NCBI GenBank assembly: GCA_016223145.1
Contig: JACRPN010000022.1
Span: forward strand, 62,001-126,000
Source: Armatimonadota bacterium
GTDB taxonomy: Bacteria; Armatimonadota; Fimbriimonadia; Fimbriimonadales; Fimbriimonadaceae
Length of the DNA: 64,000 nucleotides
Direction of reading: 5' to 3'
Shown here one piece after another: positions 1-64,000 of the stretch. The position numbers and the translations under genes are program-made. How positions within the stretch are numbered: position 1 is the stretch's first letter; every line of letters starts with the position of its first letter. The notes under the pieces are model-generated. The model was not told the DNA's origin and ran no database searches. It saw only the letters and a program-made list of their open reading frames with translations.

Positions 1-903
1 GCGATCCTCACGGATTCCGGGGGCTATCAGGTGATGAGCCTGTCGCAGATGCGCCAGATCGGCGAGGAGGGTGTTCGGTTCAAATCGCACCTCGACGGCT
101 CGGAGATGTTCCTGTCGCCGGAGCGGTCGATCGAGATCCAGATGCAGCTTGGCGTGGACATCATGATGGCGCTGGATGTTTGCCCGCCGTACCCTTGCTC
201 GCGCGAGGAGGCGGCCGAAGCGATGGAGCGCACGCACCGGTGGGCGTCGAGGAACCTGGGGGCTAGGGACAAAGGGACGGAGGCACGAGGGGACGGGAGA
301 ACGGAGGGTGGGTCCCTCTATCCCTTCGTCCCTCCGTCCCTTTGTCCGGCACTTTTCGGCATCGTACAGGGGGGCGTCCACGAGGACCTGCGCAGGGAAT
401 CGGCGCAGTTCATTTCGAGCTTGCCGTTCGATGGCGTGGCGATCGGGGGCGTCAGTGTGGGCGAACCCACCGAAATGCAGCGGCCGGTGGTGGAGTTCAC
501 CGCGCCGCTCCTGCCCGCGGAGAAGCCAAGGTATCTGATGGGGGTCGGCCACCCACAGGACATTCTGCACGCGGTCGCTTGCGGCGTTGACCTCTTCGAC
601 TGCGTACTCCCCACGCGGATGGCACGGCACCACTCGCTCTACACCCTTCAAGGGCGTGTGAACGCGCTCAACGCCAAGTGGGCCGACCACGACGGGCCGT
701 TCGACGCGGCAAGCGTGTTTCCAGCAACCGAGCGGTATTCGGCGGCGTACCTGCGGCACCTGTTCAAGGCCGGCGAGCCGTTGGGGCCACGCCTGGCAAC
801 CCTTCACAATCTGGCGTTCTATGCTCGCTTGATGGAGGATATCCGCTTGGCGATTGAGTCGGGGGGATGGGACGCTCTGAGGTTGAAGTACTCCGAAGCG
901 TAG
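1..903 (+). CDS. tgt: queuine tRNA-ribosyltransferase (Tgt), 5'-truncated by window edge
   Basis: Exchanges guanine-34 of GUN-anticodon tRNAs for preQ1 in queuosine synthesis. The frame is open from base 1, so the N-terminus lies outside. Recognisable motifs are DSGGYQ near base 15, LFGIVQGG, and GVDLFDCVLPTR carrying the nucleophile Asp. Two oddities. Codons near 246-345 form a low-complexity insertion built on a 17-bp inverted repeat where other Tgt proteins run straight into LFGIxQGG. The C-terminal zinc site is lost: in the block normally read as PLDPxCxCxxCxxYS, the three cysteine positions are Ser (712), Phe (718) and Thr (727), at unchanged spacing. The zinc-ligand His in the LHNL motif remains. 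The gene converges on the next one with a 17-bp gap and no visible terminator. Confidence 0.95.
   Translation, partial: AILTDSGGYQVMSLSQMRQIGEEGVRFKSHLDGSEMFLSPERSIEIQMQLGVDIMMALDVCPPYPCSREEAAEAMERTHRWASRNLGARDKGTEARGDGRTEGGSLYPFVPPSLCPALFGIVQGGVHEDLRRESAQFISSLPFDGVAIGGVSVGEPTEMQRPVVEFTAPLLPAEKPRYLMGVGHPQDILHAVACGVDLFDCVLPTRMARHHSLYTLQGRVNALNAKWADHDGPFDAASVFPATERYSAAYLRHLFKAGEPLGPRLATLHNLAFYARLMEDIRLAIESGGWDALRLKYSEA
267..347. repeat. inverted repeat inside tgt
   Basis: GGACAAAGGGACGGAGG (267-283) is exactly reverse-complemented at 331-347, a perfect 17-bp pair separated by 47 bases of related G-rich/C-rich sequence. It is read in frame as a Gly/Arg-rich then Pro-rich insertion in Tgt. The same AGGGACAAAGGGAC words occur near 2010, 48620 and 49660, so it belongs to a dispersed family. 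Confidence 0.85.
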
Positions 904-920
904 AAAGCACCACAACCCCG

Positions 921-1343
921 TCAGTTCTTGACCAAATCGAACTTCCAAACGTCGCCGAAGCGGTCGGGGACCTCGGCGTGGAGCCGCGTCCCCGAGACCA
1001 CTTCGAACTTCGCAGCCGCCGTCCAAGAGGCGCTCTCCGAGGTGCACTCCAGGTTCACCAAGATCGAGCCACCCCTCAGGTCTCCCTCGCCCGTGACCGA
1101 GCACTCCAGCAAAGCTGTACCCAACGTTCCGCGCACCTCCAGCTTGCCATCGGAGGAAGACTCGACGGTGATGCTTGCAGAACGAACCGGATTGTTCGCG
1201 GTCGGGGCATCCTCAAAGCTCCATGTTCCCAGGAAGGCCGCAGGTTCGATGGCTTTCCCAGAGGCAGCGTCTGGCCCGCTGCTGCCGCAGCCGACTGCCA
1301 GGACCAGGAACAGAAGCACCAGCGCCTTCACGGGAGCCATCAT
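921..1343 (-). CDS. small putative lipoprotein
   Basis: 140-aa protein beginning MMAPVKA with a hydrophobic stretch and lipobox LAVGC, so predicted to be lipidated by Lgt and exported. The mature part is a short beta-rich domain with Cys pairs and no family I recognise. I chose the ATG at 1343, not the longer frame, because the signal peptide starts there and a TATACT hexamer lies exactly 6 nt upstream (1350-1355, minus strand) with no Shine-Dalgarno, fitting a leaderless transcript. It is divergent from the GH57 gene, 50 bp away. Confidence 0.75.
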   Translation of the reverse strand: MMAPVKALVLLFLVLAVGCGSSGPDAASGKAIEPAAFLGTWSFEDAPTANNPVRSASITVESSSDGKLEVRGTLGTALLECSVTGEGDLRGGSILVNLECTSESASWTAAAKFEVVSGTRLHAEVPDRFGDVWKFDLVKN

Positions 1344-1393
1344 GCCTGCAGTATACGGTCCCTCGGGCTGCCCACCTGCCACAATGAACCCAG

Positions 1394-3124
1394 ATGTCTC
1401 TCGGACGCGTGCTGCTTTGCCTTCACTCCCACATGCCCTATGTGCTCTCGCATGGCAAGTCGCCACACGGCACCGATTGGCTCATGGAGTCCGCCGCCGA
1501 GTGCTATTTGCCCATCTTGCGCGCGCTCAAGCGGCTGCACAACGAGGGAATCCGGCCCCGCTGGACCATCAACATGACCCCGATCCTCGCCGAGCAGCTC
1601 GCCGACCCGAGCTTTGCCGATGAGTTCGAGGGCTACTGCCAATCCAAGATTGACTTCGCGATCGAGGATCAGCGCCGGTTCGAGCTTGAGGGCCCGCTGT
1701 GGATGCTGGGGTTGGCGGCGATGTGGCAACGCTTCTATACGCGCGAGCTCGTCGAGTTCAAGCACGAATGGAACAGAAACATCATCGAGGCGTTCAAGTA
1801 CTTCCAGGATGAGGGCTGCATCGAGGTCATCACGTGTTGCGCGACGCACGGCTATTTGCCCCTCCTAAGCACCGAGGAGTCCGTCCATGCCCAGGTCAAG
1901 CTGGGAGTCGACAACTACAAGAAGCACTTTGGCAAGCAGCCGAGGGGCATCTGGCTCCCCGAATGCGCGTACCGGCCTGGGTACGACTGGAAGTCGCCGG
2001 TGGAGGAAGGGCCGGAGGGACAAGGGGATGGAGGGACGGGAACGCCGTGGCCGAGGCGCGGGATCGAGGAGTTCCTCAAGGAAGAGGGCATCGAGTATTT
2101 CTTCGTCGATTCTCACATGATCCGCGGTGGCGCGCCTCTGGGAACCTATCAGAACCAGTTTCCACAGCTCGCCGAGCTCTTTGCGCGCAGTTCCAAGTTC
2201 TTCGCTCCCCCGCCGGAGGAGCGCAGCGAGTACGAGCACTATTCGCTGCCGAACGGCGTGACCTGCTTCGCCCGCGACCCGCAGACGACCGTCAAGGTGT
2301 GGTCCGGCGAGCACGGCTACCCGGGTGACCCGCACTACCTGGAGTTTCACAAGCAGCTCTATCCCGGAAGGCTGCGCTATTGGGAGATCAGCGAAGACAA
2401 GCGAGACCTTGGAAAGAAGGGCCCGTACGACCCCTGGAAGGCGTTCGAGAACATCGGAAACCACGCCGATGACTTCGTTCGCACCCTTAAATCCGCCTTG
2501 GCCCACTATCGCGGAGAGCACAACCGCGAGGGCACGATCGTCGCGATGTACGACACTGAACTCTTTGGGCACTGGTGGTTCGAGGGCCCGGAGTTCCTCT
2601 ACGAGGTGGCGAAGCGGCTAGCGCACGACTCCGATCTGAGACCGGTTAGCGGTGGCGACGTGCTGGATGAGGAGCCCGCACGGCATGTGATCACCCTGCC
2701 GGAGGGGTCATGGGGCGAGGGCGGCTATCACTACGTCTGGCTGAACAACGACAACTTCTGGACCTGGAAACGCCTATATCCCGCTCAGAGAAAGATGGTT
2801 GAGCTTGCCGGGGTGAAGGCTGAGGGGTCGCTTGCGGAAGTGATCCAGCAAGCGGGAAGAGAGCTTCTGCTTGCCGAGGCTTCGGACTGGCAGTTCCTGA
2901 TCTCGACCTTTGCCGCAAGGGACTATTCCGAGGTACGGTTCGTCGACCACATCGAGCGGTTCGAGCGCCTTGCGGGCATCGCGGAGGCGCTGAAACTGGG
3001 CGCGGATATGACGCCGGCTGATGCGGAGTTCCTGAAGGACTGCCAAGTCAAGGACGCCCCGTATCAGGATCTCGACGCCTCGTTGTGGCGCGCGACGAAG
3101 CCTTTGGCGGCCGGAGCCGTCTAA
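1394..3124 (+). CDS. glycoside hydrolase family 57 protein (1,4-alpha-glucan branching enzyme-like)
   Basis: 576-aa cytoplasmic GH57 enzyme of the DUF1957/branching-enzyme type, probably acting on glycogen-like glucan. Visible motifs: HSHMPY at residues 11-16, WLPECAY with the catalytic Glu at about 190, and MYDTELFGHWWFEG with the catalytic Asp at about 387, followed by the helical C-terminal domain. Shortly after the Glu motif the protein carries a Gly/Glu/Pro-rich insert (about residues 204-217) encoded by G-rich repeat DNA (2003-2041), not part of the family. The start has no Shine-Dalgarno; a CACAAT hexamer ends 8 nt upstream. Branching versus other GH57 activities cannot be settled from motifs alone. 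Confidence 0.9.
   Translation: MSLGRVLLCLHSHMPYVLSHGKSPHGTDWLMESAAECYLPILRALKRLHNEGIRPRWTINMTPILAEQLADPSFADEFEGYCQSKIDFAIEDQRRFELEGPLWMLGLAAMWQRFYTRELVEFKHEWNRNIIEAFKYFQDEGCIEVITCCATHGYLPLLSTEESVHAQVKLGVDNYKKHFGKQPRGIWLPECAYRPGYDWKSPVEEGPEGQGDGGTGTPWPRRGIEEFLKEEGIEYFFVDSHMIRGGAPLGTYQNQFPQLAELFARSSKFFAPPPEERSEYEHYSLPNGVTCFARDPQTTVKVWSGEHGYPGDPHYLEFHKQLYPGRLRYWEISEDKRDLGKKGPYDPWKAFENIGNHADDFVRTLKSALAHYRGEHNREGTIVAMYDTELFGHWWFEGPEFLYEVAKRLAHDSDLRPVSGGDVLDEEPARHVITLPEGSWGEGGYHYVWLNNDNFWTWKRLYPAQRKMVELAGVKAEGSLAEVIQQAGRELLLAEASDWQFLISTFAARDYSEVRFVDHIERFERLAGIAEALKLGADMTPADAEFLKDCQVKDAPYQDLDASLWRATKPLAAGAV
2003..2041. repeat. G-rich low-complexity insertion within the GH57 gene
   Basis: AGGGACAAGGGGATGG-type sequence, the same word family as the inverted repeat in tgt and the tracts at 48.6 and 49.7 kb. 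It preserves frame and adds about 14 residues beside the catalytic-domain Glu motif. Confidence 0.7.
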
Positions 3125-3136
3125 GCCAGGGAAGGG

Positions 3137-4117
3137 ATGATCAAAGCCATGCGGATTCCGTCGAGACGTATCTGGGGTGCGGTGCTTGCGGCCGGGAGCA
3201 TCTTGCTTCTGGCGGGTTGTTCGGGGACGAAAGAGCGGGACCCTGGCAAGGAGCCTGCTTCGGGAGGCCCGGACGCGGCAGCCGGCGGCGAGCCCAAAGC
3301 TTGGCCGGGGGTTCCTCCCGCCAAGGGAAAGGACCCCGAGCCAAAGCCGCTGGTGCCAGGAATGCCGGGACCCACCGCGCCGATGGGCAAGGTCACGATC
3401 CCGGAATCCGCCTCGAAGGGCTGGAAACCGTCGGCCATGGCTCCCAAAGAGCTGGCTCGGAAGGTAAGCGGCGCCATCGCGAGCCTAACCGACACCCAAT
3501 GCACTGCGCGCGTCTTCATCAAGACCCCGGCGGGCCAGGCGCGGGCGGGCGCGATCCACAAGATTCAGGACGGCAAGCATTTCCGGCTGGACTACTTTAA
3601 CCCCAAGGGCCTGCCGGAGAACGCTCGCGGCTTTATCCTGGCCAATGGGACCCAAAAACGCCAGATTACGCTCAAAGGCGATCCGAAGGTCGTCGAACTG
3701 AACAGGCCGTTTGCCGACAGCAAGCTCAAGCCCTCGGAGATCGTGCAGCGCTGGCCGCTGGACTTTTCCCGCATCATGCTGCTTTCTCTCACCGATAATG
3801 TCGATCCCTGGTCGCCGCTGATCGAGGGACTGGCCAAGGGTGAGGGCGGCTACAAGACCTCCATCGAGCAGCGCACGATGCAATACCAGGGCAGGACCGT
3901 CAACAGCTACCGCGTGCTCGCCAAGCGAACCGATTCCCAGGCCAAGAAGCTTGGCGCCTGCGAACTGGAGATGGTCATCGACGCCAGGCGGTTCCTCCCA
4001 GTAACCATCCGCGTGAAGTCAAAGGACAAAGCCGGAAAGGACTGGGACCAGCAATGGTCCGCGATCTGGGATTTCAAGAAGAAGTTCGTCAAGAAAGACT
4101 TCGAAGCGATCCAGTAG
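3137..4117 (+). CDS. lipoprotein with LolA/LppX-like fold (predicted)
   Basis: 326-aa protein with a Lys/Arg-rich N-terminus, hydrophobic segment and lipobox LLAGC near residue 28. Then comes a Pro/Gly/Lys-rich linker to about residue 90 and a beta-rich domain. The domain pattern (FRLDYFNPKG, ILANGTQKR, then an ELEMVIDARRFLPVTIRV strand pair) resembles the LolA/MucB superfamily that binds lipid tails in the periplasm; this is a fold inference. It starts 12 bp after the GH57 stop and may be co-transcribed. An in-frame ATG at 3149 is an alternative start. Confidence 0.75.
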   Translation: MIKAMRIPSRRIWGAVLAAGSILLLAGCSGTKERDPGKEPASGGPDAAAGGEPKAWPGVPPAKGKDPEPKPLVPGMPGPTAPMGKVTIPESASKGWKPSAMAPKELARKVSGAIASLTDTQCTARVFIKTPAGQARAGAIHKIQDGKHFRLDYFNPKGLPENARGFILANGTQKRQITLKGDPKVVELNRPFADSKLKPSEIVQRWPLDFSRIMLLSLTDNVDPWSPLIEGLAKGEGGYKTSIEQRTMQYQGRTVNSYRVLAKRTDSQAKKLGACELEMVIDARRFLPVTIRVKSKDKAGKDWDQQWSAIWDFKKKFVKKDFEAIQ

Positions 4118-4137
4118 GGGCGGTTGAGAACAATGTA

Positions 4138-4158
4138 GCCCAGGCGTCCCGCCTGGGC
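4138..4158. terminator. perfect 9-bp hairpin between operons
   Basis: GCCCAGGCG-TCC-CGCCTGGGC. There is no T-run, so it may be a repeat element, a processing hairpin or a weak terminator after the lipoprotein. Confidence 0.45.
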
Positions 4159-4326
4159 AATCCGCGTTCAGCGATTGTCAAGCCAGGGCGCCAAGGCACC
4201 ATTTTGCATGTGCCGCAGTAGGGCCAATTCACGTCTCTTTTGCGAGACCTGAGCTAAACTGGACGAACGTTGGGACCATTGGGAACCCGCGTTGCAGATT
4301 GCTCCGTACTGTTTGGCAGAGTCAAC

Positions 4327-4920
4327 ATGAACACGGAATCCATCACACTGAAGGCGGGATCGTTGCCGCGCACTCGGGAGAACTTCGAATCTCTGATGCG
4401 CGCCACGTTTCGACAGTCCTACGGTCTGGCCTATCGTCTGACCGGGAATGCCGCCGAGGCTGAGGACCTGGTTCAAGAGACCTTTGTCCGGGCATTTCGC
4501 TTCTTCGCTCGCTACAACGAGGAGCTCCCGTTCGCGAATTGGGTCTACCGCATCATGTGCAACGCCCACATCGACAGTGTCCGGCGCAGGGGAAGGCTTC
4601 AGACCACCAGCCTCGAGCAGCCGGTCGTGGGCGGAACGGCCACGATCGAGGTCCCGGATGCCGAGTCCTCGCCGGATCGCGAGCTTTTGGAGCGCGCCAT
4701 GCCGGACCACATCCAGCAGAGCCTCGCGGAAATGAATCCGGAGTTCAGGATGGCCGTGCTTCTTGCCGATGTGGAAGGTATGGCCTACGACGAAATTGCC
4801 GATGTGATGAAGACCAGTGTCGGCACGGTGCGCTCGCGCATTCATCGTGGTCGAAAGCAGCTGCGGTCGTTTCTCATTCGTCGAAAGCCGAGGCTTTATG
4901 GAGAGCGCCATGACCTGTAG
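4327..4920 (+). CDS. ECF sigma factor (RpoE/SigE-like)
   Basis: 197-aa sigma-70 family member with only regions 2 and 4. Region 2 is visible as AYRLTGNAAEAEDLVQETF and the WVYRIMCN/DSVRRRGR stretch; region 4 as EGMAYDEIADVMKTSVGTVRSRIHRGR, the helix-turn-helix. The start at 4327 is preferred because upstream in-frame residues do not look sigma-like; a TTG at 4270, 9 nt after a TAAACT hexamer (4255-4260), is an alternative. The stop overlaps the anti-sigma gene by 11 bases. With the next three genes it forms an rpoE-rseA-rseB-degP type operon for envelope stress. Confidence 0.93.
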   Translation: MNTESITLKAGSLPRTRENFESLMRATFRQSYGLAYRLTGNAAEAEDLVQETFVRAFRFFARYNEELPFANWVYRIMCNAHIDSVRRRGRLQTTSLEQPVVGGTATIEVPDAESSPDRELLERAMPDHIQQSLAEMNPEFRMAVLLADVEGMAYDEIADVMKTSVGTVRSRIHRGRKQLRSFLIRRKPRLYGERHDL

Positions 4921-5356
4921 AGCCGTTCAGCAGCGCCTCGGGTCCTACGTCGATGGCGAACTCGCTGCCGCGGAGACCCGCTCGATTCGCAGCCACCTGG
5001 CCTCGTGCCCGGAGTGCCGCGCCGCGCTTGATGAGCAGAACGTCAGCAAGCTCTTTGTGGCGAACCTCTCGGCCCCCGAGCCTTCAGCAGATTTTGAGGA
5101 GCGCCTGGTTGGGAAGGTGATGGGCACAGGCAAGCAGAAAACGTTTCGCTGGCAGCCTGCGCTCGCCGTCGTGGCGATGGCCGCGGCCCTGCTCGTGTTC
5201 ACCTTCCAATACCGCGAGAGCCTCCAGCGCCAAACCGAGGCCAAGCGGATGCTCGAGCGCCAGAACTTCGAGGTGGCGCGGCATCAGTCGGATATACAGA
5301 GGGGCGACCCCTTGATGGGCGGCTCCGGGCTGATCCTCGTGGGCCGCGCCGAATAG
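4910..5356 (+). CDS. zinc-finger anti-sigma factor
   Basis: 148-aa membrane protein. The N-terminus has the ZAS/zf-HC2 motif His-x3-Cys-x2-Cys (HLASCPEC) that grips ECF sigma factors. A single hydrophobic segment around residues 81-96 should span the inner membrane, leaving a short periplasmic tail with a coiled, Gln/Arg-rich stretch. The start at 4910 is supported by GGAGAG at 4900-4905 and by overlap with the end of the sigma gene, typical of a translationally coupled sigma/anti-sigma pair. An upstream in-frame ATG (4898) has no better ribosome-binding site. Confidence 0.9.
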   Translation: MTCRAVQQRLGSYVDGELAAAETRSIRSHLASCPECRAALDEQNVSKLFVANLSAPEPSADFEERLVGKVMGTGKQKTFRWQPALAVVAMAAALLVFTFQYRESLQRQTEAKRMLERQNFEVARHQSDIQRGDPLMGGSGLILVGRAE

Positions 5357-5367
5357 GCACCATCGCC

Positions 5368-6558
5368 ATGAGACTTCACGCGTCCTTACGGTCCCGTTGG
5401 ATTGGCATGCTTGCGCTCACGCTTGCAGCAGGTTCGTCCAGCGGCGCGCTTGAGCCGAGGGAAGCTCATCCGCAAGCGGCCGGATCAGATAAGGCCAAGC
5501 TCGTCCTCCAACGCTTTTTGGAGCGCAGCCGGACGGTGGCGATGACCTCGATCATCGAGCAGCCGATGCAGCCCGGCTCCAAACAGACCATGCAGCTCAA
5601 GATCGTGCAGGACGAGAAGGGCCGCCGCCGCACGACGGTACTCCAGCCGCTGAGCATGCAGAACATCACATCGGTGGCGGACGGCAAGAAGTGGGTGAAC
5701 TACTACCCGGACGAGCGCAAGATGGTCGTCCAAGACGCGCCATCCCCGTCTAAGTGGGAGACCTCCACCGCCCGCATGGAGTTGGCCTCCAAGAACTACC
5801 GCTTCGAGATCGAGCAGAGCCCGGAGATCGCCGGGCAGCGGGTCACGACGGTGGTGGCGACGCCCAGATCGCCGGAGATGCCGGTGCGGCGCTTCAGCAT
5901 TGAGCTCTCGCGCTACGTGCTGATGCGATTGGAGACCCAGGCGCCCAACGAATCTCAGCGGACCCTTTTTGACGTCAAGGCAATTGACTTCGACCCTCAG
6001 ATCGCCTCCGGGTTCTTTGAGATCAAGCCGCTCGGCGACGTGAACGTCGTCCGGGTGGAGGCGCCGGCCCCTCTCGCGCCCGGAACCGACGCCAAGGCCC
6101 TGCTCGGGTTTCAACCCGTGATTCCCAAGGTCCTGCCGTTCGGATTCGCGTGCAGGACCCCCGAAGTCACGGGAGAAGAATCCCACCGAATGCTGGCCAT
6201 TCAGCTCAGCGATGGGCTGGCAACCGCCACGGTGTACCAATTCCTCGCGACGATGGGGTCGGTGCGGGAAGGCTCTCTGGAGCGGCAGATCTCTGGAATT
6301 CGGATTCGCGTGATGAGCGATCTGCCCTTTGAAGTGGGCCGCAGGTTGCTGGACACCTTCCTCAAGGAAGCCGGTAAGGCCATGGGTCCCGGTCTGGAAC
6401 TCTCTGCGCCCGGCCGTGCGTTGAAGCTCTCAGAATCGCGAGCCCGAAGCGAAACGGCGAAGCGGAACGGCGGCTTCAAAGACGAGCCCGAAGATCCGCT
6501 CGACCCCGTGGTCTTGGCCTTCATGAGCGCCATCGCTTCGACTTGCGAAAACCTCTAG
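5368..6558 (+). CDS. RseB/MucB-like periplasmic sigma-E regulator
   Basis: 396 aa with a cleavable-looking signal (MLALTLAAGSSSGA). The N-terminal LolA-like domain has the RseB hallmark of a short conserved opening (AKLVLQRFLERSRTVAMTS) and edge strands. The C-terminal domain has the LPFGF...SDGLATATVYQF pattern seen in MucB/RseB. In Proteobacteria RseB shields RseA from cleavage and senses lipopolysaccharide or misfolded porins; the same role is inferred here from gene order between an anti-sigma and a DegP. It starts 11 bp after the anti-sigma stop. About 80 residues longer than E. coli RseB, mostly in the Arg/Glu-rich tail. Confidence 0.85.
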   Translation: MRLHASLRSRWIGMLALTLAAGSSSGALEPREAHPQAAGSDKAKLVLQRFLERSRTVAMTSIIEQPMQPGSKQTMQLKIVQDEKGRRRTTVLQPLSMQNITSVADGKKWVNYYPDERKMVVQDAPSPSKWETSTARMELASKNYRFEIEQSPEIAGQRVTTVVATPRSPEMPVRRFSIELSRYVLMRLETQAPNESQRTLFDVKAIDFDPQIASGFFEIKPLGDVNVVRVEAPAPLAPGTDAKALLGFQPVIPKVLPFGFACRTPEVTGEESHRMLAIQLSDGLATATVYQFLATMGSVREGSLERQISGIRIRVMSDLPFEVGRRLLDTFLKEAGKAMGPGLELSAPGRALKLSESRARSETAKRNGGFKDEPEDPLDPVVLAFMSAIASTCENL

Positions 6559-6581
6559 AAGTACGAAGGAGAAACACCAAC

Positions 6582-8174
6582 ATGAGCAACCATTCCCCAT
6601 TCAAGGGAAGAAAACCCTACCTTTGGCTCGCCGGTGGAATGGCGCTTGGCGCCCTCTTGATGGCGGCGATCCAAACCGGCAATGTCTTGCCGAACGCCTG
6701 GGCCCAGCGCCCCGCCAAGCTGCGCAATGTCGCCCACATCGACACCGCGGGCCTCGACACCCTCAAGTCTCTCGATAGCGCGTTTTCGGCCGTCTCGGAG
6801 TACGCCCTGCAAAGCACCGTGCAGATCCGGTCGGAGAACGCCTCCTCCCGGGGACCCAGCGGCCGCCTGTCCAACCTGACGCGGGGTGAAGGCTCAGGGG
6901 TCATTTACCGTTCGGACGGCTATATCATCACCAACGACCACGTGGTCAATGGCTTTGAAAAGGTGACCGTGCTTCTCGCGGACGGCAAGGAATATAAGGC
7001 CAAGGTGTTGACGGCGGAGGATTCCGACATCGCTGTTCTGAAGATCGACGCGACGGGCCTTCCTGCGCTTGAGTTCGCCGATAGCGGCGCGGTGAAGCCG
7101 GGACAATACGCCCTGGCACTCGGTTCGCCTTTTGGCTTGGAGAACACCGTCACGATCGGCCACATTTCGGCCATCGGCCGCCCCAGCGCGGTGCCGGACG
7201 GCCGGACCTCCAACGGCGCGCGGTTTTATCCCGACATGATCCAAACCGATGCCGCAATCAACATGGGCAACTCCGGCGGGCCACTGGTGAATGTGGACGG
7301 CCAGGTGATCGGCATCAACACAGCCATCTTCAGCCGCACGGGCGACAGCGTTGGGATTGGATTCGCCATCCCCGCGAACCAGGCTCGATTGATCGCCGAT
7401 ACGCTGATCTCCAAAGGCAAAATCACCCGCGGGTTCCTCGGCTTGGTGCCTGAGAACCTCAAGGAGTTCCAGAAGAAGGAGCTTGGTCTGGCCGGCGGCG
7501 CGATCGTGGGTCCCTATGGCGACGTTCCCTCAAGCCCTGCGAAAGACGCGGGGATCAAGCCCGGGGACGTGATCGTACGGATCGGGTCCGTCAACGTTCG
7601 CAACCAGATGGACCTACGCAACGCGATGCTTCGCTATGGGCCGGGCGAGACCGTGGACATCGAGTTTGTCCGAGGCGGGAAGCACGAGACCGTCAGGGTA
7701 AAGCTCGGCGAGCCGCCGAAGCCGGTGGCGCAGCAGGCTCCCCAGAATTCGCCGTTCAATGGCGACGGCCGAAACTTCAACTTCGAAGACTTGCCCAAGG
7801 AGTTTCGCGACTTCCAGAAGCGGTTTGGCAATGGAGGCGACGACAACCAGGACGTGGCGCCACTCAAGTCGGGTCCCGCCCGGCTTGGCGTCTCGGTCGA
7901 TGCCACCAACAAGACCCTGCGTCAGCAGTACCGCATCCCAGATTCGGTGGCCGGTGCGGTGGTGACGGTAGTGGAGCCCGGGTCGGTCGCTGACCGGCTG
8001 GGTATCAAGGCCGGCGACGTGATCACGAAGCTCGGCGACAAGACGATCAAGGGTGCCGAGGACCTCGTGTCGGCGATGAAGGACGTGAAGTGGGGCGACA
8101 GCCGGCATCTATCTTTCACTCGCTATGGCGAGGGATCGATGGTGCAGCAATCCCGCGACATCACCTTCCGCTAG
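6582..8174 (+). CDS. DegP/HtrA-family periplasmic serine protease with two PDZ domains
   Basis: 530 aa. An N-terminal membrane anchor or uncleaved signal (WLAGGMALGALLMAA) precedes a trypsin-like domain with catalytic triad His120 (TNDHVV), Asp149 (DSDIAVLK) and Ser231 (GNSGGPL). PDZ1 follows at about 280-370 and PDZ2 at about 430-530, separated by a Phe/Pro/Asn-rich linker. It degrades or refolds damaged envelope proteins and is the expected output of the upstream sigma/anti-sigma pair. The start at 6582 has a good GAAGGAG (6565-6571). It ends at a strong hairpin shared with the convergent fur gene. Confidence 0.95.
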   Translation: MSNHSPFKGRKPYLWLAGGMALGALLMAAIQTGNVLPNAWAQRPAKLRNVAHIDTAGLDTLKSLDSAFSAVSEYALQSTVQIRSENASSRGPSGRLSNLTRGEGSGVIYRSDGYIITNDHVVNGFEKVTVLLADGKEYKAKVLTAEDSDIAVLKIDATGLPALEFADSGAVKPGQYALALGSPFGLENTVTIGHISAIGRPSAVPDGRTSNGARFYPDMIQTDAAINMGNSGGPLVNVDGQVIGINTAIFSRTGDSVGIGFAIPANQARLIADTLISKGKITRGFLGLVPENLKEFQKKELGLAGGAIVGPYGDVPSSPAKDAGIKPGDVIVRIGSVNVRNQMDLRNAMLRYGPGETVDIEFVRGGKHETVRVKLGEPPKPVAQQAPQNSPFNGDGRNFNFEDLPKEFRDFQKRFGNGGDDNQDVAPLKSGPARLGVSVDATNKTLRQQYRIPDSVAGAVVTVVEPGSVADRLGIKAGDVITKLGDKTIKGAEDLVSAMKDVKWGDSRHLSFTRYGEGSMVQQSRDITFR

Positions 8175-8195
8175 GCGCGATGGCCGGAAGGACAC

Positions 8196-8222
8196 GGGGC
8201 CGCGAACGAAGTTCGCGGCCCC
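8196..8222. terminator. bidirectional hairpin between degP and fur-like gene
   Basis: GGGGCCGCGAAC-GAA-GTTCGCGGCCCC, a perfect 12-bp stem between convergent genes. Its last base is part of the fur-family stop codon. No long T-run. Confidence 0.6.
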
Positions 8223-8716
8223 TACCCATTTCTGCAGTGCGAGCAGACGCCCAGCACTTCGACCCTCAGCGTCTCGCAAGTGAAACCCGCTTCGGCGGCC
8301 TGGGCCGGAAGCGCCTTGGACACCAGGGCGATCAGTGGAAGCTCCTCGACGCAGCCGCATTCCCTGCACACCAGGTGTTCGCAGCTTCCTTGGTGCCCTT
8401 CGGCCCGGCAGGCGTAGTAGCCGTCCACCACGCCCAGACGGTGGACCAGGCCCGCCTCCATGAGCGCCTGCAGCACCCGATACACCGTCACGACGTCCAC
8501 CCTTTCGCCGGCCGCGACAATCTGGGCGTGGATCTCGTAGGCTGTAAGCGCGCCGTTGGTGCGACTGAGCGCCCGGATCACCTGGACGCGCGGGGCCGTG
8601 ACGCGGAGCCCCGCCTGCCGGAGCTGGGCAACCGCCCGGGCTTCGAAGTGCTGGGCTAGCGCCTCGTCTGCGAGGTTACATTCAGGACGGTTTTCCGATC
8701 TCTGCGCGCGCGTCAT
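8222..8716 (-). CDS. Fur/Zur/PerR-family metalloregulator
   Basis: 164-aa regulator. An N-terminal winged helix (TAPRVQVIRAL, then VDVVTVYRVLQALMEAGLVHRL) is followed by a dimerisation domain with structural-zinc cysteine pairs CRECGC and CSHC and the H-rich segment GHQGSCEHLVC. The family senses iron, zinc or peroxide; which metal cannot be read here, though the two CxxC pairs fit Zur or Fur. No Shine-Dalgarno is visible. TAGAAT/TACTGT words lie 6-11 nt before the start at 8716, compatible with a leaderless message. Confidence 0.9.
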   Translation of the reverse strand: MTRAQRSENRPECNLADEALAQHFEARAVAQLRQAGLRVTAPRVQVIRALSRTNGALTAYEIHAQIVAAGERVDVVTVYRVLQALMEAGLVHRLGVVDGYYACRAEGHQGSCEHLVCRECGCVEELPLIALVSKALPAQAAEAGFTCETLRVEVLGVCSHCRNG

Positions 8717-8851
8717 GAGTTCACAGTATTCTAGTCGAACCTTGCCGGTTCAACCTTGCATACGCCGATCGCGGCGCTTCAAAACAGGTCTGGAGTCCCT
8801 CTTTTTTCAGGAAAGCGAAAATCTTAGTTCAAATGAACCTGGTTTTGTGTT

Positions 8852-8857
8852 ATCCTG
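8852..8857 (+). promoter_or_regulatory. probable -10 (TATCCT) for the small basic protein
   Basis: TATCCTGAT follows an AT-rich stretch that contains the palindrome GTTCA-AA-TGAAC at 8829-8840. It gives a leader of roughly 60 nt before the Shine-Dalgarno at 8907. No good -35 was found, so the call is weak. Confidence 0.35.
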
Positions 8858-8917
8858 ATACCGTGACATTTGCGGGGTTGGACCGCAAGTGTCGTGAACC
8901 TTGTTTGGAGGGATAAG

Positions 8918-9112
8918 ATGAAGTTTTACAACCTGAAAACTAGATCTCATGTGGACGTGCCGGAATCGGCCGTCAAGAAGACGAAAATGGTCCGCAAGAC
9001 CAAGTCTGGCCAGCAGGTGCGCTATGCCCTTACGGCCGATCATCAGGGCAGCAAGCTCTTCAAGTTCGTGAACGAAGCGACCTTCAAGTCCACGAACGTT
9101 CCCGAGGCGTAA
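8918..9112 (+). CDS. 64-aa basic protein of unknown function
   Basis: Starts MKFYNLKTRSHVDVP. It is Lys-rich (KKTKMVRKTKSGQQVRY) with no cysteines and no membrane segment, so it is probably cytoplasmic and possibly nucleic-acid binding. I do not recognise the family. It is a self-contained unit: strong GGAGGG at 8907-8912 with 5-nt spacing, its own leader, and a textbook terminator 20 bp after the stop. Lower GC than its neighbours. The unit architecture suggests high expression. Confidence 0.8.
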   Translation: MKFYNLKTRSHVDVPESAVKKTKMVRKTKSGQQVRYALTADHQGSKLFKFVNEATFKSTNVPEA

Positions 9113-9132
9113 GCCAAGGAGAACACGCTTTT

Positions 9133-9168
9133 GGGGCCAAACCCTTGCCGGGTTTGGCCCCTTGCTTT
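9133..9168 (+). terminator. rho-independent terminator after the 64-aa protein
   Basis: GGGGCCAAACCC-TTGCC-GGGTTTGGCCCC, a perfect 12-bp stem followed by TTGCTTTT. Confidence 0.9.
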
Positions 9169-9212
9169 TGAGTCTTTGTGAACGAAAGGCGCCTTGGTCC
9201 GTCTTCTCGGAT

Positions 9213-10676
9213 ATGGCGGAAAGGACAGAAAGAGAGAAGGTCGCCCACCTGCTCAGGCGCTTTGGCCTGGGCGCCAGCGAGGCCGAGGTCGACTACTACG
9301 GAAACGGCGGGCTGAAGCGCGCCATCGACCGGCTGCTCGACTATGAAAGTGTGGACGAGCACTTCCCGGCGACGCTGGAGCACTTTCAGCAGCCCGACAA
9401 GAAGATCTTCAACGTGCGCGGCATCCAAGCCTGGTGGGTCACGCGCCTGCTCATGACCCGGCGGCCGCTCCAGGAGAAAATGACCCTCTTCTGGCACGAC
9501 CACTTCGCCACCAGCGCCAGCAAGGTCAACGCCCCGCTGATGATGTATCAGCAAAACGAACTGCTGCGGCGGAACGCGACGGGCAGCTTCAAGACGCTGC
9601 TCTTGGAAGCCAGCAAAGACCCCGCGATGCTGTTTTGGCTGGACAACCAGTTCAACGTGCGCGGAAAGGCCAACGAGAACTTCGCCCGGGAGATCATGGA
9701 GCTTTTCACCTTGGGCATCGGCAACTACACCGAAAAGGACATCCAGGAGTCGGCGAGGGCCTTTACGGGCTGGACGATCCTGCGGCGCAGGCCCACCGAA
9801 GCCAACGAGCAGGACCCCTACAGGCAGGCGGACTTCCTTTATCGTCCGATGCTGCACGACAACGGCGAGAAGAGGTTCCTTGGAAAGAGCGGCGACTTCT
9901 CGGGCGAGGACATCATCGATATCCTCTGCGATCAAGCGCGAACCGCCTACTACATCACAGAGAAGATCTGGGAGTGGTTCGCCTATCCGAAGCCCGAGCT
10001 GAGCCTGATAAACCGGCTCGCCGGCAACTTTCGGAAGACGGGCCTCGACGTCAAGAAGCTTTTGCGCGACATCATGGAGTCGGAGGAGTTCTATTCTGAG
10101 AAGGCGTTCCGCGCCGTCTATAAGAACCCCGTGGACTTTTGCGTGGCGACGGTACGCCAACTGGGCCTCGGCGAGACAGCCGCCGCAAACGTGAGCCCGC
10201 CCCCCAAAGAGGGCGAGACCCCGAACCCCCGGGGGCAGGCGTTCCGCCTGATGGCCCAGGCCACGAGCCTCGGGATGAACGGCATGGGAATGGACCTGCT
10301 GTTCCCGCCAGACGTCGCCGGTTGGGATGGCGGAGCGGCATGGATCACGTCGGCGACGATGGTCGAGCGCATTCAGTGGGCCGACACCCTCTTCGACACC
10401 GCTCCGCCGGCACAGCCCCGAGTGAAGGGCGTGCGCGCGCCGGTCCGGCTCCGTTACCCTGCGATGACCCTCTTTGGGAATGACCCCACGCCTGAGGGCG
10501 TTGCCAAGAAGCTGGTATCGGTTTTTGACGTCCAGCTCTCCCAGAAGAAGATGGGCGAGCTTGCGGAGGCGGCAAGGAGCGTTTGTGGCGCGAGGGTAAC
10601 TCAGCAAAACGCCAACGCCACGGCGGTCAAGGTCTGCCGGTTGATCTTCGGCTCTCCGGAGTTCCAGATGGCCTAA
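9213..10676 (+). CDS. DUF1800 family protein
   Basis: 487 aa matching the DUF1800 pattern: HLLRRFGLGAS at the N-terminus, WHDHFATS around residue 100, ENFAREIMELFTLGIGNYTEKDI, AFTGW, and the C-terminal PPDVAGWDGG...WITSA. Function is unknown in the family; DUF1800 is usually paired with a DUF1501 protein, which is absent here. No signal peptide is visible from the chosen start, an ATG just after the preceding terminator; the frame is open further upstream. It converges on pnp. Confidence 0.9.
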   Translation: MAERTEREKVAHLLRRFGLGASEAEVDYYGNGGLKRAIDRLLDYESVDEHFPATLEHFQQPDKKIFNVRGIQAWWVTRLLMTRRPLQEKMTLFWHDHFATSASKVNAPLMMYQQNELLRRNATGSFKTLLLEASKDPAMLFWLDNQFNVRGKANENFAREIMELFTLGIGNYTEKDIQESARAFTGWTILRRRPTEANEQDPYRQADFLYRPMLHDNGEKRFLGKSGDFSGEDIIDILCDQARTAYYITEKIWEWFAYPKPELSLINRLAGNFRKTGLDVKKLLRDIMESEEFYSEKAFRAVYKNPVDFCVATVRQLGLGETAAANVSPPPKEGETPNPRGQAFRLMAQATSLGMNGMGMDLLFPPDVAGWDGGAAWITSATMVERIQWADTLFDTAPPAQPRVKGVRAPVRLRYPAMTLFGNDPTPEGVAKKLVSVFDVQLSQKKMGELAEAARSVCGARVTQQNANATAVKVCRLIFGSPEFQMA

Positions 10677-10688
10677 CTGCAACAAGAA

Positions 10689-10724
10689 GGTGGGGCGTCG
10701 CAACTTGCGACGCCCCACCTTTAT
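10689..10724. terminator. terminator between convergent DUF1800 gene and pnp
   Basis: Arms GGTGGGGCGTCG (10689-10700) and CGACGCCCCACC (10708-10719) can extend inward almost to the loop, followed by TTTATT. In the reverse direction it precedes CTTCTTGTTG, so it probably works best on the plus strand. Confidence 0.85.
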
Positions 10725-10737
10725 TGAAGCGAAGGCC

Positions 10738-13218
10738 CTATCGCCTCGGGCGGAAGCGGGTGTTCAAGCCGTCTTCCTCTTCGCGGTCCTTCTTCGGAAA
10801 CGCGCTGGGGACTTCCGGCGCCTGAACGGCGGCCCGGTCCTCGACGTCTCGCTCGCGGGGCTCTCGCGGCTCGCGCTGCTCGCGGGGTTCGTCTCCGGGG
10901 CGCGGCTCGCGGTCTCGATCCCTGTCGCGATAGCCACCTCGGTCGCCGCCGCGGTCACGATCTCGGTAGCCGCCACGATCGCCGCCGCGATCGCGATCTC
11001 GATAGCCGCCTCGGTCTCCGCCACGGCCGCCATCGCGACCGCCGCGTCCACCTCGGTCGCCGCCGCGTCCGCCGCCGCCCATTCCAGGGGGAGGAGGCGT
11101 CGCGCCCTCGTTGTCCTCAAGTCCGGGCAGGGTCTGGGCGATGCCAAGCGCCGTGAAGTTCACTCGGCCCATGCTGTCGATCTCGTGGACCCGAACGCTC
11201 AACTCGTCGCCGATGTTGACGGCATCCTCGGGGCGTCGGATTGGCTTTGTGGTCAGGTGCTCAAGCGGCACCATGCCTTCTCGGCCAGGCACAAACTCAA
11301 CCATCGCGCCACGGCCCATGAGCCTGGAGACCTTGCCTCGGAACTCCATGCCCACCGAAACCTCGTTGGTGAGCGATTTGATCTGGTTGATTAAGCCCGT
11401 TTCTGCGACTTCGTCGGCCACCGCGATGAGCACGCGGCCGTCCTGCTGCACGTCGATCTGCGCGCTGTACTCGTTGGTCAGCTTGCGAATCGTCGCGCCT
11501 CCTGGTCCGATCAGCGCGCCGATCTTCTCGGGGTTGATGTTGATTGTGATGACGCGTGGGGCGCTTGGCGCCATTTCGGATCGAGGCGCCGGGATTTCAG
11601 CCTCGATCACGTCGAGGATCTTCATCCGCGCCCGCTGAGCCTGCGAAAGGGCGTCGGCAAGCACCTTGTCCGGGATGCCCGTCAGCTTGGTGTCGAGCTG
11701 CAGTGCGGTGATGCCGTCGCGGGTTCCCGCGACCTTGAAGTCCATGTCACCGCAGAAGTCCTCCATGCCCTGGATGTCCGTGAGCACCTTGAACTTCTTG
11801 CCGTCCGACATGAGGCCCATCGCGATGCCGGCCACGGGGGCCTTGATGGCGATGCCCGCGTCCATGAGCGCGAGCGTCGAGCCGCACACCGAAGCCATCG
11901 AGGTGGAACCGTTCGATTCGAGCACTTCGCTCACGAGCAAGAGGGTGTACGGGAACTCGGGATCGTCGACCGGCACCACAGGGCGCAATGCGCGCTCGGC
12001 GAGGGCGCCATGCCCGACCTCCCGACGGCCCACGCCGCGCAAGGGACGCACTTCACCCACCGAATACGGCGGGAAGTTGTAGAAGTGCATGTAACGCTTG
12101 TCTTCGTTCTCGTCCAGCGTGTCCATGGTCTGGGCATCACCGGGCAGGCCAAGGGTGAGCACGGTGAGAACCTGAGTCTGGCCACGAGTGAAAAGGCCGG
12201 AGCCGTGGACGCGCGGCAGGAGTCCCGCCACGGCTTCCAGGTTGCGGATGTCCTCGGGGCCGCGCCCGTCGGGGCGCATGTCCTTGTCGATGATCAGCCG
12301 TCGGACGGTCTTCTTGACGACGTAGTCCGCAGCCTCGTGAAGTTGCTTCAGCATCTCGGGCTGCTCGGCGTAAACTTCGGCGTAGCGCTTGGCGATCTCA
12401 GAAACCACCTCGTCGAGCGCGCTCTCCCGACTCGACTTGTCGGGATTGATGAGTGCCTTCTCGATTTCGTCGCGGCACTCTTTGTCGATCCGAGTTGTGA
12501 GCTCTTCGGCGACCGCGTAGAGAGTGACTTCGCGCTTGGGCTTGGCGGCGGTCTTGGCGAACTTCTCGAACTCCAGGCAGATCGTGCGGATGGCATCCTG
12601 GCCGAACTTCAGCGCGGCAGCCATCTCCTTTTCGGTGAGCTCGCTCGCGCCGGCTTCCACCATCGAAATGGCGTCCTTGTGGCCCGCGACGACGAGGTCG
12701 AGGTCCGACTCTTTGATTTCGGCAAGCGACGGGAAGAGGATGAATTTGCCGTCGATGCGGCCGACTCGGACGCCGGCGATCGGAGCGTTGAAGGGGATGT
12801 CGGAGATCGTTAGGGCAGCGCCGGCGGCGCAGAGCGCCAGCACGTCGGTCGGGTGGCCCTCGTCGAACGCGAGGGGCATCGCGATGACCTGAACGTCGTT
12901 GCGCAGCCCCTTAGGGAACTGGGGCCGGATTGGCCGATCGATCAGGCGGGAAACGAGGATCGCCTTGTCGGAGGGTCTTCCGCCTCGCTTCTGGAATCCG
13001 CCGGGGATCCTGCCGGCGGCGTACTTGCGCTCTTCGTAGTCGCAGGTCAAGGGGAGAAAATCGATGCCCTCTCGGGGCTTGGCCGACATGGTCGCCGATG
13101 CGAGAACGACGGATTCGCCCATGCCGAGCAGAACGGAGCCGCCGGCTTGCTTCGCCACGCGGCCTGTTTCGATGCTGAGGGTCTTGCCCCCAACCTCGAA
13201 CTCATGTGAATGTATCAT
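10738..13218 (-). CDS. pnp: polynucleotide phosphorylase with RGG-type tail
   Basis: 826 aa, about 110 longer than usual. It phosphorolyses RNA 3'-5' and is a degradosome core enzyme. Two RNase PH domains are visible (PGGFQKRGGRPS...SRLIDRPIRP and SVCGSTLALMDAG), then a KH domain (IGALIGPGGATIRKL) and an S1 domain (GMEFRGKVSRLMGRGAMVEF). After S1 comes a Gly/Arg/Asp-rich tail made of repeats such as DRGGYRDRDRGG, then an acidic/basic end (PREPRERDVEDR). The tail is coded by a tandem GATCG-rich repeat. The start has GGAGG 4 nt upstream. It follows rpsO in the order known from many bacteria. Confidence 0.97.
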   Translation of the reverse strand: MIHSHEFEVGGKTLSIETGRVAKQAGGSVLLGMGESVVLASATMSAKPREGIDFLPLTCDYEERKYAAGRIPGGFQKRGGRPSDKAILVSRLIDRPIRPQFPKGLRNDVQVIAMPLAFDEGHPTDVLALCAAGAALTISDIPFNAPIAGVRVGRIDGKFILFPSLAEIKESDLDLVVAGHKDAISMVEAGASELTEKEMAAALKFGQDAIRTICLEFEKFAKTAAKPKREVTLYAVAEELTTRIDKECRDEIEKALINPDKSSRESALDEVVSEIAKRYAEVYAEQPEMLKQLHEAADYVVKKTVRRLIIDKDMRPDGRGPEDIRNLEAVAGLLPRVHGSGLFTRGQTQVLTVLTLGLPGDAQTMDTLDENEDKRYMHFYNFPPYSVGEVRPLRGVGRREVGHGALAERALRPVVPVDDPEFPYTLLLVSEVLESNGSTSMASVCGSTLALMDAGIAIKAPVAGIAMGLMSDGKKFKVLTDIQGMEDFCGDMDFKVAGTRDGITALQLDTKLTGIPDKVLADALSQAQRARMKILDVIEAEIPAPRSEMAPSAPRVITININPEKIGALIGPGGATIRKLTNEYSAQIDVQQDGRVLIAVADEVAETGLINQIKSLTNEVSVGMEFRGKVSRLMGRGAMVEFVPGREGMVPLEHLTTKPIRRPEDAVNIGDELSVRVHEIDSMGRVNFTALGIAQTLPGLEDNEGATPPPPGMGGGGRGGDRGGRGGRDGGRGGDRGGYRDRDRGGDRGGYRDRDRGGDRGGYRDRDRDREPRPGDEPREQREPREPRERDVEDRAAVQAPEVPSAFPKKDREEEDGLNTRFRPRR

Positions 13219-13329
13219 GTTGCCTCCATTGCACGGACATCCTGTCCATGCGCCCTATGAGCCACGGGCTCACGGGCCGTGTTCAAAAAAGGAGATGCAC
13301 ACCCCAAAAAGCAGGGTGCCACCCCGGAG

Positions 13330-13611
13330 TTAGCGAGGCTTGACTTCGCGGATGCCGAGGCGCTTGATGAGTTCGCGGTAGGCGACCACATCGTTGGCCC
13401 GCATATAGGCCTCCAGGCGTCGGCGCTTGCCGATGAGGAGGGTCAGACCGCGCAGCGAGTGGAAATCTTTGGGATTTCGCTTCAGGTGCTCCGTGATCTG
13501 GGTGATGCGAGCTTGCATGACGGCGATTTGTACGGTCGTGGAACCTGTATCCCCTGTCTCCAGGGCATAATCGCCGATTACTTTTTGCTTGACTGCTTTA
13601 TCCAGCGGCAT
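13330..13611 (-). CDS. rpsO: 30S ribosomal protein S15
   Basis: 93 aa. Family core visible: TGSTTVQIAVMQARITQITEHLK, KDFHSLRGL, GKRRRLEAYM and ELIKRLGIRE. It binds the 16S central-domain three-way junction. The ATG at 13611 fits the family start; a longer frame opening at a TTG (13632) adds residues not typical of S15. A GGAGG at 13626-13630 lies 14 nt upstream, farther than usual. A TATCAT at 13725-13730 (minus strand) would give a leader of roughly 105 nt, room for S15 autoregulation. pnp follows 111 bp downstream. Confidence 0.97.
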   Translation of the reverse strand: MPLDKAVKQKVIGDYALETGDTGSTTVQIAVMQARITQITEHLKRNPKDFHSLRGLTLLIGKRRRLEAYMRANDVVAYRELIKRLGIREVKPR

Positions 13612-13766
13612 CTTTGAGAGATTGGCCTCCAAGGGTCTTCCGGGCCAGAGGAGTTTGCCGCTCTAAGCAGCGTCCCGGGGGGCGCTCCGTACAACGGCAC
13701 ACGGCTCAGGCCTTTCGGGCACCAATGATACCACAGGTGAAGTGGGAATAGCGAGTTATGGCGTAG

Positions 13767-13813
13767 CCCCTCCCTTGGCTTTGACGCAGTCGAAACTGAG
13801 GGAGGGGTTGGGG
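13767..13813 (-). repeat. dispersed palindromic element, copy 1
   Basis: Read on the minus strand: CCAACCCCTCCCT, a loop containing TTTCGACTGCGTCAAA, then AGGGAGGGGCT. Arms CCCCTCCCT/AGGGAGGGG pair perfectly. The same element recurs near 26.05, 31.61, 36.24, 52.95, 56.94, 57.00, 59.85 and 62.75 kb. Confidence 0.85.
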
Positions 13814-13867
13814 AGGGGAGACGGGCCTTCACCTTTGGTCTCAAGCGGGAAGGCAGAGAGCTGGGTG

Positions 13868-14182
13868 GCGCGGGCACGGAACCCGCGGCTACGCATCCCC
13901 TTTGCCAGCTTCCTCTTTGCGCGCGGGCACGGAACCCGCGGCTACGCATCCCCTTTGCCATCGGCCTCCTTGCGCGCGGGCACGGAACCCGTGGCTACGC
14001 ATCCCCTTTGCCATCGGCCTCCTTGCGAGCGGGCACGGAACCCGTGGCTACGCATCCCCTTTGCCATCGGCCTCCTTGTGCGCGGGCACGGAACCCGCGG
14101 CTACGCATCGGCTACGCATCCCCTTTGCCAGCTTCCTCCTTGCGCGCGGGCACGGAACCCGCGGCTACGCATCCCCTTTGCC
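13868..14182. repeat. six-copy tandem array, 53-bp unit
   Basis: Six near-identical units whose CGGGCAC landmarks start at 13871, 13924, 13977, 14030, 14083 and 14147. The period is 53 bp, except the fifth interval of 64 bp, explained by an 11-bp duplication (GGCTACGCATC). Each unit holds a hairpin GCGGG-CACGGAA-CCCGC followed by GGCTACGCATCCCCTTTGCC. Units alternate between two tails (AGCTTCCTC and ATCGGCCTC). Whole units repeat with no variable spacers, so it is not CRISPR. A related hairpin occurs twice at 48.66-48.78 kb. Confidence 0.9.
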
Positions 14183-14201
14183 AGCAGGGCCAGGAATACG
14201 G

Positions 14202-14717
14202 TTACGAGCGCTCGGACTTGGCTGCGATCTTCGCGTCCTCGACCCCGCGCTTCTGCAGCAGGATTGAGAGCTTCGAGGCGCGATCAGGCGGCAGCAGGGC
14301 AAGAATCTCTCCAACTTGTTTTGGGGACATTGCGGCGAACTGCCGGGCAAGCTCTTCATCCTTCCAGGTCCTTACCATGGGCGCAATCACGGCCGCGTCG
14401 AGTCCTTTCCAGACCCTCGCCAGGCTCTTCTCACCGGCGAGAGGGTCGATTTCGGGCTCGACGGGTGTTGGAGCTTTGGGCTTTTCCACGTCCTTGCTTG
14501 CCACTTCGGCGGTCTTCTCGGGTTCTGCGGCAGATTCTGCAGTCGGCTTTTCGTCGTCTTTGGTGACTCTGGCCGGGTCGGCGTCGGTGGCATACCCCTT
14601 GGCAGCTTGGCCTGCCTTCTTGGCCGGCGATAGGCCAGGAATATCCACGATTCCGGCTCTTGCGCCGATCACAAACATGCCCGCAAGGACAATCACGACG
14701 ATGATGAGCAGCTTCAT
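14202..14717 (-). CDS. MotE/YlxF-like flagellar chaperone
   Basis: 171 aa: one N-terminal membrane helix (LLIIVVIVLAGMFVI), a long Lys/Glu/Pro-rich linker, then a C-terminal MgtE_N/FliG-like helical repeat (LARQFAAMSPKQVGEILALLPPDRASKLSILLQ). That layout matches MotE, which stabilises the stator protein MotC, or Bacillus YlxF, usually encoded just after fliJ as here. It overlaps the transglycosylase gene by 4 bases and is the last gene of the flagellar operon. Confidence 0.8.
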   Translation of the reverse strand: MKLLIIVVIVLAGMFVIGARAGIVDIPGLSPAKKAGQAAKGYATDADPARVTKDDEKPTAESAAEPEKTAEVASKDVEKPKAPTPVEPEIDPLAGEKSLARVWKGLDAAVIAPMVRTWKDEELARQFAAMSPKQVGEILALLPPDRASKLSILLQKRGVEDAKIAAKSERS

Positions 14718-15316
14718 CGGTTCGGTCTCCGTTGGTTGTAGAGGTCGAGCACCTTCTGCACATAGGCCCGGGTCTCGCTATAGGGCGGGATTCCGCCGTG
14801 CTTCTGAACGGCGCCGGGCCCGGCGTTGTAGGCCGCCAGCACCAGCGAGAGGTCGCCATTGAACCGGCCCATGAGCTGGCTCAGGTACTTTGCGCCCCCG
14901 TTCAGGTTCTGGGCGGCGTCAAAGGGGTTGGTAACCCCAAGCGAAGCAGCCGTGGCGGGCATCAGTTGCGTCAGCCCCAGAGCGCCTGCCCGCGATCGTG
15001 CGTTCACGTCGTAGCCGCTTTCCGCTTGTACGATCGAGTGGAGCAACGCCGGATCGATGTTGTTCTGGTTCGCGGCGTCTTCGATGAGCGGCATGAGGGT
15101 GGCCAGTTCCGGGCTCAACCGTACGCCTTGAGCCGTCGGATCGAATGGCCTGGCAGAGCTGTTGTCGCCGCCGATGCTGCCTGCAAGCGGTGCGGGCATA
15201 CGCGAGCCGGCAAGCGGCTCGGAGCCTTTATCGGGGCAGACTTCCCGCAATCGGGCGCGAAGCTCCTCGATCCTGGCGCGAACGCCCTCAGGTCCCTTGA
15301 GTCTCATCTCGATCAT
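14714..15316 (-). CDS. lytic transglycosylase (SLT domain)
   Basis: 200 aa. The C-terminal half is a goose-lysozyme-like SLT domain with catalytic Glu in VQAESGYD, then GALGLTQLMPATA and LVLAAYNAGPGAV, closing with TRAYVQKVL. The N-terminal half (RIEELRARLREV, then a Pro/Ser-rich stretch) is not conserved. There is no signal peptide, so export may go through the flagellar type III apparatus. Placed between fliJ and motE, it probably opens peptidoglycan for rod assembly. Confidence 0.9.
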   Translation of the reverse strand: MIEMRLKGPEGVRARIEELRARLREVCPDKGSEPLAGSRMPAPLAGSIGGDNSSARPFDPTAQGVRLSPELATLMPLIEDAANQNNIDPALLHSIVQAESGYDVNARSRAGALGLTQLMPATAASLGVTNPFDAAQNLNGGAKYLSQLMGRFNGDLSLVLAAYNAGPGAVQKHGGIPPYSETRAYVQKVLDLYNQRRPNR

Positions 15317-15326
15317 CGTTTTGCTC

Positions 15327-15746
15327 CTAGGCGGCTCGCTTCAGCACGGCCCACTCGTCGAGGGTTCTTTGCTCGTGGCGATTGGACTCGGCCTCCCAAT
15401 CGGCAACTTCCTTCTCGCGCAGCTTGACCAGGGTCTCCAATTCCTGCTTGCGGTCGAGCCATTGCTGCCGGGCGGCCTCCTCTTCCTGGGCCAGCGTCTC
15501 GTTGGCGATCGCCTGAATCCGCTCTTGCTCGTCGATCACCTCCAGTCGTTCCTGCAAGTGTTTGCGAGCCGCAAGGGTGTCGGCTGGAAAGAAGAGCACT
15601 TCCTTTCGCGAGTCCTTGATCCTCTGAATCTCCGACTCTCCCGCGATTCGAGCGGCGCGCGCTTCGAGGAACCCCTCTTGAGCCGCCTCCTCGACCTTCA
15701 CGCGGAAGTCGAGGACCCTCTGCAATCGAAAGCTAAACTTCTTCAT
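15327..15746 (-). CDS. fliJ: flagellar export chaperone FliJ
   Basis: 139 aa, almost wholly alpha-helical coiled coil. Starts MKKFSFRLQRVLDFR, the characteristic FliJ opening, and is rich in Glu/Arg/Gln. FliJ sits in the FliI hexamer and links it to FlhA in flagellar type III export. I use the ATG at 15746, inside the last codons of fliI (14-base overlap), because the longer frame adds residues not seen in FliJ. Confidence 0.88.
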   Translation of the reverse strand: MKKFSFRLQRVLDFRVKVEEAAQEGFLEARAARIAGESEIQRIKDSRKEVLFFPADTLAARKHLQERLEVIDEQERIQAIANETLAQEEEAARQQWLDRKQELETLVKLREKEVADWEAESNRHEQRTLDEWAVLKRAA

Positions 15747-17076
15747 GGGCGATCGCCTCGAGGACAGAGACCGTGTCCTCAAACGGGGTGGGCTCGGCGC
15801 GGCTCTGCCTCAAGTAAGCGTTGATGAGGTCCCACTTGGCGAGGGCCTTGTCGGCGATGGGCTTGGCTCCGGTCTTGTAAGCGCCGATGCTGACCAGGTC
15901 CTCCACGTCCTCATAGGCGCCAATGAGCTCGCGAACCGTGCGGGCGGCTTCGACATGCTCCGGGCTCGCCACCATCGGCATGAGTCGGCTCAGGCTGTGG
16001 CGGATGTCCACCGGCGGGTAGTGCCCTGCGCCGGCGAGCTTGCGGCTGAGGAAGACGTGTCCATCGAGGATCGAGCGGGCGGCGTCGGCGATCGGCTCGT
16101 TGGTGTCGTCGCCTTCGACCAGGATCGTGTACAGCGCCGTGATCGAGCCCTTGTCGCTGCGGCCCGCTCGCTCCATGAGCTTAGGAAGGAGCGCGAAGAC
16201 GCTGGGTGTATAGCCCTTTGTGCTCGGCGGCTCGCCGATGGCGAGGCCCACCTCCCGCTGAGCCATGGCGAAGCGTGTGACCGAGTCCATCATCAGCATC
16301 ACGTTCAGGCCCTGGTCGCGGAACGACTCGGCTATGGCGGTCGCGGTGAACGCCGCCTTGATGCGGACGAGCGCGGGCTGGTCCGAGGTCGCGCAAATCA
16401 CGACCGATCGCGCAAGGCCCTCTTCGCCAAGGTCATTGAGGATGAATTCGTTAAGCTCGCGGCCCCGCTCGCCGACGAGTGCCACGACGTTCACGTCCGC
16501 CGAACTGCTCCGCGCGATCATGCCGAGCAAAGTGCTCTTGCCCACGCCCGATCCTGCAAAAATGCCGACACGCTGGCCCTCGCCTAGGGTCAGCATGCCG
16601 TCGAGGACGCGCACGCCGGTGACAAGCGGCTTATCAATCATTTGGCGCGTCACGGCGTTCGGCGCGGCGTTCTGGACGGGGTAGCTCCCGCTCGATAAAA
16701 CCGGTCCCATGCCATCCATAGGCTCGCCCAGGCCGTCCAGAATTCGCCCCAACAGGCCCGGGCCGGTGGGGACTTTGAGGCAGGAATCGGTCGCTTGAAC
16801 GTAAGCGCCCGCCCGAACTCCGGCGATGTCTCCCAGCGGCATGAGAAGAGTCTTGTCGTTTCGGAAGCCGACGACCTCGGCGGCGATGGGCTCGGCTTGG
16901 CCCGTGTCGATCAGGCAGAGATCGCCCGTCCGGGAGGCAGGGCCGTTGGACTCGATGACCAGCCCCACCACCTGGGAGACGCGGCCGTACACTCGATAAG
17001 GCTTGGCTCTTGCCAGGCGCGCCTCAGCCTTGCGAAAGCTAGGGGCAGGTTTGGCTGCGGCATCGAGGACCTGCAC
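15733..17076 (-). CDS. fliI: flagellum-specific ATPase FliI
   Basis: 447 aa F1-beta-like ATPase energising flagellar export. Walker A GSGVGKST at 175-182, VALVGERGRELNEF, Walker B NVMLMMDSVTRFAMAQRE, and the export-ATPase signature PPSTKGYTPSVFALLPKLMERAG. Regular family length. It starts at the fliH stop and overlaps fliJ. Confidence 0.97.
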   Translation of the reverse strand: MQVLDAAAKPAPSFRKAEARLARAKPYRVYGRVSQVVGLVIESNGPASRTGDLCLIDTGQAEPIAAEVVGFRNDKTLLMPLGDIAGVRAGAYVQATDSCLKVPTGPGLLGRILDGLGEPMDGMGPVLSSGSYPVQNAAPNAVTRQMIDKPLVTGVRVLDGMLTLGEGQRVGIFAGSGVGKSTLLGMIARSSSADVNVVALVGERGRELNEFILNDLGEEGLARSVVICATSDQPALVRIKAAFTATAIAESFRDQGLNVMLMMDSVTRFAMAQREVGLAIGEPPSTKGYTPSVFALLPKLMERAGRSDKGSITALYTILVEGDDTNEPIADAARSILDGHVFLSRKLAGAGHYPPVDIRHSLSRLMPMVASPEHVEAARTVRELIGAYEDVEDLVSIGAYKTGAKPIADKALAKWDLINAYLRQSRAEPTPFEDTVSVLEAIAHEEV

Positions 17077-17762
17077 TATGCTGCCTCCTTGATCGCGCTC
17101 ATCGTGAGCTCGAATTTCGTCCGCAAACGAGCGTCGATGGCGCCGGCGTCGGATTCGATCACACAGCCGCCCTCGATGGAAGGGTCGGAGGTGATTTCCA
17201 GTCGCTCGACAGTCGGCGCAAGCGAGAGCAGCTCAAGCTCGTGCTCCCTGACAACTTCAGCCTGAAAGGGGTTGATGCGTATCCGCACCTTGTCGGCAAG
17301 CGCGATCTCCCTGAGGGCCTCACGAACGATCGGAAGCACTGCCTCGGGGCGGATATCGAGCTCTTGCCGCACGACCTGGCTCGCGATGACGACGGCGAGT
17401 TCGGAGAGCTTCTGTTCCGACCGCTCATACCATTCCTCCATCGCGCGTTCCACCTGGTTCGAGGACTCCTTCAGGGCATTCCCGAAGCTTTCGATGTGCA
17501 TCCGGCAGCGTTCGGCGACGTCGCGATAGCCGGTTGCCTGGCCCTCGAGAAAGCCCTCGTCATAGCCCTTTTGCCGGCCCTCCTCGACGGCAGCCAGACG
17601 CGCCTGTTCGAGCCAGGCAGCGGTTCGGCCAAGCCGCGAATTGCGCGCACCGCCGGCGGCTTCCACCGCGATGGCGGCGACGTCTTGAAGGTGGCTCGCG
17701 AAGGGGCTGGCCGAGCTTTCGGTTCGGATAGCCCGCCTAGACAAGCACTTCCTCCTCGCCAT
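17076..17762 (-). CDS. fliH: flagellar assembly protein FliH
   Basis: 228 aa. N-terminal region, then a helix with GxxxG-type spacing (EEGRQKGYDEGFLEGQATGYRD split over residues about 60-80), typical of FliH, and a C-terminal domain ending in a SDPSIEGGCVIESDAG motif like the ATP synthase delta/FliH family. It binds FliI. The start is uncertain: ATG at 17762 overlaps fliG, but GAGGAGG (17749-17755 region) sits 6 nt before an in-frame TTG at about 17744, which would shorten the protein by six residues. Confidence 0.9.
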   Translation of the reverse strand: MARRKCLSRRAIRTESSASPFASHLQDVAAIAVEAAGGARNSRLGRTAAWLEQARLAAVEEGRQKGYDEGFLEGQATGYRDVAERCRMHIESFGNALKESSNQVERAMEEWYERSEQKLSELAVVIASQVVRQELDIRPEAVLPIVREALREIALADKVRIRINPFQAEVVREHELELLSLAPTVERLEITSDPSIEGGCVIESDAGAIDARLRTKFELTMSAIKEAA

Positions 17763-18750
17763 TGCGCCCAATCACGACTTCTCCGGCCTCTTCCAGCCTT
17801 CGGATGACGCTCACGATCTTCTGCTGAGCCTCCTCGACCACCCGTAGCCGCACCGGGCCCATGAACTCCATGTCCTCCTTGAGCATTGCCACCGCGCGCT
17901 CGGACATGTTGCGGAAGATCTTTTCTTGGACCTCCGGGTTGACGCCTTTCAGCGCTGTGGCGAGGTCTTTCATGTCGACCTCCTTCAGGATCTGCTGCAC
18001 CGCGCGATCGTCGAGTTGGACGACGTCTTCAAAGACGAACATCATGTTGCGGACCTTGTCAGCCAGTTCTGGGTTGCTCTCCGCGAGCGAGTCCATGATG
18101 AGGCGCTCGGTGCCTCGGTCGACTCTGTTGAGCAGGTCGACGAGCGCCTTCGGGCCGCCTGCCTGGGCCATTTCCTGGTCCACGATGCTGGACACTTTCT
18201 TTTCCAGCACGCCCTCCACTTGGCGAATGACCTCAGGAGGCGTTTGATCCATACTCGCGATCCGCCCGGCAACGTCGGCCCTCAGGTCGTGCGGCAGCCG
18301 CCCGATGATCGCGGCGGCCGAGCCTAGCGGCATGTAGGCTAGAATCAGCGCGATGGTCTGGGGGTGCTCGTCCTGGATGAAGCTGAGGACTTGCGCCGGG
18401 TCGGCCTTCTTGAGGAACTCAAACGGCGTGACCTGCATCGCGTTGACGATGCGGAGCATGATCTCGCCTGCCTTGTCCTCGCCGAACGCCGCCATCAGCG
18501 CCGAACGCGCGTTGTCGATGCCGCCCTCGGCGATGAAATCCTGCGCGATAGCAAGCTCATAAAACTCGTTGATGATCCCTTCGCGCTGTTCCGGGGTGAC
18601 GCGGTCCAGCCGCGCGACCTCCAGCGAGAGCGCTTCGATCTGGTCGTCGGGGAAGTTGCGGAGGATGGGGCCGGCAAGTTCGGGGCCGATGACCATCAGC
18701 ATGATGGCGGCCTTCTGGCGGGCCGAAAGCTCTTCGCGGCGCTGCCTCAT
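17737..18750 (-). CDS. fliG: flagellar motor switch protein FliG
   Basis: 337 aa C-ring protein that contacts the stator. Visible: N-terminal ARM-like domain (RQKAAIMLMVIG), the EHPQTIALILAYM motif of the middle domain, and the C-terminal torque domain with FVFEDVVQLDDRAVQQILKEVD and the charged helix LKEDMEFMGPVRLRVVEEAQQ. Regular length. Overlaps fliF by 4 bases. Confidence 0.97.
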   Translation of the reverse strand: MRQRREELSARQKAAIMLMVIGPELAGPILRNFPDDQIEALSLEVARLDRVTPEQREGIINEFYELAIAQDFIAEGGIDNARSALMAAFGEDKAGEIMLRIVNAMQVTPFEFLKKADPAQVLSFIQDEHPQTIALILAYMPLGSAAAIIGRLPHDLRADVAGRIASMDQTPPEVIRQVEGVLEKKVSSIVDQEMAQAGGPKALVDLLNRVDRGTERLIMDSLAESNPELADKVRNMMFVFEDVVQLDDRAVQQILKEVDMKDLATALKGVNPEVQEKIFRNMSERAVAMLKEDMEFMGPVRLRVVEEAQQKIVSVIRRLEEAGEVVIGRNGEEEVLV

Positions 18751-20351
18751 CGCCCGTCCTCCAGGAGCCAGCTTTTGAGCAGCATCGCGACGACGCCAGG
18801 CTTTTCATGGGACATCTTCTTGATCTGTTCGAGGGGGACGTTGAGCCGGTCCACGATGGAGCCCACTTCGACCTCGTCCTGGAGCTGTGCCTCCTGGATG
18901 CGCGCCAGAGCTTCATTGCCCGCCGGAGTTCCACCGCTCGTTGGTGCGGTTCCAGGCGTTCCGGCGGCAAGCGCCAATTGCCCGCCCGCGATCCGTCCGC
19001 CAGGCAGCGCCTGAACGACCACGTTCGTCGAGGACTTGGCGGCCTTTCCCAGCGCCTTGAGCACCAGGAACGCCACCGCGACGAGCGCCACGATCGGCAG
19101 GAGCGAGAATATCTGCTGCATCCGGTCGGAGGTGGCCGCCGCGTCTCCCGCCTTCTTCAGGTCCTCGGCGGCCTTTTTGTCGAAGGCGGTAGAGATCACG
19201 TTTGACGTGAACTTGTCGGCGCTGGCGCCCGCCTTCATGGGGGCGATGTAGGAGTCCAGGAACTTCTGCACGTCGCCGGCCTTGACCGATTTGGCTTCCG
19301 AATTTACGAACGCGCTCAGCGCCATGCTAAGCACCTTTCCCTTGGCGGGCGTTCGCTCCTCGTGGATCATCCCGTTGCCGAATTCTTCGTGCTTGATCTC
19401 TCCTGTGTAGCCAACGTCCTTGCCGGTGGTTGAGGAGCCTGCCGACCCCGCGGCCTTGTCCGGCGCCATGGTTTCCTTTTGCAGGGCCGTCGTGACGGGG
19501 TTCTCGCTGGCGATGGGCGTGTCTTTCTTGATGGAGGTCACGTCCATGTCCATCTCAATGCGGCAGGTCAGCAGCGTATTGCCGGGGCCGAAAGCGCGGT
19601 CCAGCGCCCCCTGAAGCTCTCTCTTGACACGTTTGGCCTCAGCATATTCGGCATCTCCCTTGGTGGCAAAGCCTCCGAGCTTGCCGGCCTCGTCCTCTCC
19701 GTCATACAGGGTCTGGCCGTCTTGATTGACAACCGTGATGTTCCGCATCGTGAGGCCGGTCGCCGAGCGCGAGACCATCTGCGCGATCGACTTTGCCTGC
19801 TCCGGACCGAGTTCGGCGCCGGTTTTTTGGGTGACAAAGACGCTGGCAGTTGCGGGCTCGTCTTCCGAAGCGAAGCTCGACTTCTTGGCTGGACTCAGGA
19901 ACACTCGGGCCGCGGCCACGCCGGACATCTTTTCGATGGTCTTCGCAAGCTCGCCTTGGTTGATAGCCGCAAGGCGTGCCTCCTCGACACCCTGTGAGAT
20001 ACCTAACCCCATCTTGTCAAGGTTCTCCGCGCCGAGGTGGCCCGAGGTCGGGGACGCCCCATTCTGGGCCAAAGTGGCCTGGGCCTGGGCGACTTTGTCG
20101 CTGGGGACGCGCACGTTTCCCGCGAGATCATAGTCCACCTCGATGCCCAGTCGCTGGACCTCTTGCACGACCCTTCCGAGCTCCGACGGGGTCAGTCCGC
20201 CATAAAGCAGCGCCATCTTGGGCCGACTGGCAAACATGAAGGTGCCCGCAAGCAAGATCACGAGAAAGGCCGAGCCGAAGATCGAGACGACCTTCTGCGT
20301 TCGGTCCGCCGTTTCCCACCAAGTTCGAATGCGTAAGAAGATTCCGCCCAT
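18747..20351 (-). CDS. fliF: flagellar MS-ring protein FliF
   Basis: 534 aa. Transmembrane helix near residues 22-44, a ring-building YscJ domain (ALLYGGLTPSELGRVVQEVQRLGI, then ATLAQNGASPTSGHLG), a second RBM domain with ARVFLS and ASVFVTQKTG, a Gly/Ser/Thr-rich periplasmic loop, a second membrane helix around 407-430, and the FliG-binding C-terminal tail. First gene after a 186-bp repeat-filled gap behind fliE. Confidence 0.97.
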   Translation of the reverse strand: MGGIFLRIRTWWETADRTQKVVSIFGSAFLVILLAGTFMFASRPKMALLYGGLTPSELGRVVQEVQRLGIEVDYDLAGNVRVPSDKVAQAQATLAQNGASPTSGHLGAENLDKMGLGISQGVEEARLAAINQGELAKTIEKMSGVAAARVFLSPAKKSSFASEDEPATASVFVTQKTGAELGPEQAKSIAQMVSRSATGLTMRNITVVNQDGQTLYDGEDEAGKLGGFATKGDAEYAEAKRVKRELQGALDRAFGPGNTLLTCRIEMDMDVTSIKKDTPIASENPVTTALQKETMAPDKAAGSAGSSTTGKDVGYTGEIKHEEFGNGMIHEERTPAKGKVLSMALSAFVNSEAKSVKAGDVQKFLDSYIAPMKAGASADKFTSNVISTAFDKKAAEDLKKAGDAAATSDRMQQIFSLLPIVALVAVAFLVLKALGKAAKSSTNVVVQALPGGRIAGGQLALAAGTPGTAPTSGGTPAGNEALARIQEAQLQDEVEVGSIVDRLNVPLEQIKKMSHEKPGVVAMLLKSWLLEDGR

Positions 20352-20402
20352 TCGCCGTCCTTAGCGTCCGGAGGGTTTCAGAGGGTCGAAAGAAGGCAAA
20401 GG

Positions 20403-20537
20403 CCCTAGGCTTTAGGCTTTAGGTGTTCAGGTGTTCAGGTGTTCAGGTTTTCGGGTTTTCGGGACGATATCCCAATGCCTCAATACCCAGTGCCTCAATA
20501 CCCAGTGCCCTAATGCCTAATGCCTAACTCCCAACGC
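20403..20537. repeat. short tandem repeats between fliF and fliE
   Basis: Consecutive runs of different short words: TAGGCTTTAGGCTTTAGG, GTGTTCAG in three copies, TTTTCGGG in two, CCCAGTGCCTCAATA-type 17-mers, and CCTAATG in two. They fill a gap inside an otherwise tight operon. Similar words recur at 38.06-38.09 kb and 57.7-57.85 kb. Confidence 0.85.
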
Positions 20538-20828
20538 CTACACCTGCATCCGTGAGATCTCCTGATAGGCTTCCAGCACCTTGTTCCTCACCTGCTGGGT
20601 GAGGTTCAGGGCCAGGCTGGCCTGTTCGAGGGCGATCTTCACATCGGCGATGTCGGCATTTCGACCCGTCTGAAAGTCGGTCAATTTTTCGGCAGCGTTG
20701 AGCTGCGATTGGTTGACCTCCCTCAAGACGTCCATCAAAGTGCCTGCGAAGTCCTCGTCATTGCCGATAGAACCTGGCTTTTGAGTCAGGCCCGGAAGTG
20801 AAGTTGGGTTAAGTCCCTGAATGCGCAT
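20538..20828 (-). CDS. fliE: flagellar hook-basal body protein FliE
   Basis: 96 aa, joins the MS ring and the rod. FliE signature in the C-terminal half: DVKIALEQASLALNLTQQVRNKVLEAYQEISRMQV, here split by family spacing (LALNL..QVRNK..EAYQEI..M). The N-terminus is variable as usual. Its stop is followed by a repeat tract before fliF. Confidence 0.95.
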   Translation of the reverse strand: MRIQGLNPTSLPGLTQKPGSIGNDEDFAGTLMDVLREVNQSQLNAAEKLTDFQTGRNADIADVKIALEQASLALNLTQQVRNKVLEAYQEISRMQV

Positions 20829-20842
20829 TGCTCGATTCCTCG

Positions 20843-21052
20843 TCAGCGGTTGGAGACGCCGCTGTGGGCGCGCCAGGCGTGTCCGGGCAGGTCGGGTCTT
20901 GCCGGAGGGACCTTGTTGTCGAGGGTGACGGCGGGTGGCTGCCAGATCGGCGCCTCGGTTTCCTCGGGGGTTGTCACGAAGTCCACGAATTGTCTTCGCC
21001 TTAGGAGCATCCGATTCCAGACTTGAGATGAAACGACGTTGCGATAGGGCAT
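20843..21052 (-). CDS. 69-aa protein of unknown function within the flagellar operon
   Basis: Starts MPYRNVVSSQVWNRML; Arg-rich centre (LRRRQFVDFV), then Pro-rich (IWQPPAVTLD, KVPPARPDLPG). No membrane segment. Fits exactly between flgC (8-bp gap) and fliE (14-bp gap) and has AAGGA about 5 nt before its ATG, which argues it is expressed. I recognise no family; it could be a lineage-specific rod or export accessory protein. Confidence 0.6.
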   Translation of the reverse strand: MPYRNVVSSQVWNRMLLRRRQFVDFVTTPEETEAPIWQPPAVTLDNKVPPARPDLPGHAWRAHSGVSNR

Positions 21053-21060
21053 GGGGTTCC

Positions 21061-21456
21061 TTAGAGCTTTCCGATATTCAGGGCGCTGCGCACCATGCTC
21101 TTGGCGCTATTGAAGGCGGCGATGTTCGCCTCGTAGGCGCGGCTGGCCGAGATCATGTTCACCATTTCGATGACGGGCTCCACGTTGCTATAGAGCACGT
21201 TGCCTTCGCCGTCGGCCAAGGGGTTTCCTGGCTCGTAGACCGATCTGGGGGGAGAGTTGTCGGTGACGATCCCCGAGACTTCGACGCCGTTGTCTGCGGC
21301 GCGAAGCAGGGCATCTTGCCGTTTGTAGGGTTCTCGTCCGTTGGCCTTGACGCTGTTGGCGTTCGCTATGTTGGACGAGATCACGTCCATGCGGATGCGC
21401 TGCGCCTTGAGTCCGGACGCGCTGGCCCTCATGGCTGAAGAGAGGTTCTGCATCAT
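21061..21456 (-). CDS. flgC: flagellar basal-body rod protein FlgC
   Basis: 131 aa proximal-rod protein. N-terminal heptad region SAMRASASGLKAQRIRMDVISSNIANANS is the classic rod-protein motif (shown by its core ASASGLKAQ and SSNIANANS), and the C-terminal NVEPVIEMVNMISASRAYEANI is diagnostic for FlgC. Overlaps flgB by 4 bases. Confidence 0.96.
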   Translation of the reverse strand: MMQNLSSAMRASASGLKAQRIRMDVISSNIANANSVKANGREPYKRQDALLRAADNGVEVSGIVTDNSPPRSVYEPGNPLADGEGNVLYSNVEPVIEMVNMISASRAYEANIAAFNSAKSMVRSALNIGKL

Positions 21457-21824
21457 CTACCCTCCCGTATAACGTTTCGCAGGCCCGAGATATGACTGGA
21501 GGCAAAATCGGTTAGGGCCTGATAGCGCAATTCGGTCTCGGACATCGCCAGCACTTCGCGCTCCAGCTCTGGCGGCTCGCCATTGCCCGATTCCGCGCTC
21601 CCGAGCCCGGTTCCATAAAGTCGCCGCCGGAGCTCCTGGACTCGCTGGGGACCTTTCAGCTTGGTTTCGAGCACCAATTCGAAGCTCGCGTCCTTGCGAT
21701 GGTAGCCCGGCGTATTGACGTTGGCCAGGTTCTCGGCAAGGAGCGCGTGACGCTCGGCCGTGAGACGCATGGAGGTCTGCAGCCGGTCGAGTTGCGGTCC
21801 AAACAGTTCTTTGAGCAGCGGCAC
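21453..21824 (-). CDS. flgB: flagellar basal-body rod protein FlgB
   Basis: 123 aa from a GTG at 21824. Rod motif AENLANVNTPGYHRKDASFE at the N-terminus and LRYQALTDFASSHISGLRNVI at the C-terminus. The frame stays open to 21932, just after gcvT, but those extra 36 residues do not resemble FlgB, while the GTG start puts NTPGY at the family's usual distance from residue 1 and has GGGGA about 8 nt upstream. Start uncertain. Confidence 0.88.
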   Translation of the reverse strand: MPLLKELFGPQLDRLQTSMRLTAERHALLAENLANVNTPGYHRKDASFELVLETKLKGPQRVQELRRRLYGTGLGSAESGNGEPPELEREVLAMSETELRYQALTDFASSHISGLRNVIREGR

Positions 21825-21941
21825 TTTGCTTTCCCCGTACCGCGCATCCGTTCGCATCGAAACTCGGGCTCGATCCTTAAGCCCGAGGGTCCGGGTTGTA
21901 TTCCGGCCCATCAGTGGTATCGGCAGATTCACGGGGGTTCT

Positions 21942-23030
21942 TCAGGCCTTGAGGAAGCGCTTGTTCACGAGTTCTCCCGGCTCCATGGCGCCTCGGATTT
22001 CGATGGCGCAGGGCGTTCCCAGGGGAATCGAGGCATCGATGAGCGCGAAGGCGATCGCGCATTCGAGGGTAGGGGAATAAACGCCGCTGGTGACTTCGCC
22101 GGCGGATCGGCCGTCGACGAACACCGGCATGCCGGGTGTGAGAAGCCGCTTTGAAGCGAGCTTCACTCCATGGATCTTTCTCGGGACGCCTTCGTTTCGC
22201 GCCTTGTTGATCAACTCCGAGCCGATGAACGCCTTGGTCTTGGAGATCACCCATCCGAGGCCGGCGGCGATGGGGGAGAGGGTGTCGCTAAGCTCGTGGC
22301 CATAAAGCGGAAGACCCGCCTCCACGCGCAGCGCATCGCGCGAGCCCAGTCCGCAAGGCACGACTCCGGCGGCGAGGAGCGCATCCCAGAGTTCGGAGGC
22401 TCGATCGGTAGGGCAGATGAGCTCAAATCCGTCTTCGCCCGTGTATCCCGAACGTGGCGCGAAGCACGGCACTCCGGCGATGGAGACCTCATTCAATCCA
22501 AAAAGCGGCGCATCGAGCAGGGCCTGAGGGCCGTCCGAAAGCCCTGCGACGATCTGGGCTGCTTTGGGGCCTTGCACGGCGATCATCGCGGTGGCATCGG
22601 TCTCGTCGGTGATCTCCACGCCGAACCCCCCGGCCTGGTTCTGCTGCTTCATCCAGGCGACGTCCTTGGCGTGGTTTGCTGCGTTGACGACCATGCGGAA
22701 GGTGGTTTGGTCGACGCGGTAGACGATGATGTCGTCGACGATCCCGCCGTTCGGATTGGGGAGCATGGAGTATTGGCCGCGCCCGTCCTCCAGCTTTGAG
22801 ACGTCGTTCGTGGTGATCCACTCCAGGAACTCAAGGGTCCGTACGCCGCGGAACCAAAGCCGTGCCATGTGGCTGACGTCGAACATGCCGGCGCCCTCGC
22901 GCACGGCCTTGGTCTCGGCGATGATGCCGGAGTATTGGACCGGCATGTCGTAGCCGGCGAACTCCACCATCCTTCCGCCGAGGGCGACATGCGACGCATG
23001 AAGAGGGGTTTTGAGGACGGTCTCTGGCAT
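21942..23030 (-). CDS. gcvT: aminomethyltransferase, glycine cleavage T protein
   Basis: 362 aa. Transfers the methylene from aminomethyl-lipoyl GcvH to tetrahydrofolate, releasing ammonia. Motifs: MFDVSHMAR, DDIIVYRV with the catalytic Asp in the GIVDDII stretch, PRSGYTGEDGFEL, GLGSRDALRVEAGLPLYGHE, and GVYSPTLECAIAFALID. No other gcv gene lies in the window. It is the first gene before the flagellar genes. TAAACT lies exactly 6 nt before the ATG (23037-23042, minus strand) with no Shine-Dalgarno, suggesting a leaderless operon start. Confidence 0.96.
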   Translation of the reverse strand: MPETVLKTPLHASHVALGGRMVEFAGYDMPVQYSGIIAETKAVREGAGMFDVSHMARLWFRGVRTLEFLEWITTNDVSKLEDGRGQYSMLPNPNGGIVDDIIVYRVDQTTFRMVVNAANHAKDVAWMKQQNQAGGFGVEITDETDATAMIAVQGPKAAQIVAGLSDGPQALLDAPLFGLNEVSIAGVPCFAPRSGYTGEDGFELICPTDRASELWDALLAAGVVPCGLGSRDALRVEAGLPLYGHELSDTLSPIAAGLGWVISKTKAFIGSELINKARNEGVPRKIHGVKLASKRLLTPGMPVFVDGRSAGEVTSGVYSPTLECAIAFALIDASIPLGTPCAIEIRGAMEPGELVNKRFLKA

Positions 23031-23062
23031 GATCTGAGTTTACTGGGTCGGGGCCGGAGGGG

Positions 23063-23135
23063 GTGAGGGTGGTGAGAGCAGTGAGGGTTGTGAGAGTGGT
23101 GAGAATGGTGAGAATGGTGGGAATGGTGAGGGAGG
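23063..23135. repeat. 9-bp tandem repeats (GTGAGAATG type)
   Basis: Degenerate nonamers GTGAGGGTG, GTGAGAGTG, GTGAGAATG and similar in direct succession. Reading the opposite strand gives a His/Ser repeat that is clearly a by-product, not a protein. Confidence 0.8.
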
Positions 23136-23184
23136 GCGGGGTTGTCGTATGGGATGGACGGCGGGGTTGGCGGATCGGATGGAG

Positions 23185-23206
23185 GGCGGGGTTTACCCCG
23201 CCTTTT
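23185..23206 (+). terminator. hairpin with T-run upstream of purC
   Basis: GGCGGGGT-TT-ACCCCGCC-TTTT at 23185-23206. No plus-strand gene ends here, so it may insulate purC from upstream transcription or be part of the repeat tract. Confidence 0.5.
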
Positions 23207-23471
23207 CAGGGAAAGCGGGCCTATTGCTATTGACAAAGTGAGTTGGCATCCGTAGTTGGCGTGTGTGCCCCGGAAATGTCGCCTTAATCTGTCAATAGCC
23301 ATCAGCCCGCGTCCAGGAAACCCGCGCAACACAAAGGCCGAACCCCGATAGACGTCTCTTCCGCGTTCGGCCCCGAGCCGAGTCCCTTCAAAGCACAATG
23401 AGGAGAGCGCCTCCAGAGCCGCCTTGCCTTGCCGCCGTCCAGGCCCGAAACAAAAGCTCCATAATCAAGGC

Positions 23472-24371
23472 GTGCCTGCACTCCTGACCACCTCGCTGCC
23501 CAATCTCCCGGCTCCGCGAAAGGGCAAAGTCCGCGAAGTCTACGACCTGGGCGACTCTCTGCTGATCGTGGCGACCGACCGCATCTCCGCCTTCGACGTG
23601 GTGATGGCGAACGGCATCCCGGACAAGGGGCGCATCCTGAACCAAATGAGCGCCTTCTGGTTCGAAAAGTTCGCCGAGGTGTGCCCCAACCACGTGATCA
23701 GCACCGACGATGCTCAGATTGCCGAGCGGGTGCCCGGACTGGGACCCGACTTTGCCGGCCGCTGCACGCTCGCCAAGAAGGCAGAGCCCCTTCCTATCGA
23801 GTGCGTGGCCCGCGGCTATATCGCCGGGTCGCTTTTCAAGGAGTATGTGAGCGATGGTCCTGGCGTTCACGGCCTGAGCCTGCCGGAGGGTCTGATCAAC
23901 AGCGCCAAGCTGCCCGAACCGATCTTCACACCAGCCACCAAGGCCGAAACGGGCCACGATTTGAACCTCAGCTTTGCGGGGGCGTGCAATATCGTGGGCC
24001 CTGAAGTTGCCGAACAAGCCAGGGATTTCACACTTGAGCTTTATCGCCGCGCCTCGATCCATGCAGCCTCGAAAGGCATCTTGCTGGCGGACACCAAGTT
24101 CGAATTTGGGTTCGTGGATGGCGAGTTGACCTGGATCGATGAGGCGCTCACGCCCGATAGCAGTCGGTTTTGGCCCGCGGAGACCTATGAGCCGGGCCGC
24201 TCGCAGCCCAGCTACGACAAACAGTTCGTGCGCGATTATCTGGAGACCCTCGACTGGGACAAGCGCCCGCCGGGTCCGACGCTGCCCGAAGATGTGGTGG
24301 CGAAGACCCGCGCCAAATATCTGGAGGCCTTTCACGTTTTGACGGGGAGGGAGCTTCGCGGCGCCGGATAA
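23472..24371 (+). CDS. purC: SAICAR synthase
   Basis: 299 aa. Ligates aspartate to CAIR in purine synthesis. Motifs: GKVREVYDLGD, LLIVATDRISAFDVVM, PIECVARGYIAGS, LADTKFEFG and DEALTPDSSRFWP. A GTG start at 23472 is preferred: the signature begins soon after, and CATAAT sits exactly 6 nt upstream (23460-23465), matching the leaderless pattern seen elsewhere. An earlier in-frame start at 23424 would precede that box. waaA follows after 7 bp. Confidence 0.95.
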   Translation: MPALLTTSLPNLPAPRKGKVREVYDLGDSLLIVATDRISAFDVVMANGIPDKGRILNQMSAFWFEKFAEVCPNHVISTDDAQIAERVPGLGPDFAGRCTLAKKAEPLPIECVARGYIAGSLFKEYVSDGPGVHGLSLPEGLINSAKLPEPIFTPATKAETGHDLNLSFAGACNIVGPEVAEQARDFTLELYRRASIHAASKGILLADTKFEFGFVDGELTWIDEALTPDSSRFWPAETYEPGRSQPSYDKQFVRDYLETLDWDKRPPGPTLPEDVVAKTRAKYLEAFHVLTGRELRGAG

Positions 24372-24378
24372 CGCCCCC

Positions 24379-25650
24379 ATGGTCGCGCTCTACAACCTGC
24401 TGTTTTTCCTGGCGACGCCGATTTGGCTTCCCTGGATGCTGTGGCGGTCATCCCGTCGAAAGGAGAAGCCGAACTGGGCCGAGCGCTTTGGGCGGTACGC
24501 TCTCCGGCCTCATCCCGAGAAAAAGAGGATCTGGGTTCATGCTGTGAGCGTCGGCGAAGTGGTCGCCGCGATGCCGATTCTCGCCGAGTTCCGCAAGCTT
24601 AAGCCGGACCACGAAGTGGTCCTGAGCGTGACCACCAGCAGCGGACACCAGACTGCTCGAGAGCGGGCCTCCGAGCTCTACGACCATTTGGTGTATTTCC
24701 CCATCGACTTCCCCAAGTTCCAGCTCCGGGCGATGGCGAGCGTCCGGCCGAAGGTCGTCGCGGTGATGGAAACCGAGCTTTGGATGAATTTCCTTTGGGC
24801 GGCCAAAGCGCTGGGAGCGAAGACCCTGCTGCTCAACGGACGCATCAGCGACCGGAGCTTTCCACGAGCAAGAAAGGTGCGCCAACTTTACGCGGCCCTG
24901 CTGGGTTTCGTGGACCGTTGCCTGATGCAGACTCAAGGCGACGCGGAGCGCATCACGGCTCTGGGAGCGGGGAAGGCCGAAGTGTTTGGCAACTGCAAGT
25001 TCGATCAGGCGCCGGGAGGCTCGGGTGCGACCCCGGTCGATCCGGCGGTGTTGGGGGCCGAGCGCGCGGATCTGCCGGTGGTTGTGGTGGGTTCGACGCG
25101 CGGCGAAGACGAGGAGGCGTTCGTCATCGAGGCGCTGAGGACGTTTGCGGGGACACTGCCATCAGTCGACAGCCGGATCAGGATCGTGTGGGCGCCACGG
25201 CACTTGGAGCGTGCCGACGCCCTGGCCAGGGCGATGGAAGATGCTTTCGGGAGAGTTGCTCGGCGTTCTGCAGGTGCTTCTGGGAACCCGCTTCTCTTGG
25301 ACACTTATGGGGAGTTGGCGGGCTTCTATGAAATCGCAGAGATCGCGATCGTGGGAGGCGGCTTCGGGGACTACGGCGGCCAGAACCTGATCCAGGCGCT
25401 GGCGCACGGGGTTCCCGTGCTGCATGGGCCGCACATGCAGAACTTCCGCGAGGCAGCAGAAGCCGCTCAGGAAGCTGGAGCCTCGATAGTCTGCGCCACT
25501 CCGGAATCGCTCAGCCTGATGCTGAAGGCGCTGCTGCACGATCCCGCCAAGCGCGAGGAGATGGGCCGGGCGGCGAGGGCGTTGGTGGAGTCCTCCTCCG
25601 GCGCAAGCAAGAGGTATGCCGAGGCCATCGCTGAGGCGTGCGAGCCCTAA
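24379..25650 (+). CDS. waaA: 3-deoxy-D-manno-octulosonate (Kdo) transferase
   Basis: 423 aa GT-B glycosyltransferase adding Kdo to lipid A at the inner membrane. N-terminal membrane anchor (YNLLFFLATPIWLPWMLW), then the acceptor-side motif VHAVSVGEVVAAMPI with the catalytic Glu, VMETELWMNF, LLLNGRISDRSF, and C-terminal GGGFGDYGGQNLIQALAHGVPVLHGPHMQNF. Its presence indicates an outer membrane with lipopolysaccharide. Likely co-transcribed with purC. Confidence 0.95.
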   Translation: MVALYNLLFFLATPIWLPWMLWRSSRRKEKPNWAERFGRYALRPHPEKKRIWVHAVSVGEVVAAMPILAEFRKLKPDHEVVLSVTTSSGHQTARERASELYDHLVYFPIDFPKFQLRAMASVRPKVVAVMETELWMNFLWAAKALGAKTLLLNGRISDRSFPRARKVRQLYAALLGFVDRCLMQTQGDAERITALGAGKAEVFGNCKFDQAPGGSGATPVDPAVLGAERADLPVVVVGSTRGEDEEAFVIEALRTFAGTLPSVDSRIRIVWAPRHLERADALARAMEDAFGRVARRSAGASGNPLLLDTYGELAGFYEIAEIAIVGGGFGDYGGQNLIQALAHGVPVLHGPHMQNFREAAEAAQEAGASIVCATPESLSLMLKALLHDPAKREEMGRAARALVESSSGASKRYAEAIAEACEP

Positions 25651-25799
25651 GCGGCCAGCCCCCTCCCCTCATCCCTTCGCCGACTCGCCGGCTCGCCGAC
25701 TCAGCGGCTCATCCCCTCCAACTCCCCGCTCACCCGCGGGGAGAAGTGGGTCCTTGGGCCTACCTCCTCGGTGTTCGTTGAGCCTGACGCGGCCAGGCG

Positions 25800-25953
25800 G
25801 CGGGCCTGTAGAAACTTCTAGGAACCCGGGGTGGGGCAAAGTCGTTTAACAATGTGACGCATATCCTCCTTCCCCAGCCGGCGCGCTCAGCCCACGAGGC
25901 GCCGGCGACCCAAGGACCCTCGCTCACCCACTCGGCGAGGGTTTCTTTTTTTG
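25800..25953 (+). ncRNA. candidate structured RNA ending in a terminator
   Basis: GCCGGCGC (25877-25884) pairs with GCGCCGGC (25899-25906) around a 14-nt loop, followed 10 nt later by the terminator stem. It lies 270 bp beyond waaA, too far to be that gene's obvious terminator, so an independent small RNA is possible. The 5' end is a guess and no known RNA family was recognised. Confidence 0.3.
25917..25953 (+). terminator. rho-independent terminator
   Basis: CCCTCGC (25917-25923), 11-nt loop, GCGAGGG (25935-25941), then TTTCTTTTTTT. Confidence 0.85.
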
Positions 25954-26040
25954 AGATGGTGGCCCATGAGCAGTGAGTTGTTGAAGGCGGAAGGTGCGAG
26001 CAAAGTCGCACTGTATGCCGAGACAGCCGGTCTCCACCTT

Positions 26041-26104
26041 CCACCCCCTCCTTCCCGACGAGCCGGGACCTGGAAGCATTTACGAACCAAAACGAGGAGG
26101 GGGC
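26041..26104 (+). repeat. dispersed palindromic element, copy 2 (long loop)
   Basis: Arms CCCCCTCCT/AGGAGGGGG. The loop carries TTCCCGAC..CGGGA..GGAAGCATTT, also found in the copy at 52.97 kb, plus TTTACGAACCAAAACG, shared with the copy at 59.86 kb. A mosaic of two other copies. Confidence 0.8.
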
Positions 26105-26128
26105 GAATTCGCCCTTCGCCTTTCGTCT

Positions 26129-26806
26129 TCAGGCGCTACGGCTAGAGCTTCCGGCAAGTGCGGCCGTCACCCGGTCCAGATCGATCGACTCTTCAAAGCA
26201 CAGGCGCAATTCGCTGCGCGGCCTGCCCATGGGGTCGGGGTGGACGTCTAGGACCCATGCGGCAATCGGGTACTGAGGCCAAGGCATCTGAACCGCCACG
26301 CGCTCGCCTCGGGCGAATCGGTCGTCCGCAAGGGCCTTCGCGCCATGTTCCGAAAGGTCGACCAGGTCGGCCGCGCGCCCTTCGACTTCGATCTTGGCCC
26401 CCTCGAGAGCAGTCGATCTCCGCGCGTTCCTGCGCTCCACCCGCTGCCAACTCTCCGGCCGCTCGATCTCCAGGTAATGGGTCTCGATCTGTCGGGCGAG
26501 GATGATGCTCCGAAACCGGACGATCCCTCCGCCCTGGGGCGCCTGCACGAGCAGAGCCTCGTCGACGCGCAAGGGGATATAGGCGTCCCTTTGGAGCGGC
26601 GAGGCGATGAGCCAGCCCTTGGGTGTTTCGGCGATGATTCGCGAACGATAGGTGCTTTCGCCCGTGGTGATCCGGAGCAGGCTCTGATTGCCTAAGACCA
26701 GACGCCGCTTCTTCTGGCCGGTAAGTCGGTGAAAAGCGTAGGCGGCGAGGGCGGAGGCTGCAAAGAGCCCCGCAAGTTCCAAAACCGTGGTTGTTATGCC
26801 GCTCAT
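26129..26806 (-). CDS. membrane-anchored PilZ domain protein (c-di-GMP effector)
   Basis: 225 aa from the ATG at 26806. N-terminal membrane helix (VLELAGLFAASALAAYAF), a YcgR-N-like beta domain (about 40-125), then PilZ: the Arg-rich ERRNARR where c-di-GMP phosphate-binding RxxxR falls, and DLSEHG matching (D/N)xSxxG. Likely couples cyclic di-GMP to motility or envelope function, fitting a flagellated cell. Last gene of a four-gene minus-strand operon, 37 bp after the TPR gene. Confidence 0.85.
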   Translation of the reverse strand: MSGITTTVLELAGLFAASALAAYAFHRLTGQKKRRLVLGNQSLLRITTGESTYRSRIIAETPKGWLIASPLQRDAYIPLRVDEALLVQAPQGGGIVRFRSIILARQIETHYLEIERPESWQRVERRNARRSTALEGAKIEVEGRAADLVDLSEHGAKALADDRFARGERVAVQMPWPQYPIAAWVLDVHPDPMGRPRSELRLCFEESIDLDRVTAALAGSSSRSA

Positions 26807-26843
26807 CGAGTTCACCGTTTTCCGGCGAGTCCGATCGAGGCAG

Positions 26844-28385
26844 CTATGGGGCGGTCTGCTCGGCTTCGAGGGCCTTGCGCGCGTCCTTCAACTGCCGCAA
26901 CGCTTCTCCCAGCGTGATCGAGGCTTGAGCCATGTCATCCTCGGACGCGGTTTGCAGAAGCGTTGTCAGCTCGCTTGTTGATTGACGCAGCAACTTCAGT
27001 GCCAATCCGAACCGATCGTGCGAACGCTGGTTAGCAGCCGGGGCCGTCAGGGCCTCCCAGACTCCGAGCGCTGCCACTGCCCGGCGCTCGATGTCGGCCA
27101 CCGCGAGTTTGACGGCGGAATCTTTGGGATTGGACTTGGCGAGGGGAAGCTGAATCCGGATTTCAGATCCAAGGCCCTCGATGAAAATGGGGAAGATGCC
27201 GGAAGCCAGCCGATAACGGGCGAGCATCGCCGTCTCCGAGGGGGTGGGGTCGGCCTGGGCCGCGGCCTCCCAATCGGCCTTTCCCCCTGAGCCGTTGCCC
27301 TCGAACATCTTGGCCAGCCCGCGCTGCCAAAAGGCCTCCGAATTGGGGCTCTTGTCGAGCGCCTTGCTGAAGTGTTCGATCGCGAACGAGAAGCGGAGCT
27401 GCTTGAGCTGGAGTTCTCCCAGAAGAAGCCGCGTTTCAAAGGCGTCCGGGTCGTGGGCGACGGCCTCATTGAGTTCCGTTAGCGCTTCGTCCGGCTTTCC
27501 TGCACCCAGCCAGGCTCTGGCAGCAAGGACGTGGAGTTCGGGTCTTTCGGGAAAGAGCAGGGCCGCCCGCCGCGCTTCATGGGCGGCTTCGAGGTGGCGC
27601 CCAAGTTGCGCGCATACCTGGATCAGCGCCTGCCTGCGTTCGACGTTCAAAGGCTCCGCGTCGACCGCGTCGCGCAGCATGTCGATCGCTTGCGGCCCTT
27701 TGCCGCCGGCGAGCAGCTTCATGGCGTCCTGAATCACCTGGTTGTTGGGCGCCGGCTTGACGTTGGGTTTGTCTCCGTCTGGCGGCTTCACACCCGGCTC
27801 GGCATCGGGCTGGCGCACCGTCAGTTTGGGTGGGAGGTCTTTGAAGGCAGAGCCGTTCAGGAGCTGGCTCCAGGTCCGCGCGAGGGATTCCGCCACCATC
27901 TCCCCGTTGAACTGGCCACCCACCGCGCCGGTCATCTGCCGGTCGTCCCGCCAAATCTCCCGTCTCCCGTTCAGAAGCCTGGCGGACGCGAGGACCACTT
28001 CGCCTTCACGCCACGCCGTCACGAGCAATACGTAATCGCAGCGAAGCTTGTTGCGCGCGTCTTGGAGCAGATTCAAGGACGGATTTTGGGCAACCTCTTT
28101 GATCTTGCCCTCCTCGATCGCCGCGCGGATCATGGGGTCGCTGAGGGCCCAAACCACCGCAAAGACTCGCCCTTCCTGGTGGATCTCGTTCGCCAGCATA
28201 TTCACGCTCGGCAGGTCGAGCAACCCGGGTTCCCAGTCTCGGCCGGGCGCGCGGTTGAAGACGCGCTTGAAGATGTCCGCCCGGGCCGCCTTCTCGATGG
28301 GAATCTGGGCGATGAGCACACCCGGAACGGCCTGGCAGAGTGCGCAAGCCAGGGCGAGAGCCAGGGCGACGCCTAACGGTTTCAC
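26844..28385 (-). CDS. exported TPR protein
   Basis: 513 aa. Signal peptide (LGVALALALACALCQAVPGVLIAQ). An N-terminal alpha/beta domain follows to about residue 165 (VNMLANEIHQEGRVFAVVWALSD, CDYVLLVTAWREGEVVLASARLLNG), like the nucleotide-free TolB-N/LpoB-type periplasmic domains. Then a Pro/Lys-rich linker and TPR repeats from about 215 to 370 (ERRQALIQVCAQLGRHLEAA; ARAWLGAGKPDEALTELNEAVAHDP; FSFAIEHFSKALDKSP). Function unknown, probably protein-protein assembly in the periplasm. It starts 1 bp after the upstream gene's stop. Confidence 0.8.
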   Translation of the reverse strand: MKPLGVALALALACALCQAVPGVLIAQIPIEKAARADIFKRVFNRAPGRDWEPGLLDLPSVNMLANEIHQEGRVFAVVWALSDPMIRAAIEEGKIKEVAQNPSLNLLQDARNKLRCDYVLLVTAWREGEVVLASARLLNGRREIWRDDRQMTGAVGGQFNGEMVAESLARTWSQLLNGSAFKDLPPKLTVRQPDAEPGVKPPDGDKPNVKPAPNNQVIQDAMKLLAGGKGPQAIDMLRDAVDAEPLNVERRQALIQVCAQLGRHLEAAHEARRAALLFPERPELHVLAARAWLGAGKPDEALTELNEAVAHDPDAFETRLLLGELQLKQLRFSFAIEHFSKALDKSPNSEAFWQRGLAKMFEGNGSGGKADWEAAAQADPTPSETAMLARYRLASGIFPIFIEGLGSEIRIQLPLAKSNPKDSAVKLAVADIERRAVAALGVWEALTAPAANQRSHDRFGLALKLLRQSTSELTTLLQTASEDDMAQASITLGEALRQLKDARKALEAEQTAP

Positions 28386-28386
28386 G

Positions 28387-29691
28387 TTAGTCCGACCCCT
28401 TCAGTACTTGAAGCGCGGCTTTGCAGGCGTCGAGCGCCGACTGCGTTCCGGCGCTGCCCTTCCCAGATTTGATGGCGCCTTCAAGGGCCGAGATGGCGCG
28501 AGTGTAGGCGCTGATCGCATCGGCGGTCTGGCCGAGGTTTTGATAGCACTGAGCCAGCCGCTGGTTGGTACGTCCGGGGTCTGCGCCAGCTTTCAGGGCG
28601 CCTTGGAAATTGCGCGCCGCGCCCTGATAGTCCCCCAACTGAAACTGCCGAAGGCCCGTGCGGAACAGCGTGTCCGCCGTCATGGAGTCATTGCCGCCCG
28701 TCGATCCTCCCGAGTTGCCCTGTCCGCCTGAGCCGCTCACATTGATCTCATAGACGGCAGGCTTTCCGGTGCTGCTCGACCCTCCACGAGCGTTCCCTCC
28801 ACCAACCACCGGATCGGGCCCGTCGGGCTGGCTATCGCCACCGCTGTTACCGCCGCCGGGGTTGGAATTCGCGCCTCCGCCCCCTCCTCCGCCTTGATTC
28901 GGCCGAGTCCCTTGATCGGTGCCCCTGCCAATGCCTGCGTCCGGCCGGATGCCGATGCCCAACGGGGGGACCGAGCTGTTGTCGCCGATTCCAGGGGGGG
29001 AGTCTCCAGGGTTGGTGAGGGGTCCCGGCGCAGCGCCTCCGCCGGTTCCGGGGGCGCCCGCCCCACCCGGTGCCTGAGCGCCGTCACTGGGGTTTGCGGT
29101 TCCTGGAGACGCGCCGGCCGCGTTCGGGTCGGCAGGGTTCTGGATAGGTGGCGAACTGTTTACGGGAGTTTGGGAGTCGGTGCCGCCTTTGCCGCTATTG
29201 GAGGCGACCTCTCCTCCTGGGTTGAGAAAGCCGGCGAGGGCAATGCCCACGGAAACGACCAAGACCGTCGCGGCGAGCGCCCCGATGATGGCGGTCCTGC
29301 GGTCCGGGGCGGGCGGCGCCGTCTGGAGTTTTGCCGCGATCAGACTGCGCAAGTGGGTGACCTTGATCTTGTCGAGCGCGGAGTCAGGCTTCAGGCTCAC
29401 AACACGCTCAAAAAGCTCGAGCGCTTCGGCCAACTGGCCCTCGTGCTCCCGGCACATTGCCTTGAGCGAGAGAGCGGCGACCGAACCCGGGTCCTCCTCC
29501 AGCACCGCTTCGGCGATGAGGCAGGCCTCCATCACCTTTCCATCGTTGAACTTGCGGTATCCCTCCGCGACCAAACCGGCCTGATCGGTCTGCGCTTGGT
29601 CGATGGCCGCCTTTTCCAGCTCTTTGCCGCAACTCTTGCAAAAGTGGCTGTCGATGCTGTTTTTCGTGTTGCAGTGTGTGCAGGTCACCAT
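28387..29691 (-). CDS. zinc-ribbon, transmembrane, TPR protein
   Basis: 434 aa in a clear order: zinc ribbon with CTHC and CKSC pairs (residues about 4-21), cytoplasmic TPR-like helices (about 40-110), one membrane helix (IIGALAATVLVVSVGIALAGFL, about 135-156), a long Gly/Pro/Asn-rich linker (about 160-330), and C-terminal TPRs (TGLRQFQLGDYQGAARNFQGALKAG; QCYQNLGQTADAISAYTRA). So a cytoplasmic sensor-like head is tied to an extracytoplasmic TPR tail. No specific family recognised. Confidence 0.8.
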   Translation of the reverse strand: MVTCTHCNTKNSIDSHFCKSCGKELEKAAIDQAQTDQAGLVAEGYRKFNDGKVMEACLIAEAVLEEDPGSVAALSLKAMCREHEGQLAEALELFERVVSLKPDSALDKIKVTHLRSLIAAKLQTAPPAPDRRTAIIGALAATVLVVSVGIALAGFLNPGGEVASNSGKGGTDSQTPVNSSPPIQNPADPNAAGASPGTANPSDGAQAPGGAGAPGTGGGAAPGPLTNPGDSPPGIGDNSSVPPLGIGIRPDAGIGRGTDQGTRPNQGGGGGGGANSNPGGGNSGGDSQPDGPDPVVGGGNARGGSSSTGKPAVYEINVSGSGGQGNSGGSTGGNDSMTADTLFRTGLRQFQLGDYQGAARNFQGALKAGADPGRTNQRLAQCYQNLGQTADAISAYTRAISALEGAIKSGKGSAGTQSALDACKAALQVLKGSD

Positions 29692-29763
29692 GGGTGTTGG
29701 GCCCTCGTTCGCCTCCGAACTCCGACGGTAATGGCGCCGGGCCGTTTCTCAAGACGGGTCTAT

Positions 29764-30219
29764 CTACCTAAGTACGTTCGAGGAAATTCTACCAGAGCAG
29801 GTTCGGGGGCACCCCCGATGGGTCTCGCGCCAATAGACTTCGCTCAGTCCTCTAAACGGATAGACGCGAAAAGACCGTGTCAACTTCTTGAGTGCTTGCA
29901 CAAAAATGTGTTGAGCCCCCTGCTTGCTGTGCCCGCCAGACTGCCCGATCTCCTCGAACGTCCAGCCCTCCAGCCGCTTGTGAAGCACGTCCATTTGCCG
30001 GTCCGTGAGTCTGGCCTTGGCAAATACGGCTTCGCACTCTCGGCGAAGAAGCGGCTCGTCGCCCCGGGACAGAACGTGGTGGGCGTAAAGCGGCTCGCGA
30101 ATGTCTGCTAGTTTTTGCTTGATTCGGATGCCCCTTTCGGAGTAGAAAGGGCGAGTGTCGTCGCGCTCGCAGAGGCTGAGAAGGGCGTCGGCCAGAAACG
30201 AAAGGTCCTCACAGGTCAT
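29764..30219 (-). CDS. putative HTH transcriptional regulator (sigma-region-4-like)
   Basis: 151 aa from the ATG at 30219. The centre holds LTDRQMDVLHKRLEGWTFEEIGQ..HSKQGAQHIF, the shape of a sigma-70 region 4/LuxR-type helix-turn-helix; the N-terminus (DLSFLADALLSLCERDD) is helical. The frame extends upstream but would run through the promoter and operators, so the ATG is preferred. Preceded by a consensus promoter with two palindromes, suggesting autoregulation. Three same-strand genes follow (two TPR proteins and PilZ), probably its operon. Confidence 0.7.
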   Translation of the reverse strand: MTCEDLSFLADALLSLCERDDTRPFYSERGIRIKQKLADIREPLYAHHVLSRGDEPLLRRECEAVFAKARLTDRQMDVLHKRLEGWTFEEIGQSGGHSKQGAQHIFVQALKKLTRSFRVYPFRGLSEVYWRETHRGCPRTCSGRISSNVLR

Positions 30220-30231
30220 AGCAATCACTCG

Positions 30232-30247
30232 TCTACTATATAGTAGA
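30232..30247. promoter_or_regulatory. operator palindrome O1
   Basis: TCTACTATATAGTAGA, a perfect 16-bp palindrome just downstream of the predicted transcription start of the regulator gene. Confidence 0.8.
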
Positions 30248-30253
30248 TATTCG

Positions 30254-30269
30254 TCTACTATATTGTAGA
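30254..30269. promoter_or_regulatory. operator palindrome O2
   Basis: TCTACTATATTGTAGA, same sequence as O1 with one base changed, 22 bp (about two helical turns) from O1 and overlapping the -10 box. Confidence 0.8.
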
Positions 30270-30290
30270 AGAGGGGACCGGGTTTGTCAA
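30262..30290 (-). promoter_or_regulatory. sigma-70 promoter of the regulator/TPR/PilZ operon
   Basis: On the minus strand: TTGACA (30290-30285), 17-bp spacer, TACAAT (30267-30262). The best canonical promoter in the window; transcript start would be near 30255, leaving a leader of about 36 nt to the ATG at 30219. Confidence 0.85.
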
Positions 30291-30413
30291 CCAACGCCCG
30301 CGAGGATTCGCGCTTTTTGCCGTTGCCTCGTCTTGGTTCGCAAACGAGGAAGAGTCTGGAATGCAAGGAGACGAGGGGATGAGGGGTGGGCTCCCGCCAA
30401 GTATCATTTCCCC

Positions 30414-31190
30414 ATGGACTTCGGGATCTCCGGGCGCGTGGCGATGGTCGCGGCGGCAAGCAAGGGCATCGGGCTCGCCGTCGCCAAGGAACTGGCACAG
30501 GAAGGCTGTCGCGTCTCCATCTGCGCCCGGAATCAGGAAGCTCTCGGAGCGGCGTGCGAGGCGATTGGCGGCGCGCGGGGCTATCTGTGCGACGTCAGCC
30601 GAGCCGAGGACCTCGAGCGTTGGTATGAAGGCACCAAAGCTGAACTGGGCACTCCCGAAATCCTGGTGACCAACACCGGCGGCCCACCCGCGGGGGCGCC
30701 CTCCGAGACTTCGGACGACGAGTGGCAAGCGGGCTTCGACAGCACTCTGATGAACGTCGTGCGCCTGGTGCGGCTGGCTTCGCCCGGCATGATCGAGCGC
30801 GGCTGGGGGCGGTTCGTCCACCTCACGTCACTCTTTGCGAAGGAGCCTTCGTCGCTGCTGGCGATCTCGAGCACGCTCCGCTCGGGGCTGATGGCGCTCA
30901 CCCGCCTGCAGGCCACCGAGCTCGCGCCGAAAGGCATCACGGTCAACGCCGTCCTGCCAGGGCACACGCTGACGGACCGGCAGGTTCATTTGGCGGAGAT
31001 TAGGGCGGGGCTACTGGGTGTCACGGCCGAGGAGGCGCTGAAACTTCAGGCGGAGGCTGCCCCGGTCATGCGCCTTGGCAATCCCGACGAGATCGCCGCG
31101 GCAGTGGCGTTCCTGTGCTCCGATCGCGCCGGCTTCATCACCGGCGCCAACCTCCTTGTCGACGGCGGGATTGTCAAGGGGTTGGGGTAG
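30414..31190 (+). CDS. short-chain dehydrogenase/reductase with altered catalytic site
   Basis: 258 aa Rossmann-fold protein. Cofactor loop reads AAASKGIGLA instead of TGxxxGIG; NTGG replaces the NNAG motif; the Ser of HLTSLF is present. The usual Tyr-x-x-x-Lys stretch reads AISSTLRSGL, so both Tyr and Lys are missing. The C-terminal half is typical (TELAPKGITVNAVLPGHTLTD; VAFLCSDRAGFITGANLLVDGG). An SDR subgroup with an S-N-T-L-R-type motif is known and this looks like it; activity is uncertain. TATCAT lies exactly 6 nt before the ATG (30402-30407), without Shine-Dalgarno. Confidence 0.88.
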   Translation: MDFGISGRVAMVAAASKGIGLAVAKELAQEGCRVSICARNQEALGAACEAIGGARGYLCDVSRAEDLERWYEGTKAELGTPEILVTNTGGPPAGAPSETSDDEWQAGFDSTLMNVVRLVRLASPGMIERGWGRFVHLTSLFAKEPSSLLAISSTLRSGLMALTRLQATELAPKGITVNAVLPGHTLTDRQVHLAEIRAGLLGVTAEEALKLQAEAAPVMRLGNPDEIAAAVAFLCSDRAGFITGANLLVDGGIVKGLG

Positions 31191-31272
31191 GGAATGGAGC
31201 ACCCAGACCCTGTAGGCAAAGCGTCTCGACTGGGTTGCTCAGCTTCAGAACCTCGGGTAGGGCTTTGGGAGT

Positions 31273-31293
31273 GCGCTGGCTTGCCAGCGCTTT
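31273..31293 (+). terminator. possible SDR terminator hairpin
   Basis: GCGCTGGC-TT-GCCAGCGC followed by TTT, 80 bp after the SDR stop. Confidence 0.5.
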
Positions 31294-31607
31294 GTCCCCG
31301 TAAACGCCGCGGCCAGTCCCTTTGGCACGGCAATTCACAATGGTTGCGCCCCGCAATCGCCCAGAACGTTCGGCAGACCCGCCGCCCTGTACGGGGGTGG
31401 CTCAATGCGCAAGTCCGTGAAACCTTTTGGCCGAGACACCTTGTGCTTTCAGCCGGTTCATGTCAAGGCTGCAAACAGGTCGCCCCAACAGGGCCTGTCT
31501 GGTGTGGTTGCCGCGGAACCAGTGCTTCGCCCTTCGCTTCAGCAGGTCAGCCTGTTGGCCCTCCAAGAGGGTTTGGTTCGCACTCCAGGCGAAGTCACAG
31601 GGTCTCC

Positions 31608-31653
31608 CACCCCAACCCCTCCCTCATTTTCGACTTCGGCAAAAACAAGGGAG
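31608..31653 (+). repeat. dispersed palindromic element, copy 3
   Basis: CCAACCCCTCCCT, loop with TTTTCGACTTCGGCAAAAA, then AGGGAGGGGCT. Lies 12 bp from the gdhA stop. Confidence 0.85.
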
Positions 31654-31664
31654 GGGCTCGGAGC

Positions 31665-32915
31665 TTACGGGAAGATGCCGCGGGTGACCGTGGCGTCGGC
31701 AACGCGCTTGACGCCGATGATCAGCGCCGCCGTGCGCATGTCGGTCTTGTGCTGGCGCATCGTCGCCTCGACATGCTGGAACGAGTTCACCATCAGCTTG
31801 TCCAGCTTGACGTTGACTTCGGTTTCCTCCCAGAAGAAGTTCTGAAGGTCCTGGACCCACTCGAAGTAGCTCACGACCACACCGCCTGCGTTGGCCAGGA
31901 TGTCCGGCACCACCATCACGCCCTTGTCGGCGAAAATGAGGTCGGCGTCGGGAGTGGTCGGGCCGTTCGCGCCCTCGACGATCAGCTTGGCCTTGATCTT
32001 GTCGGCGTTGTCCTTGGTGATCTGGGCGGCAATGGCGCATGGCATCAAGATGTCGCAGGGCAGTTCCAGCAGCTCCAGGTTCGAGACCGGCTCGGCGTCG
32101 GTGTAGTTCCTAAGTCCGCCGTCGCGGTTGGCGAAGCGGTCGTGTAGCTCGCGCGCCGGCAGGCCCTTGGGGTTGTAGATGCCGCCGGTCGCGTCGCTCA
32201 GTCCAACCACCGTCGCCCCGCGATCCTCGGCGATCATCGCAGCGATCGCGCCGACGTTGCCAAACCCTTGCACCACCACCTTCGCTCCGTCGAAGTTGAA
32301 GTTCATTTGCCTGGCAGCTTCGCACGCGGTGACGACGACCCCGCGGCCCGTGGCCTCATGCCGTCCCTCGGATCCGCCCAGTTCGACGGGCTTTCCGGTC
32401 ACGATGCCCGGCATGGTGTGCCCGGCTGCCATGGAATAGGTGTCCATGAACCAGGCCATCACCTGGGCGTTGGTGCCGATGTCGGGCGCTGGGATATCTT
32501 GGCGCTCGCCGACGACGATGTTGATTTCGGTGGCAAAGCGGCGGGTCAGCTTCTCCAACTCGCGCTTGGAAAGCCTTCGCGTGTCCACCTTGACGGAGCC
32601 CTTTGCCCCGCCATAAGGAATATTGGCGACGGCGCACTTCCAGGTCATCCACATGGCCAGCGCGGTCGTTTCGTGCACGTCCACGTCCGGGTGAAAGCGG
32701 ATGCCACCCTTGCTGGGGCCCCGGCTAACGTTGTGCTGCACTCGATAGCCCTCGAAGACCTGGACGCTGCCGTCGTCCATGACAACGGGGAAGTTGACGA
32801 TAAGCTGCCTCTTTGGCCGGGAAAGAACTTCGTGAAGGCCTTCGTCGAGGTCGAGGTGCTTGGCGGCAATCTCTAGCTGCTTGCGCGCCATATCGAGAAC
32901 GTGCTTGTGGCTCAT
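31665..32915 (-). CDS. gdhA: glutamate dehydrogenase
   Basis: 416 aa NAD(P)-dependent enzyme interconverting glutamate and 2-oxoglutarate. Motifs: GYRVQHNVSRGPSKGGIRFHP, the catalytic-Lys region KCAVANIPYGGAKGSV, PAPDIGTNAQVMAW, Rossmann GFGNVGAIAA, and the terminal KRVADA. Matches the hexameric 410-420 aa class. Lies 18 bp behind mreD on the same strand with AGGA before its ATG, so it may be the last gene of the remA-mreBCD transcript. Confidence 0.96.
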   Translation of the reverse strand: MSHKHVLDMARKQLEIAAKHLDLDEGLHEVLSRPKRQLIVNFPVVMDDGSVQVFEGYRVQHNVSRGPSKGGIRFHPDVDVHETTALAMWMTWKCAVANIPYGGAKGSVKVDTRRLSKRELEKLTRRFATEINIVVGERQDIPAPDIGTNAQVMAWFMDTYSMAAGHTMPGIVTGKPVELGGSEGRHEATGRGVVVTACEAARQMNFNFDGAKVVVQGFGNVGAIAAMIAEDRGATVVGLSDATGGIYNPKGLPARELHDRFANRDGGLRNYTDAEPVSNLELLELPCDILMPCAIAAQITKDNADKIKAKLIVEGANGPTTPDADLIFADKGVMVVPDILANAGGVVVSYFEWVQDLQNFFWEETEVNVKLDKLMVNSFQHVEATMRQHKTDMRTAALIIGVKRVADATVTRGIFP

Positions 32916-32933
32916 AGCAGGGTCCTGAAGGGG

Positions 32934-33413
32934 CTAACGACGGAGTTCCGGCAGCCATCGCCCAAGCAGGAGCGATAGGGGAACCACGAGAACACCGTTG
33001 GTCACCGCAGACCCTATTGTAGCTCCCAGGAAGCCAAGGATATTGGCCGGCGGAGCAAGGAACATCAGCACGACCTGGGCAAAAAGCGTGGCGACAAAAC
33101 CGGTCATGGCGGCGAGCGCCCATCCGGTCTCGAGTCGCAGTTCTCGCAGCGAGCCCACCAGGAACCCGGCGCTGGTCCTGCTGATGACGTAATGCGTCAG
33201 GTTGGCGCCCGCCACCGCGCCCTGGCAAAGCCCGGCGAAGAAACCGAACCAAGTCGCTCCGGGCCGGGTCAGATGGGGCCCGGCCGCGGCGATCGCAACC
33301 ACCATGAAGTCGGGCTGAACGCCAAAGACGGAAAGACGATAGGCGAGCGCGAACTGCAGCCCCGTGGCCACCCAGAGCACGGCAACGAGCAAGAGTGTGG
33401 CGCCAGGTCTCAT
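32934..33413 (-). CDS. mreD: rod shape-determining protein MreD
   Basis: 159 aa, five or so membrane helices (ATLLLVAVLWVATGLQFALAY; DFMVVAIAAAG; TWFGFFAGLCQGAVAG; LAAMTGFVATLFAQVVLMFLA; GSAVTNGVLVVPLSLLLG). Sequence is divergent, as usual for MreD; the assignment rests on length, topology and position after mreC, with a 4-base overlap. Part of the elongasome for sidewall peptidoglycan. Confidence 0.85.
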   Translation of the reverse strand: MRPGATLLLVAVLWVATGLQFALAYRLSVFGVQPDFMVVAIAAAGPHLTRPGATWFGFFAGLCQGAVAGANLTHYVISRTSAGFLVGSLRELRLETGWALAAMTGFVATLFAQVVLMFLAPPANILGFLGATIGSAVTNGVLVVPLSLLLGRWLPELRR

Positions 33414-34186
33414 TTGAGCACGTAGACCGAACGCACCTCGCCAAGCACGACGTGCGGAAACACCTGGCACCGCCGGGAACCGGTCTCCGGGTCATCGTTG
33501 ATTTGGGCGATTTTGCCGATCGGAATCCCAGGCGGCACGCGGTCCGAGTAGCCCGAGGTCACCACCTCGTCGCCCACCTGCACGGTGGCACGCATATCCA
33601 GGTAATCGAGCAAGACGGCTCGCGGAGACTCCCCGATGGCCAGCCCGACGGGCGGCGGGTCTCGCTGCACCATCGCGCCAATCCGAAGCCTTGGAGACGA
33701 GATCAGGAGCACTTGGCACTTTCCTCGCTCGACGGTTTGGACCCGCCCCACCAACCCCTCGGACGTCACCACGGGCTGTTCGGCCTTGACGCCTTGGTCT
33801 GAGCCCACGTTCAGGGTGATCCGGTTTTCCAACGGTGCGTAGCCGATGACGCCGGCTGCGACGCGCTCGCGGCCGGGGATTTTCGGAAGCGCTAGAAGTC
33901 GCCTGAGGCGGTCGTTTTCGTCCACCATCAGCTCGACCCTGGCGTTGTATTGGGCGGCGGCTTGCGCCAGGTCGTGCAGCCGTCGGTTCTCTCGGGTCAG
34001 TGCGCCGGCCCGGAACACGCCTGCCGTGAAATCCGAGGCCCCGTTCGCCATGGCCGTGAGTCCGTTGCTGAGCGGTGAAACCGCTGCGCGAACCATCCGG
34101 GAAGGGAAGTCCACCTCGCCTGCAGATCGAGCAGAAGTTTGAACTCGGCCCAGAACGGCCCCCGCCGCGCAGAGCAGCACCAACAA
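33410..34186 (-). CDS. mreC: rod shape-determining protein MreC
   Basis: 258 aa: short N-terminal membrane helix (LVLLCAAGAVLG), a coiled-coil segment (LTRENRRLHDLAQ..ELMVDENDRLRRLLAL), then the double beta-barrel (AAGVIGYAPLENRITLNVGSDQGVKAEQPVVTSEGLVGRV, shown by ITLNVGSDQGV and GLVGRV). The start is a TTG with AAAGGA about 7 nt upstream; slightly short at the N-terminus. Scaffold of the elongasome. Confidence 0.93.
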   Translation of the reverse strand: MLVLLCAAGAVLGRVQTSARSAGEVDFPSRMVRAAVSPLSNGLTAMANGASDFTAGVFRAGALTRENRRLHDLAQAAAQYNARVELMVDENDRLRRLLALPKIPGRERVAAGVIGYAPLENRITLNVGSDQGVKAEQPVVTSEGLVGRVQTVERGKCQVLLISSPRLRIGAMVQRDPPPVGLAIGESPRAVLLDYLDMRATVQVGDEVVTSGYSDRVPPGIPIGKIAQINDDPETGSRRCQVFPHVVLGEVRSVYVLK

Positions 34187-34212
34187 GATCCAGTCCTTTG
34201 CTTGATGCCTGC

Positions 34213-35280
34213 CTACCTTCTCGATGACTTCTCCAACATCCGTCGAATCTGGGGTTTCTCGTGCATGGCCTCCACGACCTTGCCCGTGCCCAGGGCGACG
34301 CAGCTAAGCGGGTCTTCGGCGATGTGGACGGGCATGCCCGTTTCCTGCGAGATGAGTCGGTCTATTCCTCGCAGGAGGGCGCCACCCCCCGCGACGACGA
34401 TTCCGTTGTTCATGGCGTCGGCGGCGAGTTCGGGCGGGGTGGCTTCGAGGGTCAACTTGACGGCCTCGACGATGGCGGTCAGGGGCTCGGCGATGGCCAC
34501 GCGCACCTCGTCGCTGGTGACGATGGCGCTCTTGGGCAGCCCGGTGACCAGATCGCGGCCTTTGATCGTCATTTGAAGCTCTTGGCCGAGCGGGAAGGCG
34601 CTTCCGATCTCCAGCTTGATCTGCTCGGCGGTGCGGTCTCCAATGAAGAGGTTGTAGGCGCGGCGCACATAGGCGGCGATGGCCTCGTCGATCTCGTCCC
34701 CAGCGATGCGGATCGACCGCGAATGGACGATGCCTGCCAGTGAGATCACGGCGACTTCGGTGGTTCCGCCTCCGATGTCCACGACCATCGACCCGATCGG
34801 CTCCTCGATGGGAAGGCCCGCGCCGATCGCCGCCGCCATCGGTTCCTCGATGACATAGGCCCTAGACGCGCCGGCGCGCTCGGCAGCCTGGATGACGGCG
34901 AGGCGCTCGACTTCGGTGACGCCGCTGGGAATGCCCACCACGACGGTCTGCCACACGAGTCCGCGACGCGAGACCTTGCTGATAAAGCGCCTGAGCATCA
35001 TTTCAGTCTGGTCATAGTCGGCGATGACGCCGTCCTTGAGCGGGCGCACGGCCACGATGTTGGCCGGGGTCCGTCCCAGCATCCTCTTGGCCTCTTCGCC
35101 AACCTCCAGAACTTCGCCGGTGTCCTTGTTGATCGCGACCACGCTGGGCTCGCGTAGGACGACGCCTCGGCCGGCCACGTGCACAAGCGTGTTGGCGGTG
35201 CCGAGATCAATGCCTATATCTCGGGAAAACCGGCCCACGATCTGCTGCCAGATCGTCAGGTGTCCGTTGCTAATCTTCAT
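34213..35280 (-). CDS. mreB: rod shape-determining actin homologue MreB
   Basis: 355 aa. Actin-fold motifs: phosphate 1 [22 protein letters not shown], phosphate 2 [25 protein letters not shown] and the adenosine motif [16 protein letters not shown]. Directs cell-wall synthesis around the cylinder. The start overlaps the remA stop by 11 bases, indicating coupling. About 10 extra N-terminal residues compared with E. coli MreB. Confidence 0.97.
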
Positions 35281-35536
35281 CGCCGACCAACTCGCCGGTC
35301 ATCAACCGCTTGGCGAGCGTTTCCTGGGAGATTGCGGAGAGAATGACGGCGGCTTCGGTGGTGAAGATAATGGACTTGGTCCGCCGGCCTTGGGTGGCGT
35401 CGATGAGATTGTTCGACTTTCGAAGCGTTTGCACCAGCCGGCGCATCGGGGCCGACTCGCTGGAAACGAGCGCGACGATCTTATCGGTCATCACGTAGTT
35501 GTAGAAGCCTACGTTGAGCACGGTGGGCTGAGGCAT
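35270..35536 (-). CDS. remA: RemA/DUF370 family regulator
   Basis: 88 aa. Matches the DUF370 pattern: LNVGFYNYV, then [27 protein letters not shown] and [15 protein letters not shown]. In Bacillus subtilis RemA is a DNA-binding activator of matrix genes that oligomerises through this fold. Start at 35536 keeps the usual N-terminus; a CATAAT (35575-35580) sits too close to an upstream ATG at 35572 to serve that one. First gene of remA-mreB-mreC-mreD-gdhA. Confidence 0.88.
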
Positions 35537-35634
35537 GGGCAGTTCTTGCGCGGGTCCCCGCGACTGACCCATGCATTATGGCTGATCCGGGTCCCGCTCC
35601 TGCCCCAATTGCCCCAATGCGAGGGGGCAACAGA

Positions 35635-35668
35635 AAAGGGGTGCAATCCAAGCGGATTGCACCCCTTT
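35635..35668 (-). terminator. rho-independent terminator of the Gly-rich gene
   Basis: Perfect 15-bp stem, AAAGGGGTGCAATCC (35635-35649) with GGATTGCACCCCTTT (35654-35668), loop of 4. On the minus strand it is followed by TTTTCTG. Confidence 0.88.
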
Positions 35669-35685
35669 CGATTGGAGTCGAAGGA

Positions 35686-36123
35686 CTATTCCTTGGGACC
35701 AGCTTTACCGCCACCGCCGCCACGAGCGCCACCGCCGCCTCCGCCGGGGCCGACCATCGCCGGGCCGCCGCTTGCAAAGGCTCGGCCCTTGGCGCCTTGG
35801 AGCGCTTGAGGCGGAGGACCGAACGAGCCGGCGCCTGGGCCAAATCCGCCGCGCGGGCCACCGGGACCACCGGCGCCGCCCGGAACGCTGGGAGCACCGC
35901 TGCCCAATCCACGCTGGGCGCCGCCCGCCACGGCTCCGCCGCCACCGCTCAAGGCGTTTGCGAAGGTGACCGACCCAGCGGGAAATTCAGGGGCCTTTGT
36001 CTCGACCGCTTCGGGTTCTGCCGGGGTAAGGGGCGTGGGCTTCATAGCGAAGCAGACTCCGGCGGCGATTAGGGCCAAAACCAGCGATACGATCGTGACG
36101 ATCCAGTCCATTTGACTCTTCAT
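35686..36123 (-). CDS. Gly-rich membrane-anchored protein
   Basis: 145 aa: N-terminal membrane helix (IVTIVSLVLALIAAGVCFAM), Pro/Glu-rich linker (TPLTPAEPEAVE), then more than half Gly/Ala/Pro (GGAGGPGGPRGG, GPGGGGGGARGGGG). No family recognised. GAGG lies about 9 nt before the ATG and a strong terminator 18 bp after the stop, so it is a real single-gene unit despite low complexity. Confidence 0.7.
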   Translation of the reverse strand: MKSQMDWIVTIVSLVLALIAAGVCFAMKPTPLTPAEPEAVETKAPEFPAGSVTFANALSGGGGAVAGGAQRGLGSGAPSVPGGAGGPGGPRGGFGPGAGSFGPPPQALQGAKGRAFASGGPAMVGPGGGGGGARGGGGGKAGPKE

Positions 36124-36241
36124 ATCAAGAATCCTCGTTTGCGTAGCTTTTGACGATACCCGACGTGGGGAGGTTACACGGGTTGCCCGGCAAGGAATTG
36201 ACCCGCCCCCTTCTCTTCATCCCCTCATCCCTTCATCCCAT

Positions 36242-36287
36242 CACCTCCCCCTCCACCTCGGCCGCGCCAAGAACAAGGAGGGGGCCG
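36242..36287 (+). repeat. dispersed palindromic element, copy 4
   Basis: CACCTCCCCCTCC, loop ACCTCGGCCGCGCCAAGAACAA, GGAGGGGGCC (the loop is quoted only for its AAGAACAAGG end, which is shared with the copy at 52.97 kb). Arms CCCCCTCC/GGAGGGGG. Confidence 0.75.
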
Positions 36288-36338
36288 CAGACGCCAATTT
36301 GCTGCTATTGACCGTACAAGGCAGGGGGCCGAATGCCG

Positions 36339-36344
36339 TATAAT
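36339..36344 (+). promoter_or_regulatory. pyrG promoter -10
   Basis: A consensus TATAAT 87 nt before the pyrG start. A TTGACC upstream is 25 bp away, too far for a normal -35, so only the -10 is called. The initially transcribed region would include CTAAAACCCCC. Confidence 0.55.
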
Positions 36345-36364
36345 CCCTAAAACCCCCTGGTTGA

Positions 36365-38056
<1,692 letters not shown>

Positions 38057-38060
38057 GGGA

Positions 38061-38225
38061 AAGGCATTAGGCGTTAGGCATTAGGGGACGGTCTGACCAG
38101 TCCAACATGTGGACAAGTCAGACAAGTCGGACAGGTCAGACTGGACAGTTCACACCCCGCACCCCACGCCCCGCATCCCAAACTCCAACCCCCCCACGCC
38201 CTGCACCCTTCGCCCTCCCTTGGGC
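38061..38225. repeat. short tandem repeats between pyrG and pyrR
   Basis: AGGCATTAGGCGTTAGGCATTAGG (three GCATTAG-type heptamers), then GACAAGTCAGACAAGTCGG-type decamers (38112-38141), then CACCCCGCA/CACCCCACG C-rich repeats. The middle segment matches the in-frame insertion in the amine oxidase gene at 55.6 kb. It fills the whole gap upstream of pyrR. Confidence 0.8.
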
Positions 38226-38239
38226 ATAATGACTGCCGT

Positions 38240-38773
38240 ATGGGCGCCGTCATCCTGGATGCAGCCGACATGCGGAGAACCCTGGGCCGCATGGCTCACG
38301 AGATTCTCGAAGCCAACCAGGGGGCCGAAAGCCTGGCGGTTATCGGGATCCTTCGCAGGGGTTGGCCCCTTGCCAAACGCCTTGCTTTCGCCATGGGCCA
38401 GATTGAGGGTGTGGCGATCCCCAGCGGCAAACTCAGCGTCGCCAGCCACCGCGACGACAGGCCCAAGAGCGAGGAGGACGACACCGAAATTCCGTTCGAG
38501 GTCACCGGCAAAAACGTTATCCTCGTCGACGAGGTGATGTTCACGGGGCGTACGGCCCGCGCGGCTCTCGAGGCGCTGTTTGCCTTCGGGCGGCCCGCGA
38601 CTGTCCGACTTGCAGTCCTCGTGGATCGTGGGCACCGCCAACTGCCGATCCAGCCCGATTTCTGTGGCAAAGAGGTGGCGACCTCGCCCGGCGACCACAT
38701 CCGCGTCCACTTTGCCGAATACGATGGCGAGGACGCCGTCATCCTTGAAGAGTCCGTAGGGAGCCCCGCATGA
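38240..38773 (+). CDS. pyrR: bifunctional pyr operon regulator/uracil phosphoribosyltransferase
   Basis: 177 aa. PRPP-binding loop VILVDEVMFTGRTARAA, plus the PyrR features GILRRGWPLAKRLA at the N-terminus and AVLVDRGHRQLPIQPDFCGKEV. In Bacillus PyrR binds pyr mRNA and terminates it when UMP is high. No anti-terminator/terminator structure is visible in the short repeat-filled leader, so its RNA target here is unclear. CATAAT lies 9 nt before the ATG. Overlaps pyrB by 4 bases. Confidence 0.94.
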   Translation: MGAVILDAADMRRTLGRMAHEILEANQGAESLAVIGILRRGWPLAKRLAFAMGQIEGVAIPSGKLSVASHRDDRPKSEEDDTEIPFEVTGKNVILVDEVMFTGRTARAALEALFAFGRPATVRLAVLVDRGHRQLPIQPDFCGKEVATSPGDHIRVHFAEYDGEDAVILEESVGSPA

Positions 38774-39753
38774 CCCAGACACGAAACCTCCTCGGCATCC
38801 GGCATCTTGAGCCGTGCGACATCGAAACGTTGGTCGACCTCGGGCGCGAGATGAAGACCCGCGTGCTGGCGGGGTCGAATACCCTGCCCGATCTCAGCGG
38901 CAACGTCGTGGGGATGCTCTTCTTCGAGAACTCCACGCGCACCCGGGTGAGCTTTGAGCAGGCCGCGCACTACCTGAAGATGAAGACCGCCAGCTTTGCT
39001 GCCACCGGCAGCTCCATGAGCAAGGGCGAAACACTGAAGGACACCATCCTTACCCTTCGCTATGAACGGCTCAACGGCCTCGTCATGCGACACAAAATGA
39101 GTGGTACGCCTGTGCTTGCGGCCAAGTACTTCGGCGGACCGGTCCTGAACGCCGGCGACGGCGAGCACGAGCACCCCACCCAGGCCCTCGCCGACGCGCT
39201 CACGGTCATGGAGCGCCTTGGCACATTGAGCGGGCTCCGCGTAGCGATCGTCGGCGATGTTCTGCACTCTAGAGTCGCCCGGTCCAACGCCTGGCTTTTT
39301 TCGAAAATGGGCAGCGAGGTTCGATTTGTGGGACCCAGAACCCTGCTGCCCAACCACACCGCCAAGCTCCCGGGCGCGATCTACTACGACCTTGCGGCGG
39401 GCATCGAAGAGGCCGACGTGGTGATTTGCCTCCGGCTTCAGAAAGAGCGCATGGAGGGCGCGTTCATTAGCTCGGTCGGCGAGTACGCCAAGCTCTATCA
39501 GATCAACCGCGCGACCCTGGCCTATGCCTCAAAGGACTGCATGGTCATGCACCCCGGGCCCATCAACCGAGGGATCGAGCTCGACGACATGGCGGCCGAT
39601 GGTGAGCGCTCGGTGATCACCTCTCAGGTTGAAAACGGCGTCTTTGTGAGGATGGCGGGCCTCTACTGGGCGTTTGGGGGCGAGCCGTTCTCCAAGCGGT
39701 CCAAAGCCCCGAAAAAGGCAGAAGTCAAGTCGAAAGGAAAGGTGAAGGAGTGA
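38770..39753 (+). CDS. pyrB: aspartate carbamoyltransferase catalytic chain
   Basis: 327 aa, commits carbamoyl phosphate and aspartate to pyrimidines. Active-site motifs intact: ENSTRTRVSFEQAA, the RHKMSG loop, GDGEHEHPTQALADALT, and MHPGPINRGIELD. Slightly long because of a Lys-rich C-terminus (SKRSKAPKKAEVKSKGK). No pyrI partner. It overlaps the pyrC-like gene by 4 bases, as in organisms where ATCase and a dihydroorotase-like subunit form one complex. Confidence 0.96.
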   Translation: MTQTRNLLGIRHLEPCDIETLVDLGREMKTRVLAGSNTLPDLSGNVVGMLFFENSTRTRVSFEQAAHYLKMKTASFAATGSSMSKGETLKDTILTLRYERLNGLVMRHKMSGTPVLAAKYFGGPVLNAGDGEHEHPTQALADALTVMERLGTLSGLRVAIVGDVLHSRVARSNAWLFSKMGSEVRFVGPRTLLPNHTAKLPGAIYYDLAAGIEEADVVICLRLQKERMEGAFISSVGEYAKLYQINRATLAYASKDCMVMHPGPINRGIELDDMAADGERSVITSQVENGVFVRMAGLYWAFGGEPFSKRSKAPKKAEVKSKGKVKE

Positions 39754-41072
39754 AGGCGCTTCTCAAGAACGGACGGATTCTCGACCCATCACAGGACCTG
39801 GACATGGTCGGCAACCTGGTGATCGAGGATGACCAGGTGGTGGCCTATGGCCCCGACCTCAAGGTCAAGGACGTGGACGAGGTCTACGACTGCACCGGGC
39901 TTTGGATTGCCCCTGGGCTCGTCGATCCGCATGTTCATTTCTGCGAGCCGGGCAAAGAGCACAAGGAGACTATCTCCACGGGCACCCAAGCCGCCGCGGC
40001 GGGTGGCTTTACCACGGTCTGCATGATGCCGAACACCGAGCCGCCGCTCGACAATCCGGCGCTGGTGGACTTCATCCTGGACCGCGCGGCCTCGCCCGAG
40101 GCGGGCGGCGTGTTCGTCGCGCCCGTGGGCGCCTTGACGCGCGGGCTTCTGGGGCGCGAGATCGCTGACTATGCTGCTCTCAAACGGGCGGGCATCGTCG
40201 CAGCCAGCGACGAGGGCTTCCCGACCCAGGACTCCAATGTGATGCTCAAAGCAATGGAGTTCTGCGTTCAGCTCGATCTTCCCGTGCTGGCCCACTGTGA
40301 GGACACATCGCTCTCCGTTGGGGGCTCGATCAACGACGGCGCGATCAGCGCCATGCTGGGCCTCAAGGGCATCCCCCGCAGCGCGGAGGAGATTTCGGTG
40401 GCGCGGAACTGCATCTTGGCCGCCGAGACGGGCTGCCGTCTCCACATTATGCGGGTCAGCACGTGGGGCGCGGTCGAGCTCGTCCGCCAGTTCAAATCGC
40501 TCGGCGCGCCGATCACCTGCGAGGTCACGCCGCAGCACTTTATCCTCACGGATGAAGCTGTGGGCGAGTTCGATGCGACCTGCAAAATGCTGCCGCCGCT
40601 GCGCACCCAAGTGGACATCGACATCGTGGTCCAGGCCCTGCAAGACGGCACGATCGACTGCATTGCGAGCGACCACTCGCCGCACGCTAGCCACGAGGTG
40701 CAAGCGCCGTTCGAGGAGGCCCCGTTCGGGATGGTGGGCCTGGAATCGGTGGTCGGCCTCACGTTGACCCATCTCACCAACCAAGGCCTTCTGACGCCGC
40801 TCCAGACGATCGACAAGCTCAGCACGGCCCCGGCGACCATTTTGAGGCTCGATGCGGGAACCCTGAGGCTCGGCGAGACCCCGGTGGCCCAGGTTACGGT
40901 CATCGACCCGAGTCTGGAATGGACCTTCGACGTCAACAAGACCTTCAGCAAGAGCAAAAATACGCCGTTCCACGGAGCAAAACTGCGTGGGAAATCGGTT
41001 CTAACGTTCTGTGGCAGCGAAATCTATCGGGACGCGATGTTCGACAACAAGCGCTACAGGACGGTGCTTTGA
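39750..41072 (+). CDS. pyrC: dihydroorotase homologue with altered active site
   Basis: 440 aa, class I dihydroorotase fold: metal HxH in DPHVHF, GGFTTVCMMPNTEPPLDNP, Asp in AASDEG, His in VLAHCED, and ASDHSPH. Three hallmark residues differ. The substrate Arg after HxH (normally HFREPG) is Cys (HFCEPG); the metal His of H-x-x-H-V-S-T is Arg (HIMRVST); the Asn of K-x-N-P-P-L-R is Leu (KMLPPLR). It may be a weak enzyme or a PyrC'-type structural subunit of ATCase. GTG start inside the pyrB stop with AAGGTGAAGGA upstream. Confidence 0.9.
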   Translation: MKALLKNGRILDPSQDLDMVGNLVIEDDQVVAYGPDLKVKDVDEVYDCTGLWIAPGLVDPHVHFCEPGKEHKETISTGTQAAAAGGFTTVCMMPNTEPPLDNPALVDFILDRAASPEAGGVFVAPVGALTRGLLGREIADYAALKRAGIVAASDEGFPTQDSNVMLKAMEFCVQLDLPVLAHCEDTSLSVGGSINDGAISAMLGLKGIPRSAEEISVARNCILAAETGCRLHIMRVSTWGAVELVRQFKSLGAPITCEVTPQHFILTDEAVGEFDATCKMLPPLRTQVDIDIVVQALQDGTIDCIASDHSPHASHEVQAPFEEAPFGMVGLESVVGLTLTHLTNQGLLTPLQTIDKLSTAPATILRLDAGTLRLGETPVAQVTVIDPSLEWTFDVNKTFSKSKNTPFHGAKLRGKSVLTFCGSEIYRDAMFDNKRYRTVL

Positions 41073-41221
41073 GGGGTAGGGGCGCTAAAGTGAGGTGGAT
41101 TTGGGCGGTGTTCGGGATTGCGGGCACCTCGGAAGTCCGTCGCCAAGGCCCAAAGGACCGCCGAGTGAAAGCGAAGGGCGAAGCCCTGGCGCTAGTCGCA
41201 ACTCGTGGAACGAGTCCTGTA

Positions 41222-42004
41222 GTGGCGACACTCCGACGCGGGATCACGCTCTTCTCTGCGATGTGCATGCTCCTGCTCGCAGGCTGCGGCTTCACCGCTC
41301 CCCCGGATCCTAACGACCCCTCCGACGTCGACGTGATCCAGATCGAGGTGCTCCGCCGCAACCTGAACTGGGCCTCCCAAGCCGTGAACGAGAGGGTTCT
41401 GCAGGGGGAGATCTCTGACGAAGAAGGAAAGAAGCTGCTCGCCGACTCGGCCAGACGCCTCCTCGCCAAGGTCAAGATCGACAAGATCAACCCCGCCGAG
41501 GCCTGGGAATACGGAGATGTCTTTCGCACGGCCAAGGAATGGGAACTCGCGATGCGCGCGTTCAACATCGCCGTCGACTTCGCGCGCAAAACAAAGGACG
41601 AGGACCGACGGGTCAACGACACCCTGCGCCTTGCCGAGGCCATGGGGCGGCTCGACAAGGTGGACGAGGCCATCAAGACGGTCCGACTGACCTTTGACAC
41701 GATCCCAACCTGCAAGGCCCCAATCCTCCTGGCGGTGCTCTATGAGGTCGTGCCGGCCTGCGAGGACAAGAAGAAGGACCCCGAGCTGGCAAAGCTCCTC
41801 GAAGAGGCGATCCTGCAGCACGAGCAGGTGGTGGTGGACCCCAATTCCGAGCCAGGCAAGGCGTTCATGATGGCCAAAATGCACCACCTCAGGAACGCCT
41901 GGGACAAGGTAGTCAAGCTCCTTAGGGATGCCGGTGAGGAGGACAAGGCGCGCCAGGCGTTCGAGAGGGGCATTCAGAATCTGGCCTCGCACCCAAGGGT
42001 TTAG
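41222..42004 (+). CDS. lipoprotein with helical repeat domain
   Basis: 260 aa from a GTG at 41222: a basic end, membrane segment, and lipobox LLLAGC. The mature part is helical and charged (FRTAKEWELAMRAFNIAVDFARKTKDEDRR; LRLAEAMGRLDKVDEAI), TPR-like. A longer frame from a GTG at 41090 is open, but its extra 44 codons run through a hairpin-rich repeat (CTCGT-GGA-ACGAG; GTCGC..GCGAC) and would bury the signal peptide. Immediately upstream of lgt, which would lipidate it. Confidence 0.75.
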   Translation: MATLRRGITLFSAMCMLLLAGCGFTAPPDPNDPSDVDVIQIEVLRRNLNWASQAVNERVLQGEISDEEGKKLLADSARRLLAKVKIDKINPAEAWEYGDVFRTAKEWELAMRAFNIAVDFARKTKDEDRRVNDTLRLAEAMGRLDKVDEAIKTVRLTFDTIPTCKAPILLAVLYEVVPACEDKKKDPELAKLLEEAILQHEQVVVDPNSEPGKAFMMAKMHHLRNAWDKVVKLLRDAGEEDKARQAFERGIQNLASHPRV

Positions 42005-42006
42005 CG

Positions 42007-42819
42007 ATGATCAGGATCCTGTTTGAAATCGGCCCCGTCAAGGTCTACAGCTATGGCCTGATGATCCTCGTCGCCTTCGGCGCGGGCCTGCTTTGGGCGC
42101 GCAAACGCGCGCCGAGGTTCGACGTCGAGCCGGGCCAAATTGGCGACGTGGCGTTCTTTGCACTGCTCTTTGGAGTGCTGGGAGCGCGGATCGGGTTCAT
42201 CCTGCAGGAGCTTCCATACTTCCTCAAGAACCGGGACCAGCTCTTCACACTCCAGTTCCAGGGCCTGACCAGCTATGGGGCGTTCATCGCCGGAGCGCTT
42301 GTTTTCGTCTTCTATGCCAGGCGGCATCGTCTTTCGGCTTGGCGGCTTCTCGACGTCATTGCCGGCCCCTTCCTTTTGGGGAACGCGATTGGGCGAGTGG
42401 GGTGTCTGCTGAACGGCTGCTGCTACGGGGGCGTGTGCACGCTCCCTTGGGGCGTGCCTATCGAGTCCCCCTTTTCGCCGGGTAGGTTTCTCCCAGAGCT
42501 TCACCACCCGGCTCAAATCTACGAGTCGCTGATGAACCTGGCGGGGATATTCATCCTGCTTCGCTTGGAGCGCAAGGGGCTGAAATCGGGCCAGAGCTTT
42601 GCGGCCGCGATGGTGCTCTTTGGAGTGGGGCGGTTCATCTACGAGTTCTGGCGGATCGGGTCCACGTCTTCGACCCTCGGACCGCTACCGGTCACCGATG
42701 CCCAGCTGATCGCCCTCGCGGCCGCCGTTCTCGGAGCGATCTTCTATCGGCGGTTTGGGTATTCTTCCGGTTCGCCGGATTCGGACCCGCCCGCCGCACC
42801 CGCCTCAAGCGACACTTAA
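42007..42819 (+). CDS. lgt: prolipoprotein diacylglyceryl transferase
   Basis: 270 aa polytopic inner-membrane enzyme that attaches diacylglycerol to the lipobox cysteine. Signature GNAIGRVGCLLNGCCYG, plus an HPAQIYES motif and YSYGLMILVAF at the N-terminus; C-terminal Ser/Pro/Asp-rich tail. Starts 2 bp after the lipoprotein stop. Confidence 0.97.
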   Translation: MIRILFEIGPVKVYSYGLMILVAFGAGLLWARKRAPRFDVEPGQIGDVAFFALLFGVLGARIGFILQELPYFLKNRDQLFTLQFQGLTSYGAFIAGALVFVFYARRHRLSAWRLLDVIAGPFLLGNAIGRVGCLLNGCCYGGVCTLPWGVPIESPFSPGRFLPELHHPAQIYESLMNLAGIFILLRLERKGLKSGQSFAAAMVLFGVGRFIYEFWRIGSTSSTLGPLPVTDAQLIALAAAVLGAIFYRRFGYSSGSPDSDPPAAPASSDT

Positions 42820-42861
42820 CGCGCGGCGACACGAGGACGATTCGGTTCCCACAGGAGTTTT

Positions 42862-43107
42862 ATGCGAGTCAAGAACAAAGAGCTGCGCCAGCGCAGGCAT
42901 CGAAAAGCCAAGAAGATCAAAGAGACCATCAAGGAACTGAAGGCCGCCAAGGGCGCGGCTCCCAAGGCCGTGGTCGAGAAGCCGGCGCCCAAGCCCAAGG
43001 CCGCGCCGAAACCCAAGGCTCCAGCCGCTGAAGGCGCCGAAGGCGAAGCCAAGCCCAAAGCCGCCAAGAAACCCGCCACCCCAAAAGCCAAGAAGGCAGA
43101 CGCGTGA
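42862..43107 (+). CDS. 81-aa Lys/Ala/Pro-rich small protein
   Basis: N-terminus MRVKNKELRQRRHRKAKK is a strongly basic helix, followed by EKPAPKPKAAPKPK and KPAAKK-like repeats similar to histone H1 or PAKKA tails. GGAG lies about 8 nt before the ATG. Possibly nucleic-acid binding; the opening resembles small planctomycete DUF6800 proteins from memory, not confirmed. Confidence 0.7.
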   Translation: MRVKNKELRQRRHRKAKKIKETIKELKAAKGAAPKAVVEKPAPKPKAAPKPKAPAAEGAEGEAKPKAAKKPATPKAKKADA

Positions 43108-43111
43108 GCTC

Positions 43112-43888
43112 CTATACGCCTTCTAGTTCTGCCTCTGGCACGAACGGGCGCCCGTTCAATATCATTAGGACGTCCGCCATCTTGCGCCAAGTTGCGCCGA
43201 TCTTGAGATCGACTCCTCCCCATGGGATGAGCACCGTGTTTCCGGCTCGGCCGAACGAGTTCTCAGCCTCCGTAGTTCCCGTCGAGATTGCCATTTGACG
43301 AGCGGTCGCCCATTCGTGGAGGTCCAGATATCTGGTTTGTGTACCTGACGCGAGAAACGAAGAGACCGTCTTCCCGTTGATGGTGGTACTTGAAAAAGCT
43401 GTTGCTCTGCGACCTGCAAATCGCGAAAGTGCCGTGCGAGCGAGGCGCTCAACGAATACGGAGTCTTTCGCCACGTCAAGCTGTTGGTACTGTCTATCCG
43501 GGCGCTCTGCTAGGCGCGCCGCGAATATCGACACTTGGACCATCTCGAGCTTATTCACGCTCGTGATTACAAGTGACCTAACGCCGCTTGACGTATGGTC
43601 GCGACTGAACCAGCACCGAAGGCCGAACGGCCTGCCGGATGGAGCTGCTGTTTGTTCGACCACCATCGGCTTCCTGGTATCGGGATCCTGGTTCGAGGGG
43701 ACTGCCTCCAATTGCAGAACAATTCGTGCCCGGTCACTCTTACGTACTATCGCGACTGAGTTTGGGCGAGCGAGGCTGAACCTTGGTTCACCATATCGGC
43801 CAATATCTCCTAGTTCGGGGGGAAGCCACTCAGGGAGTGTCATCGATTGCCCTAAAGACAAGAGCCAAACTGTCAACGCAGGAGTCAT
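43112..43888 (-). CDS. hypothetical exported protein
   Basis: 258 aa, weak signal-like start (MTPALTVWLLSLGQS). Beta-rich, Ser/Thr/Arg-rich, with no conserved catalytic motif I can identify. Less GC-rich than the neighbours and only 9 bp behind the frameshifted transglutaminase-like gene on the same strand, so the two form a unit probably acquired together. Confidence 0.65.
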   Translation of the reverse strand: MTPALTVWLLSLGQSMTLPEWLPPELGDIGRYGEPRFSLARPNSVAIVRKSDRARIVLQLEAVPSNQDPDTRKPMVVEQTAAPSGRPFGLRCWFSRDHTSSGVRSLVITSVNKLEMVQVSIFAARLAERPDRQYQQLDVAKDSVFVERLARTALSRFAGRRATAFSSTTINGKTVSSFLASGTQTRYLDLHEWATARQMAISTGTTEAENSFGRAGNTVLIPWGGVDLKIGATWRKMADVLMILNGRPFVPEAELEGV

Positions 43889-43897
43889 CTGTATTCC

Positions 43898-45162
43898 TCA
43901 CTTTATGACGTCAATCGCGTAGGACATCGCGTCCATGAACAATAGTCCTTGGGATAGGGGAGGCGGGCTTGGGCCGTAAACTAATCCAAGGATGCTAGGA
44001 GGCACTCCTGTCTGCCAGTACCCGCCGAGCACCCAGGAGGCAGGGGGGTTGTAATAGCTGTCACCATTGAGATCCAACCTCTGCGCTGCGGCTGAATCAT
44101 ACATGAGGACCGAATTGGCGGCTATCTGGTGGTGTGTCCAGTTCACGAAGCCATACGCAGAGTCGTTCATCGCTGAACTCCCCATTCCCGCAACTGGATT
44201 TGTCCAGAAACTACTCCATGACTGCGCCTTCAACCTAACTGGAATCGCATTATGTCCTAGAGCAGCGAAAGCTAGAGTTAGAAATCCCGAGCAGTCCTTA
44301 CAGTCCATGTTCGGACTAATGCTGGAAACCGCGTCAGACAAGTAATATGTGACCGTTGGATCCGAGGGATCTAGCGGGTTGTCGTAAGCCTCGGACCAGA
44401 ACCAAACTCCGGAACCGCTATAGTCCCAGGGACTCGCCCAAAACATGCCCTTGGTACATTGCACTTTCACTGGCCACTCATATGCCTGGAAGCACGCCCA
44501 ATCGCAGGCATACTCAAGCAAGTCTGTCCAGGGAACTTGCTGCTTTCCGAGTGGTGCCTCGTCGACAAGGTAGAGCCGAACCGTTTGGTAGCCGCCGCCG
44601 CCGTAGGGGTCCTGAAGCACATCCAGCCCGGGTGGCGCTCCTGCAGTCGCATAGATGTGCATGAGGTACTCAAGATTGCCATATGCCACGCTATCGGGCA
44701 CGCCGTCAATCGTGATCGTTAGGTATGTGTTCGACAGGGGAGGAAACGATACGGTTCTGGACTGAGGAGGAGTTAGGAAGGCAATCGACGACGCTGGCCT
44801 GTTGTATCCGGCGGGAACTGTCAGCTTCGCGTAACAAATGTCCATGTTCCCGAAACGGTGACGGACCGGTGGTTGTAGAACCTGAACCGAACCTGGATGG
44901 GGGTGCCGCGGTGGTAGACAACGCGTCCAGGACTTTGAAAGGATTGTGGGGAATCGTATTCGATCGTGGGATAGACGCCGCCACCGACTGGTGGATTCTG
45001 GTAGGAACCGTCCAGGTTTCGATAGAACCAGTCGGAATCCGTAGCAGCATAGTTTCCTTGGTAGTCCACTTGAGTGACAAAGACGAAAAGCAGAGCATGT
45101 GCGCAAACGACAGCCCCCAGCAACATTGTCGCCGCCGATAACGCTCTCAATGAGACTCTCAT
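43898..45162 (-). pseudogene. transglutaminase-like protein, disrupted by a -1 frameshift
   Basis: The gene begins at 45162 (signal MRVSLRALSAATMLLGAVVCAHA; GAGGG 6 nt before the ATG) and runs in one frame to a stop at 44821. The continuation is in the next frame from about 44830 to 43898. Losing one G (ACGGCG to ACGCG at 44828-44831) explains the shift: VT then AKLTVPAG would join smoothly. The second part has CKDCSGF, NWTHHQ and YDSAAAQ, a plausible Cys-His-Asp triad of a transglutaminase-like peptidase. Could be a real decay or an assembly error. Confidence 0.75.
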
Positions 45163-45303
45163 GTTTCCCTCATCGCCATTGTGCAGGTCTTCGGCAGAAC
45201 CAATCTATGAATCGCAGTCAGGATTGCATTCTAGACGTCATCGGAATGGGACCCGTGGGCGAGATGTCACCCCGCGAGGTTCTCCCGGTAAACTCCACCC
45301 TCA

Positions 45304-46692
45304 ATGGACTATCGGCGGACCTCCCTCAGTGACCTTCTCCAGGCGGAGCCTGGGACGCGCACGTCCGCCTATGGCTGGATCAAGACCCGCCGCGACAGCA
45401 AGGGCATCAGCTTCGTCCAGCTCAGCGACGGCTCATGCTTTCGCGACCTTCAGGTGGTGATCGCCGAAGGCTCGCTCCCTGAGGACACCCTGAAGAGCCT
45501 CACCACTGGCGCTGCGGTTCGGTTCGATGGCGAGATCGTCGCCTCACCCGCCCCCGGCCAGCCGGTCGAACTCGCCGCCAGCGGCGTCGAGGTCTACGGC
45601 CCCGCGGACCCCGCCGAATACCCCCTCCAAAAGAAGGGAGCGTCCTTTGAGTTCCTGCGCGAGATCGCCCACCTGAGGGTGCGCGGCAACACCTTCGGTG
45701 CGGTGTTCCGCGTGCGGTCCGAGGCCTCGTTCGCCATCCACAAGTTCTTCAACGAGCGCGGCTTTCGCTACATCCACACGCCGCGCATCACCGCCAGCGA
45801 CGCCGAAGGCGCGGGCGCGATGTTCCACGTCACCACCTTCGATCCCTACGCCTCAAACCCCCAACCCCAGACCCCAGACCCCGCCAACGACTTCTTCGGC
45901 CAGCCCACCTTCCTCACCGTTTCGGGCCAGCTCGAAGCCGAGTGTCTTGCCCTGGGGCTGACCAACGTGTACACCTTCGGGCCCACCTTCCGGGCTGAGA
46001 ACAGCAACACGCCGCGCCACCTCGCCGAGTTCTGGATGGTCGAGCCGGAGATGGCGTTCTGCAGCCTGGAGGGCAACCGCAAGCTGGCTGAGGAGTTCCT
46101 GCGCTATGTCATCGCACACGTGATGGACGCCTGCGCCGCCGACCTCGAGTTCTTCCACCAGCGCATCGAACCCACACTGCTCGAAACCCTGGCTCACGTC
46201 GTGAACTCCGATTTCGAGCACCTGACCTACACCGAAGCCATCAAAATGCTCGAATCAAGCGGTGAGAGCTTTGAGTTTCCGGTTTTCTGGGGCGCGGACC
46301 TGCAAAGCGAACACGAACGCTGGCTCACCGAGAAGAAGGTCGGACGGCCCGTCGTGCTCACCGACTATCCCAAGGAGATCAAGGCCTTCTACATGCGCGC
46401 GAACGACGACGGCAAGACCGTCGCCGCCATGGACGTGCTCGCACCGCGCATCGGAGAAATCATCGGCGGCTCCCAGCGCGAGGAGCGATTGAACGTGCTT
46501 CAGCGTAAGATCGAAGAGATGGGCCTGCCGCTCGAACACTACAAGTGGTATCTCGACCTGCGCCGGTTCGGGAGCGCCCCGCACTCGGGCTTTGGATTGG
46601 GCCTCGAAAGGCTGCTGATGTATATGACCGGGATGAAGAACATCCGCGACGTGATCCCGTTCCACCGCACGCCGGGACACGCGGAGTTTTGA
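45304..46692 (+). CDS. asnS: asparaginyl-tRNA synthetase
   Basis: 462 aa class IIb synthetase. N-terminal OB fold ([22 protein letters not shown]), then class II motif 1, motif 2 ([30 protein letters not shown], core [15 protein letters not shown]), and motif 3 ([15 protein letters not shown]). The AENSNT element separates AsnRS from AspRS. Between TTFDPY and FFGQPTFLT lies [13 protein letters not shown], encoded by a CCCCAGA repeat and absent from family members I know. No Shine-Dalgarno; TAAACT ends 9 nt before the ATG. Confidence 0.96.
45856..45883. repeat. CCCCAGA repeat inside asnS
   Basis: CCCCCAACCCCAGACCCC AGACCCC; the reverse complement of the GGGTCTGGGGTCTGGG word inserted in the amine oxidase gene at 55.55-55.58 kb. 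Read in frame as a Pro/Gln-rich stretch. Confidence 0.7.
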
Positions 46693-46693
46693 T

Positions 46694-48616
46694 TTGCGGA
46701 ACCCGTTTCGCCGGTTCGATTCCAGGCTGACCAAAGAGTTGAGGGCTCAGAGAGGGCCCATCAGGCTTGGTTTGGCTTGCGCCATCGCGACTTCGGCCCT
46801 GACGACGCTGACCATCCCGCTGATCAAGCTGACCGGCGCAGCCATCTCCGACGCCACGCCCACGCTTTCCCAAAAGGCGCCCCCAACGCCTCAACTCCGA
46901 GGCATCGACGCCGACCCCGCTCGCACCGCCCGAGAGATCGTGGCAAAGGAGGAGGCCGCCAAAGAAGAGAAGGAGCGTCGGGAAGGGGCGATCCGGCGGC
47001 TCGGCTGGCTTAGCCTTCTCGTGATCGGCATCTACTTGGTCAAGTACGGCTTTACACGGGGGCAGGCCTACTACCTGAGCGAGGCCGCGGCAAGGCTCGC
47101 CGCCGACTTGCGCCTCCAGATGTTTCGCAAGCTCCAAAGGCTGCCGATTTCGTATTTCAACGCCCGGCGAACCGGCGCCATCCAGAGCGTGCTCACGAAC
47201 GACGTCAACGTCTACCAGAGCGCCATACAAACCCTCAAAGACATGATCGACGCGCCGATCAAAGCGGTTGGTGGGTTTTTGGCGATCTGCATCATCCAGT
47301 GGCAGCTCGCCTTGGTTTCGATCCTCTTCATCCCGCTGCTCGCCAAAGTGATCCAGGCCAACGGCCGCAAGGTGCGGGACGCTCAAGCCACGGTCCAGGA
47401 GGACCTTGGCGACCTGAGCGCGATGACCCAGGAGGCGATTCACGGCACTCGCGTCATCAAGGCCTTTGCGGCCGAAGAGCGGATCGAGCAAACCTATAGG
47501 GGGTTGGTCGGCCGATCGCTCAAGAGCCAGCTTCGAGCGGCAAGGCGACTTGCCAGCCTACGCCCGCTGGTGGAGCTTCTCGGCGCGGTGGCGCTGGCGG
47601 TATCGCTCTATCTCTGCGGGCTTCTTGCCTTCTCAGGAAAGCTCATCCTCGCCGACATCATGGCGCTCTTCTACGCGATGGACGTCATCAACCAGGGCTT
47701 CAGGACGCTCGGCAACGTCAACAACACCTTGAACCAGGTTCAGGCGGCGGCGGACCGCGTTTACGGCCACGTGCTCGAAATCCCCGAGGAGCACGCCGAG
47801 CTTCCTGGCACTCAGACGCTCCTCACCCCTACAGGCAGGCTCGAATTCCAGAACGTCAGCTTTGATTACCCCGACGGGACCCCCGCCCTGAAGAACGTCA
47901 GCTTTTCGCTGGAGGCTGGAACGAGTTTGGCGTTGGTGGGTCCGAGCGGGGCGGGGAAGAGCACCATCGCCGATCTCGCGCTGCGGTTTTATGATCCAAC
48001 CGCAGGCCGTGTCCTCTTTGATGGCGTGGACCTTCGCGAACTCGACGTGAACTGGTATCGCAGCCTCATCGGGGTCGTCCCGCAGCAGACCTTCCTCTTT
48101 GCGGGCACCATCGCCGACAACATCCGACTTGGAGCGCCCAACGCAGCTGATCAAGAGGTGGTGCAGGCCGCTCGGATGGCCAACGCCGCCGACTTTATCC
48201 ATCGAATGCCGGAGGGCTTTGAGACAGAGCTTGGGGAACGCGGCGTAAGGGTCTCCGGCGGCGAGATGCAGCGGATCGCGATCGCCCGCGCTCTGGTGAG
48301 GAAGCCCACCCTGCTCCTGCTGGATGAGGCCACGAGCAACCTCGATTCGGTCAGCGAGAAAGCCGTCCAGACCGCCCTCGACGAGTCAATGAAGGGCCGT
48401 ACGACTCTTTTCATCGCCCACCGGCTCACCACTGCGGCCAGGGCCAACCGGATCATGGTGCTGAGGCACGGCGAGGTGGTCGAAATGGGCACCCACGCCG
48501 AGTTGATGGCGATGGGCGGGGCCTACACCGGCATGATGCGCGCCTTCCAGAGCGGGGTCATGGAAGACCCGCTGCGGGACGCGCGGGAAAGGGACGATGA
48601 CGAGATGAAGAGTTGA
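46694..48616 (+). CDS. ABC exporter, MsbA-like (fused membrane and ATPase domains)
   Basis: 640 aa. Six-helix membrane domain (starts LGLACAIATSALTTLTIPLIK; LGWLSLLVIGIYLVKYGF; AVGGFLAICIIQWQLALVSILFIPLL) with an extra Lys/Glu/Ala-rich hydrophilic insertion (about residues 55-95) between helices 1 and 2. The ATPase has Walker A GPSGAGKST, Q-loop VVPQQTFLFAGT, signature VSGGEMQR and Walker B LLLLDEATSNLD. Probably flips lipid A-core or another lipid. TTG start just after asnS. Confidence 0.93.
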   Translation: MRNPFRRFDSRLTKELRAQRGPIRLGLACAIATSALTTLTIPLIKLTGAAISDATPTLSQKAPPTPQLRGIDADPARTAREIVAKEEAAKEEKERREGAIRRLGWLSLLVIGIYLVKYGFTRGQAYYLSEAAARLAADLRLQMFRKLQRLPISYFNARRTGAIQSVLTNDVNVYQSAIQTLKDMIDAPIKAVGGFLAICIIQWQLALVSILFIPLLAKVIQANGRKVRDAQATVQEDLGDLSAMTQEAIHGTRVIKAFAAEERIEQTYRGLVGRSLKSQLRAARRLASLRPLVELLGAVALAVSLYLCGLLAFSGKLILADIMALFYAMDVINQGFRTLGNVNNTLNQVQAAADRVYGHVLEIPEEHAELPGTQTLLTPTGRLEFQNVSFDYPDGTPALKNVSFSLEAGTSLALVGPSGAGKSTIADLALRFYDPTAGRVLFDGVDLRELDVNWYRSLIGVVPQQTFLFAGTIADNIRLGAPNAADQEVVQAARMANAADFIHRMPEGFETELGERGVRVSGGEMQRIAIARALVRKPTLLLLDEATSNLDSVSEKAVQTALDESMKGRTTLFIAHRLTTAARANRIMVLRHGEVVEMGTHAELMAMGGAYTGMMRAFQSGVMEDPLRDARERDDDEMKS

Positions 48617-48733
48617 AAGGATGAAGGGACAATGGGACGTGGAGACGAAGGGGCAAAGGGACGCGGTAGCCGAAGGTATCGTGCCTGCGTCCTCGGCTGA
48701 CCCCCGTAGGGCTGAATGATGAAGGGTAAGGCA
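48617..48733. repeat. G-rich tract and first copy of a 36-bp repeat
   Basis: AGGGACAATGGGACG / GGGGCAAAGGGACG words (48625-48663) followed by GCGGTAGCCGAAGG..CGTGCCTGCGTCCTCGGC (48662-48697). The second copy at 48741-48777 lies inside the next gene. Confidence 0.75.
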
Positions 48734-49573
48734 ATGGGAAGCGCGGTAGCCGCAGGTTCCGTGCCTGCGTCCTCGGCGGGCTTAACGCCCGGCGACTCTC
48801 TTCTCGCCTCCTGCCGCGACCTCTCGTGCGGCTACCCAGGCCGGGTCGTCCTGGAGGGTGTCAGCCTCGACCTGCGCCCGGGCGCCAAAATCGCCCTTCT
48901 GGGCCCGAACGGCAGCGGCAAATCCACCCTGCTCAAGACACTCTGCGGAGCGATTCCCTCCCTCAAGGGAACGGTCGACCTCGCCGGGTCACCTGTTGAG
49001 GGCCTCTCAAGCTCCGAAATCGCCAAGCGCGCCAGCTACGTGCCCCAGGAGGAGGCGCCACCTTTCCGGTTCAGCGTCCGCCAAGTTGTCGTCATGGGCA
49101 GGCTGCCCCACTCCACGGGCCTCTTCGACACGCCCGAAGACCTGAAGGTCGCCGACGAAGCGATGCGCATGGCCGACTGCCTTTCGCTCGCCGATCGCCC
49201 GATCACCGAGATCAGCGGCGGAGAGAAGCAGCGGGTTTTGGTCGCGCGAGCCCTGGCCCAGCAAGCGCCCGTGATGCTGCTCGACGAACCCACCTCTCAC
49301 CTCGACGTCGCCCACCAGATGGCGATCTCAAAGCTGATCCGGGACCTGGCCGCGCGGGGCTACGCGATTCTGGCGGCCGTTCACGATCTGAATCTCGCGG
49401 CCGAATTTGCGGAGGAGGCGATCCTCCTGAGCGGAGGGCGGGTGGCGCTTCAAGAGCCCATCCGAGAGGCCCTCACGGACCCGCGGCTCGATGATGCCTA
49501 CGGGGTGACGTTCCGAAGGATCGAAGACGGCGACACGCTCCGCGTGTTCCCGGAAGCGCTGCGCGTGCCGTAG
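48734..49573 (+). CDS. ABC transporter ATPase (siderophore/cobalamin type)
   Basis: 279 aa: Walker A GPNGSGKSTLLKTL, Q-loop YVPQEE, signature ISGGEKQR and Walker B VMLLDEPTSHLD, followed by AVHDLNLAAEFAE, typical of FecE/BtuD/HmuV. No permease or binding protein nearby. The ATG at 48734 has AAGGG 7 nt upstream; the in-frame ATG at 48716 is possible. The first ~15 residues (AVAAGSVPASSAG) are coded by a repeat element, so the true N-terminus may have been extended by the insertion. Confidence 0.9.
   Translation: MGSAVAAGSVPASSAGLTPGDSLLASCRDLSCGYPGRVVLEGVSLDLRPGAKIALLGPNGSGKSTLLKTLCGAIPSLKGTVDLAGSPVEGLSSSEIAKRASYVPQEEAPPFRFSVRQVVVMGRLPHSTGLFDTPEDLKVADEAMRMADCLSLADRPITEISGGEKQRVLVARALAQQAPVMLLDEPTSHLDVAHQMAISKLIRDLAARGYAILAAVHDLNLAAEFAEEAILLSGGRVALQEPIREALTDPRLDDAYGVTFRRIEDGDTLRVFPEALRVP
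48741..48777. repeat. second copy of the 36-bp repeat, in frame at the ABC gene start
   Basis: Reverse complement reads CGCAGG-CACGGAA-CCTGCG-GCTACCGC. Compare the 53-bp array at 13.9 kb (CGCGGG-CACGGAA-CCCGCG-GCTACGC): the loop is identical and the arm change G to A is matched by C to T, preserving pairing. Confidence 0.8.
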
Positions 49574-49653
49574 CTTCCTGCCTGCGCCGCGCCGATACCG
49601 CTCGACGGAGCGCCGACATCCTTAATCGCCCCCGCCCGGAATGGATGATGCGG

Positions 49654-49706
49654 AGATGAAGGGACAAAGGGACATAGGGACGGACCGCGGACACCCTTGT
49701 CCGCGG
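49654..49706. repeat. G-rich tract plus hairpin
   Basis: GAAGGGACAAAGGGACATAGGGAC (24 bp; its heptamer AGGGACA recurs in tgt) followed by CCGCGGACA-CCCT-TGTCCGCGG, a perfect 9-bp stem at 49685-49706. Confidence 0.7.
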
Positions 49707-49777
49707 GAGCGAAACAGCTTTGGGCAGGTCCCACGCTGCAACAGTCCCGGACCCTTCATCTGCTAGAATTCGCACCG

Positions 49778-51319
49778 ATGAGCTTCACCGTCCGAATTGG
49801 GGCGGACATTGTTCCCGTCGAGCCTGGCGCAACCGTGCCGGTGGGCTTCGAGATCGCCAACCGGTCCGATGATCCGGACCGCTTCGAGGTGTCCGTCGAA
49901 GGGCTCGACCCCGAGTGGATCGCAGTCCCCGTGCCTACCTTCTCGGTCGAGGCGCGCGACATTCACCAAGAAAAGGTCTTTCTCAAACCCCCGCGCCAGA
50001 GCGAAAGCATGGCCGGTGACTATCCGTTCGTCATCAAGGTGCGGTCGCTGGAAACCGGGGAGTCGCGCACGGTGCAAGCCATCGTGAGCGTGCAGGCGTT
50101 CAACCACCTGAGCATGGAGATCTCGCCCAAGAAAGGGATCATTTCACCCTTCCGAAAGGCGAACCGCTTTGAAGTGACGCTCATGAACCTGGGCAACGTC
50201 GAGCAAACCGTCCAACTCCGCGGCAGCGACCCCGAAGACGAACTGACCTACGACTTCGAGGAGCAGCAGCTCGACCTCGGTCCCGGGCAAACAAAGGTGG
50301 TCTCAGTGACGCCGCACTCCGCCAAGGCGAGGCCTTTTTCCAGCGTCCGCTTGCACGGATTCCAGGTTACCGCCAGGTCGACCCTCACGCCCTCCCTTGC
50401 GTCCTCCGCGACGGCCCAGCTTGAAGAGCGTCCGGTCTTGTCGCCAGGCATGTTGGCATTGGGCCTCCTCATGCTGATCGTCTTTGCGGGATGGTGGCTG
50501 TTGCTTCCCAAGCCGCCAACACTCGACAGCCTGAGCCTGGACAACGAGAATCCGATGGCCGGCGAGGTCGTGCACATCCGCTGGAAGGCGACCAACGCAA
50601 ACGGCGTGGATATCCGTGTAAATGGCATACCCATCGTCCAGGGCGGTGAATTGGAGGGTGAAAAGACCTTCACGGCGGACGTGAGCGGCGAGGTGGTCGG
50701 CTATGCGTTCCGCGATTCGCGTCAGGGCTCGCGGGTGACGCGGATGTTCACCGTCCATGTGCCGCCCGAAGTCATCGCTCCCAAGATCACCCGGTTCGAC
50801 ATCACCCCGCGTGAGGTCAAATTGGGCCAGCCGATCCTCGTGCAGTATGAGGTGGCGGGCGCCGTCACGAGCCTCACCCTGGCGCCCGGCGGCATTGCGC
50901 TCGACCCCAAGGTGAGCCAGCTCAAGGTCATTGCGGACGTGAAGGGCGATATCGAATACCAGTTGGTGGCTGAGAACCAGGGCAAGCTCGTGAAGAAAAC
51001 GGTCCGGGTCCACGTGGTCGAAGGCAGTAAGGCCTCCATTGTGGTGTTCCGCTCCGACGTGAAGACGGTTCCCGAGGGCGGTGGCCCCGTGCACATCACC
51101 TGGCAGGTCACCAATGCCGAAAGGGTCGAGCTCTCTCAGGACCTGGACAACCCGCAGACCGTGGGTGTGCAGGGCGAACGCGATATCTCCATCACCGGAG
51201 AGACCGAGTTCACACTCACCGCCTACGACGATCAGGGCGCGACGGTCACCCAGAGGATCCGCATCAAGGTCGAGCCGCCGAGCACCGATCCGCCGGTTAA
51301 GTCGGGCGGCGGAAACTAG
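49778..51319 (+). CDS. single-span membrane protein with Ig-like domains
   Basis: 513 aa. Two beta-sandwich domains before the membrane helix (PGATVPVGFEIANRSDDPDRFEVSV, core VGFEIANRS; then FEVTLMNLGNVEQTVQL), helix at about 233-253 (MLALGLLMLIVFAGWWLLLP), then three Ig-like repeats outside, each with a xHIxW-x-x-x-NA/T edge (VVHIRWKATNANGVDI, VHITWQVTNAERVELS). There is no signal peptide before the first domains, so their side of the membrane is unclear. Function unknown. TAGAAT ends 8 nt before the ATG. Confidence 0.8.
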   Translation: MSFTVRIGADIVPVEPGATVPVGFEIANRSDDPDRFEVSVEGLDPEWIAVPVPTFSVEARDIHQEKVFLKPPRQSESMAGDYPFVIKVRSLETGESRTVQAIVSVQAFNHLSMEISPKKGIISPFRKANRFEVTLMNLGNVEQTVQLRGSDPEDELTYDFEEQQLDLGPGQTKVVSVTPHSAKARPFSSVRLHGFQVTARSTLTPSLASSATAQLEERPVLSPGMLALGLLMLIVFAGWWLLLPKPPTLDSLSLDNENPMAGEVVHIRWKATNANGVDIRVNGIPIVQGGELEGEKTFTADVSGEVVGYAFRDSRQGSRVTRMFTVHVPPEVIAPKITRFDITPREVKLGQPILVQYEVAGAVTSLTLAPGGIALDPKVSQLKVIADVKGDIEYQLVAENQGKLVKKTVRVHVVEGSKASIVVFRSDVKTVPEGGGPVHITWQVTNAERVELSQDLDNPQTVGVQGERDISITGETEFTLTAYDDQGATVTQRIRIKVEPPSTDPPVKSGGGN

Positions 51320-51345
51320 GGCTTTCCCTTCAAAATGAGGGCACG

Positions 51346-52887
51346 ATGCCACGTGCCCTCCTCTCTCTCACCGATAAGTCCGGCGCTGCCGATTTCGCCC
51401 ACGGGCTGGCTGATCTTGGGTTCGAGCTGATCAGCACGGGCGGCACGGCAAAGGCTCTGCGAGAGGCGGGCCTGGCGGTCCGCGACGTGAGCGACGTCAC
51501 CGGATTTCCGGAGATGATGGACGGGCGCGTCAAAACGCTGCACCCGATGGTCCACGGAGGGCTGCTGGGGGATCGGCGCAATCCGGGCCACGTTGCCGCC
51601 ATGGCTGAGGCCGGCATCACGGGGATCGACGTGCTCTGCGTCAACCTCTACGCATTCGAACAGACCGTCAGCGGGCCCCACGAGTTCGAAGCCGCCGTCG
51701 AATCCATCGACATCGGAGGTCCCGCGATGGTGCGCTCCGCCGCCAAAAACCATGCGTCGGTGCTGGTGGTGGTGGACCCTGCCGACTACGGCGCGGTTCT
51801 GGAGGCCCTCTCTGGCGAGGTTCCGGATTCGCTGAGGATCAGCCTTGCGGCGAAGGCGTTCCGGCACACGGCCTATTACGACTCGATGATCTCGCGCTAC
51901 ATGACCGAGCGCGCCGGCGGGTCGGAATGGCCCGAGAAGCTCACGCTCGGATGCCGCTGGGACGGGATGCCGCTTCGGTATGGAGAGAACCCGCACCAGA
52001 AGGGCGCACGCTACATCGACCCGTTGAACGCTCAGAGCGCGCTCACGCTGATCGGCTCCCAAGAAAAAGGGGTCAGCTACATCAACTGGCTAGACGCCCA
52101 AGGCGCTTGGGACCTGGTTTGCGAGCTTCCAAAGGGCGCCTGCGCGATCATCAAGCACGCCAACCCGTGCGGCGCGGCGCTTGGGGCGAACTTGGGGGAT
52201 AGCTACCGGCTGGCAAAGGCCTCCGACCCGGTTTCGAGCTTTGGCGGGATCGTGGGATTCAACCAAGTCGTGGATGAAGCCGCCGTTGCCGCCATGACCG
52301 AGAAAGGCAACTTCCTCGAGGTCATCGTGTCGGCGGGATGGGAGTCGGAGGACCTGATCGAGCGGTTTCGAGCGCATACCCAGTGGGCCGCGAATTGCAG
52401 GCTCTTGGTGGGAGATCCGGCAAGGCCGTACCGTGGCCGGTCCTTCCGAACGATGGGTGGCGGGGTGTTGGTGCAGGACGTGGACGTCGATCCCGGCGAG
52501 GCGGACTGGAAGGTCGTGACCGATCGGCAGCCGACCTCGGAGGAGTGGGAGGCCCTTCGGTTTCAGTGGAGGATCATACGTCACGTTTCCTCCAACGCCA
52601 TCGTCATCGGTTCGGCAACAAGGCTATTGGGAGTGGGCGCGGGCCAGATGAATCGCGTTCAGAGTGTCCGCCTCGCCTTGGCTCAAGCAGGTGAATCAGC
52701 CAATGGCGCAGCGCTCGCCAGCGACGCGTTCTTCCCGTTCCCGGACAGCCTCATCACCGCCGCCGAGGCGGGTGTGAGGGCCTTCATCCAGCCCGGCGGA
52801 AGCAAGAAGGACGACGAAGCCATCGCCGCCGCCAACGAGCGTGGACTCACGATGGTGTTCACGGGAGTCCGGCACTTCAAACACTGA
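51346..52887 (+). CDS. purH: bifunctional AICAR formyltransferase/IMP cyclohydrolase
   Basis: 513 aa, last two steps to IMP. N-terminal MGS-like cyclohydrolase: LALSDKSG-type start (LLSLTDKSGAADFA), ELISTGGTAKALREAG, GRVKTLHPMVHGGLL. C-terminal transformylase: LRYGENPHQKGA, the Lys-His pair in IIKHANPCGAA, SFGGIVGFN, and the end DAFFPFPDSL. Regular length. GAGGG lies about 4 nt before the ATG. Confidence 0.96.
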   Translation: MPRALLSLTDKSGAADFAHGLADLGFELISTGGTAKALREAGLAVRDVSDVTGFPEMMDGRVKTLHPMVHGGLLGDRRNPGHVAAMAEAGITGIDVLCVNLYAFEQTVSGPHEFEAAVESIDIGGPAMVRSAAKNHASVLVVVDPADYGAVLEALSGEVPDSLRISLAAKAFRHTAYYDSMISRYMTERAGGSEWPEKLTLGCRWDGMPLRYGENPHQKGARYIDPLNAQSALTLIGSQEKGVSYINWLDAQGAWDLVCELPKGACAIIKHANPCGAALGANLGDSYRLAKASDPVSSFGGIVGFNQVVDEAAVAAMTEKGNFLEVIVSAGWESEDLIERFRAHTQWAANCRLLVGDPARPYRGRSFRTMGGGVLVQDVDVDPGEADWKVVTDRQPTSEEWEALRFQWRIIRHVSSNAIVIGSATRLLGVGAGQMNRVQSVRLALAQAGESANGAALASDAFFPFPDSLITAAEAGVRAFIQPGGSKKDDEAIAAANERGLTMVFTGVRHFKH

Positions 52888-52896
52888 TCCCGAAGT

Positions 52897-53018
52897 CTCC
52901 CACCCTCCCGACTTCGTTCCCTTCGCTTCGCTCGGCGGGATCTGCGACAACCCCTCCCTTCCCGACAAGGCGGGACTCGGAAGCATTTTCGACTGCGTCA
53001 AGAACAAGGGAGGGGCCC
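52897..53018 (+). repeat. dispersed palindromic element, copy 5 (extended form)
   Basis: Left module TCTCCCACCCTCCCGACTTCG..CGGGATCTGCGACAA (shared almost base for base with the copy at 62.7 kb), then arms CCCCTCCCT/AGGGAGGGG. The loop contains TTCCCGACAAGGCGGGA..GGAAGCATTTT (shared with 26.05 kb) and CGACTGCGTCAA (shared with 13.8 kb). Confidence 0.85.
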
Positions 53019-53106
53019 CCGACCTCATATCCCAAACCCCATATCCCAAACCCCATACCCCATCCCCCATCCCCCAAGACCTCGGACCTCAGACCTCGCA
53101 CCAGTA
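53019..53106. repeat. short tandem repeats upstream of ubiA-like gene
   Basis: CATATCCCAAACCC, CATACCC, CATCCC in succession, then ACCTCGGACCTCAGACCTCG. No coding signal. Confidence 0.75.
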
Positions 53107-53133
53107 AGCCGACGCTTAAGTACACTCTCCGGC

Positions 53134-54087
53134 ATGGCGACCGCCGCCCGGGGATTCGGCGCGCTCCGGGTCTATCTGGAGATGATCAAGATCGAACACT
53201 CGATCTTCGCGCTGCCGTTCGCGATGATCGGGATGATGTGGGGTAGCCGGACGGTCGAGCGGGAGCCGCACGTCGTTTACCAGTTGCCGGAAGGGGCCAC
53301 CTATGTTCCACCTGGGTACCCGGGGAGCCCCTGGCCTGGCTGGCCGACCTTCCTCTTGATCGTGCTCGCGATGGTGAGTTGCCGCAGCGCGGCGATGGCG
53401 TTCAACCGGATCGCGGATCGGGCGATAGACGCGGACAATCCGAGGACCAAAATGCGGGCTTTGCCGGCGGGGCTGCTGCAGCTTAGGCACGCCAACCTGT
53501 TCTTCTTCGGATCGAGCGCCGTGTTCGTGACGGCGGCGGCACTGCTGAACCCCCTCTCGCTGATGCTGAGCCCCGTGGCATTGTTGGTGACGCTCGGTTA
53601 CAGCCTGACCAAGCGCTTCACGCCGCTCTGCCACTTCGTGCTGGGGCTGAGCCTGGGGATCGCGCCGGCCGCAGCGTGGATCGCGGTGACGGGGACGCTA
53701 AGCTGGGCGATCCTGCCGATCACGTTCGCGGTGCTCTTCTGGACCGCGGGGTTCGACATCCTCTATGCGCTGCAGGATGTCGAGTTCGACCGGGGGCATG
53801 GGCTGAGATCGCTCCCGGCCTGGGTGGGGGTTCACCGAGCTCTCCTTATTAGTCGTATGTGTCATATAGGAGCGGTGCTGGCATTGGCTCTGGGCGGAGT
53901 CCTGGTCGGCGCGGGGCTGTGGTTCTATGTGGGGGTGGCGTTTGCGGCGGCGCTGCTGGCGTATGAGCAGAGCCTGGTGAAGCCGAACGACCTCTCTAGG
54001 ATCAATCTGGCGTTCTTCACGCTCAACGGATACGTGTCGCTGGGCGTATTCGTGTTTGCTCTAGTGGATGTGGTGGTTGGTTCCTAA
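53134..54087 (+). CDS. UbiA-family aromatic prenyltransferase
   Basis: 317 aa, about eight membrane helices. First Asp-rich motif NRIADRAIDADNPRT and second DVEFDRGHGLRSLP match 4-hydroxybenzoate polyprenyltransferases (UbiA/MqnP), which join a polyprenyl tail to the quinone headgroup. An unusual hydrophilic Pro/Gly-rich loop (about residues 34-65) sits between helices 1 and 2. MqnP (futalosine menaquinone route) or UbiA cannot be separated here. TACACT ends 7 nt before the ATG. Confidence 0.92.
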   Translation: MATAARGFGALRVYLEMIKIEHSIFALPFAMIGMMWGSRTVEREPHVVYQLPEGATYVPPGYPGSPWPGWPTFLLIVLAMVSCRSAAMAFNRIADRAIDADNPRTKMRALPAGLLQLRHANLFFFGSSAVFVTAAALLNPLSLMLSPVALLVTLGYSLTKRFTPLCHFVLGLSLGIAPAAAWIAVTGTLSWAILPITFAVLFWTAGFDILYALQDVEFDRGHGLRSLPAWVGVHRALLISRMCHIGAVLALALGGVLVGAGLWFYVGVAFAAALLAYEQSLVKPNDLSRINLAFFTLNGYVSLGVFVFALVDVVVGS

Positions 54088-54096
54088 GGAGAGGTC

Positions 54097-54621
54097 ATGG
54101 AGGTTGTTACGAGAGAGTTCTCCTTGCCGGCTGTTCAGGCGAAATCGATAGCTCGGAAACTGATCGTTAGGAACGGGCTCTGGAAGGTGCCAGTGGTCAT
54201 CGGAGTACAAGGTCCGGTGTGGTTCTTAATCGTGTGGAGGCACTCTCTGTGGTGGGCGTTTGTCTTCGCGGCCGCATACATCCTGGGGGCGCTCCACCTA
54301 TCCCGACGTCTCTTGGGAATGTATGAGCGTTCACTCCAGCAAATGGGGTTCGGACAGAACTCTCCGATGTACGTTAGGTTCTCGGACACTGGTGCTGAGG
54401 CGTTTTCCGACGGCAAAAGAGGACTGTCGCTCCCTCTTTCGGACATTATCAGCTGCGAACGGCTTTGTGGAGTTCTACTCATGGGGACTTTGGAGGGAAA
54501 GAACTTGGCAGTTCCATTGGCGGCGTTCTCCGCAGAAACAGATCTCCTTGCCGTCGAACACCAACTCAATCTAGCAGTCACTGATAACCGTGGGCTGAAG
54601 CTAAGCGGAGCTGCCTCGTGA
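54097..54621 (+). CDS. YcxB-like membrane protein
   Basis: 174 aa with two membrane helices (VVIGVQGPVWFLIVW; LWWAFVFAAAYILGALHL) and a C-terminal beta domain (MYVRFSDTGAEAFSDGKRGLSLPLSDI) of the kind called YcxB-like. Function unknown. GGAGAGG precedes the ATG, 9 bp after the ubiA stop. Lower GC than the flanks. Overlaps the next gene by 4 bases. Confidence 0.75.
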   Translation: MEVVTREFSLPAVQAKSIARKLIVRNGLWKVPVVIGVQGPVWFLIVWRHSLWWAFVFAAAYILGALHLSRRLLGMYERSLQQMGFGQNSPMYVRFSDTGAEAFSDGKRGLSLPLSDIISCERLCGVLLMGTLEGKNLAVPLAAFSAETDLLAVEHQLNLAVTDNRGLKLSGAAS

Positions 54622-56024
54622 AAGTCGCCGTTGTCGGAGCAGGGATTTCGGGGCTGTATGCCGCGCGGAGGGTGGAGGCTTCCGGCGCGGAGGTGCGCGT
54701 CTTTGAGGCCACCGACCGCCTCGGCGGGCGCATCCAGACCGTCCACCGCGACGGCCTGGTCTATGAGGCCGCCGCCGAGTGGATCCTCCCCGAGCACCAG
54801 CGCGCGCTGACCTTGGCGCGCAGCCTCGGGCTGCCGCCCATCGAGAGCCCCACCGGGCCGAACACGCTGTTCTACAAGGGCGAGACGAACTCCGGCGCGA
54901 GCCTCTGGGAGGACGCCGCTCTCGACGACCAACGCCTGAAACAGGAGCTCGACTCGCTGCTGGAGACCCTAGACAACCCCAAGGTCACGGCGTTCCAGGT
55001 TGGGCGGCTGGACACCCTGAGCCTGCAGATCCTCATCAAGTCCAAAGCGCTCAGCGAGCGCGGGGCGTGGTGGCTGGAATCCAAACTCCGCGCCGAGATG
55101 CGCGAGGACCCCGGGCGGATCAGCGTCTACGGCTATCTGGTTCAGGCCAAGCGCGATCGGGCACGCGCCGCTTCCACCACGGCGTTTCGTATTCCTGGAG
55201 GCATGTCGGAGCTGGTCGCAAAGCTCGCCGCCAGCCTGAAGAGCCCAGTCCAGACCGGCAAGCGCCTCGTGAATACCGAATGGAAGGAAAACCAGGTGTT
55301 CCTGACCTTCGCCGACGGGACGAGTGAGAACTTCGACCAGGCGGTCCTCGCCATGCCGCCCAAAGCGCTGCTGCAGGTGGCCATCACTCCATCCATCTCC
55401 CCCAAAAAGCGAGCGGCCTGGGAGGCGGCGGTCTACGGCCGGGCGGTCAAGGTGTGTTTGGAGTTCAGCCGGGACTGGTGGACCGAGATCGGCTGGAACG
55501 GCCGGTTGATGACGAATAGGCCGATCCAGCGGACTTGGGACGGAACTCTGGGGTCTGGGGTGCAGGGTCTGGGGTCTGGGCCCGACAAGGCAGCCGTGTC
55601 GGACATGTCGGACCGGTCGGACAAGGCTGACAAGTCAGATCAGACGAACACCGGAAGTTCTGCCCCCCCAACCGCAACAGACCGCCCCTCGGTCCTCAAC
55701 GTCTGGATCTGCGGCAAGGCCGCTGAGAGTTGGGCCCGGTTCTCCGACCCCGTTCGCGGGTGCCTGGAAGACCTCGCCGGCCACTTCCCTCAGGCGAAGG
55801 AGCACTTCACAGGTGGGACCTGGACCGCGTGGCTGGCCGATTCACCCTCGGGCGGGGCCTACATGTTCCCCTCGACCGGATTCGTGCTCGCTCACAGCGA
55901 GAACCTCATCACGCCGGAGGGTCGGCTTCACTTTGCGGGCGACTTCTGGGGAGAGAGCGCCGGCCGCATCGAGGGTGCGCTGGATTCGGCGGAGCGGGTG
56001 TCCACAGAGGTATCGCTCTCTTGA
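54618..56024 (+). CDS. flavin-containing amine oxidase
   Basis: 468 aa. FAD-binding dinucleotide motif VAVVGAGISGLYAARRV, then FEATDRLGGRIQTV, and the C-terminal LHFAGDFWGESAGRIEGALDSAER that closes the FAD site in monoamine oxidases and related enzymes. Substrate unknown. Around residues 310-345 it carries a Gly/Ser/Asp insertion (SGVQGLGSG, then SDMSDRSDKADKSD) encoded by two repeat types. This sits in a strand-rich substrate-domain region where family members have a short turn. Confidence 0.9.
   Translation: MKVAVVGAGISGLYAARRVEASGAEVRVFEATDRLGGRIQTVHRDGLVYEAAAEWILPEHQRALTLARSLGLPPIESPTGPNTLFYKGETNSGASLWEDAALDDQRLKQELDSLLETLDNPKVTAFQVGRLDTLSLQILIKSKALSERGAWWLESKLRAEMREDPGRISVYGYLVQAKRDRARAASTTAFRIPGGMSELVAKLAASLKSPVQTGKRLVNTEWKENQVFLTFADGTSENFDQAVLAMPPKALLQVAITPSISPKKRAAWEAAVYGRAVKVCLEFSRDWWTEIGWNGRLMTNRPIQRTWDGTLGSGVQGLGSGPDKAAVSDMSDRSDKADKSDQTNTGSSAPPTATDRPSVLNVWICGKAAESWARFSDPVRGCLEDLAGHFPQAKEHFTGGTWTAWLADSPSGGAYMFPSTGFVLAHSENLITPEGRLHFAGDFWGESAGRIEGALDSAERVSTEVSLS
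55546..55645. repeat. two repeat tracts inside the amine oxidase gene
   Basis: CTGGGGT/CTGGGGTGCAGGGT words (55546-55581), then GTCGGACATGTCGGACCGG-type decamers (55597-55645). The first matches, reversed, the asnS insertion; the second matches the pyrG-pyrR spacer. Together about 33 codons with no stop. Confidence 0.8.
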
Positions 56025-57682
56025 CCTTGCTGAACAACTTCCTCTGGGCCTTTGATGGTTCGCCGCAAGAGATGCTCATCGAGCATGGGCGCGTGGTCTG
56101 GCGTCGCGGGCCAAGCCCCGAGCGCCCCGAGGGAGCACAGGTCCAGGACCTTGGTGGCCAACTGCTGATGCCCGCCTTCATCGACGCGCACTGCCACTTT
56201 CTGCCGACCGGGCTCGACCTTTTGAAGTTGAACCTCGGCGGTTGCGGAACGCGCGATGAGGTGCTAGCGAGGCTCAGGGATTGGGAGCGCAACATGGAGC
56301 CGGGAAAGTGGCTGCATGCGGTCCACTACGATCAGACGCGGTTTTCGGACGGAGTTCACCTGACGCGCTGGGATCTCGATCGGGTGATTCCCAGCCGGCC
56401 GGTGTTGCTGCGACACGTGAGCGGGCACGCCAGCGTGGCGAACACGGCGGCGCTCCAGGCGGCGGGTGTTCCTGATGGAGCCCCGGACCCGAAGGGCGGA
56501 TCGTTCGGGCGGGACGCCTCGGGCAGACTGGACGGCACGCTCTTTGAGAGGGTCCACGAGGAAGTCACCGCCGGGGCGCCGGACCCCAGTTTCGAGGAGA
56601 TGGTGCAGGGGATCCTGCTCGCGGGCAAGCGAATGAAAGAGCTGGGAATCGCCTGTGCCACCGACATGATGACCGGGCGATTCGGGCTCGCGCAGGAGCT
56701 CGACGCCTATGAGGAGGCGGTGAAACGGGGCTGCGAGGCAAGGGTGCGGCTGTATCCGGTGTGGTCGGCGGTGTTTGGGGGTCGAGGGATGGGCGACGAG
56801 GCGCTGCGGGAGCGGACCCGGCACTGGAATGCCGATCTGATCAAGCTGTGTGGCGTGAAGATCTTTGCCGATGGGGCGGTAGGCGCCGGGACGGCTGCAA
56901 TCTATGGGAGGTATGTGGCATCTGAGTTGTCTCCCCCCCCAACCCCCTCCTCAGTTTCCGCCGGAGCGAAAACCAAGGAGGGGGCTCCGGAGTCTCCCAC
57001 CCCAACCCCTCCCTCAGTTTCCGCCGGAGCGAAAACCAAGGGAGGGGCTTCCGGAACCTCCACCCCTCTGCCCACTCCCCCTATCGCCTCGCTACAAGGG
57101 GAGGGGGCTCAGACTTCTGGGCAGCTCCTTTATGCTCCTGAGCGGCTGAACGAGATGGTGCGGACCGCGCACAGCTCGGGATTTCGGATTGCGATCCACT
57201 CGATCGGGGATTACGCCACGGACCTCGTGATGGATGTCCTGGAGGCCACCGGCGAGCCAAGCAGACACCGCATCGAACACGCGATGCTGCTCTCAGATTC
57301 TCAGATCGAGCGTTTGGCGGGCCTTGGATGCCACGTCTCGATGCAGCCCGAGTTTCTGATCCGGTTCGCCCACGCCTACAAGCGGCAGCTTGGCCCCGAG
57401 CGAGCCTCGAAGATCAAAAGAATGCGCTCAGTGGTGGACGCGGGAATCGCGCTAAGCCTCAGCTCCGACCGGCCGATCGTCTCGGGCGACCCTTGGGTGG
57501 GGGTTCGGTGTGCATCGGATAGGCCGGAGGGGTTCGACCCTGCCGAAAACCTGACACGCATGGAGGCACTGCTCGGCTACACCCAGAAGGCCGCGGAAGC
57601 CAACGAGGACGGCGGCCGCATGGGCTCGCTCAGTGAAGGCCAGCTTGCGGACTGGATCGTCTGCGAGGGCGATTCGCGATAG
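56021..57682 (+). CDS. amidohydrolase (YtcJ-like, amidohydro_3)
   Basis: 553 aa from a TTG at 56021 that overlaps the amine oxidase stop (TTGA). Metal motif DAHCHF near residue 55, GHASVANTAAL, KIFADGAVGAGTAA, AIHSIGDYATDLVMD, HRIEHAMLL and SSDRPIVSGDP. Family members hydrolyse amides such as N-formyl or carbamoyl compounds; substrate unknown. Between the ADGAVGAG block and QLLYAPERL it carries about 60 extra residues (PSVSAGAKTKGGA repeated), coded by three palindromic elements in tandem. Confidence 0.9.
   Translation: MTLLNNFLWAFDGSPQEMLIEHGRVVWRRGPSPERPEGAQVQDLGGQLLMPAFIDAHCHFLPTGLDLLKLNLGGCGTRDEVLARLRDWERNMEPGKWLHAVHYDQTRFSDGVHLTRWDLDRVIPSRPVLLRHVSGHASVANTAALQAAGVPDGAPDPKGGSFGRDASGRLDGTLFERVHEEVTAGAPDPSFEEMVQGILLAGKRMKELGIACATDMMTGRFGLAQELDAYEEAVKRGCEARVRLYPVWSAVFGGRGMGDEALRERTRHWNADLIKLCGVKIFADGAVGAGTAAIYGRYVASELSPPPTPSSVSAGAKTKEGAPESPTPTPPSVSAGAKTKGGASGTSTPLPTPPIASLQGEGAQTSGQLLYAPERLNEMVRTAHSSGFRIAIHSIGDYATDLVMDVLEATGEPSRHRIEHAMLLSDSQIERLAGLGCHVSMQPEFLIRFAHAYKRQLGPERASKIKRMRSVVDAGIALSLSSDRPIVSGDPWVGVRCASDRPEGFDPAENLTRMEALLGYTQKAAEANEDGGRMGSLSEGQLADWIVCEGDSR
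56933..57110 (+). repeat. three palindromic elements in tandem inside the amidohydrolase gene
   Basis: Copy 6 (56941-56986, arms CCCCCTCCT/AGGAGGGGG), copy 7 (57003-57050, arms CCCCTCCCT/AGGGAGGGG), both with loop TTTCCGCCGGAGCGAAAACC, and a third variant (57074-57110, ACTCCCCCT..AGGGGAGGGGG, loop ATCGCCTCGCTACA). No frame break and no stop in this orientation. Confidence 0.9.
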
Positions 57683-57861
57683 GCGATGCGCGATGAGAGA
57701 AGGGCGCTGGGCGAATCTGGGATAGAGGATAGAGAACTCCAAGAAACTATCCTTTATCCCTGACCCACTTATCCCTTATCGAATATCACCAAACACCTGA
57801 GGACCTAAAAACCTGACCACCTGACAACCCAAGAATCTCAGCAACCACGCACCTGCGCAGC
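57683..57861. repeat. short tandem repeats between convergent genes
   Basis: GCGATAGGCGATGCGCGATG, GATAGAGGATAGAG, TTATCCCTGACCCACTTATCCC, ACCTGAGGACCTAAAAACC and CACGCACCTGCGCAG words. About 180 bp with no gene and no clear terminator. Confidence 0.75.
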
Positions 57862-58791
57862 TCACACCTTGCTCTTGAAGTACTCAATCGTCCTTCTTAG
57901 CCCCTCTTCGACCGACGTTTTCGGCTCCCAACCGAGGACCGTGCGCGCACGCGTAAGGTCGGGGCGGCGCTGCTTCGGGTCGTCAATTGCCGCCTCAAGG
58001 TGGACGATCTCGCTGTCTGAGCCTGTCAACTTGAGGATGAGCTTGGCGAACTCGAGGATCGGAAACTCGAACTCGGCGCCGATGTTGACGGGCTCCTGAT
58101 AGTTGGATTCCGCCAGCATCAAGGTGCCCTCGATCGTATCGTCCACGTAGCAGAAGCTCCGTGTGTGCAAGCCGTCGCCATACACCGTGAGAGGTTCGCC
58201 GCGCAGGGCCTGGGCGATAAAGTTGGGCACCACGCGCCCATCGTCAAGCCGCATTCGGGGGCCGTAGGTGTTGAAAAACCGCGTGATCCGCGTGTCCACC
58301 TTGTGGAAGTTTCTATAGGCCATGGTCATGGATTCGGCGTAGCGTTTGGATTCGTCGTAGACGCCCCTTGGGCCGATCGGGTTGACGTTGCCCCAATAGG
58401 TCTCCGGCTGCGGAGAGACGAGGGGGTCGCCATAGACCTCGCTGGTGCTGGAGATGAGGAACTTCGCGCCCTTGGCCTTGGCAAGGCCGAGCGCCTTGTG
58501 GGTTCCCAGAGCACCAACCTTGAGCACCTGAATCGGAAACCGCTCGAAGTCGACCGGGCTTGCCGGGCTGGCGAAGTGGAAGATGAAGTCCACCGGGCCA
58601 TCCAGGTAGAGAAACTCGGTGACGTACTGCTTGATGAAACGGACCTGCGGGTTGCCGAGGTGCTGGACCAAGTTGTCGGTCGAACCGGTGATCAGGTTGT
58701 CGATCACGACGACGTCCCATCCCCGCTCAACAAGGCGATCCACCAGGTGGGAGCCGAGGAACCCCGCCCCTCCCGTCACAACGGCGCGCAT
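57862..58791 (-). CDS. NAD-dependent sugar-nucleotide epimerase/dehydratase (UDP-xylose synthase-like)
   Basis: 309 aa extended [17 protein letters not shown] cofactor loop, [11 protein letters not shown], catalytic Ser/Thr in STSEVYGDP, Tyr-x-x-x-Lys in [11 protein letters not shown], then [21 protein letters not shown] and [11 protein letters not shown]. The ASPASP and [10 protein letters not shown] motifs favour UDP-glucuronate decarboxylase. Makes precursors for surface polysaccharide. CATAAT lies exactly 6 nt before the ATG (58798-58803, minus strand), no Shine-Dalgarno. Confidence 0.92.
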
Positions 58792-58847
58792 GGCCTGATT
58801 ATGCGTGAGGATGAACGAAGGCGCGTAAAGGCTATGAAGGCTGCCCG

Positions 58848-58965
58848 TGGGGCAGACCCTCAGTCTGCCGGGGGCAAGCATGTCCTGCACAGGTGTGAAG
58901 AAGGCCGAGGGTTCCCTAAGAACAATGAAGGTGTCCCGTGGGGCAGACTCTCAGTCAACCTTTGG
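58848..58965. repeat. direct repeat with hairpin potential
   Basis: CCCGTGGGGCAGACCCTCAG (58852-58871 region) and CCCGTGGGGCAGACTCTCAG (about 58935) are near-identical 20-mers 80 bp apart; the first is followed by GTCTGCCGGGGG, which pairs with CCCGTGGGGCAGAC. Confidence 0.65.
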
Positions 58966-59004
58966 CCGCAGGACCGAGCTTGGACTCTGCCGGGGTATTG
59001 AGGT

Positions 59005-59688
59005 ATGCCTGAGGGCGAGGCAGAACCAGAGATGAAACCGATCCTCAACACCGATTCGATGGCGCAAACCCTGTGGTCGCTTGAGCGGGCAAGGCTCGAA
59101 GGGCGCCCGCAGAACGAACCTGCCGTTTCCGAAACCCTTCGGTGGATAGCGGGCCGACAAGGGTTGCCGGGGGCCTATGCGACGCACCTGTTCATGCCCA
59201 CGCAGCACGATGTTGAGTCCCGGAACGGGACGCCTACCTACGAGGACAACTCGATGAGTCGGGTCGGAGTGATACACGTCTTGGGTGAGGAATCGACCAG
59301 GGCGCTGGCCCTTTGGGGAGTCGACACGGGATGGGACCGCGAGAAGGCGAGCCGGGTGATCGCTTCATTCGATCGTGGGTCGGCGAGGTTCTGCTGCTAT
59401 CGGTGCTCGGTGGCTTGGTGGCGCGCTCTCTCCGCGACCCGGATACCAGCGTGTGAGGCGATTTTGGCAAGGGCGGTTCGATGGGTCGAGGACTCGATGG
59501 AGAGGAGTAGGCCCTATGGCTTTCCGTTCTTCTATCTGCTGCTGGCGCTTTCCGAGATGCCGATTCCCGAGGTGGAGCGGCTGAAGCCGCTGCTCCGCCC
59601 GCCCGCCGAGAGGGCCTTGAAAGGGCTTGTCGGGAACGACACCCGAACGTTCTTCCGACGCTGCGCAGCCGAGTGGGCGGTGAGCTAA
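59005..59688 (+). CDS. hypothetical protein
   Basis: 227 aa, no signal peptide or membrane segment. Helical, with RFCCYRCSVAWWRAL near the centre and a repeated Arg/Glu/Trp character (LWSLERARLEG, VRWVEDSMERSRPYG). The layout suggests a superhelical prenyltransferase/terpenoid-cyclase-like toroid, but that is a guess and no active-site motif is visible. Ends 6 bp before the tRNA-Gln on the other strand. Confidence 0.65.
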   Translation: MPEGEAEPEMKPILNTDSMAQTLWSLERARLEGRPQNEPAVSETLRWIAGRQGLPGAYATHLFMPTQHDVESRNGTPTYEDNSMSRVGVIHVLGEESTRALALWGVDTGWDREKASRVIASFDRGSARFCCYRCSVAWWRALSATRIPACEAILARAVRWVEDSMERSRPYGFPFFYLLLALSEMPIPEVERLKPLLRPPAERALKGLVGNDTRTFFRRCAAEWAVS

Positions 59689-59694
59689 GGGAGT

Positions 59695-59770
59695 TGGCTG
59701 CCCGATCAGGTCTCGAACCTGAAACCTCCTGATCCAGAGTCAGGCGCTCTGCCAATTGAGCTATCGGGCA
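59695..59770 (-). tRNA. tRNA-Gln (anticodon CUG)
   Basis: 76 nt with encoded CCA. Acceptor TGCCCGA/TCGGGCA, D arm GCTC/GAGC, anticodon stem CCTGA/TCAGG with loop CTCTGGA giving CUG at 34-36, variable AGGTT, T arm TCAGG/CCTGA with loop TTCGAGA. The U1-A72 pair and G73 discriminator are tRNA-Gln identity features. glnS lies 3 kb away. Confidence 0.97.
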
Positions 59771-59846
59771 ATGGGATGGATATGATACCCGCGGGGGGCA
59801 ATGGGGAGTTCTCAGGTGCTCAGGCATTCGTCAGTCGTGTCTCCAC

Positions 59847-59892
59847 CCCCAACCCCCTCCTCATTTACGAACCAAAACGAGGAGGGGGCTAC
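59847..59892 (+). repeat. dispersed palindromic element, copy 8
   Basis: CCAACCCCCTCCTC, loop ATTTACGAACCAAAAC, GAGGAGGGGGCT. Arms are perfectly paired; the loop is shared with the copy at 26.05 kb. Confidence 0.85.
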
Positions 59893-59959
59893 TTGCCCTT
59901 CGCCCTTCGCCGTTCGTACCCCCTCCCCCGACCGTGTCTTCCCGCGACACAATGGGGCC

Positions 59960-60436
59960 ATGCCATACAAGCGAAAATCATGGACCCAGAAGTGGGCCGA
60001 GGCGAAGGCCAAGCCGGGCTTCCCAATGGTCTTCGACTGCGACAAGACGCACAAACGATGGGTGGTGCCGGCGCCCTCGGAAATCGAGGAGATTGTCAAG
60101 ACGATCCCAAGGGGAAAGGTGATGCCGATCGGTGAGATCGCGGCCCAGATCATGGCCAAGCACAAGACTGAAATGTGTTGTCCGATGACCACGGGCATCT
60201 TCACATGGCTGCTTTCTTACGCAAGCTGCGAGGCCGAAGGGCTGAACGTGGCCGAGGACTGTGGCAAGAGGATCAACCCCAAGGCGGCGCACCGGGGCGT
60301 GCCCTGGTGGCGGGTGGTCAAGACCGGCGGCGAACTGAACCCCAAGTATCCCGGCGCGCCGGAGCTGCAGAAGGCGCTGCTGGAGTCGGAGGGCATCAAG
60401 GTGGTGGCGAAGGGGAAGAAGCTGGTCGTAGCGTGA
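59960..60436 (+). CDS. MGMT/ATL-like DNA-binding protein without the acceptor cysteine
   Basis: 158 aa. The AGT DNA-binding fold is visible: IPRGKVMPIGEIAAQI matches the wing/helix pattern of IPxGxVxTYGxIA, and VPWWRVVKTGGEL takes the place of the PCHRVVxxxGxL active-site motif, with Trp where Cys accepts the alkyl group. Alkyltransferase-like (ATL) proteins use Trp there and flag lesions for nucleotide-excision repair; here the motif is PWWR, not PWHR. Basic C-terminus (KVVAKGKKLVVA). CACAAT lies 6 nt before the ATG. Confidence 0.75.
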   Translation: MPYKRKSWTQKWAEAKAKPGFPMVFDCDKTHKRWVVPAPSEIEEIVKTIPRGKVMPIGEIAAQIMAKHKTEMCCPMTTGIFTWLLSYASCEAEGLNVAEDCGKRINPKAAHRGVPWWRVVKTGGELNPKYPGAPELQKALLESEGIKVVAKGKKLVVA

Positions 60437-60465
60437 TCCCAAACTGGGAGTGCTAGTTCACGTTG

Positions 60466-61491
60466 CTAGTGAGCCGCGCTCTTATGGAGCAGCTGTTCGA
60501 TCTCAGACCGAAAGGCGATGAAGTCGAGATCAGCGTCCGATCGCTGATAGGCGCCAACTTGGGCCAGCATCTCGTCTTGGTCATCGTTGAAGTAGACGCG
60601 CCACATGGCGCCAAACCAACCTTCGGACCGAGTGCTCTCGTCATCGAACTGTTCTACCAAAGTCGGCCCTGAGTTCTCCTTGCGAGTCCTTTCTCTCTTG
60701 CTCGCCTCGACCTCTCGGTAACCCACTTGCACGCGGAAGCATCGAGTTTCAGATTGATTCAAGAAGACCTCGAGCTTTGGGCCCGATTGCCTCTCCGTTT
60801 CACTGGAACGGAATTCGAGCGGCAGGGGAAAGACAAAAGTCGCGCTCGTATTGGAGGCCCAGCGACAGCCTTCGGGTGGTGAGCCCAGACTCGTAGAAAA
60901 CCTGTTCAGCATCCAGTCGTCTGGCTTCATTGCAAACGAGTCGCCTTCGATGACACCGTCACTCATTTCGTCAGGCTTGAGCCATCGGCCACGAATCCTC
61001 AGTCCGAGGCTCTTCCAGTCAGCGACGCCGATGGCGAGGCGGGCTTTTCGTTCGATCACCCATTGTTCTCCGGGCCAAAGCTCCCATTCCTGTCGATCAA
61101 AAGGACTCAGGTAGTAGGCCACATTGGAAGTTTCAAACGCCTCGCCATCCCAGGTCTCACGCCATGTGGCTGCAAGTCGTTCTCCTCGTTTTGCGACCAC
61201 GGTACGTGCTTGTCCGCAGAGGAGCAGCTTTGCGGCAGTGAGAGCATCTGCCGCGGATTCAAAGTGCCCGTGCCATTCATCGGTTTCCACAACCCACTGT
61301 TCGTCTCTATGGAGCACGGAGATCCCGGTGGGCTCGTTGTGCGCGAGGATAGACAGGACTCCGTCGTCCAACTGGACCCCAAGGTATGGGACCTTGACGA
61401 TCAGCTTATGAAGGCCGAGGGCCCTGGCAGCAGCACTCAGGTCCATCTTTGACAGATCCAATGGCTCAGGTTTCGGTCTGGGAAGCAACAT
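60466..61491 (-). CDS. hypothetical protein
   Basis: 341 aa, no signal or membrane segment; Trp- and charge-rich (DEQWVVETDEWHGHFES; WELWPGEQWVIERKARLAIGV; GWFGAMWRVYFNDDQDEML). No family recognised. AGGAG 7 nt before the ATG; 9 bp behind the DUF1697 gene on the same strand. Lower GC than the window average, as are its two partners, which suggests a laterally acquired trio. Confidence 0.7.
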   Translation of the reverse strand: MLLPRPKPEPLDLSKMDLSAAARALGLHKLIVKVPYLGVQLDDGVLSILAHNEPTGISVLHRDEQWVVETDEWHGHFESAADALTAAKLLLCGQARTVVAKRGERLAATWRETWDGEAFETSNVAYYLSPFDRQEWELWPGEQWVIERKARLAIGVADWKSLGLRIRGRWLKPDEMSDGVIEGDSFAMKPDDWMLNRFSTSLGSPPEGCRWASNTSATFVFPLPLEFRSSETERQSGPKLEVFLNQSETRCFRVQVGYREVEASKRERTRKENSGPTLVEQFDDESTRSEGWFGAMWRVYFNDDQDEMLAQVGAYQRSDADLDFIAFRSEIEQLLHKSAAH

Positions 61492-61500
61492 CTGTGACTC

Positions 61501-62028
61501 CTACCCCACCTTCTCTATAAAGTCCTCGACCACGTTCCACCAACGCATCGTGGCCGGGGTACGTATGGGGCCGGAGGCGAGCTTTCGGAGGTCGATGTTA
61601 AGCGGTACTCCCCGGCGGACGACCGCATAGAGAACCTCGGGCTCAGTCCCCACGATTGACCAATCGCCCTGATCTCCAAGGGCGGCGGCATGATTCTCCA
61701 GTGGGTTGCGCAGGAAGATGGCCATGCTGCGGTCTCTCTCAGTCACCTTGCCTTCGAAGGGTCTGGAGTCGACGAGTTGCTTGAGCCGGTCCCAGGAGAG
61801 CGGCACTGCGATCGGTTCCTTGAGGCCATAGACGGACAGGGCGTGTTCGACGACCCCCGCTGCGATTTCCGGCTCATGCTTCGTCTCAATTCGCACGTTT
61901 CCCGACTGCAAGAAGGTGGATGCCTTGCCAAGGCGCGTCTTCTCGATCACCTCGATGAGCTCCGCCATCGTGATGCGGTTGTGCTTTCCGACGTTGATGG
62001 CTCTTAAGAACAGTGCGCAAGGGCTCAA
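61501..62028 (-). CDS. DUF1697 protein
   Basis: 175 aa from a TTG at 62028 with AAAGGAG 6 nt upstream. DUF1697 features: ALFLRAINVGKHNRITMAEL near the N-terminus (family ALLRGINVGG), FLQSGNVRIE, and the C-terminal PATMRWWNVVEDF (family RNWNTV). Function unknown. Located 17 bp after the DinB-family gene. Confidence 0.88.
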   Translation of the reverse strand: MSPCALFLRAINVGKHNRITMAELIEVIEKTRLGKASTFLQSGNVRIETKHEPEIAAGVVEHALSVYGLKEPIAVPLSWDRLKQLVDSRPFEGKVTERDRSMAIFLRNPLENHAAALGDQGDWSIVGTEPEVLYAVVRRGVPLNIDLRKLASGPIRTPATMRWWNVVEDFIEKVG

Positions 62029-62045
62029 TTCAGGCTCCTTTGAAA

Positions 62046-62531
62046 TCACCACTTGTAAGGGTTGTCGCCACGGGACCAAAGGTAAGAGACGAGTTGCCCG
62101 GTGTGATACCACTCATGTTGGGCGAGGCTGCGCAAGGCCTCGGCACGCGGCGTGAATGGCTGGCGGAGAGACTCGAACCACCGCTCGGGGAATGGGAATG
62201 GCTGTTCGAGTTCCTCGGCGGTCAAAGAGTCGATGTACTCAAGCGTCTGCATCCGGGTGTCTGCAAGAGCCTGCTTGAGCCCTTCGATCGTCTGAGATCG
62301 GCTGCCGAAGTCCCCAGCCTCTTCGTAGCTTAGTTTCTTCTGGTCGGTGATCCAGGTCATCAGTTGCCGCTCGGTGGCGCCGATTTCGATGAGCTGGCCG
62401 CGCACGGTGCGCATGCCTGGGGTAGGCGCCCAATCAAGGTCGGCATCCGAGAGTCTGGAGATGGCCTCATCGAGGTCCTCGCGGACGAGGGCGAGCCGGG
62501 CTTTGAGGAGGTCGTGAAGGGTCTGGTTCAT
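62046..62531 (-). CDS. DinB-like/DUF664 metal-binding four-helix protein
   Basis: 161 aa. Four-helix bundle with RLSDADLDWAP (family LxxEDLxwRP), GATERQLMTW where the first metal His is replaced by the ATERQ sequence, and a final HEWYHTGQLVSYL carrying two metal-ligand histidines (family HExYHxGQ). Members include bacillithiol/mycothiol transferases and thiol-dependent enzymes; role here unknown. First gene of the three-gene unit. Confidence 0.85.
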   Translation of the reverse strand: MNQTLHDLLKARLALVREDLDEAISRLSDADLDWAPTPGMRTVRGQLIEIGATERQLMTWITDQKKLSYEEAGDFGSRSQTIEGLKQALADTRMQTLEYIDSLTAEELEQPFPFPERWFESLRQPFTPRAEALRSLAQHEWYHTGQLVSYLWSRGDNPYKW

Positions 62532-62701
62532 TGGTTAGGGGATTATCCTCTATCTATGCCCACTGGGGGAGCAGGAAAGCAGCCGCCGGTTCTGTGCCAG
62601 CGCCTAATGGGGGCTTTCACGCAGGGAGCGCGGAGATGCACAGAGTTTATCCTCACCCGGTTCGCTACGCTGACCGGTCTCTCCCTGTATGGGCGAGGTG
62701 G

Positions 62702-62802
62702 TCTCCCACCCTCCCGACTTCGTTCCCCTCGCTTCGCTCGGTGGGATCTGCGACAACCCCTCCCTCAGTTTCCACCAGAGCGAAAACCAAGGGAGGGGCT
62801 AT
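62702..62802 (+). repeat. dispersed palindromic element, copy 9 (extended form)
   Basis: Left module identical in layout to the copy at 52.9 kb, then CAACCCCTCCCT, loop CAGTTTCCACCAGAGCGAA, and AGGGAGGGGCT. It runs into the glnS stop codon, so the 3' end of glnS abuts or is derived from the element. Confidence 0.85.
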
Positions 62803-64000
62803 CCCCCTCCCGCTTTCTGGATGTTTGCCCAGGCGTCGCGGAGAGTCGCTGTTCGGTTGAAGACGAGGTTGCCGGGAGATGAGTCCTTGTCCACGCAAAA
62901 GTAGCCCATGCGCTCGAACTGGTACCGAGTGCCCGCCGGTGCATCCTTGACGCTGGGCTCGACGAACGCCTGCACCACTTTCAGCGAGTTCGGGTTCAAG
63001 TTGTCCAGATAGCTGCCGCCTTCGGGCGCCTCGTCGGGGTTCGGCTTGCGGAACAGGTGGTCGTAAAGCCGGACCTCCGCCTTCACCGCCGTCTCCGCAG
63101 CCACCCAGTGCATCGTCGCCTTGACCTTGCGTCCATCTGGGGCATCGCCGCCCTTGGTGGCCGGGTCATAGGTGCAGCGCAGTTCCGCGATCTCGCCGCT
63201 GGCGTCCTTGACGACCTCTTGGCAGGTGATGAAGTACGCATAGCGGAGACGAACCTCGCGCCCTGGGGCGAGGCGGAAGAACTTGGGAGGGGGCTCCTCC
63301 ATGAAGTCCTCGCGCTCGATGTAAAGCTCGCGCCCAAACGGGACCTTGCGCGTCCCGGCTTCGGGGTCCTCGGGGTTATTGACCGCGTCCATCTCTTCGA
63401 TCTGGCCCTCGGGAAAGTTGGTGATGACGACCCTCAGCGGGTTCAGGACGCCCATCACCCGGCTCGCGTGCTTATTCAGGTCCTCGCGGACGCAATCCTC
63501 GAGTACATGCGCCTCGATCACGCTGTCGGCTTTGGTCAAACCCACGCGAGTCACAAATTCCTTAATCGCCTCGGGCGTGTAGCCGCGACGGCGCATCGCC
63601 ACAAGTGTGGGCAAGCGCGGGTCGTCGTAACCGGACACGTGGCCGCCGTTCACCAATTCGATGAAGCGGCGCTTGCTCATGACGGTGTAGGTGATATTGA
63701 GCCTGGGGAACTCGATCTGCCTGGGATGGTAGATGCCTAGCTCGTCGAGGAACCAGTCGTAGAGTGGACGGTGGATGACGTATTCGAGCGAGCATAGCGA
63801 GTGGGTGACGCCCTCGATCGAGTCCTCTAGGCCGTGCGCCCAGTCGTACATGGGATACACGCACCACTTGCCCCCCTGGCGGTGGTGCTCAGCGTGGAGG
63901 ATTCGATACATCACAGGGTCCCGCATGACCAGGTTGGGGCTTGCCATGTCGATCTTCGCGCGAAGCGTCCGAGTTCCATCCGGGAACTCCCCGTCCTTCA
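62799..64000 (-). CDS. glnS: glutaminyl-tRNA synthetase, 5' end beyond window
   Basis: About 400 residues shown; the frame is open to base 64000. GlnRS features: [54 protein letters not shown] (the class I MSK signature), [21 protein letters not shown], then the C-terminal anticodon-binding beta barrels to RLRYAYFI and [11 protein letters not shown]. The enzyme indicates direct Gln-tRNA charging, with tRNA-Gln(CUG) nearby. It ends in KAGGG within a GGGAGGGG hairpin. Confidence 0.97.

Follow-up and report, generated by a model that had tools for sequence, protein, structure and literature searches.

The Rickettsia palindromic elements (RPE) are short palindromes, present in many copies, that lie in frame within unrelated, mostly housekeeping genes (PMC10969869; PMC3733652). 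Small palindromes are also found in coding regions of several species in the form of intragenic GTAG/CGTC REPs, whose host genes include uvrA and tRNA synthetase genes (Di Nocera 2013, PMC3733652). A third kind of repeat (PIT/BoxC/TMECO) is dispersed in many copies and has three 9-nt tracts in succession, rich in C or G, that can form a triplex (Holder 2015, PMC4666352); in E. coli K-12 every TMECO copy lies between genes (PMC4666352). On palindromic repeats in Armatimonadota, the literature searched, whose coverage is incomplete, held nothing relevant. The family described here resembles RPE in that palindromic repeats with hairpin potential occur in many copies, in frame, in unrelated protein genes, and as insertions. 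By their descriptions the two are nevertheless set apart, RPE having a reported length of about 150 bp and being found in Rickettsia, whereas our element measures 52-58 nt (near 80 nt in compound forms), is GC-rich, belongs to Fimbriimonadaceae and has a covarying third tract. It also differs from the intragenic REPs, as it carries neither the GTAG nor the CGTC tag and flanks none of the RAYT/Y1 genes examined. The family behaves like RPE and intragenic REPs with a PIT-type geometry, and appears to differ from RPE and REP in sequence as well as in phylum and geometry.

The window analyzed is a stretch of 64,000 nt (G000:C22:62001-126000) from a 3.87 Mb draft genome (97% complete, probably a MAG). 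Two copies of the element stand in tandem within an amidohydrolase gene (Table 1), as direct repeats of 63 nt (56929-56991 and 56992-57054) that are 87% identical, each an imperfect palindrome (DNA fold z -3.1 and -3.5). Their 27-nt core is identical, with 0 chance matches over 100 shuffles of the window, and the two adjacent copies use different arm types, as the sequence-only reading had noticed. That reading counted three tandem palindromic elements, which holds for the first two; the third folds weakly and gets no match to the family model at E 0.1, and hence appears to be a different or decayed element. Since the copies share their core, differ in arm type and have TCCGGA at both junctions, the slippage or recombination that had been proposed is no more likely than one copy having inserted into the end of the other, though recombination may have contributed to the tandem steps.

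Table 1. Positions of the elements, their parts and the amidohydrolase gene in the window (position 1 is its first nucleotide)
Feature	Position	Strand	Basis or remark
Amidohydro_3 (PF07969) gene with insert	56021..57682	+	likely TTG start; Pfam E 4e-71
Lineage-specific insert	56927..57103 (about)	+	residues 303 to about 361, ~59 residues, naturally variable loop
Element copy 1	56929..56986	+	type CCCCCTCCT/AGGAGGGGG; family model 77.8 bits
Copy 1, presumed third-strand tract TCCCCCCCC	56932..56940	+	family three-way covariation; C at the interruption here
Copy 1, left hairpin arm	56943..56951	+	fold and family pairing
Copy 1, right hairpin arm	56976..56984	+	fold and family pairing
TCCGGA at copy 1/copy 2 junction	56986..56991		again right after copy 2, about 57050-57055
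Element copy 2	56992..57049	+	type CCCCTCCCT/AGGGAGGGG; family model 82.0 bits
Copy 2, presumed third-strand tract TCCCACCCC	56995..57003	+	family three-way covariation
Copy 2, left hairpin arm	57006..57014	+	fold and family pairing
Copy 2, right hairpin arm	57039..57047	+	fold and family pairing
Third, weak palindrome (CTCCCCCT...AAGGGGAGGGGG)	57055..57118 (about)	+	in frame; fold z -1.8
Family copy	13765..13822	-	family model; no gene assigned
Family copy	31602..31658	+	family model; no gene assigned
Family copy 5' of MGMT-like gene	59839..59890	+	probably not coding; family model
Variant family copy	62746..62800	+	family model

The insert lies in frame between conserved blocks, as originally stated: the open frame 55727-57679 spans all repeat copies uninterrupted, and the 553-codon amidohydrolase frame is intact up to its stop at 57682. 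Its length had been put at about 60 residues, which stands, but the same 13 residues do not occur twice, the peptide being PSSVSAGAKTKEGA and then PPSVSAGAKTKGGA. Among the 61 relatives searched (those with names being Fimbriimonadaceae and other Armatimonadota), 56 have an orthologue of the gene. The comparison of orthologues that had been suggested as a check places the insert in G000 alone in its 59-residue version; it is missing from all 29 aligned sequences, where the AAIYG.. block connects to ..SG.L.Y by a loop that differs in length. An AlphaFold model (alignment of 33 sequences; mean pLDDT 88.4), which among solved structures comes closest to two metal-dependent hydrolases of Pyrococcus (3IGH and 3ICJ), has residues 305-358 as the sole segment with pLDDT below 50, coinciding with the insert, while the remainder is ordered. 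Residues invariant across the 33 homologues, likely metal ligands among them, are retained. The adjoining amine oxidase gene (window 54618-56024) has an in-frame low-complexity stretch of its own (GSGVQGLGSGPDKAAVSDMSDRSDKADKSDQTNTG), derived from different tandem repeats, and similar SD-rich stretches are present in the alanyl-tRNA synthetase (L101) and leucyl-tRNA synthetase (L089) genes.

A covariance model built from 32 copies gave 128 matches in G000 at the threshold of E 0.1, many of which represent one palindrome on both strands, so that about 95 distinct places remain; the genomic context was read in stretches around the copies. As regards known RNA families, a tRNA was the sole match in Rfam, and a scan of genome contigs with a single protein as query found nothing. 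The family is mainly present in Fimbriimonadaceae, with lineage-specific expansions. In a relative with a 5.23 Mb single-contig genome (G174), many near-identical copies of 53-54 nt with TCCGGA ends were observed (L246-L265), and these are distributed all round the chromosome, which suggests recent spread. The recurrence of the lengths 52, 55 and 58 was considered as a sign of selection for multiples of three; we dropped this idea, as the lengths follow a few loop types. In the window, a tandem array of five units with a 53-nt period (13868-14196) lies beside a family copy.

The end sequence is a recurrent feature; the family consensus starts with GTCTCC, and TCCGGA lies outside it. CCGGA stands immediately 5' of 11 of the 65 good copies in G000 versus about 0.1 expected, a roughly 100-fold excess; among 20 G174 copies, most carry TCCGGA at their ends, and both tandem junctions in the amidohydrolase gene contain it. 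Because TCCGGA is its own reverse complement, a terminal repeat and a target duplication look the same here.

In each element, a C-rich tract on the 5' side is followed by an AA loop and then by the two hairpin arms. Both-sided changes occur at 6 of the 15 hairpin pairs, 98% of the cells pair, and the covariation score of the hairpin lies above every one of 500 shuffles. The position of the interruption covaries three ways: the A or T interrupting the 5' tract is placed as in both arms in 64 of the 72 copies, which come from two genera, versus a mean of 31 and a maximum of 44 of 72 in shuffles. This geometry is that of a potential intrastrand triplex, its actual formation being putative, and the match of the third tract to both arms is what the element has in common with PIT/TMECO. 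It departs, however, from the TMECO pattern CCCTCNCCC-N3-6-GGGNGAGGG-N3-GGGNGAGGG, as its tracts are AGGGAGGGG or AGGAGGGGG; its first loop is 22-30 nt long with an inner stem, versus 3-6 nt in TMECO, and its second loop 2 nt; and many of its copies are in frame in genes.

The counts of host genes depend on Pfam and are lower bounds. Conserved domains (Pfam, NCBIfam) flank the copy on both sides in IleRS, LeuRS, GlnRS, PheRS-beta, AlaRS and aconitase A, and likewise in MurC-Ddl, MazG, GH20, GH2 and, weakly, GH38; support from one flank only was obtained for an M14 peptidase, 6PGD, a PKD protein and URO-D, and from neither for L037. AlaRS, LeuRS and aconitase are single-copy in G000, and the relatives searched do not have their inserts. 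Between congeners the insertion sites differ: in G012, where Pfam confirmed LeuRS, IspG, SAH hydrolase, CysRS and UvrA as hosts, the LeuRS gene carries five copies versus none in G261, and its HIGH- and KMSKS-like motifs are retained. The AlaRS gene of G000 additionally has an in-frame insert of 40-50 residues (L101:1120-1280) composed of palindromic repeats of two other types; this insert is not present in relatives. A copy near the N-terminus was not counted in the case of the MGMT, transaldolase and M24 peptidase genes, where the element probably lies upstream of the true start; in the MGMT-like gene, PF01035 matches residues 163-199 of the long frame and an ATG is available downstream of the element. 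Where two open reading frames meet at a copy, they were unrelated or unassigned neighbors in 10 of 10 pairs, and no split gene was found. The only frame-breaking copies encountered lie in duplicated uvrA fragments. A frame-shifting compound element is present in each of three dispersed fragments of the uvrA 3' part (L111, C9:247158-248994), fragment and element having apparently been multiplied together as one unit. In an adenylosuccinate lyase gene (purB, L061:2990-3140), two adjoining elements share one frame, with an in-frame TGA inside the first.

The element does have an open frame in the orientation seen in the amidohydrolase gene, as had been noted, but the prediction of stops in all frames that had been recommended along with it shows this to be nothing special. 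All three sense frames are nearly free of stops (2-5% of copies), and of the antisense frames (70, 10 and 43%) one is mostly open. What distinguishes the genic copies, judged from these counts, is the register used and not openness: 8 of 10 sense host genes, some of them supported by a domain on one flank only, share the register SPTPTPPSVS..KTKGGA (P 0.003 under equal use), which encodes a hydrophilic peptide, and all 8 antisense host genes read ..ETEGGVGEGD, the register that is mostly open. By inference, the insert is both translated and tolerated, and the cell probably makes enzymes with short floppy extra loops encoded by the repeat.

We consider it probable (about 0.85) that the insert is built from a palindromic element that is short, non-autonomous and probably mobile, and whose copies survive in genes and get translated when they keep the frame. 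Copies would land both within and between genes, and those disrupting a needed gene would be lost; the survivors would be those that keep the frame and add, where the protein surface tolerates it, a disordered hydrophilic loop made along with the enzyme. For the amidohydrolase, two or more copies would have come into tandem in a loop whose length varies among relatives. That the copies instead arose from nearby ones by slippage or recombination, without being mobile units, would fit the identical core of copies 1 and 2, but seems quite improbable given that single copies are dispersed over about 95 places, that near-identical ones are spread around the whole G174 chromosome and that the end sequence recurs.

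Translational bypass is known from yeast mitochondria, whose byp elements are GC-rich hairpins located in essential genes. Our elements are likewise GC-rich hairpins within essential genes, and the ribosome might skip them, or the RNA segment be removed, such that the enzyme is made without the insert. An open frame would be unnecessary for a skipped segment, yet the genic copies are stop-free, frame-preserving and biased in register, which speaks for hydrophilic peptides that are translated and against skipping or splicing-out of the segment, and frame-breaking copies turned up nowhere but in the uvrA fragments; we regard skipping as very unlikely. An insert that merely marks the decay of a dead or dying amidohydrolase is just as hard to credit: G000 does contain real debris, such as the purB copy with its TGA and the uvrA fragments, which are repeated and carry frame-shifting copies, and it exceeds its two congeners by about 1 Mb, but this gene, whose possible death had been raised by the sequence-only reading, does not look dead from its intact frame, invariant residues and complete predicted fold, and single-copy aminoacyl-tRNA synthetase genes show the same inserts. 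Selection for a function, whether as a useful loop or as a hairpin or triplex that regulates at the DNA or mRNA level, could be read from the strong three-way covariation, the high copy number and the recurrence of aminoacyl-tRNA synthetase genes as hosts. This appears improbable, as the host genes are functionally unrelated and their sites unshared by congeners, the covariation might stem from selection acting on mobility, and for TMECO of E. coli no regulatory role was found (PMC4666352).

A more far-reaching version of the mobile-element reading, which we put forward tentatively and hold to be rather less likely true than false, is that of a triplex-forming mobile family in Fimbriimonadaceae adapted to genes, with a hydrophilic open register in each orientation, for which coding sequences, including essential ones, are the normal habitat, which acts as a source of new loops, and which is moved by an undescribed system. 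Rickettsia is the best-known setting of in-frame palindromes, which are readily explained there by relaxed selection in small host-bound populations. The same phenomenon now occurs in another phylum, in genomes of 2.7-3.9 Mb, within essential enzymes, with up to five copies per LeuRS and with empty sites in congeners. The family thus opens ways of testing how proteins tolerate inserted repeats, whether new protein loops are supplied by such elements and whether triplex-forming DNA moves.

With respect to mobility, the element resembles MITEs in being short, non-autonomous and repeated, with what may be inverted-repeat ends, but we found no parent transposon for it and its terminal TCCGGA is self-palindromic. 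A link to Y1_Tnp transposases is weak. G000 has 12 Y1_Tnp matches, and within the family Y1_Tnp is present in every one of the 10 genomes that reach 5 or more element hits (hypergeometric P 0.0005, with phylogeny ignored); the 11 Y1_Tnp neighborhood loci of G000 gave no match to the family model. An origin as a RAYT/REP system seems unlikely, since no examined Y1 gene adjoins the element and at least three Y1/RAYT genes are bounded by other inverted repeats. Short repeats in the window at 48662-48697, 48742-48777 and 4139-4165 look like the inverted repeats on either side of RAYT-like genes (L243, L242), and are possibly REPs of those transposases.
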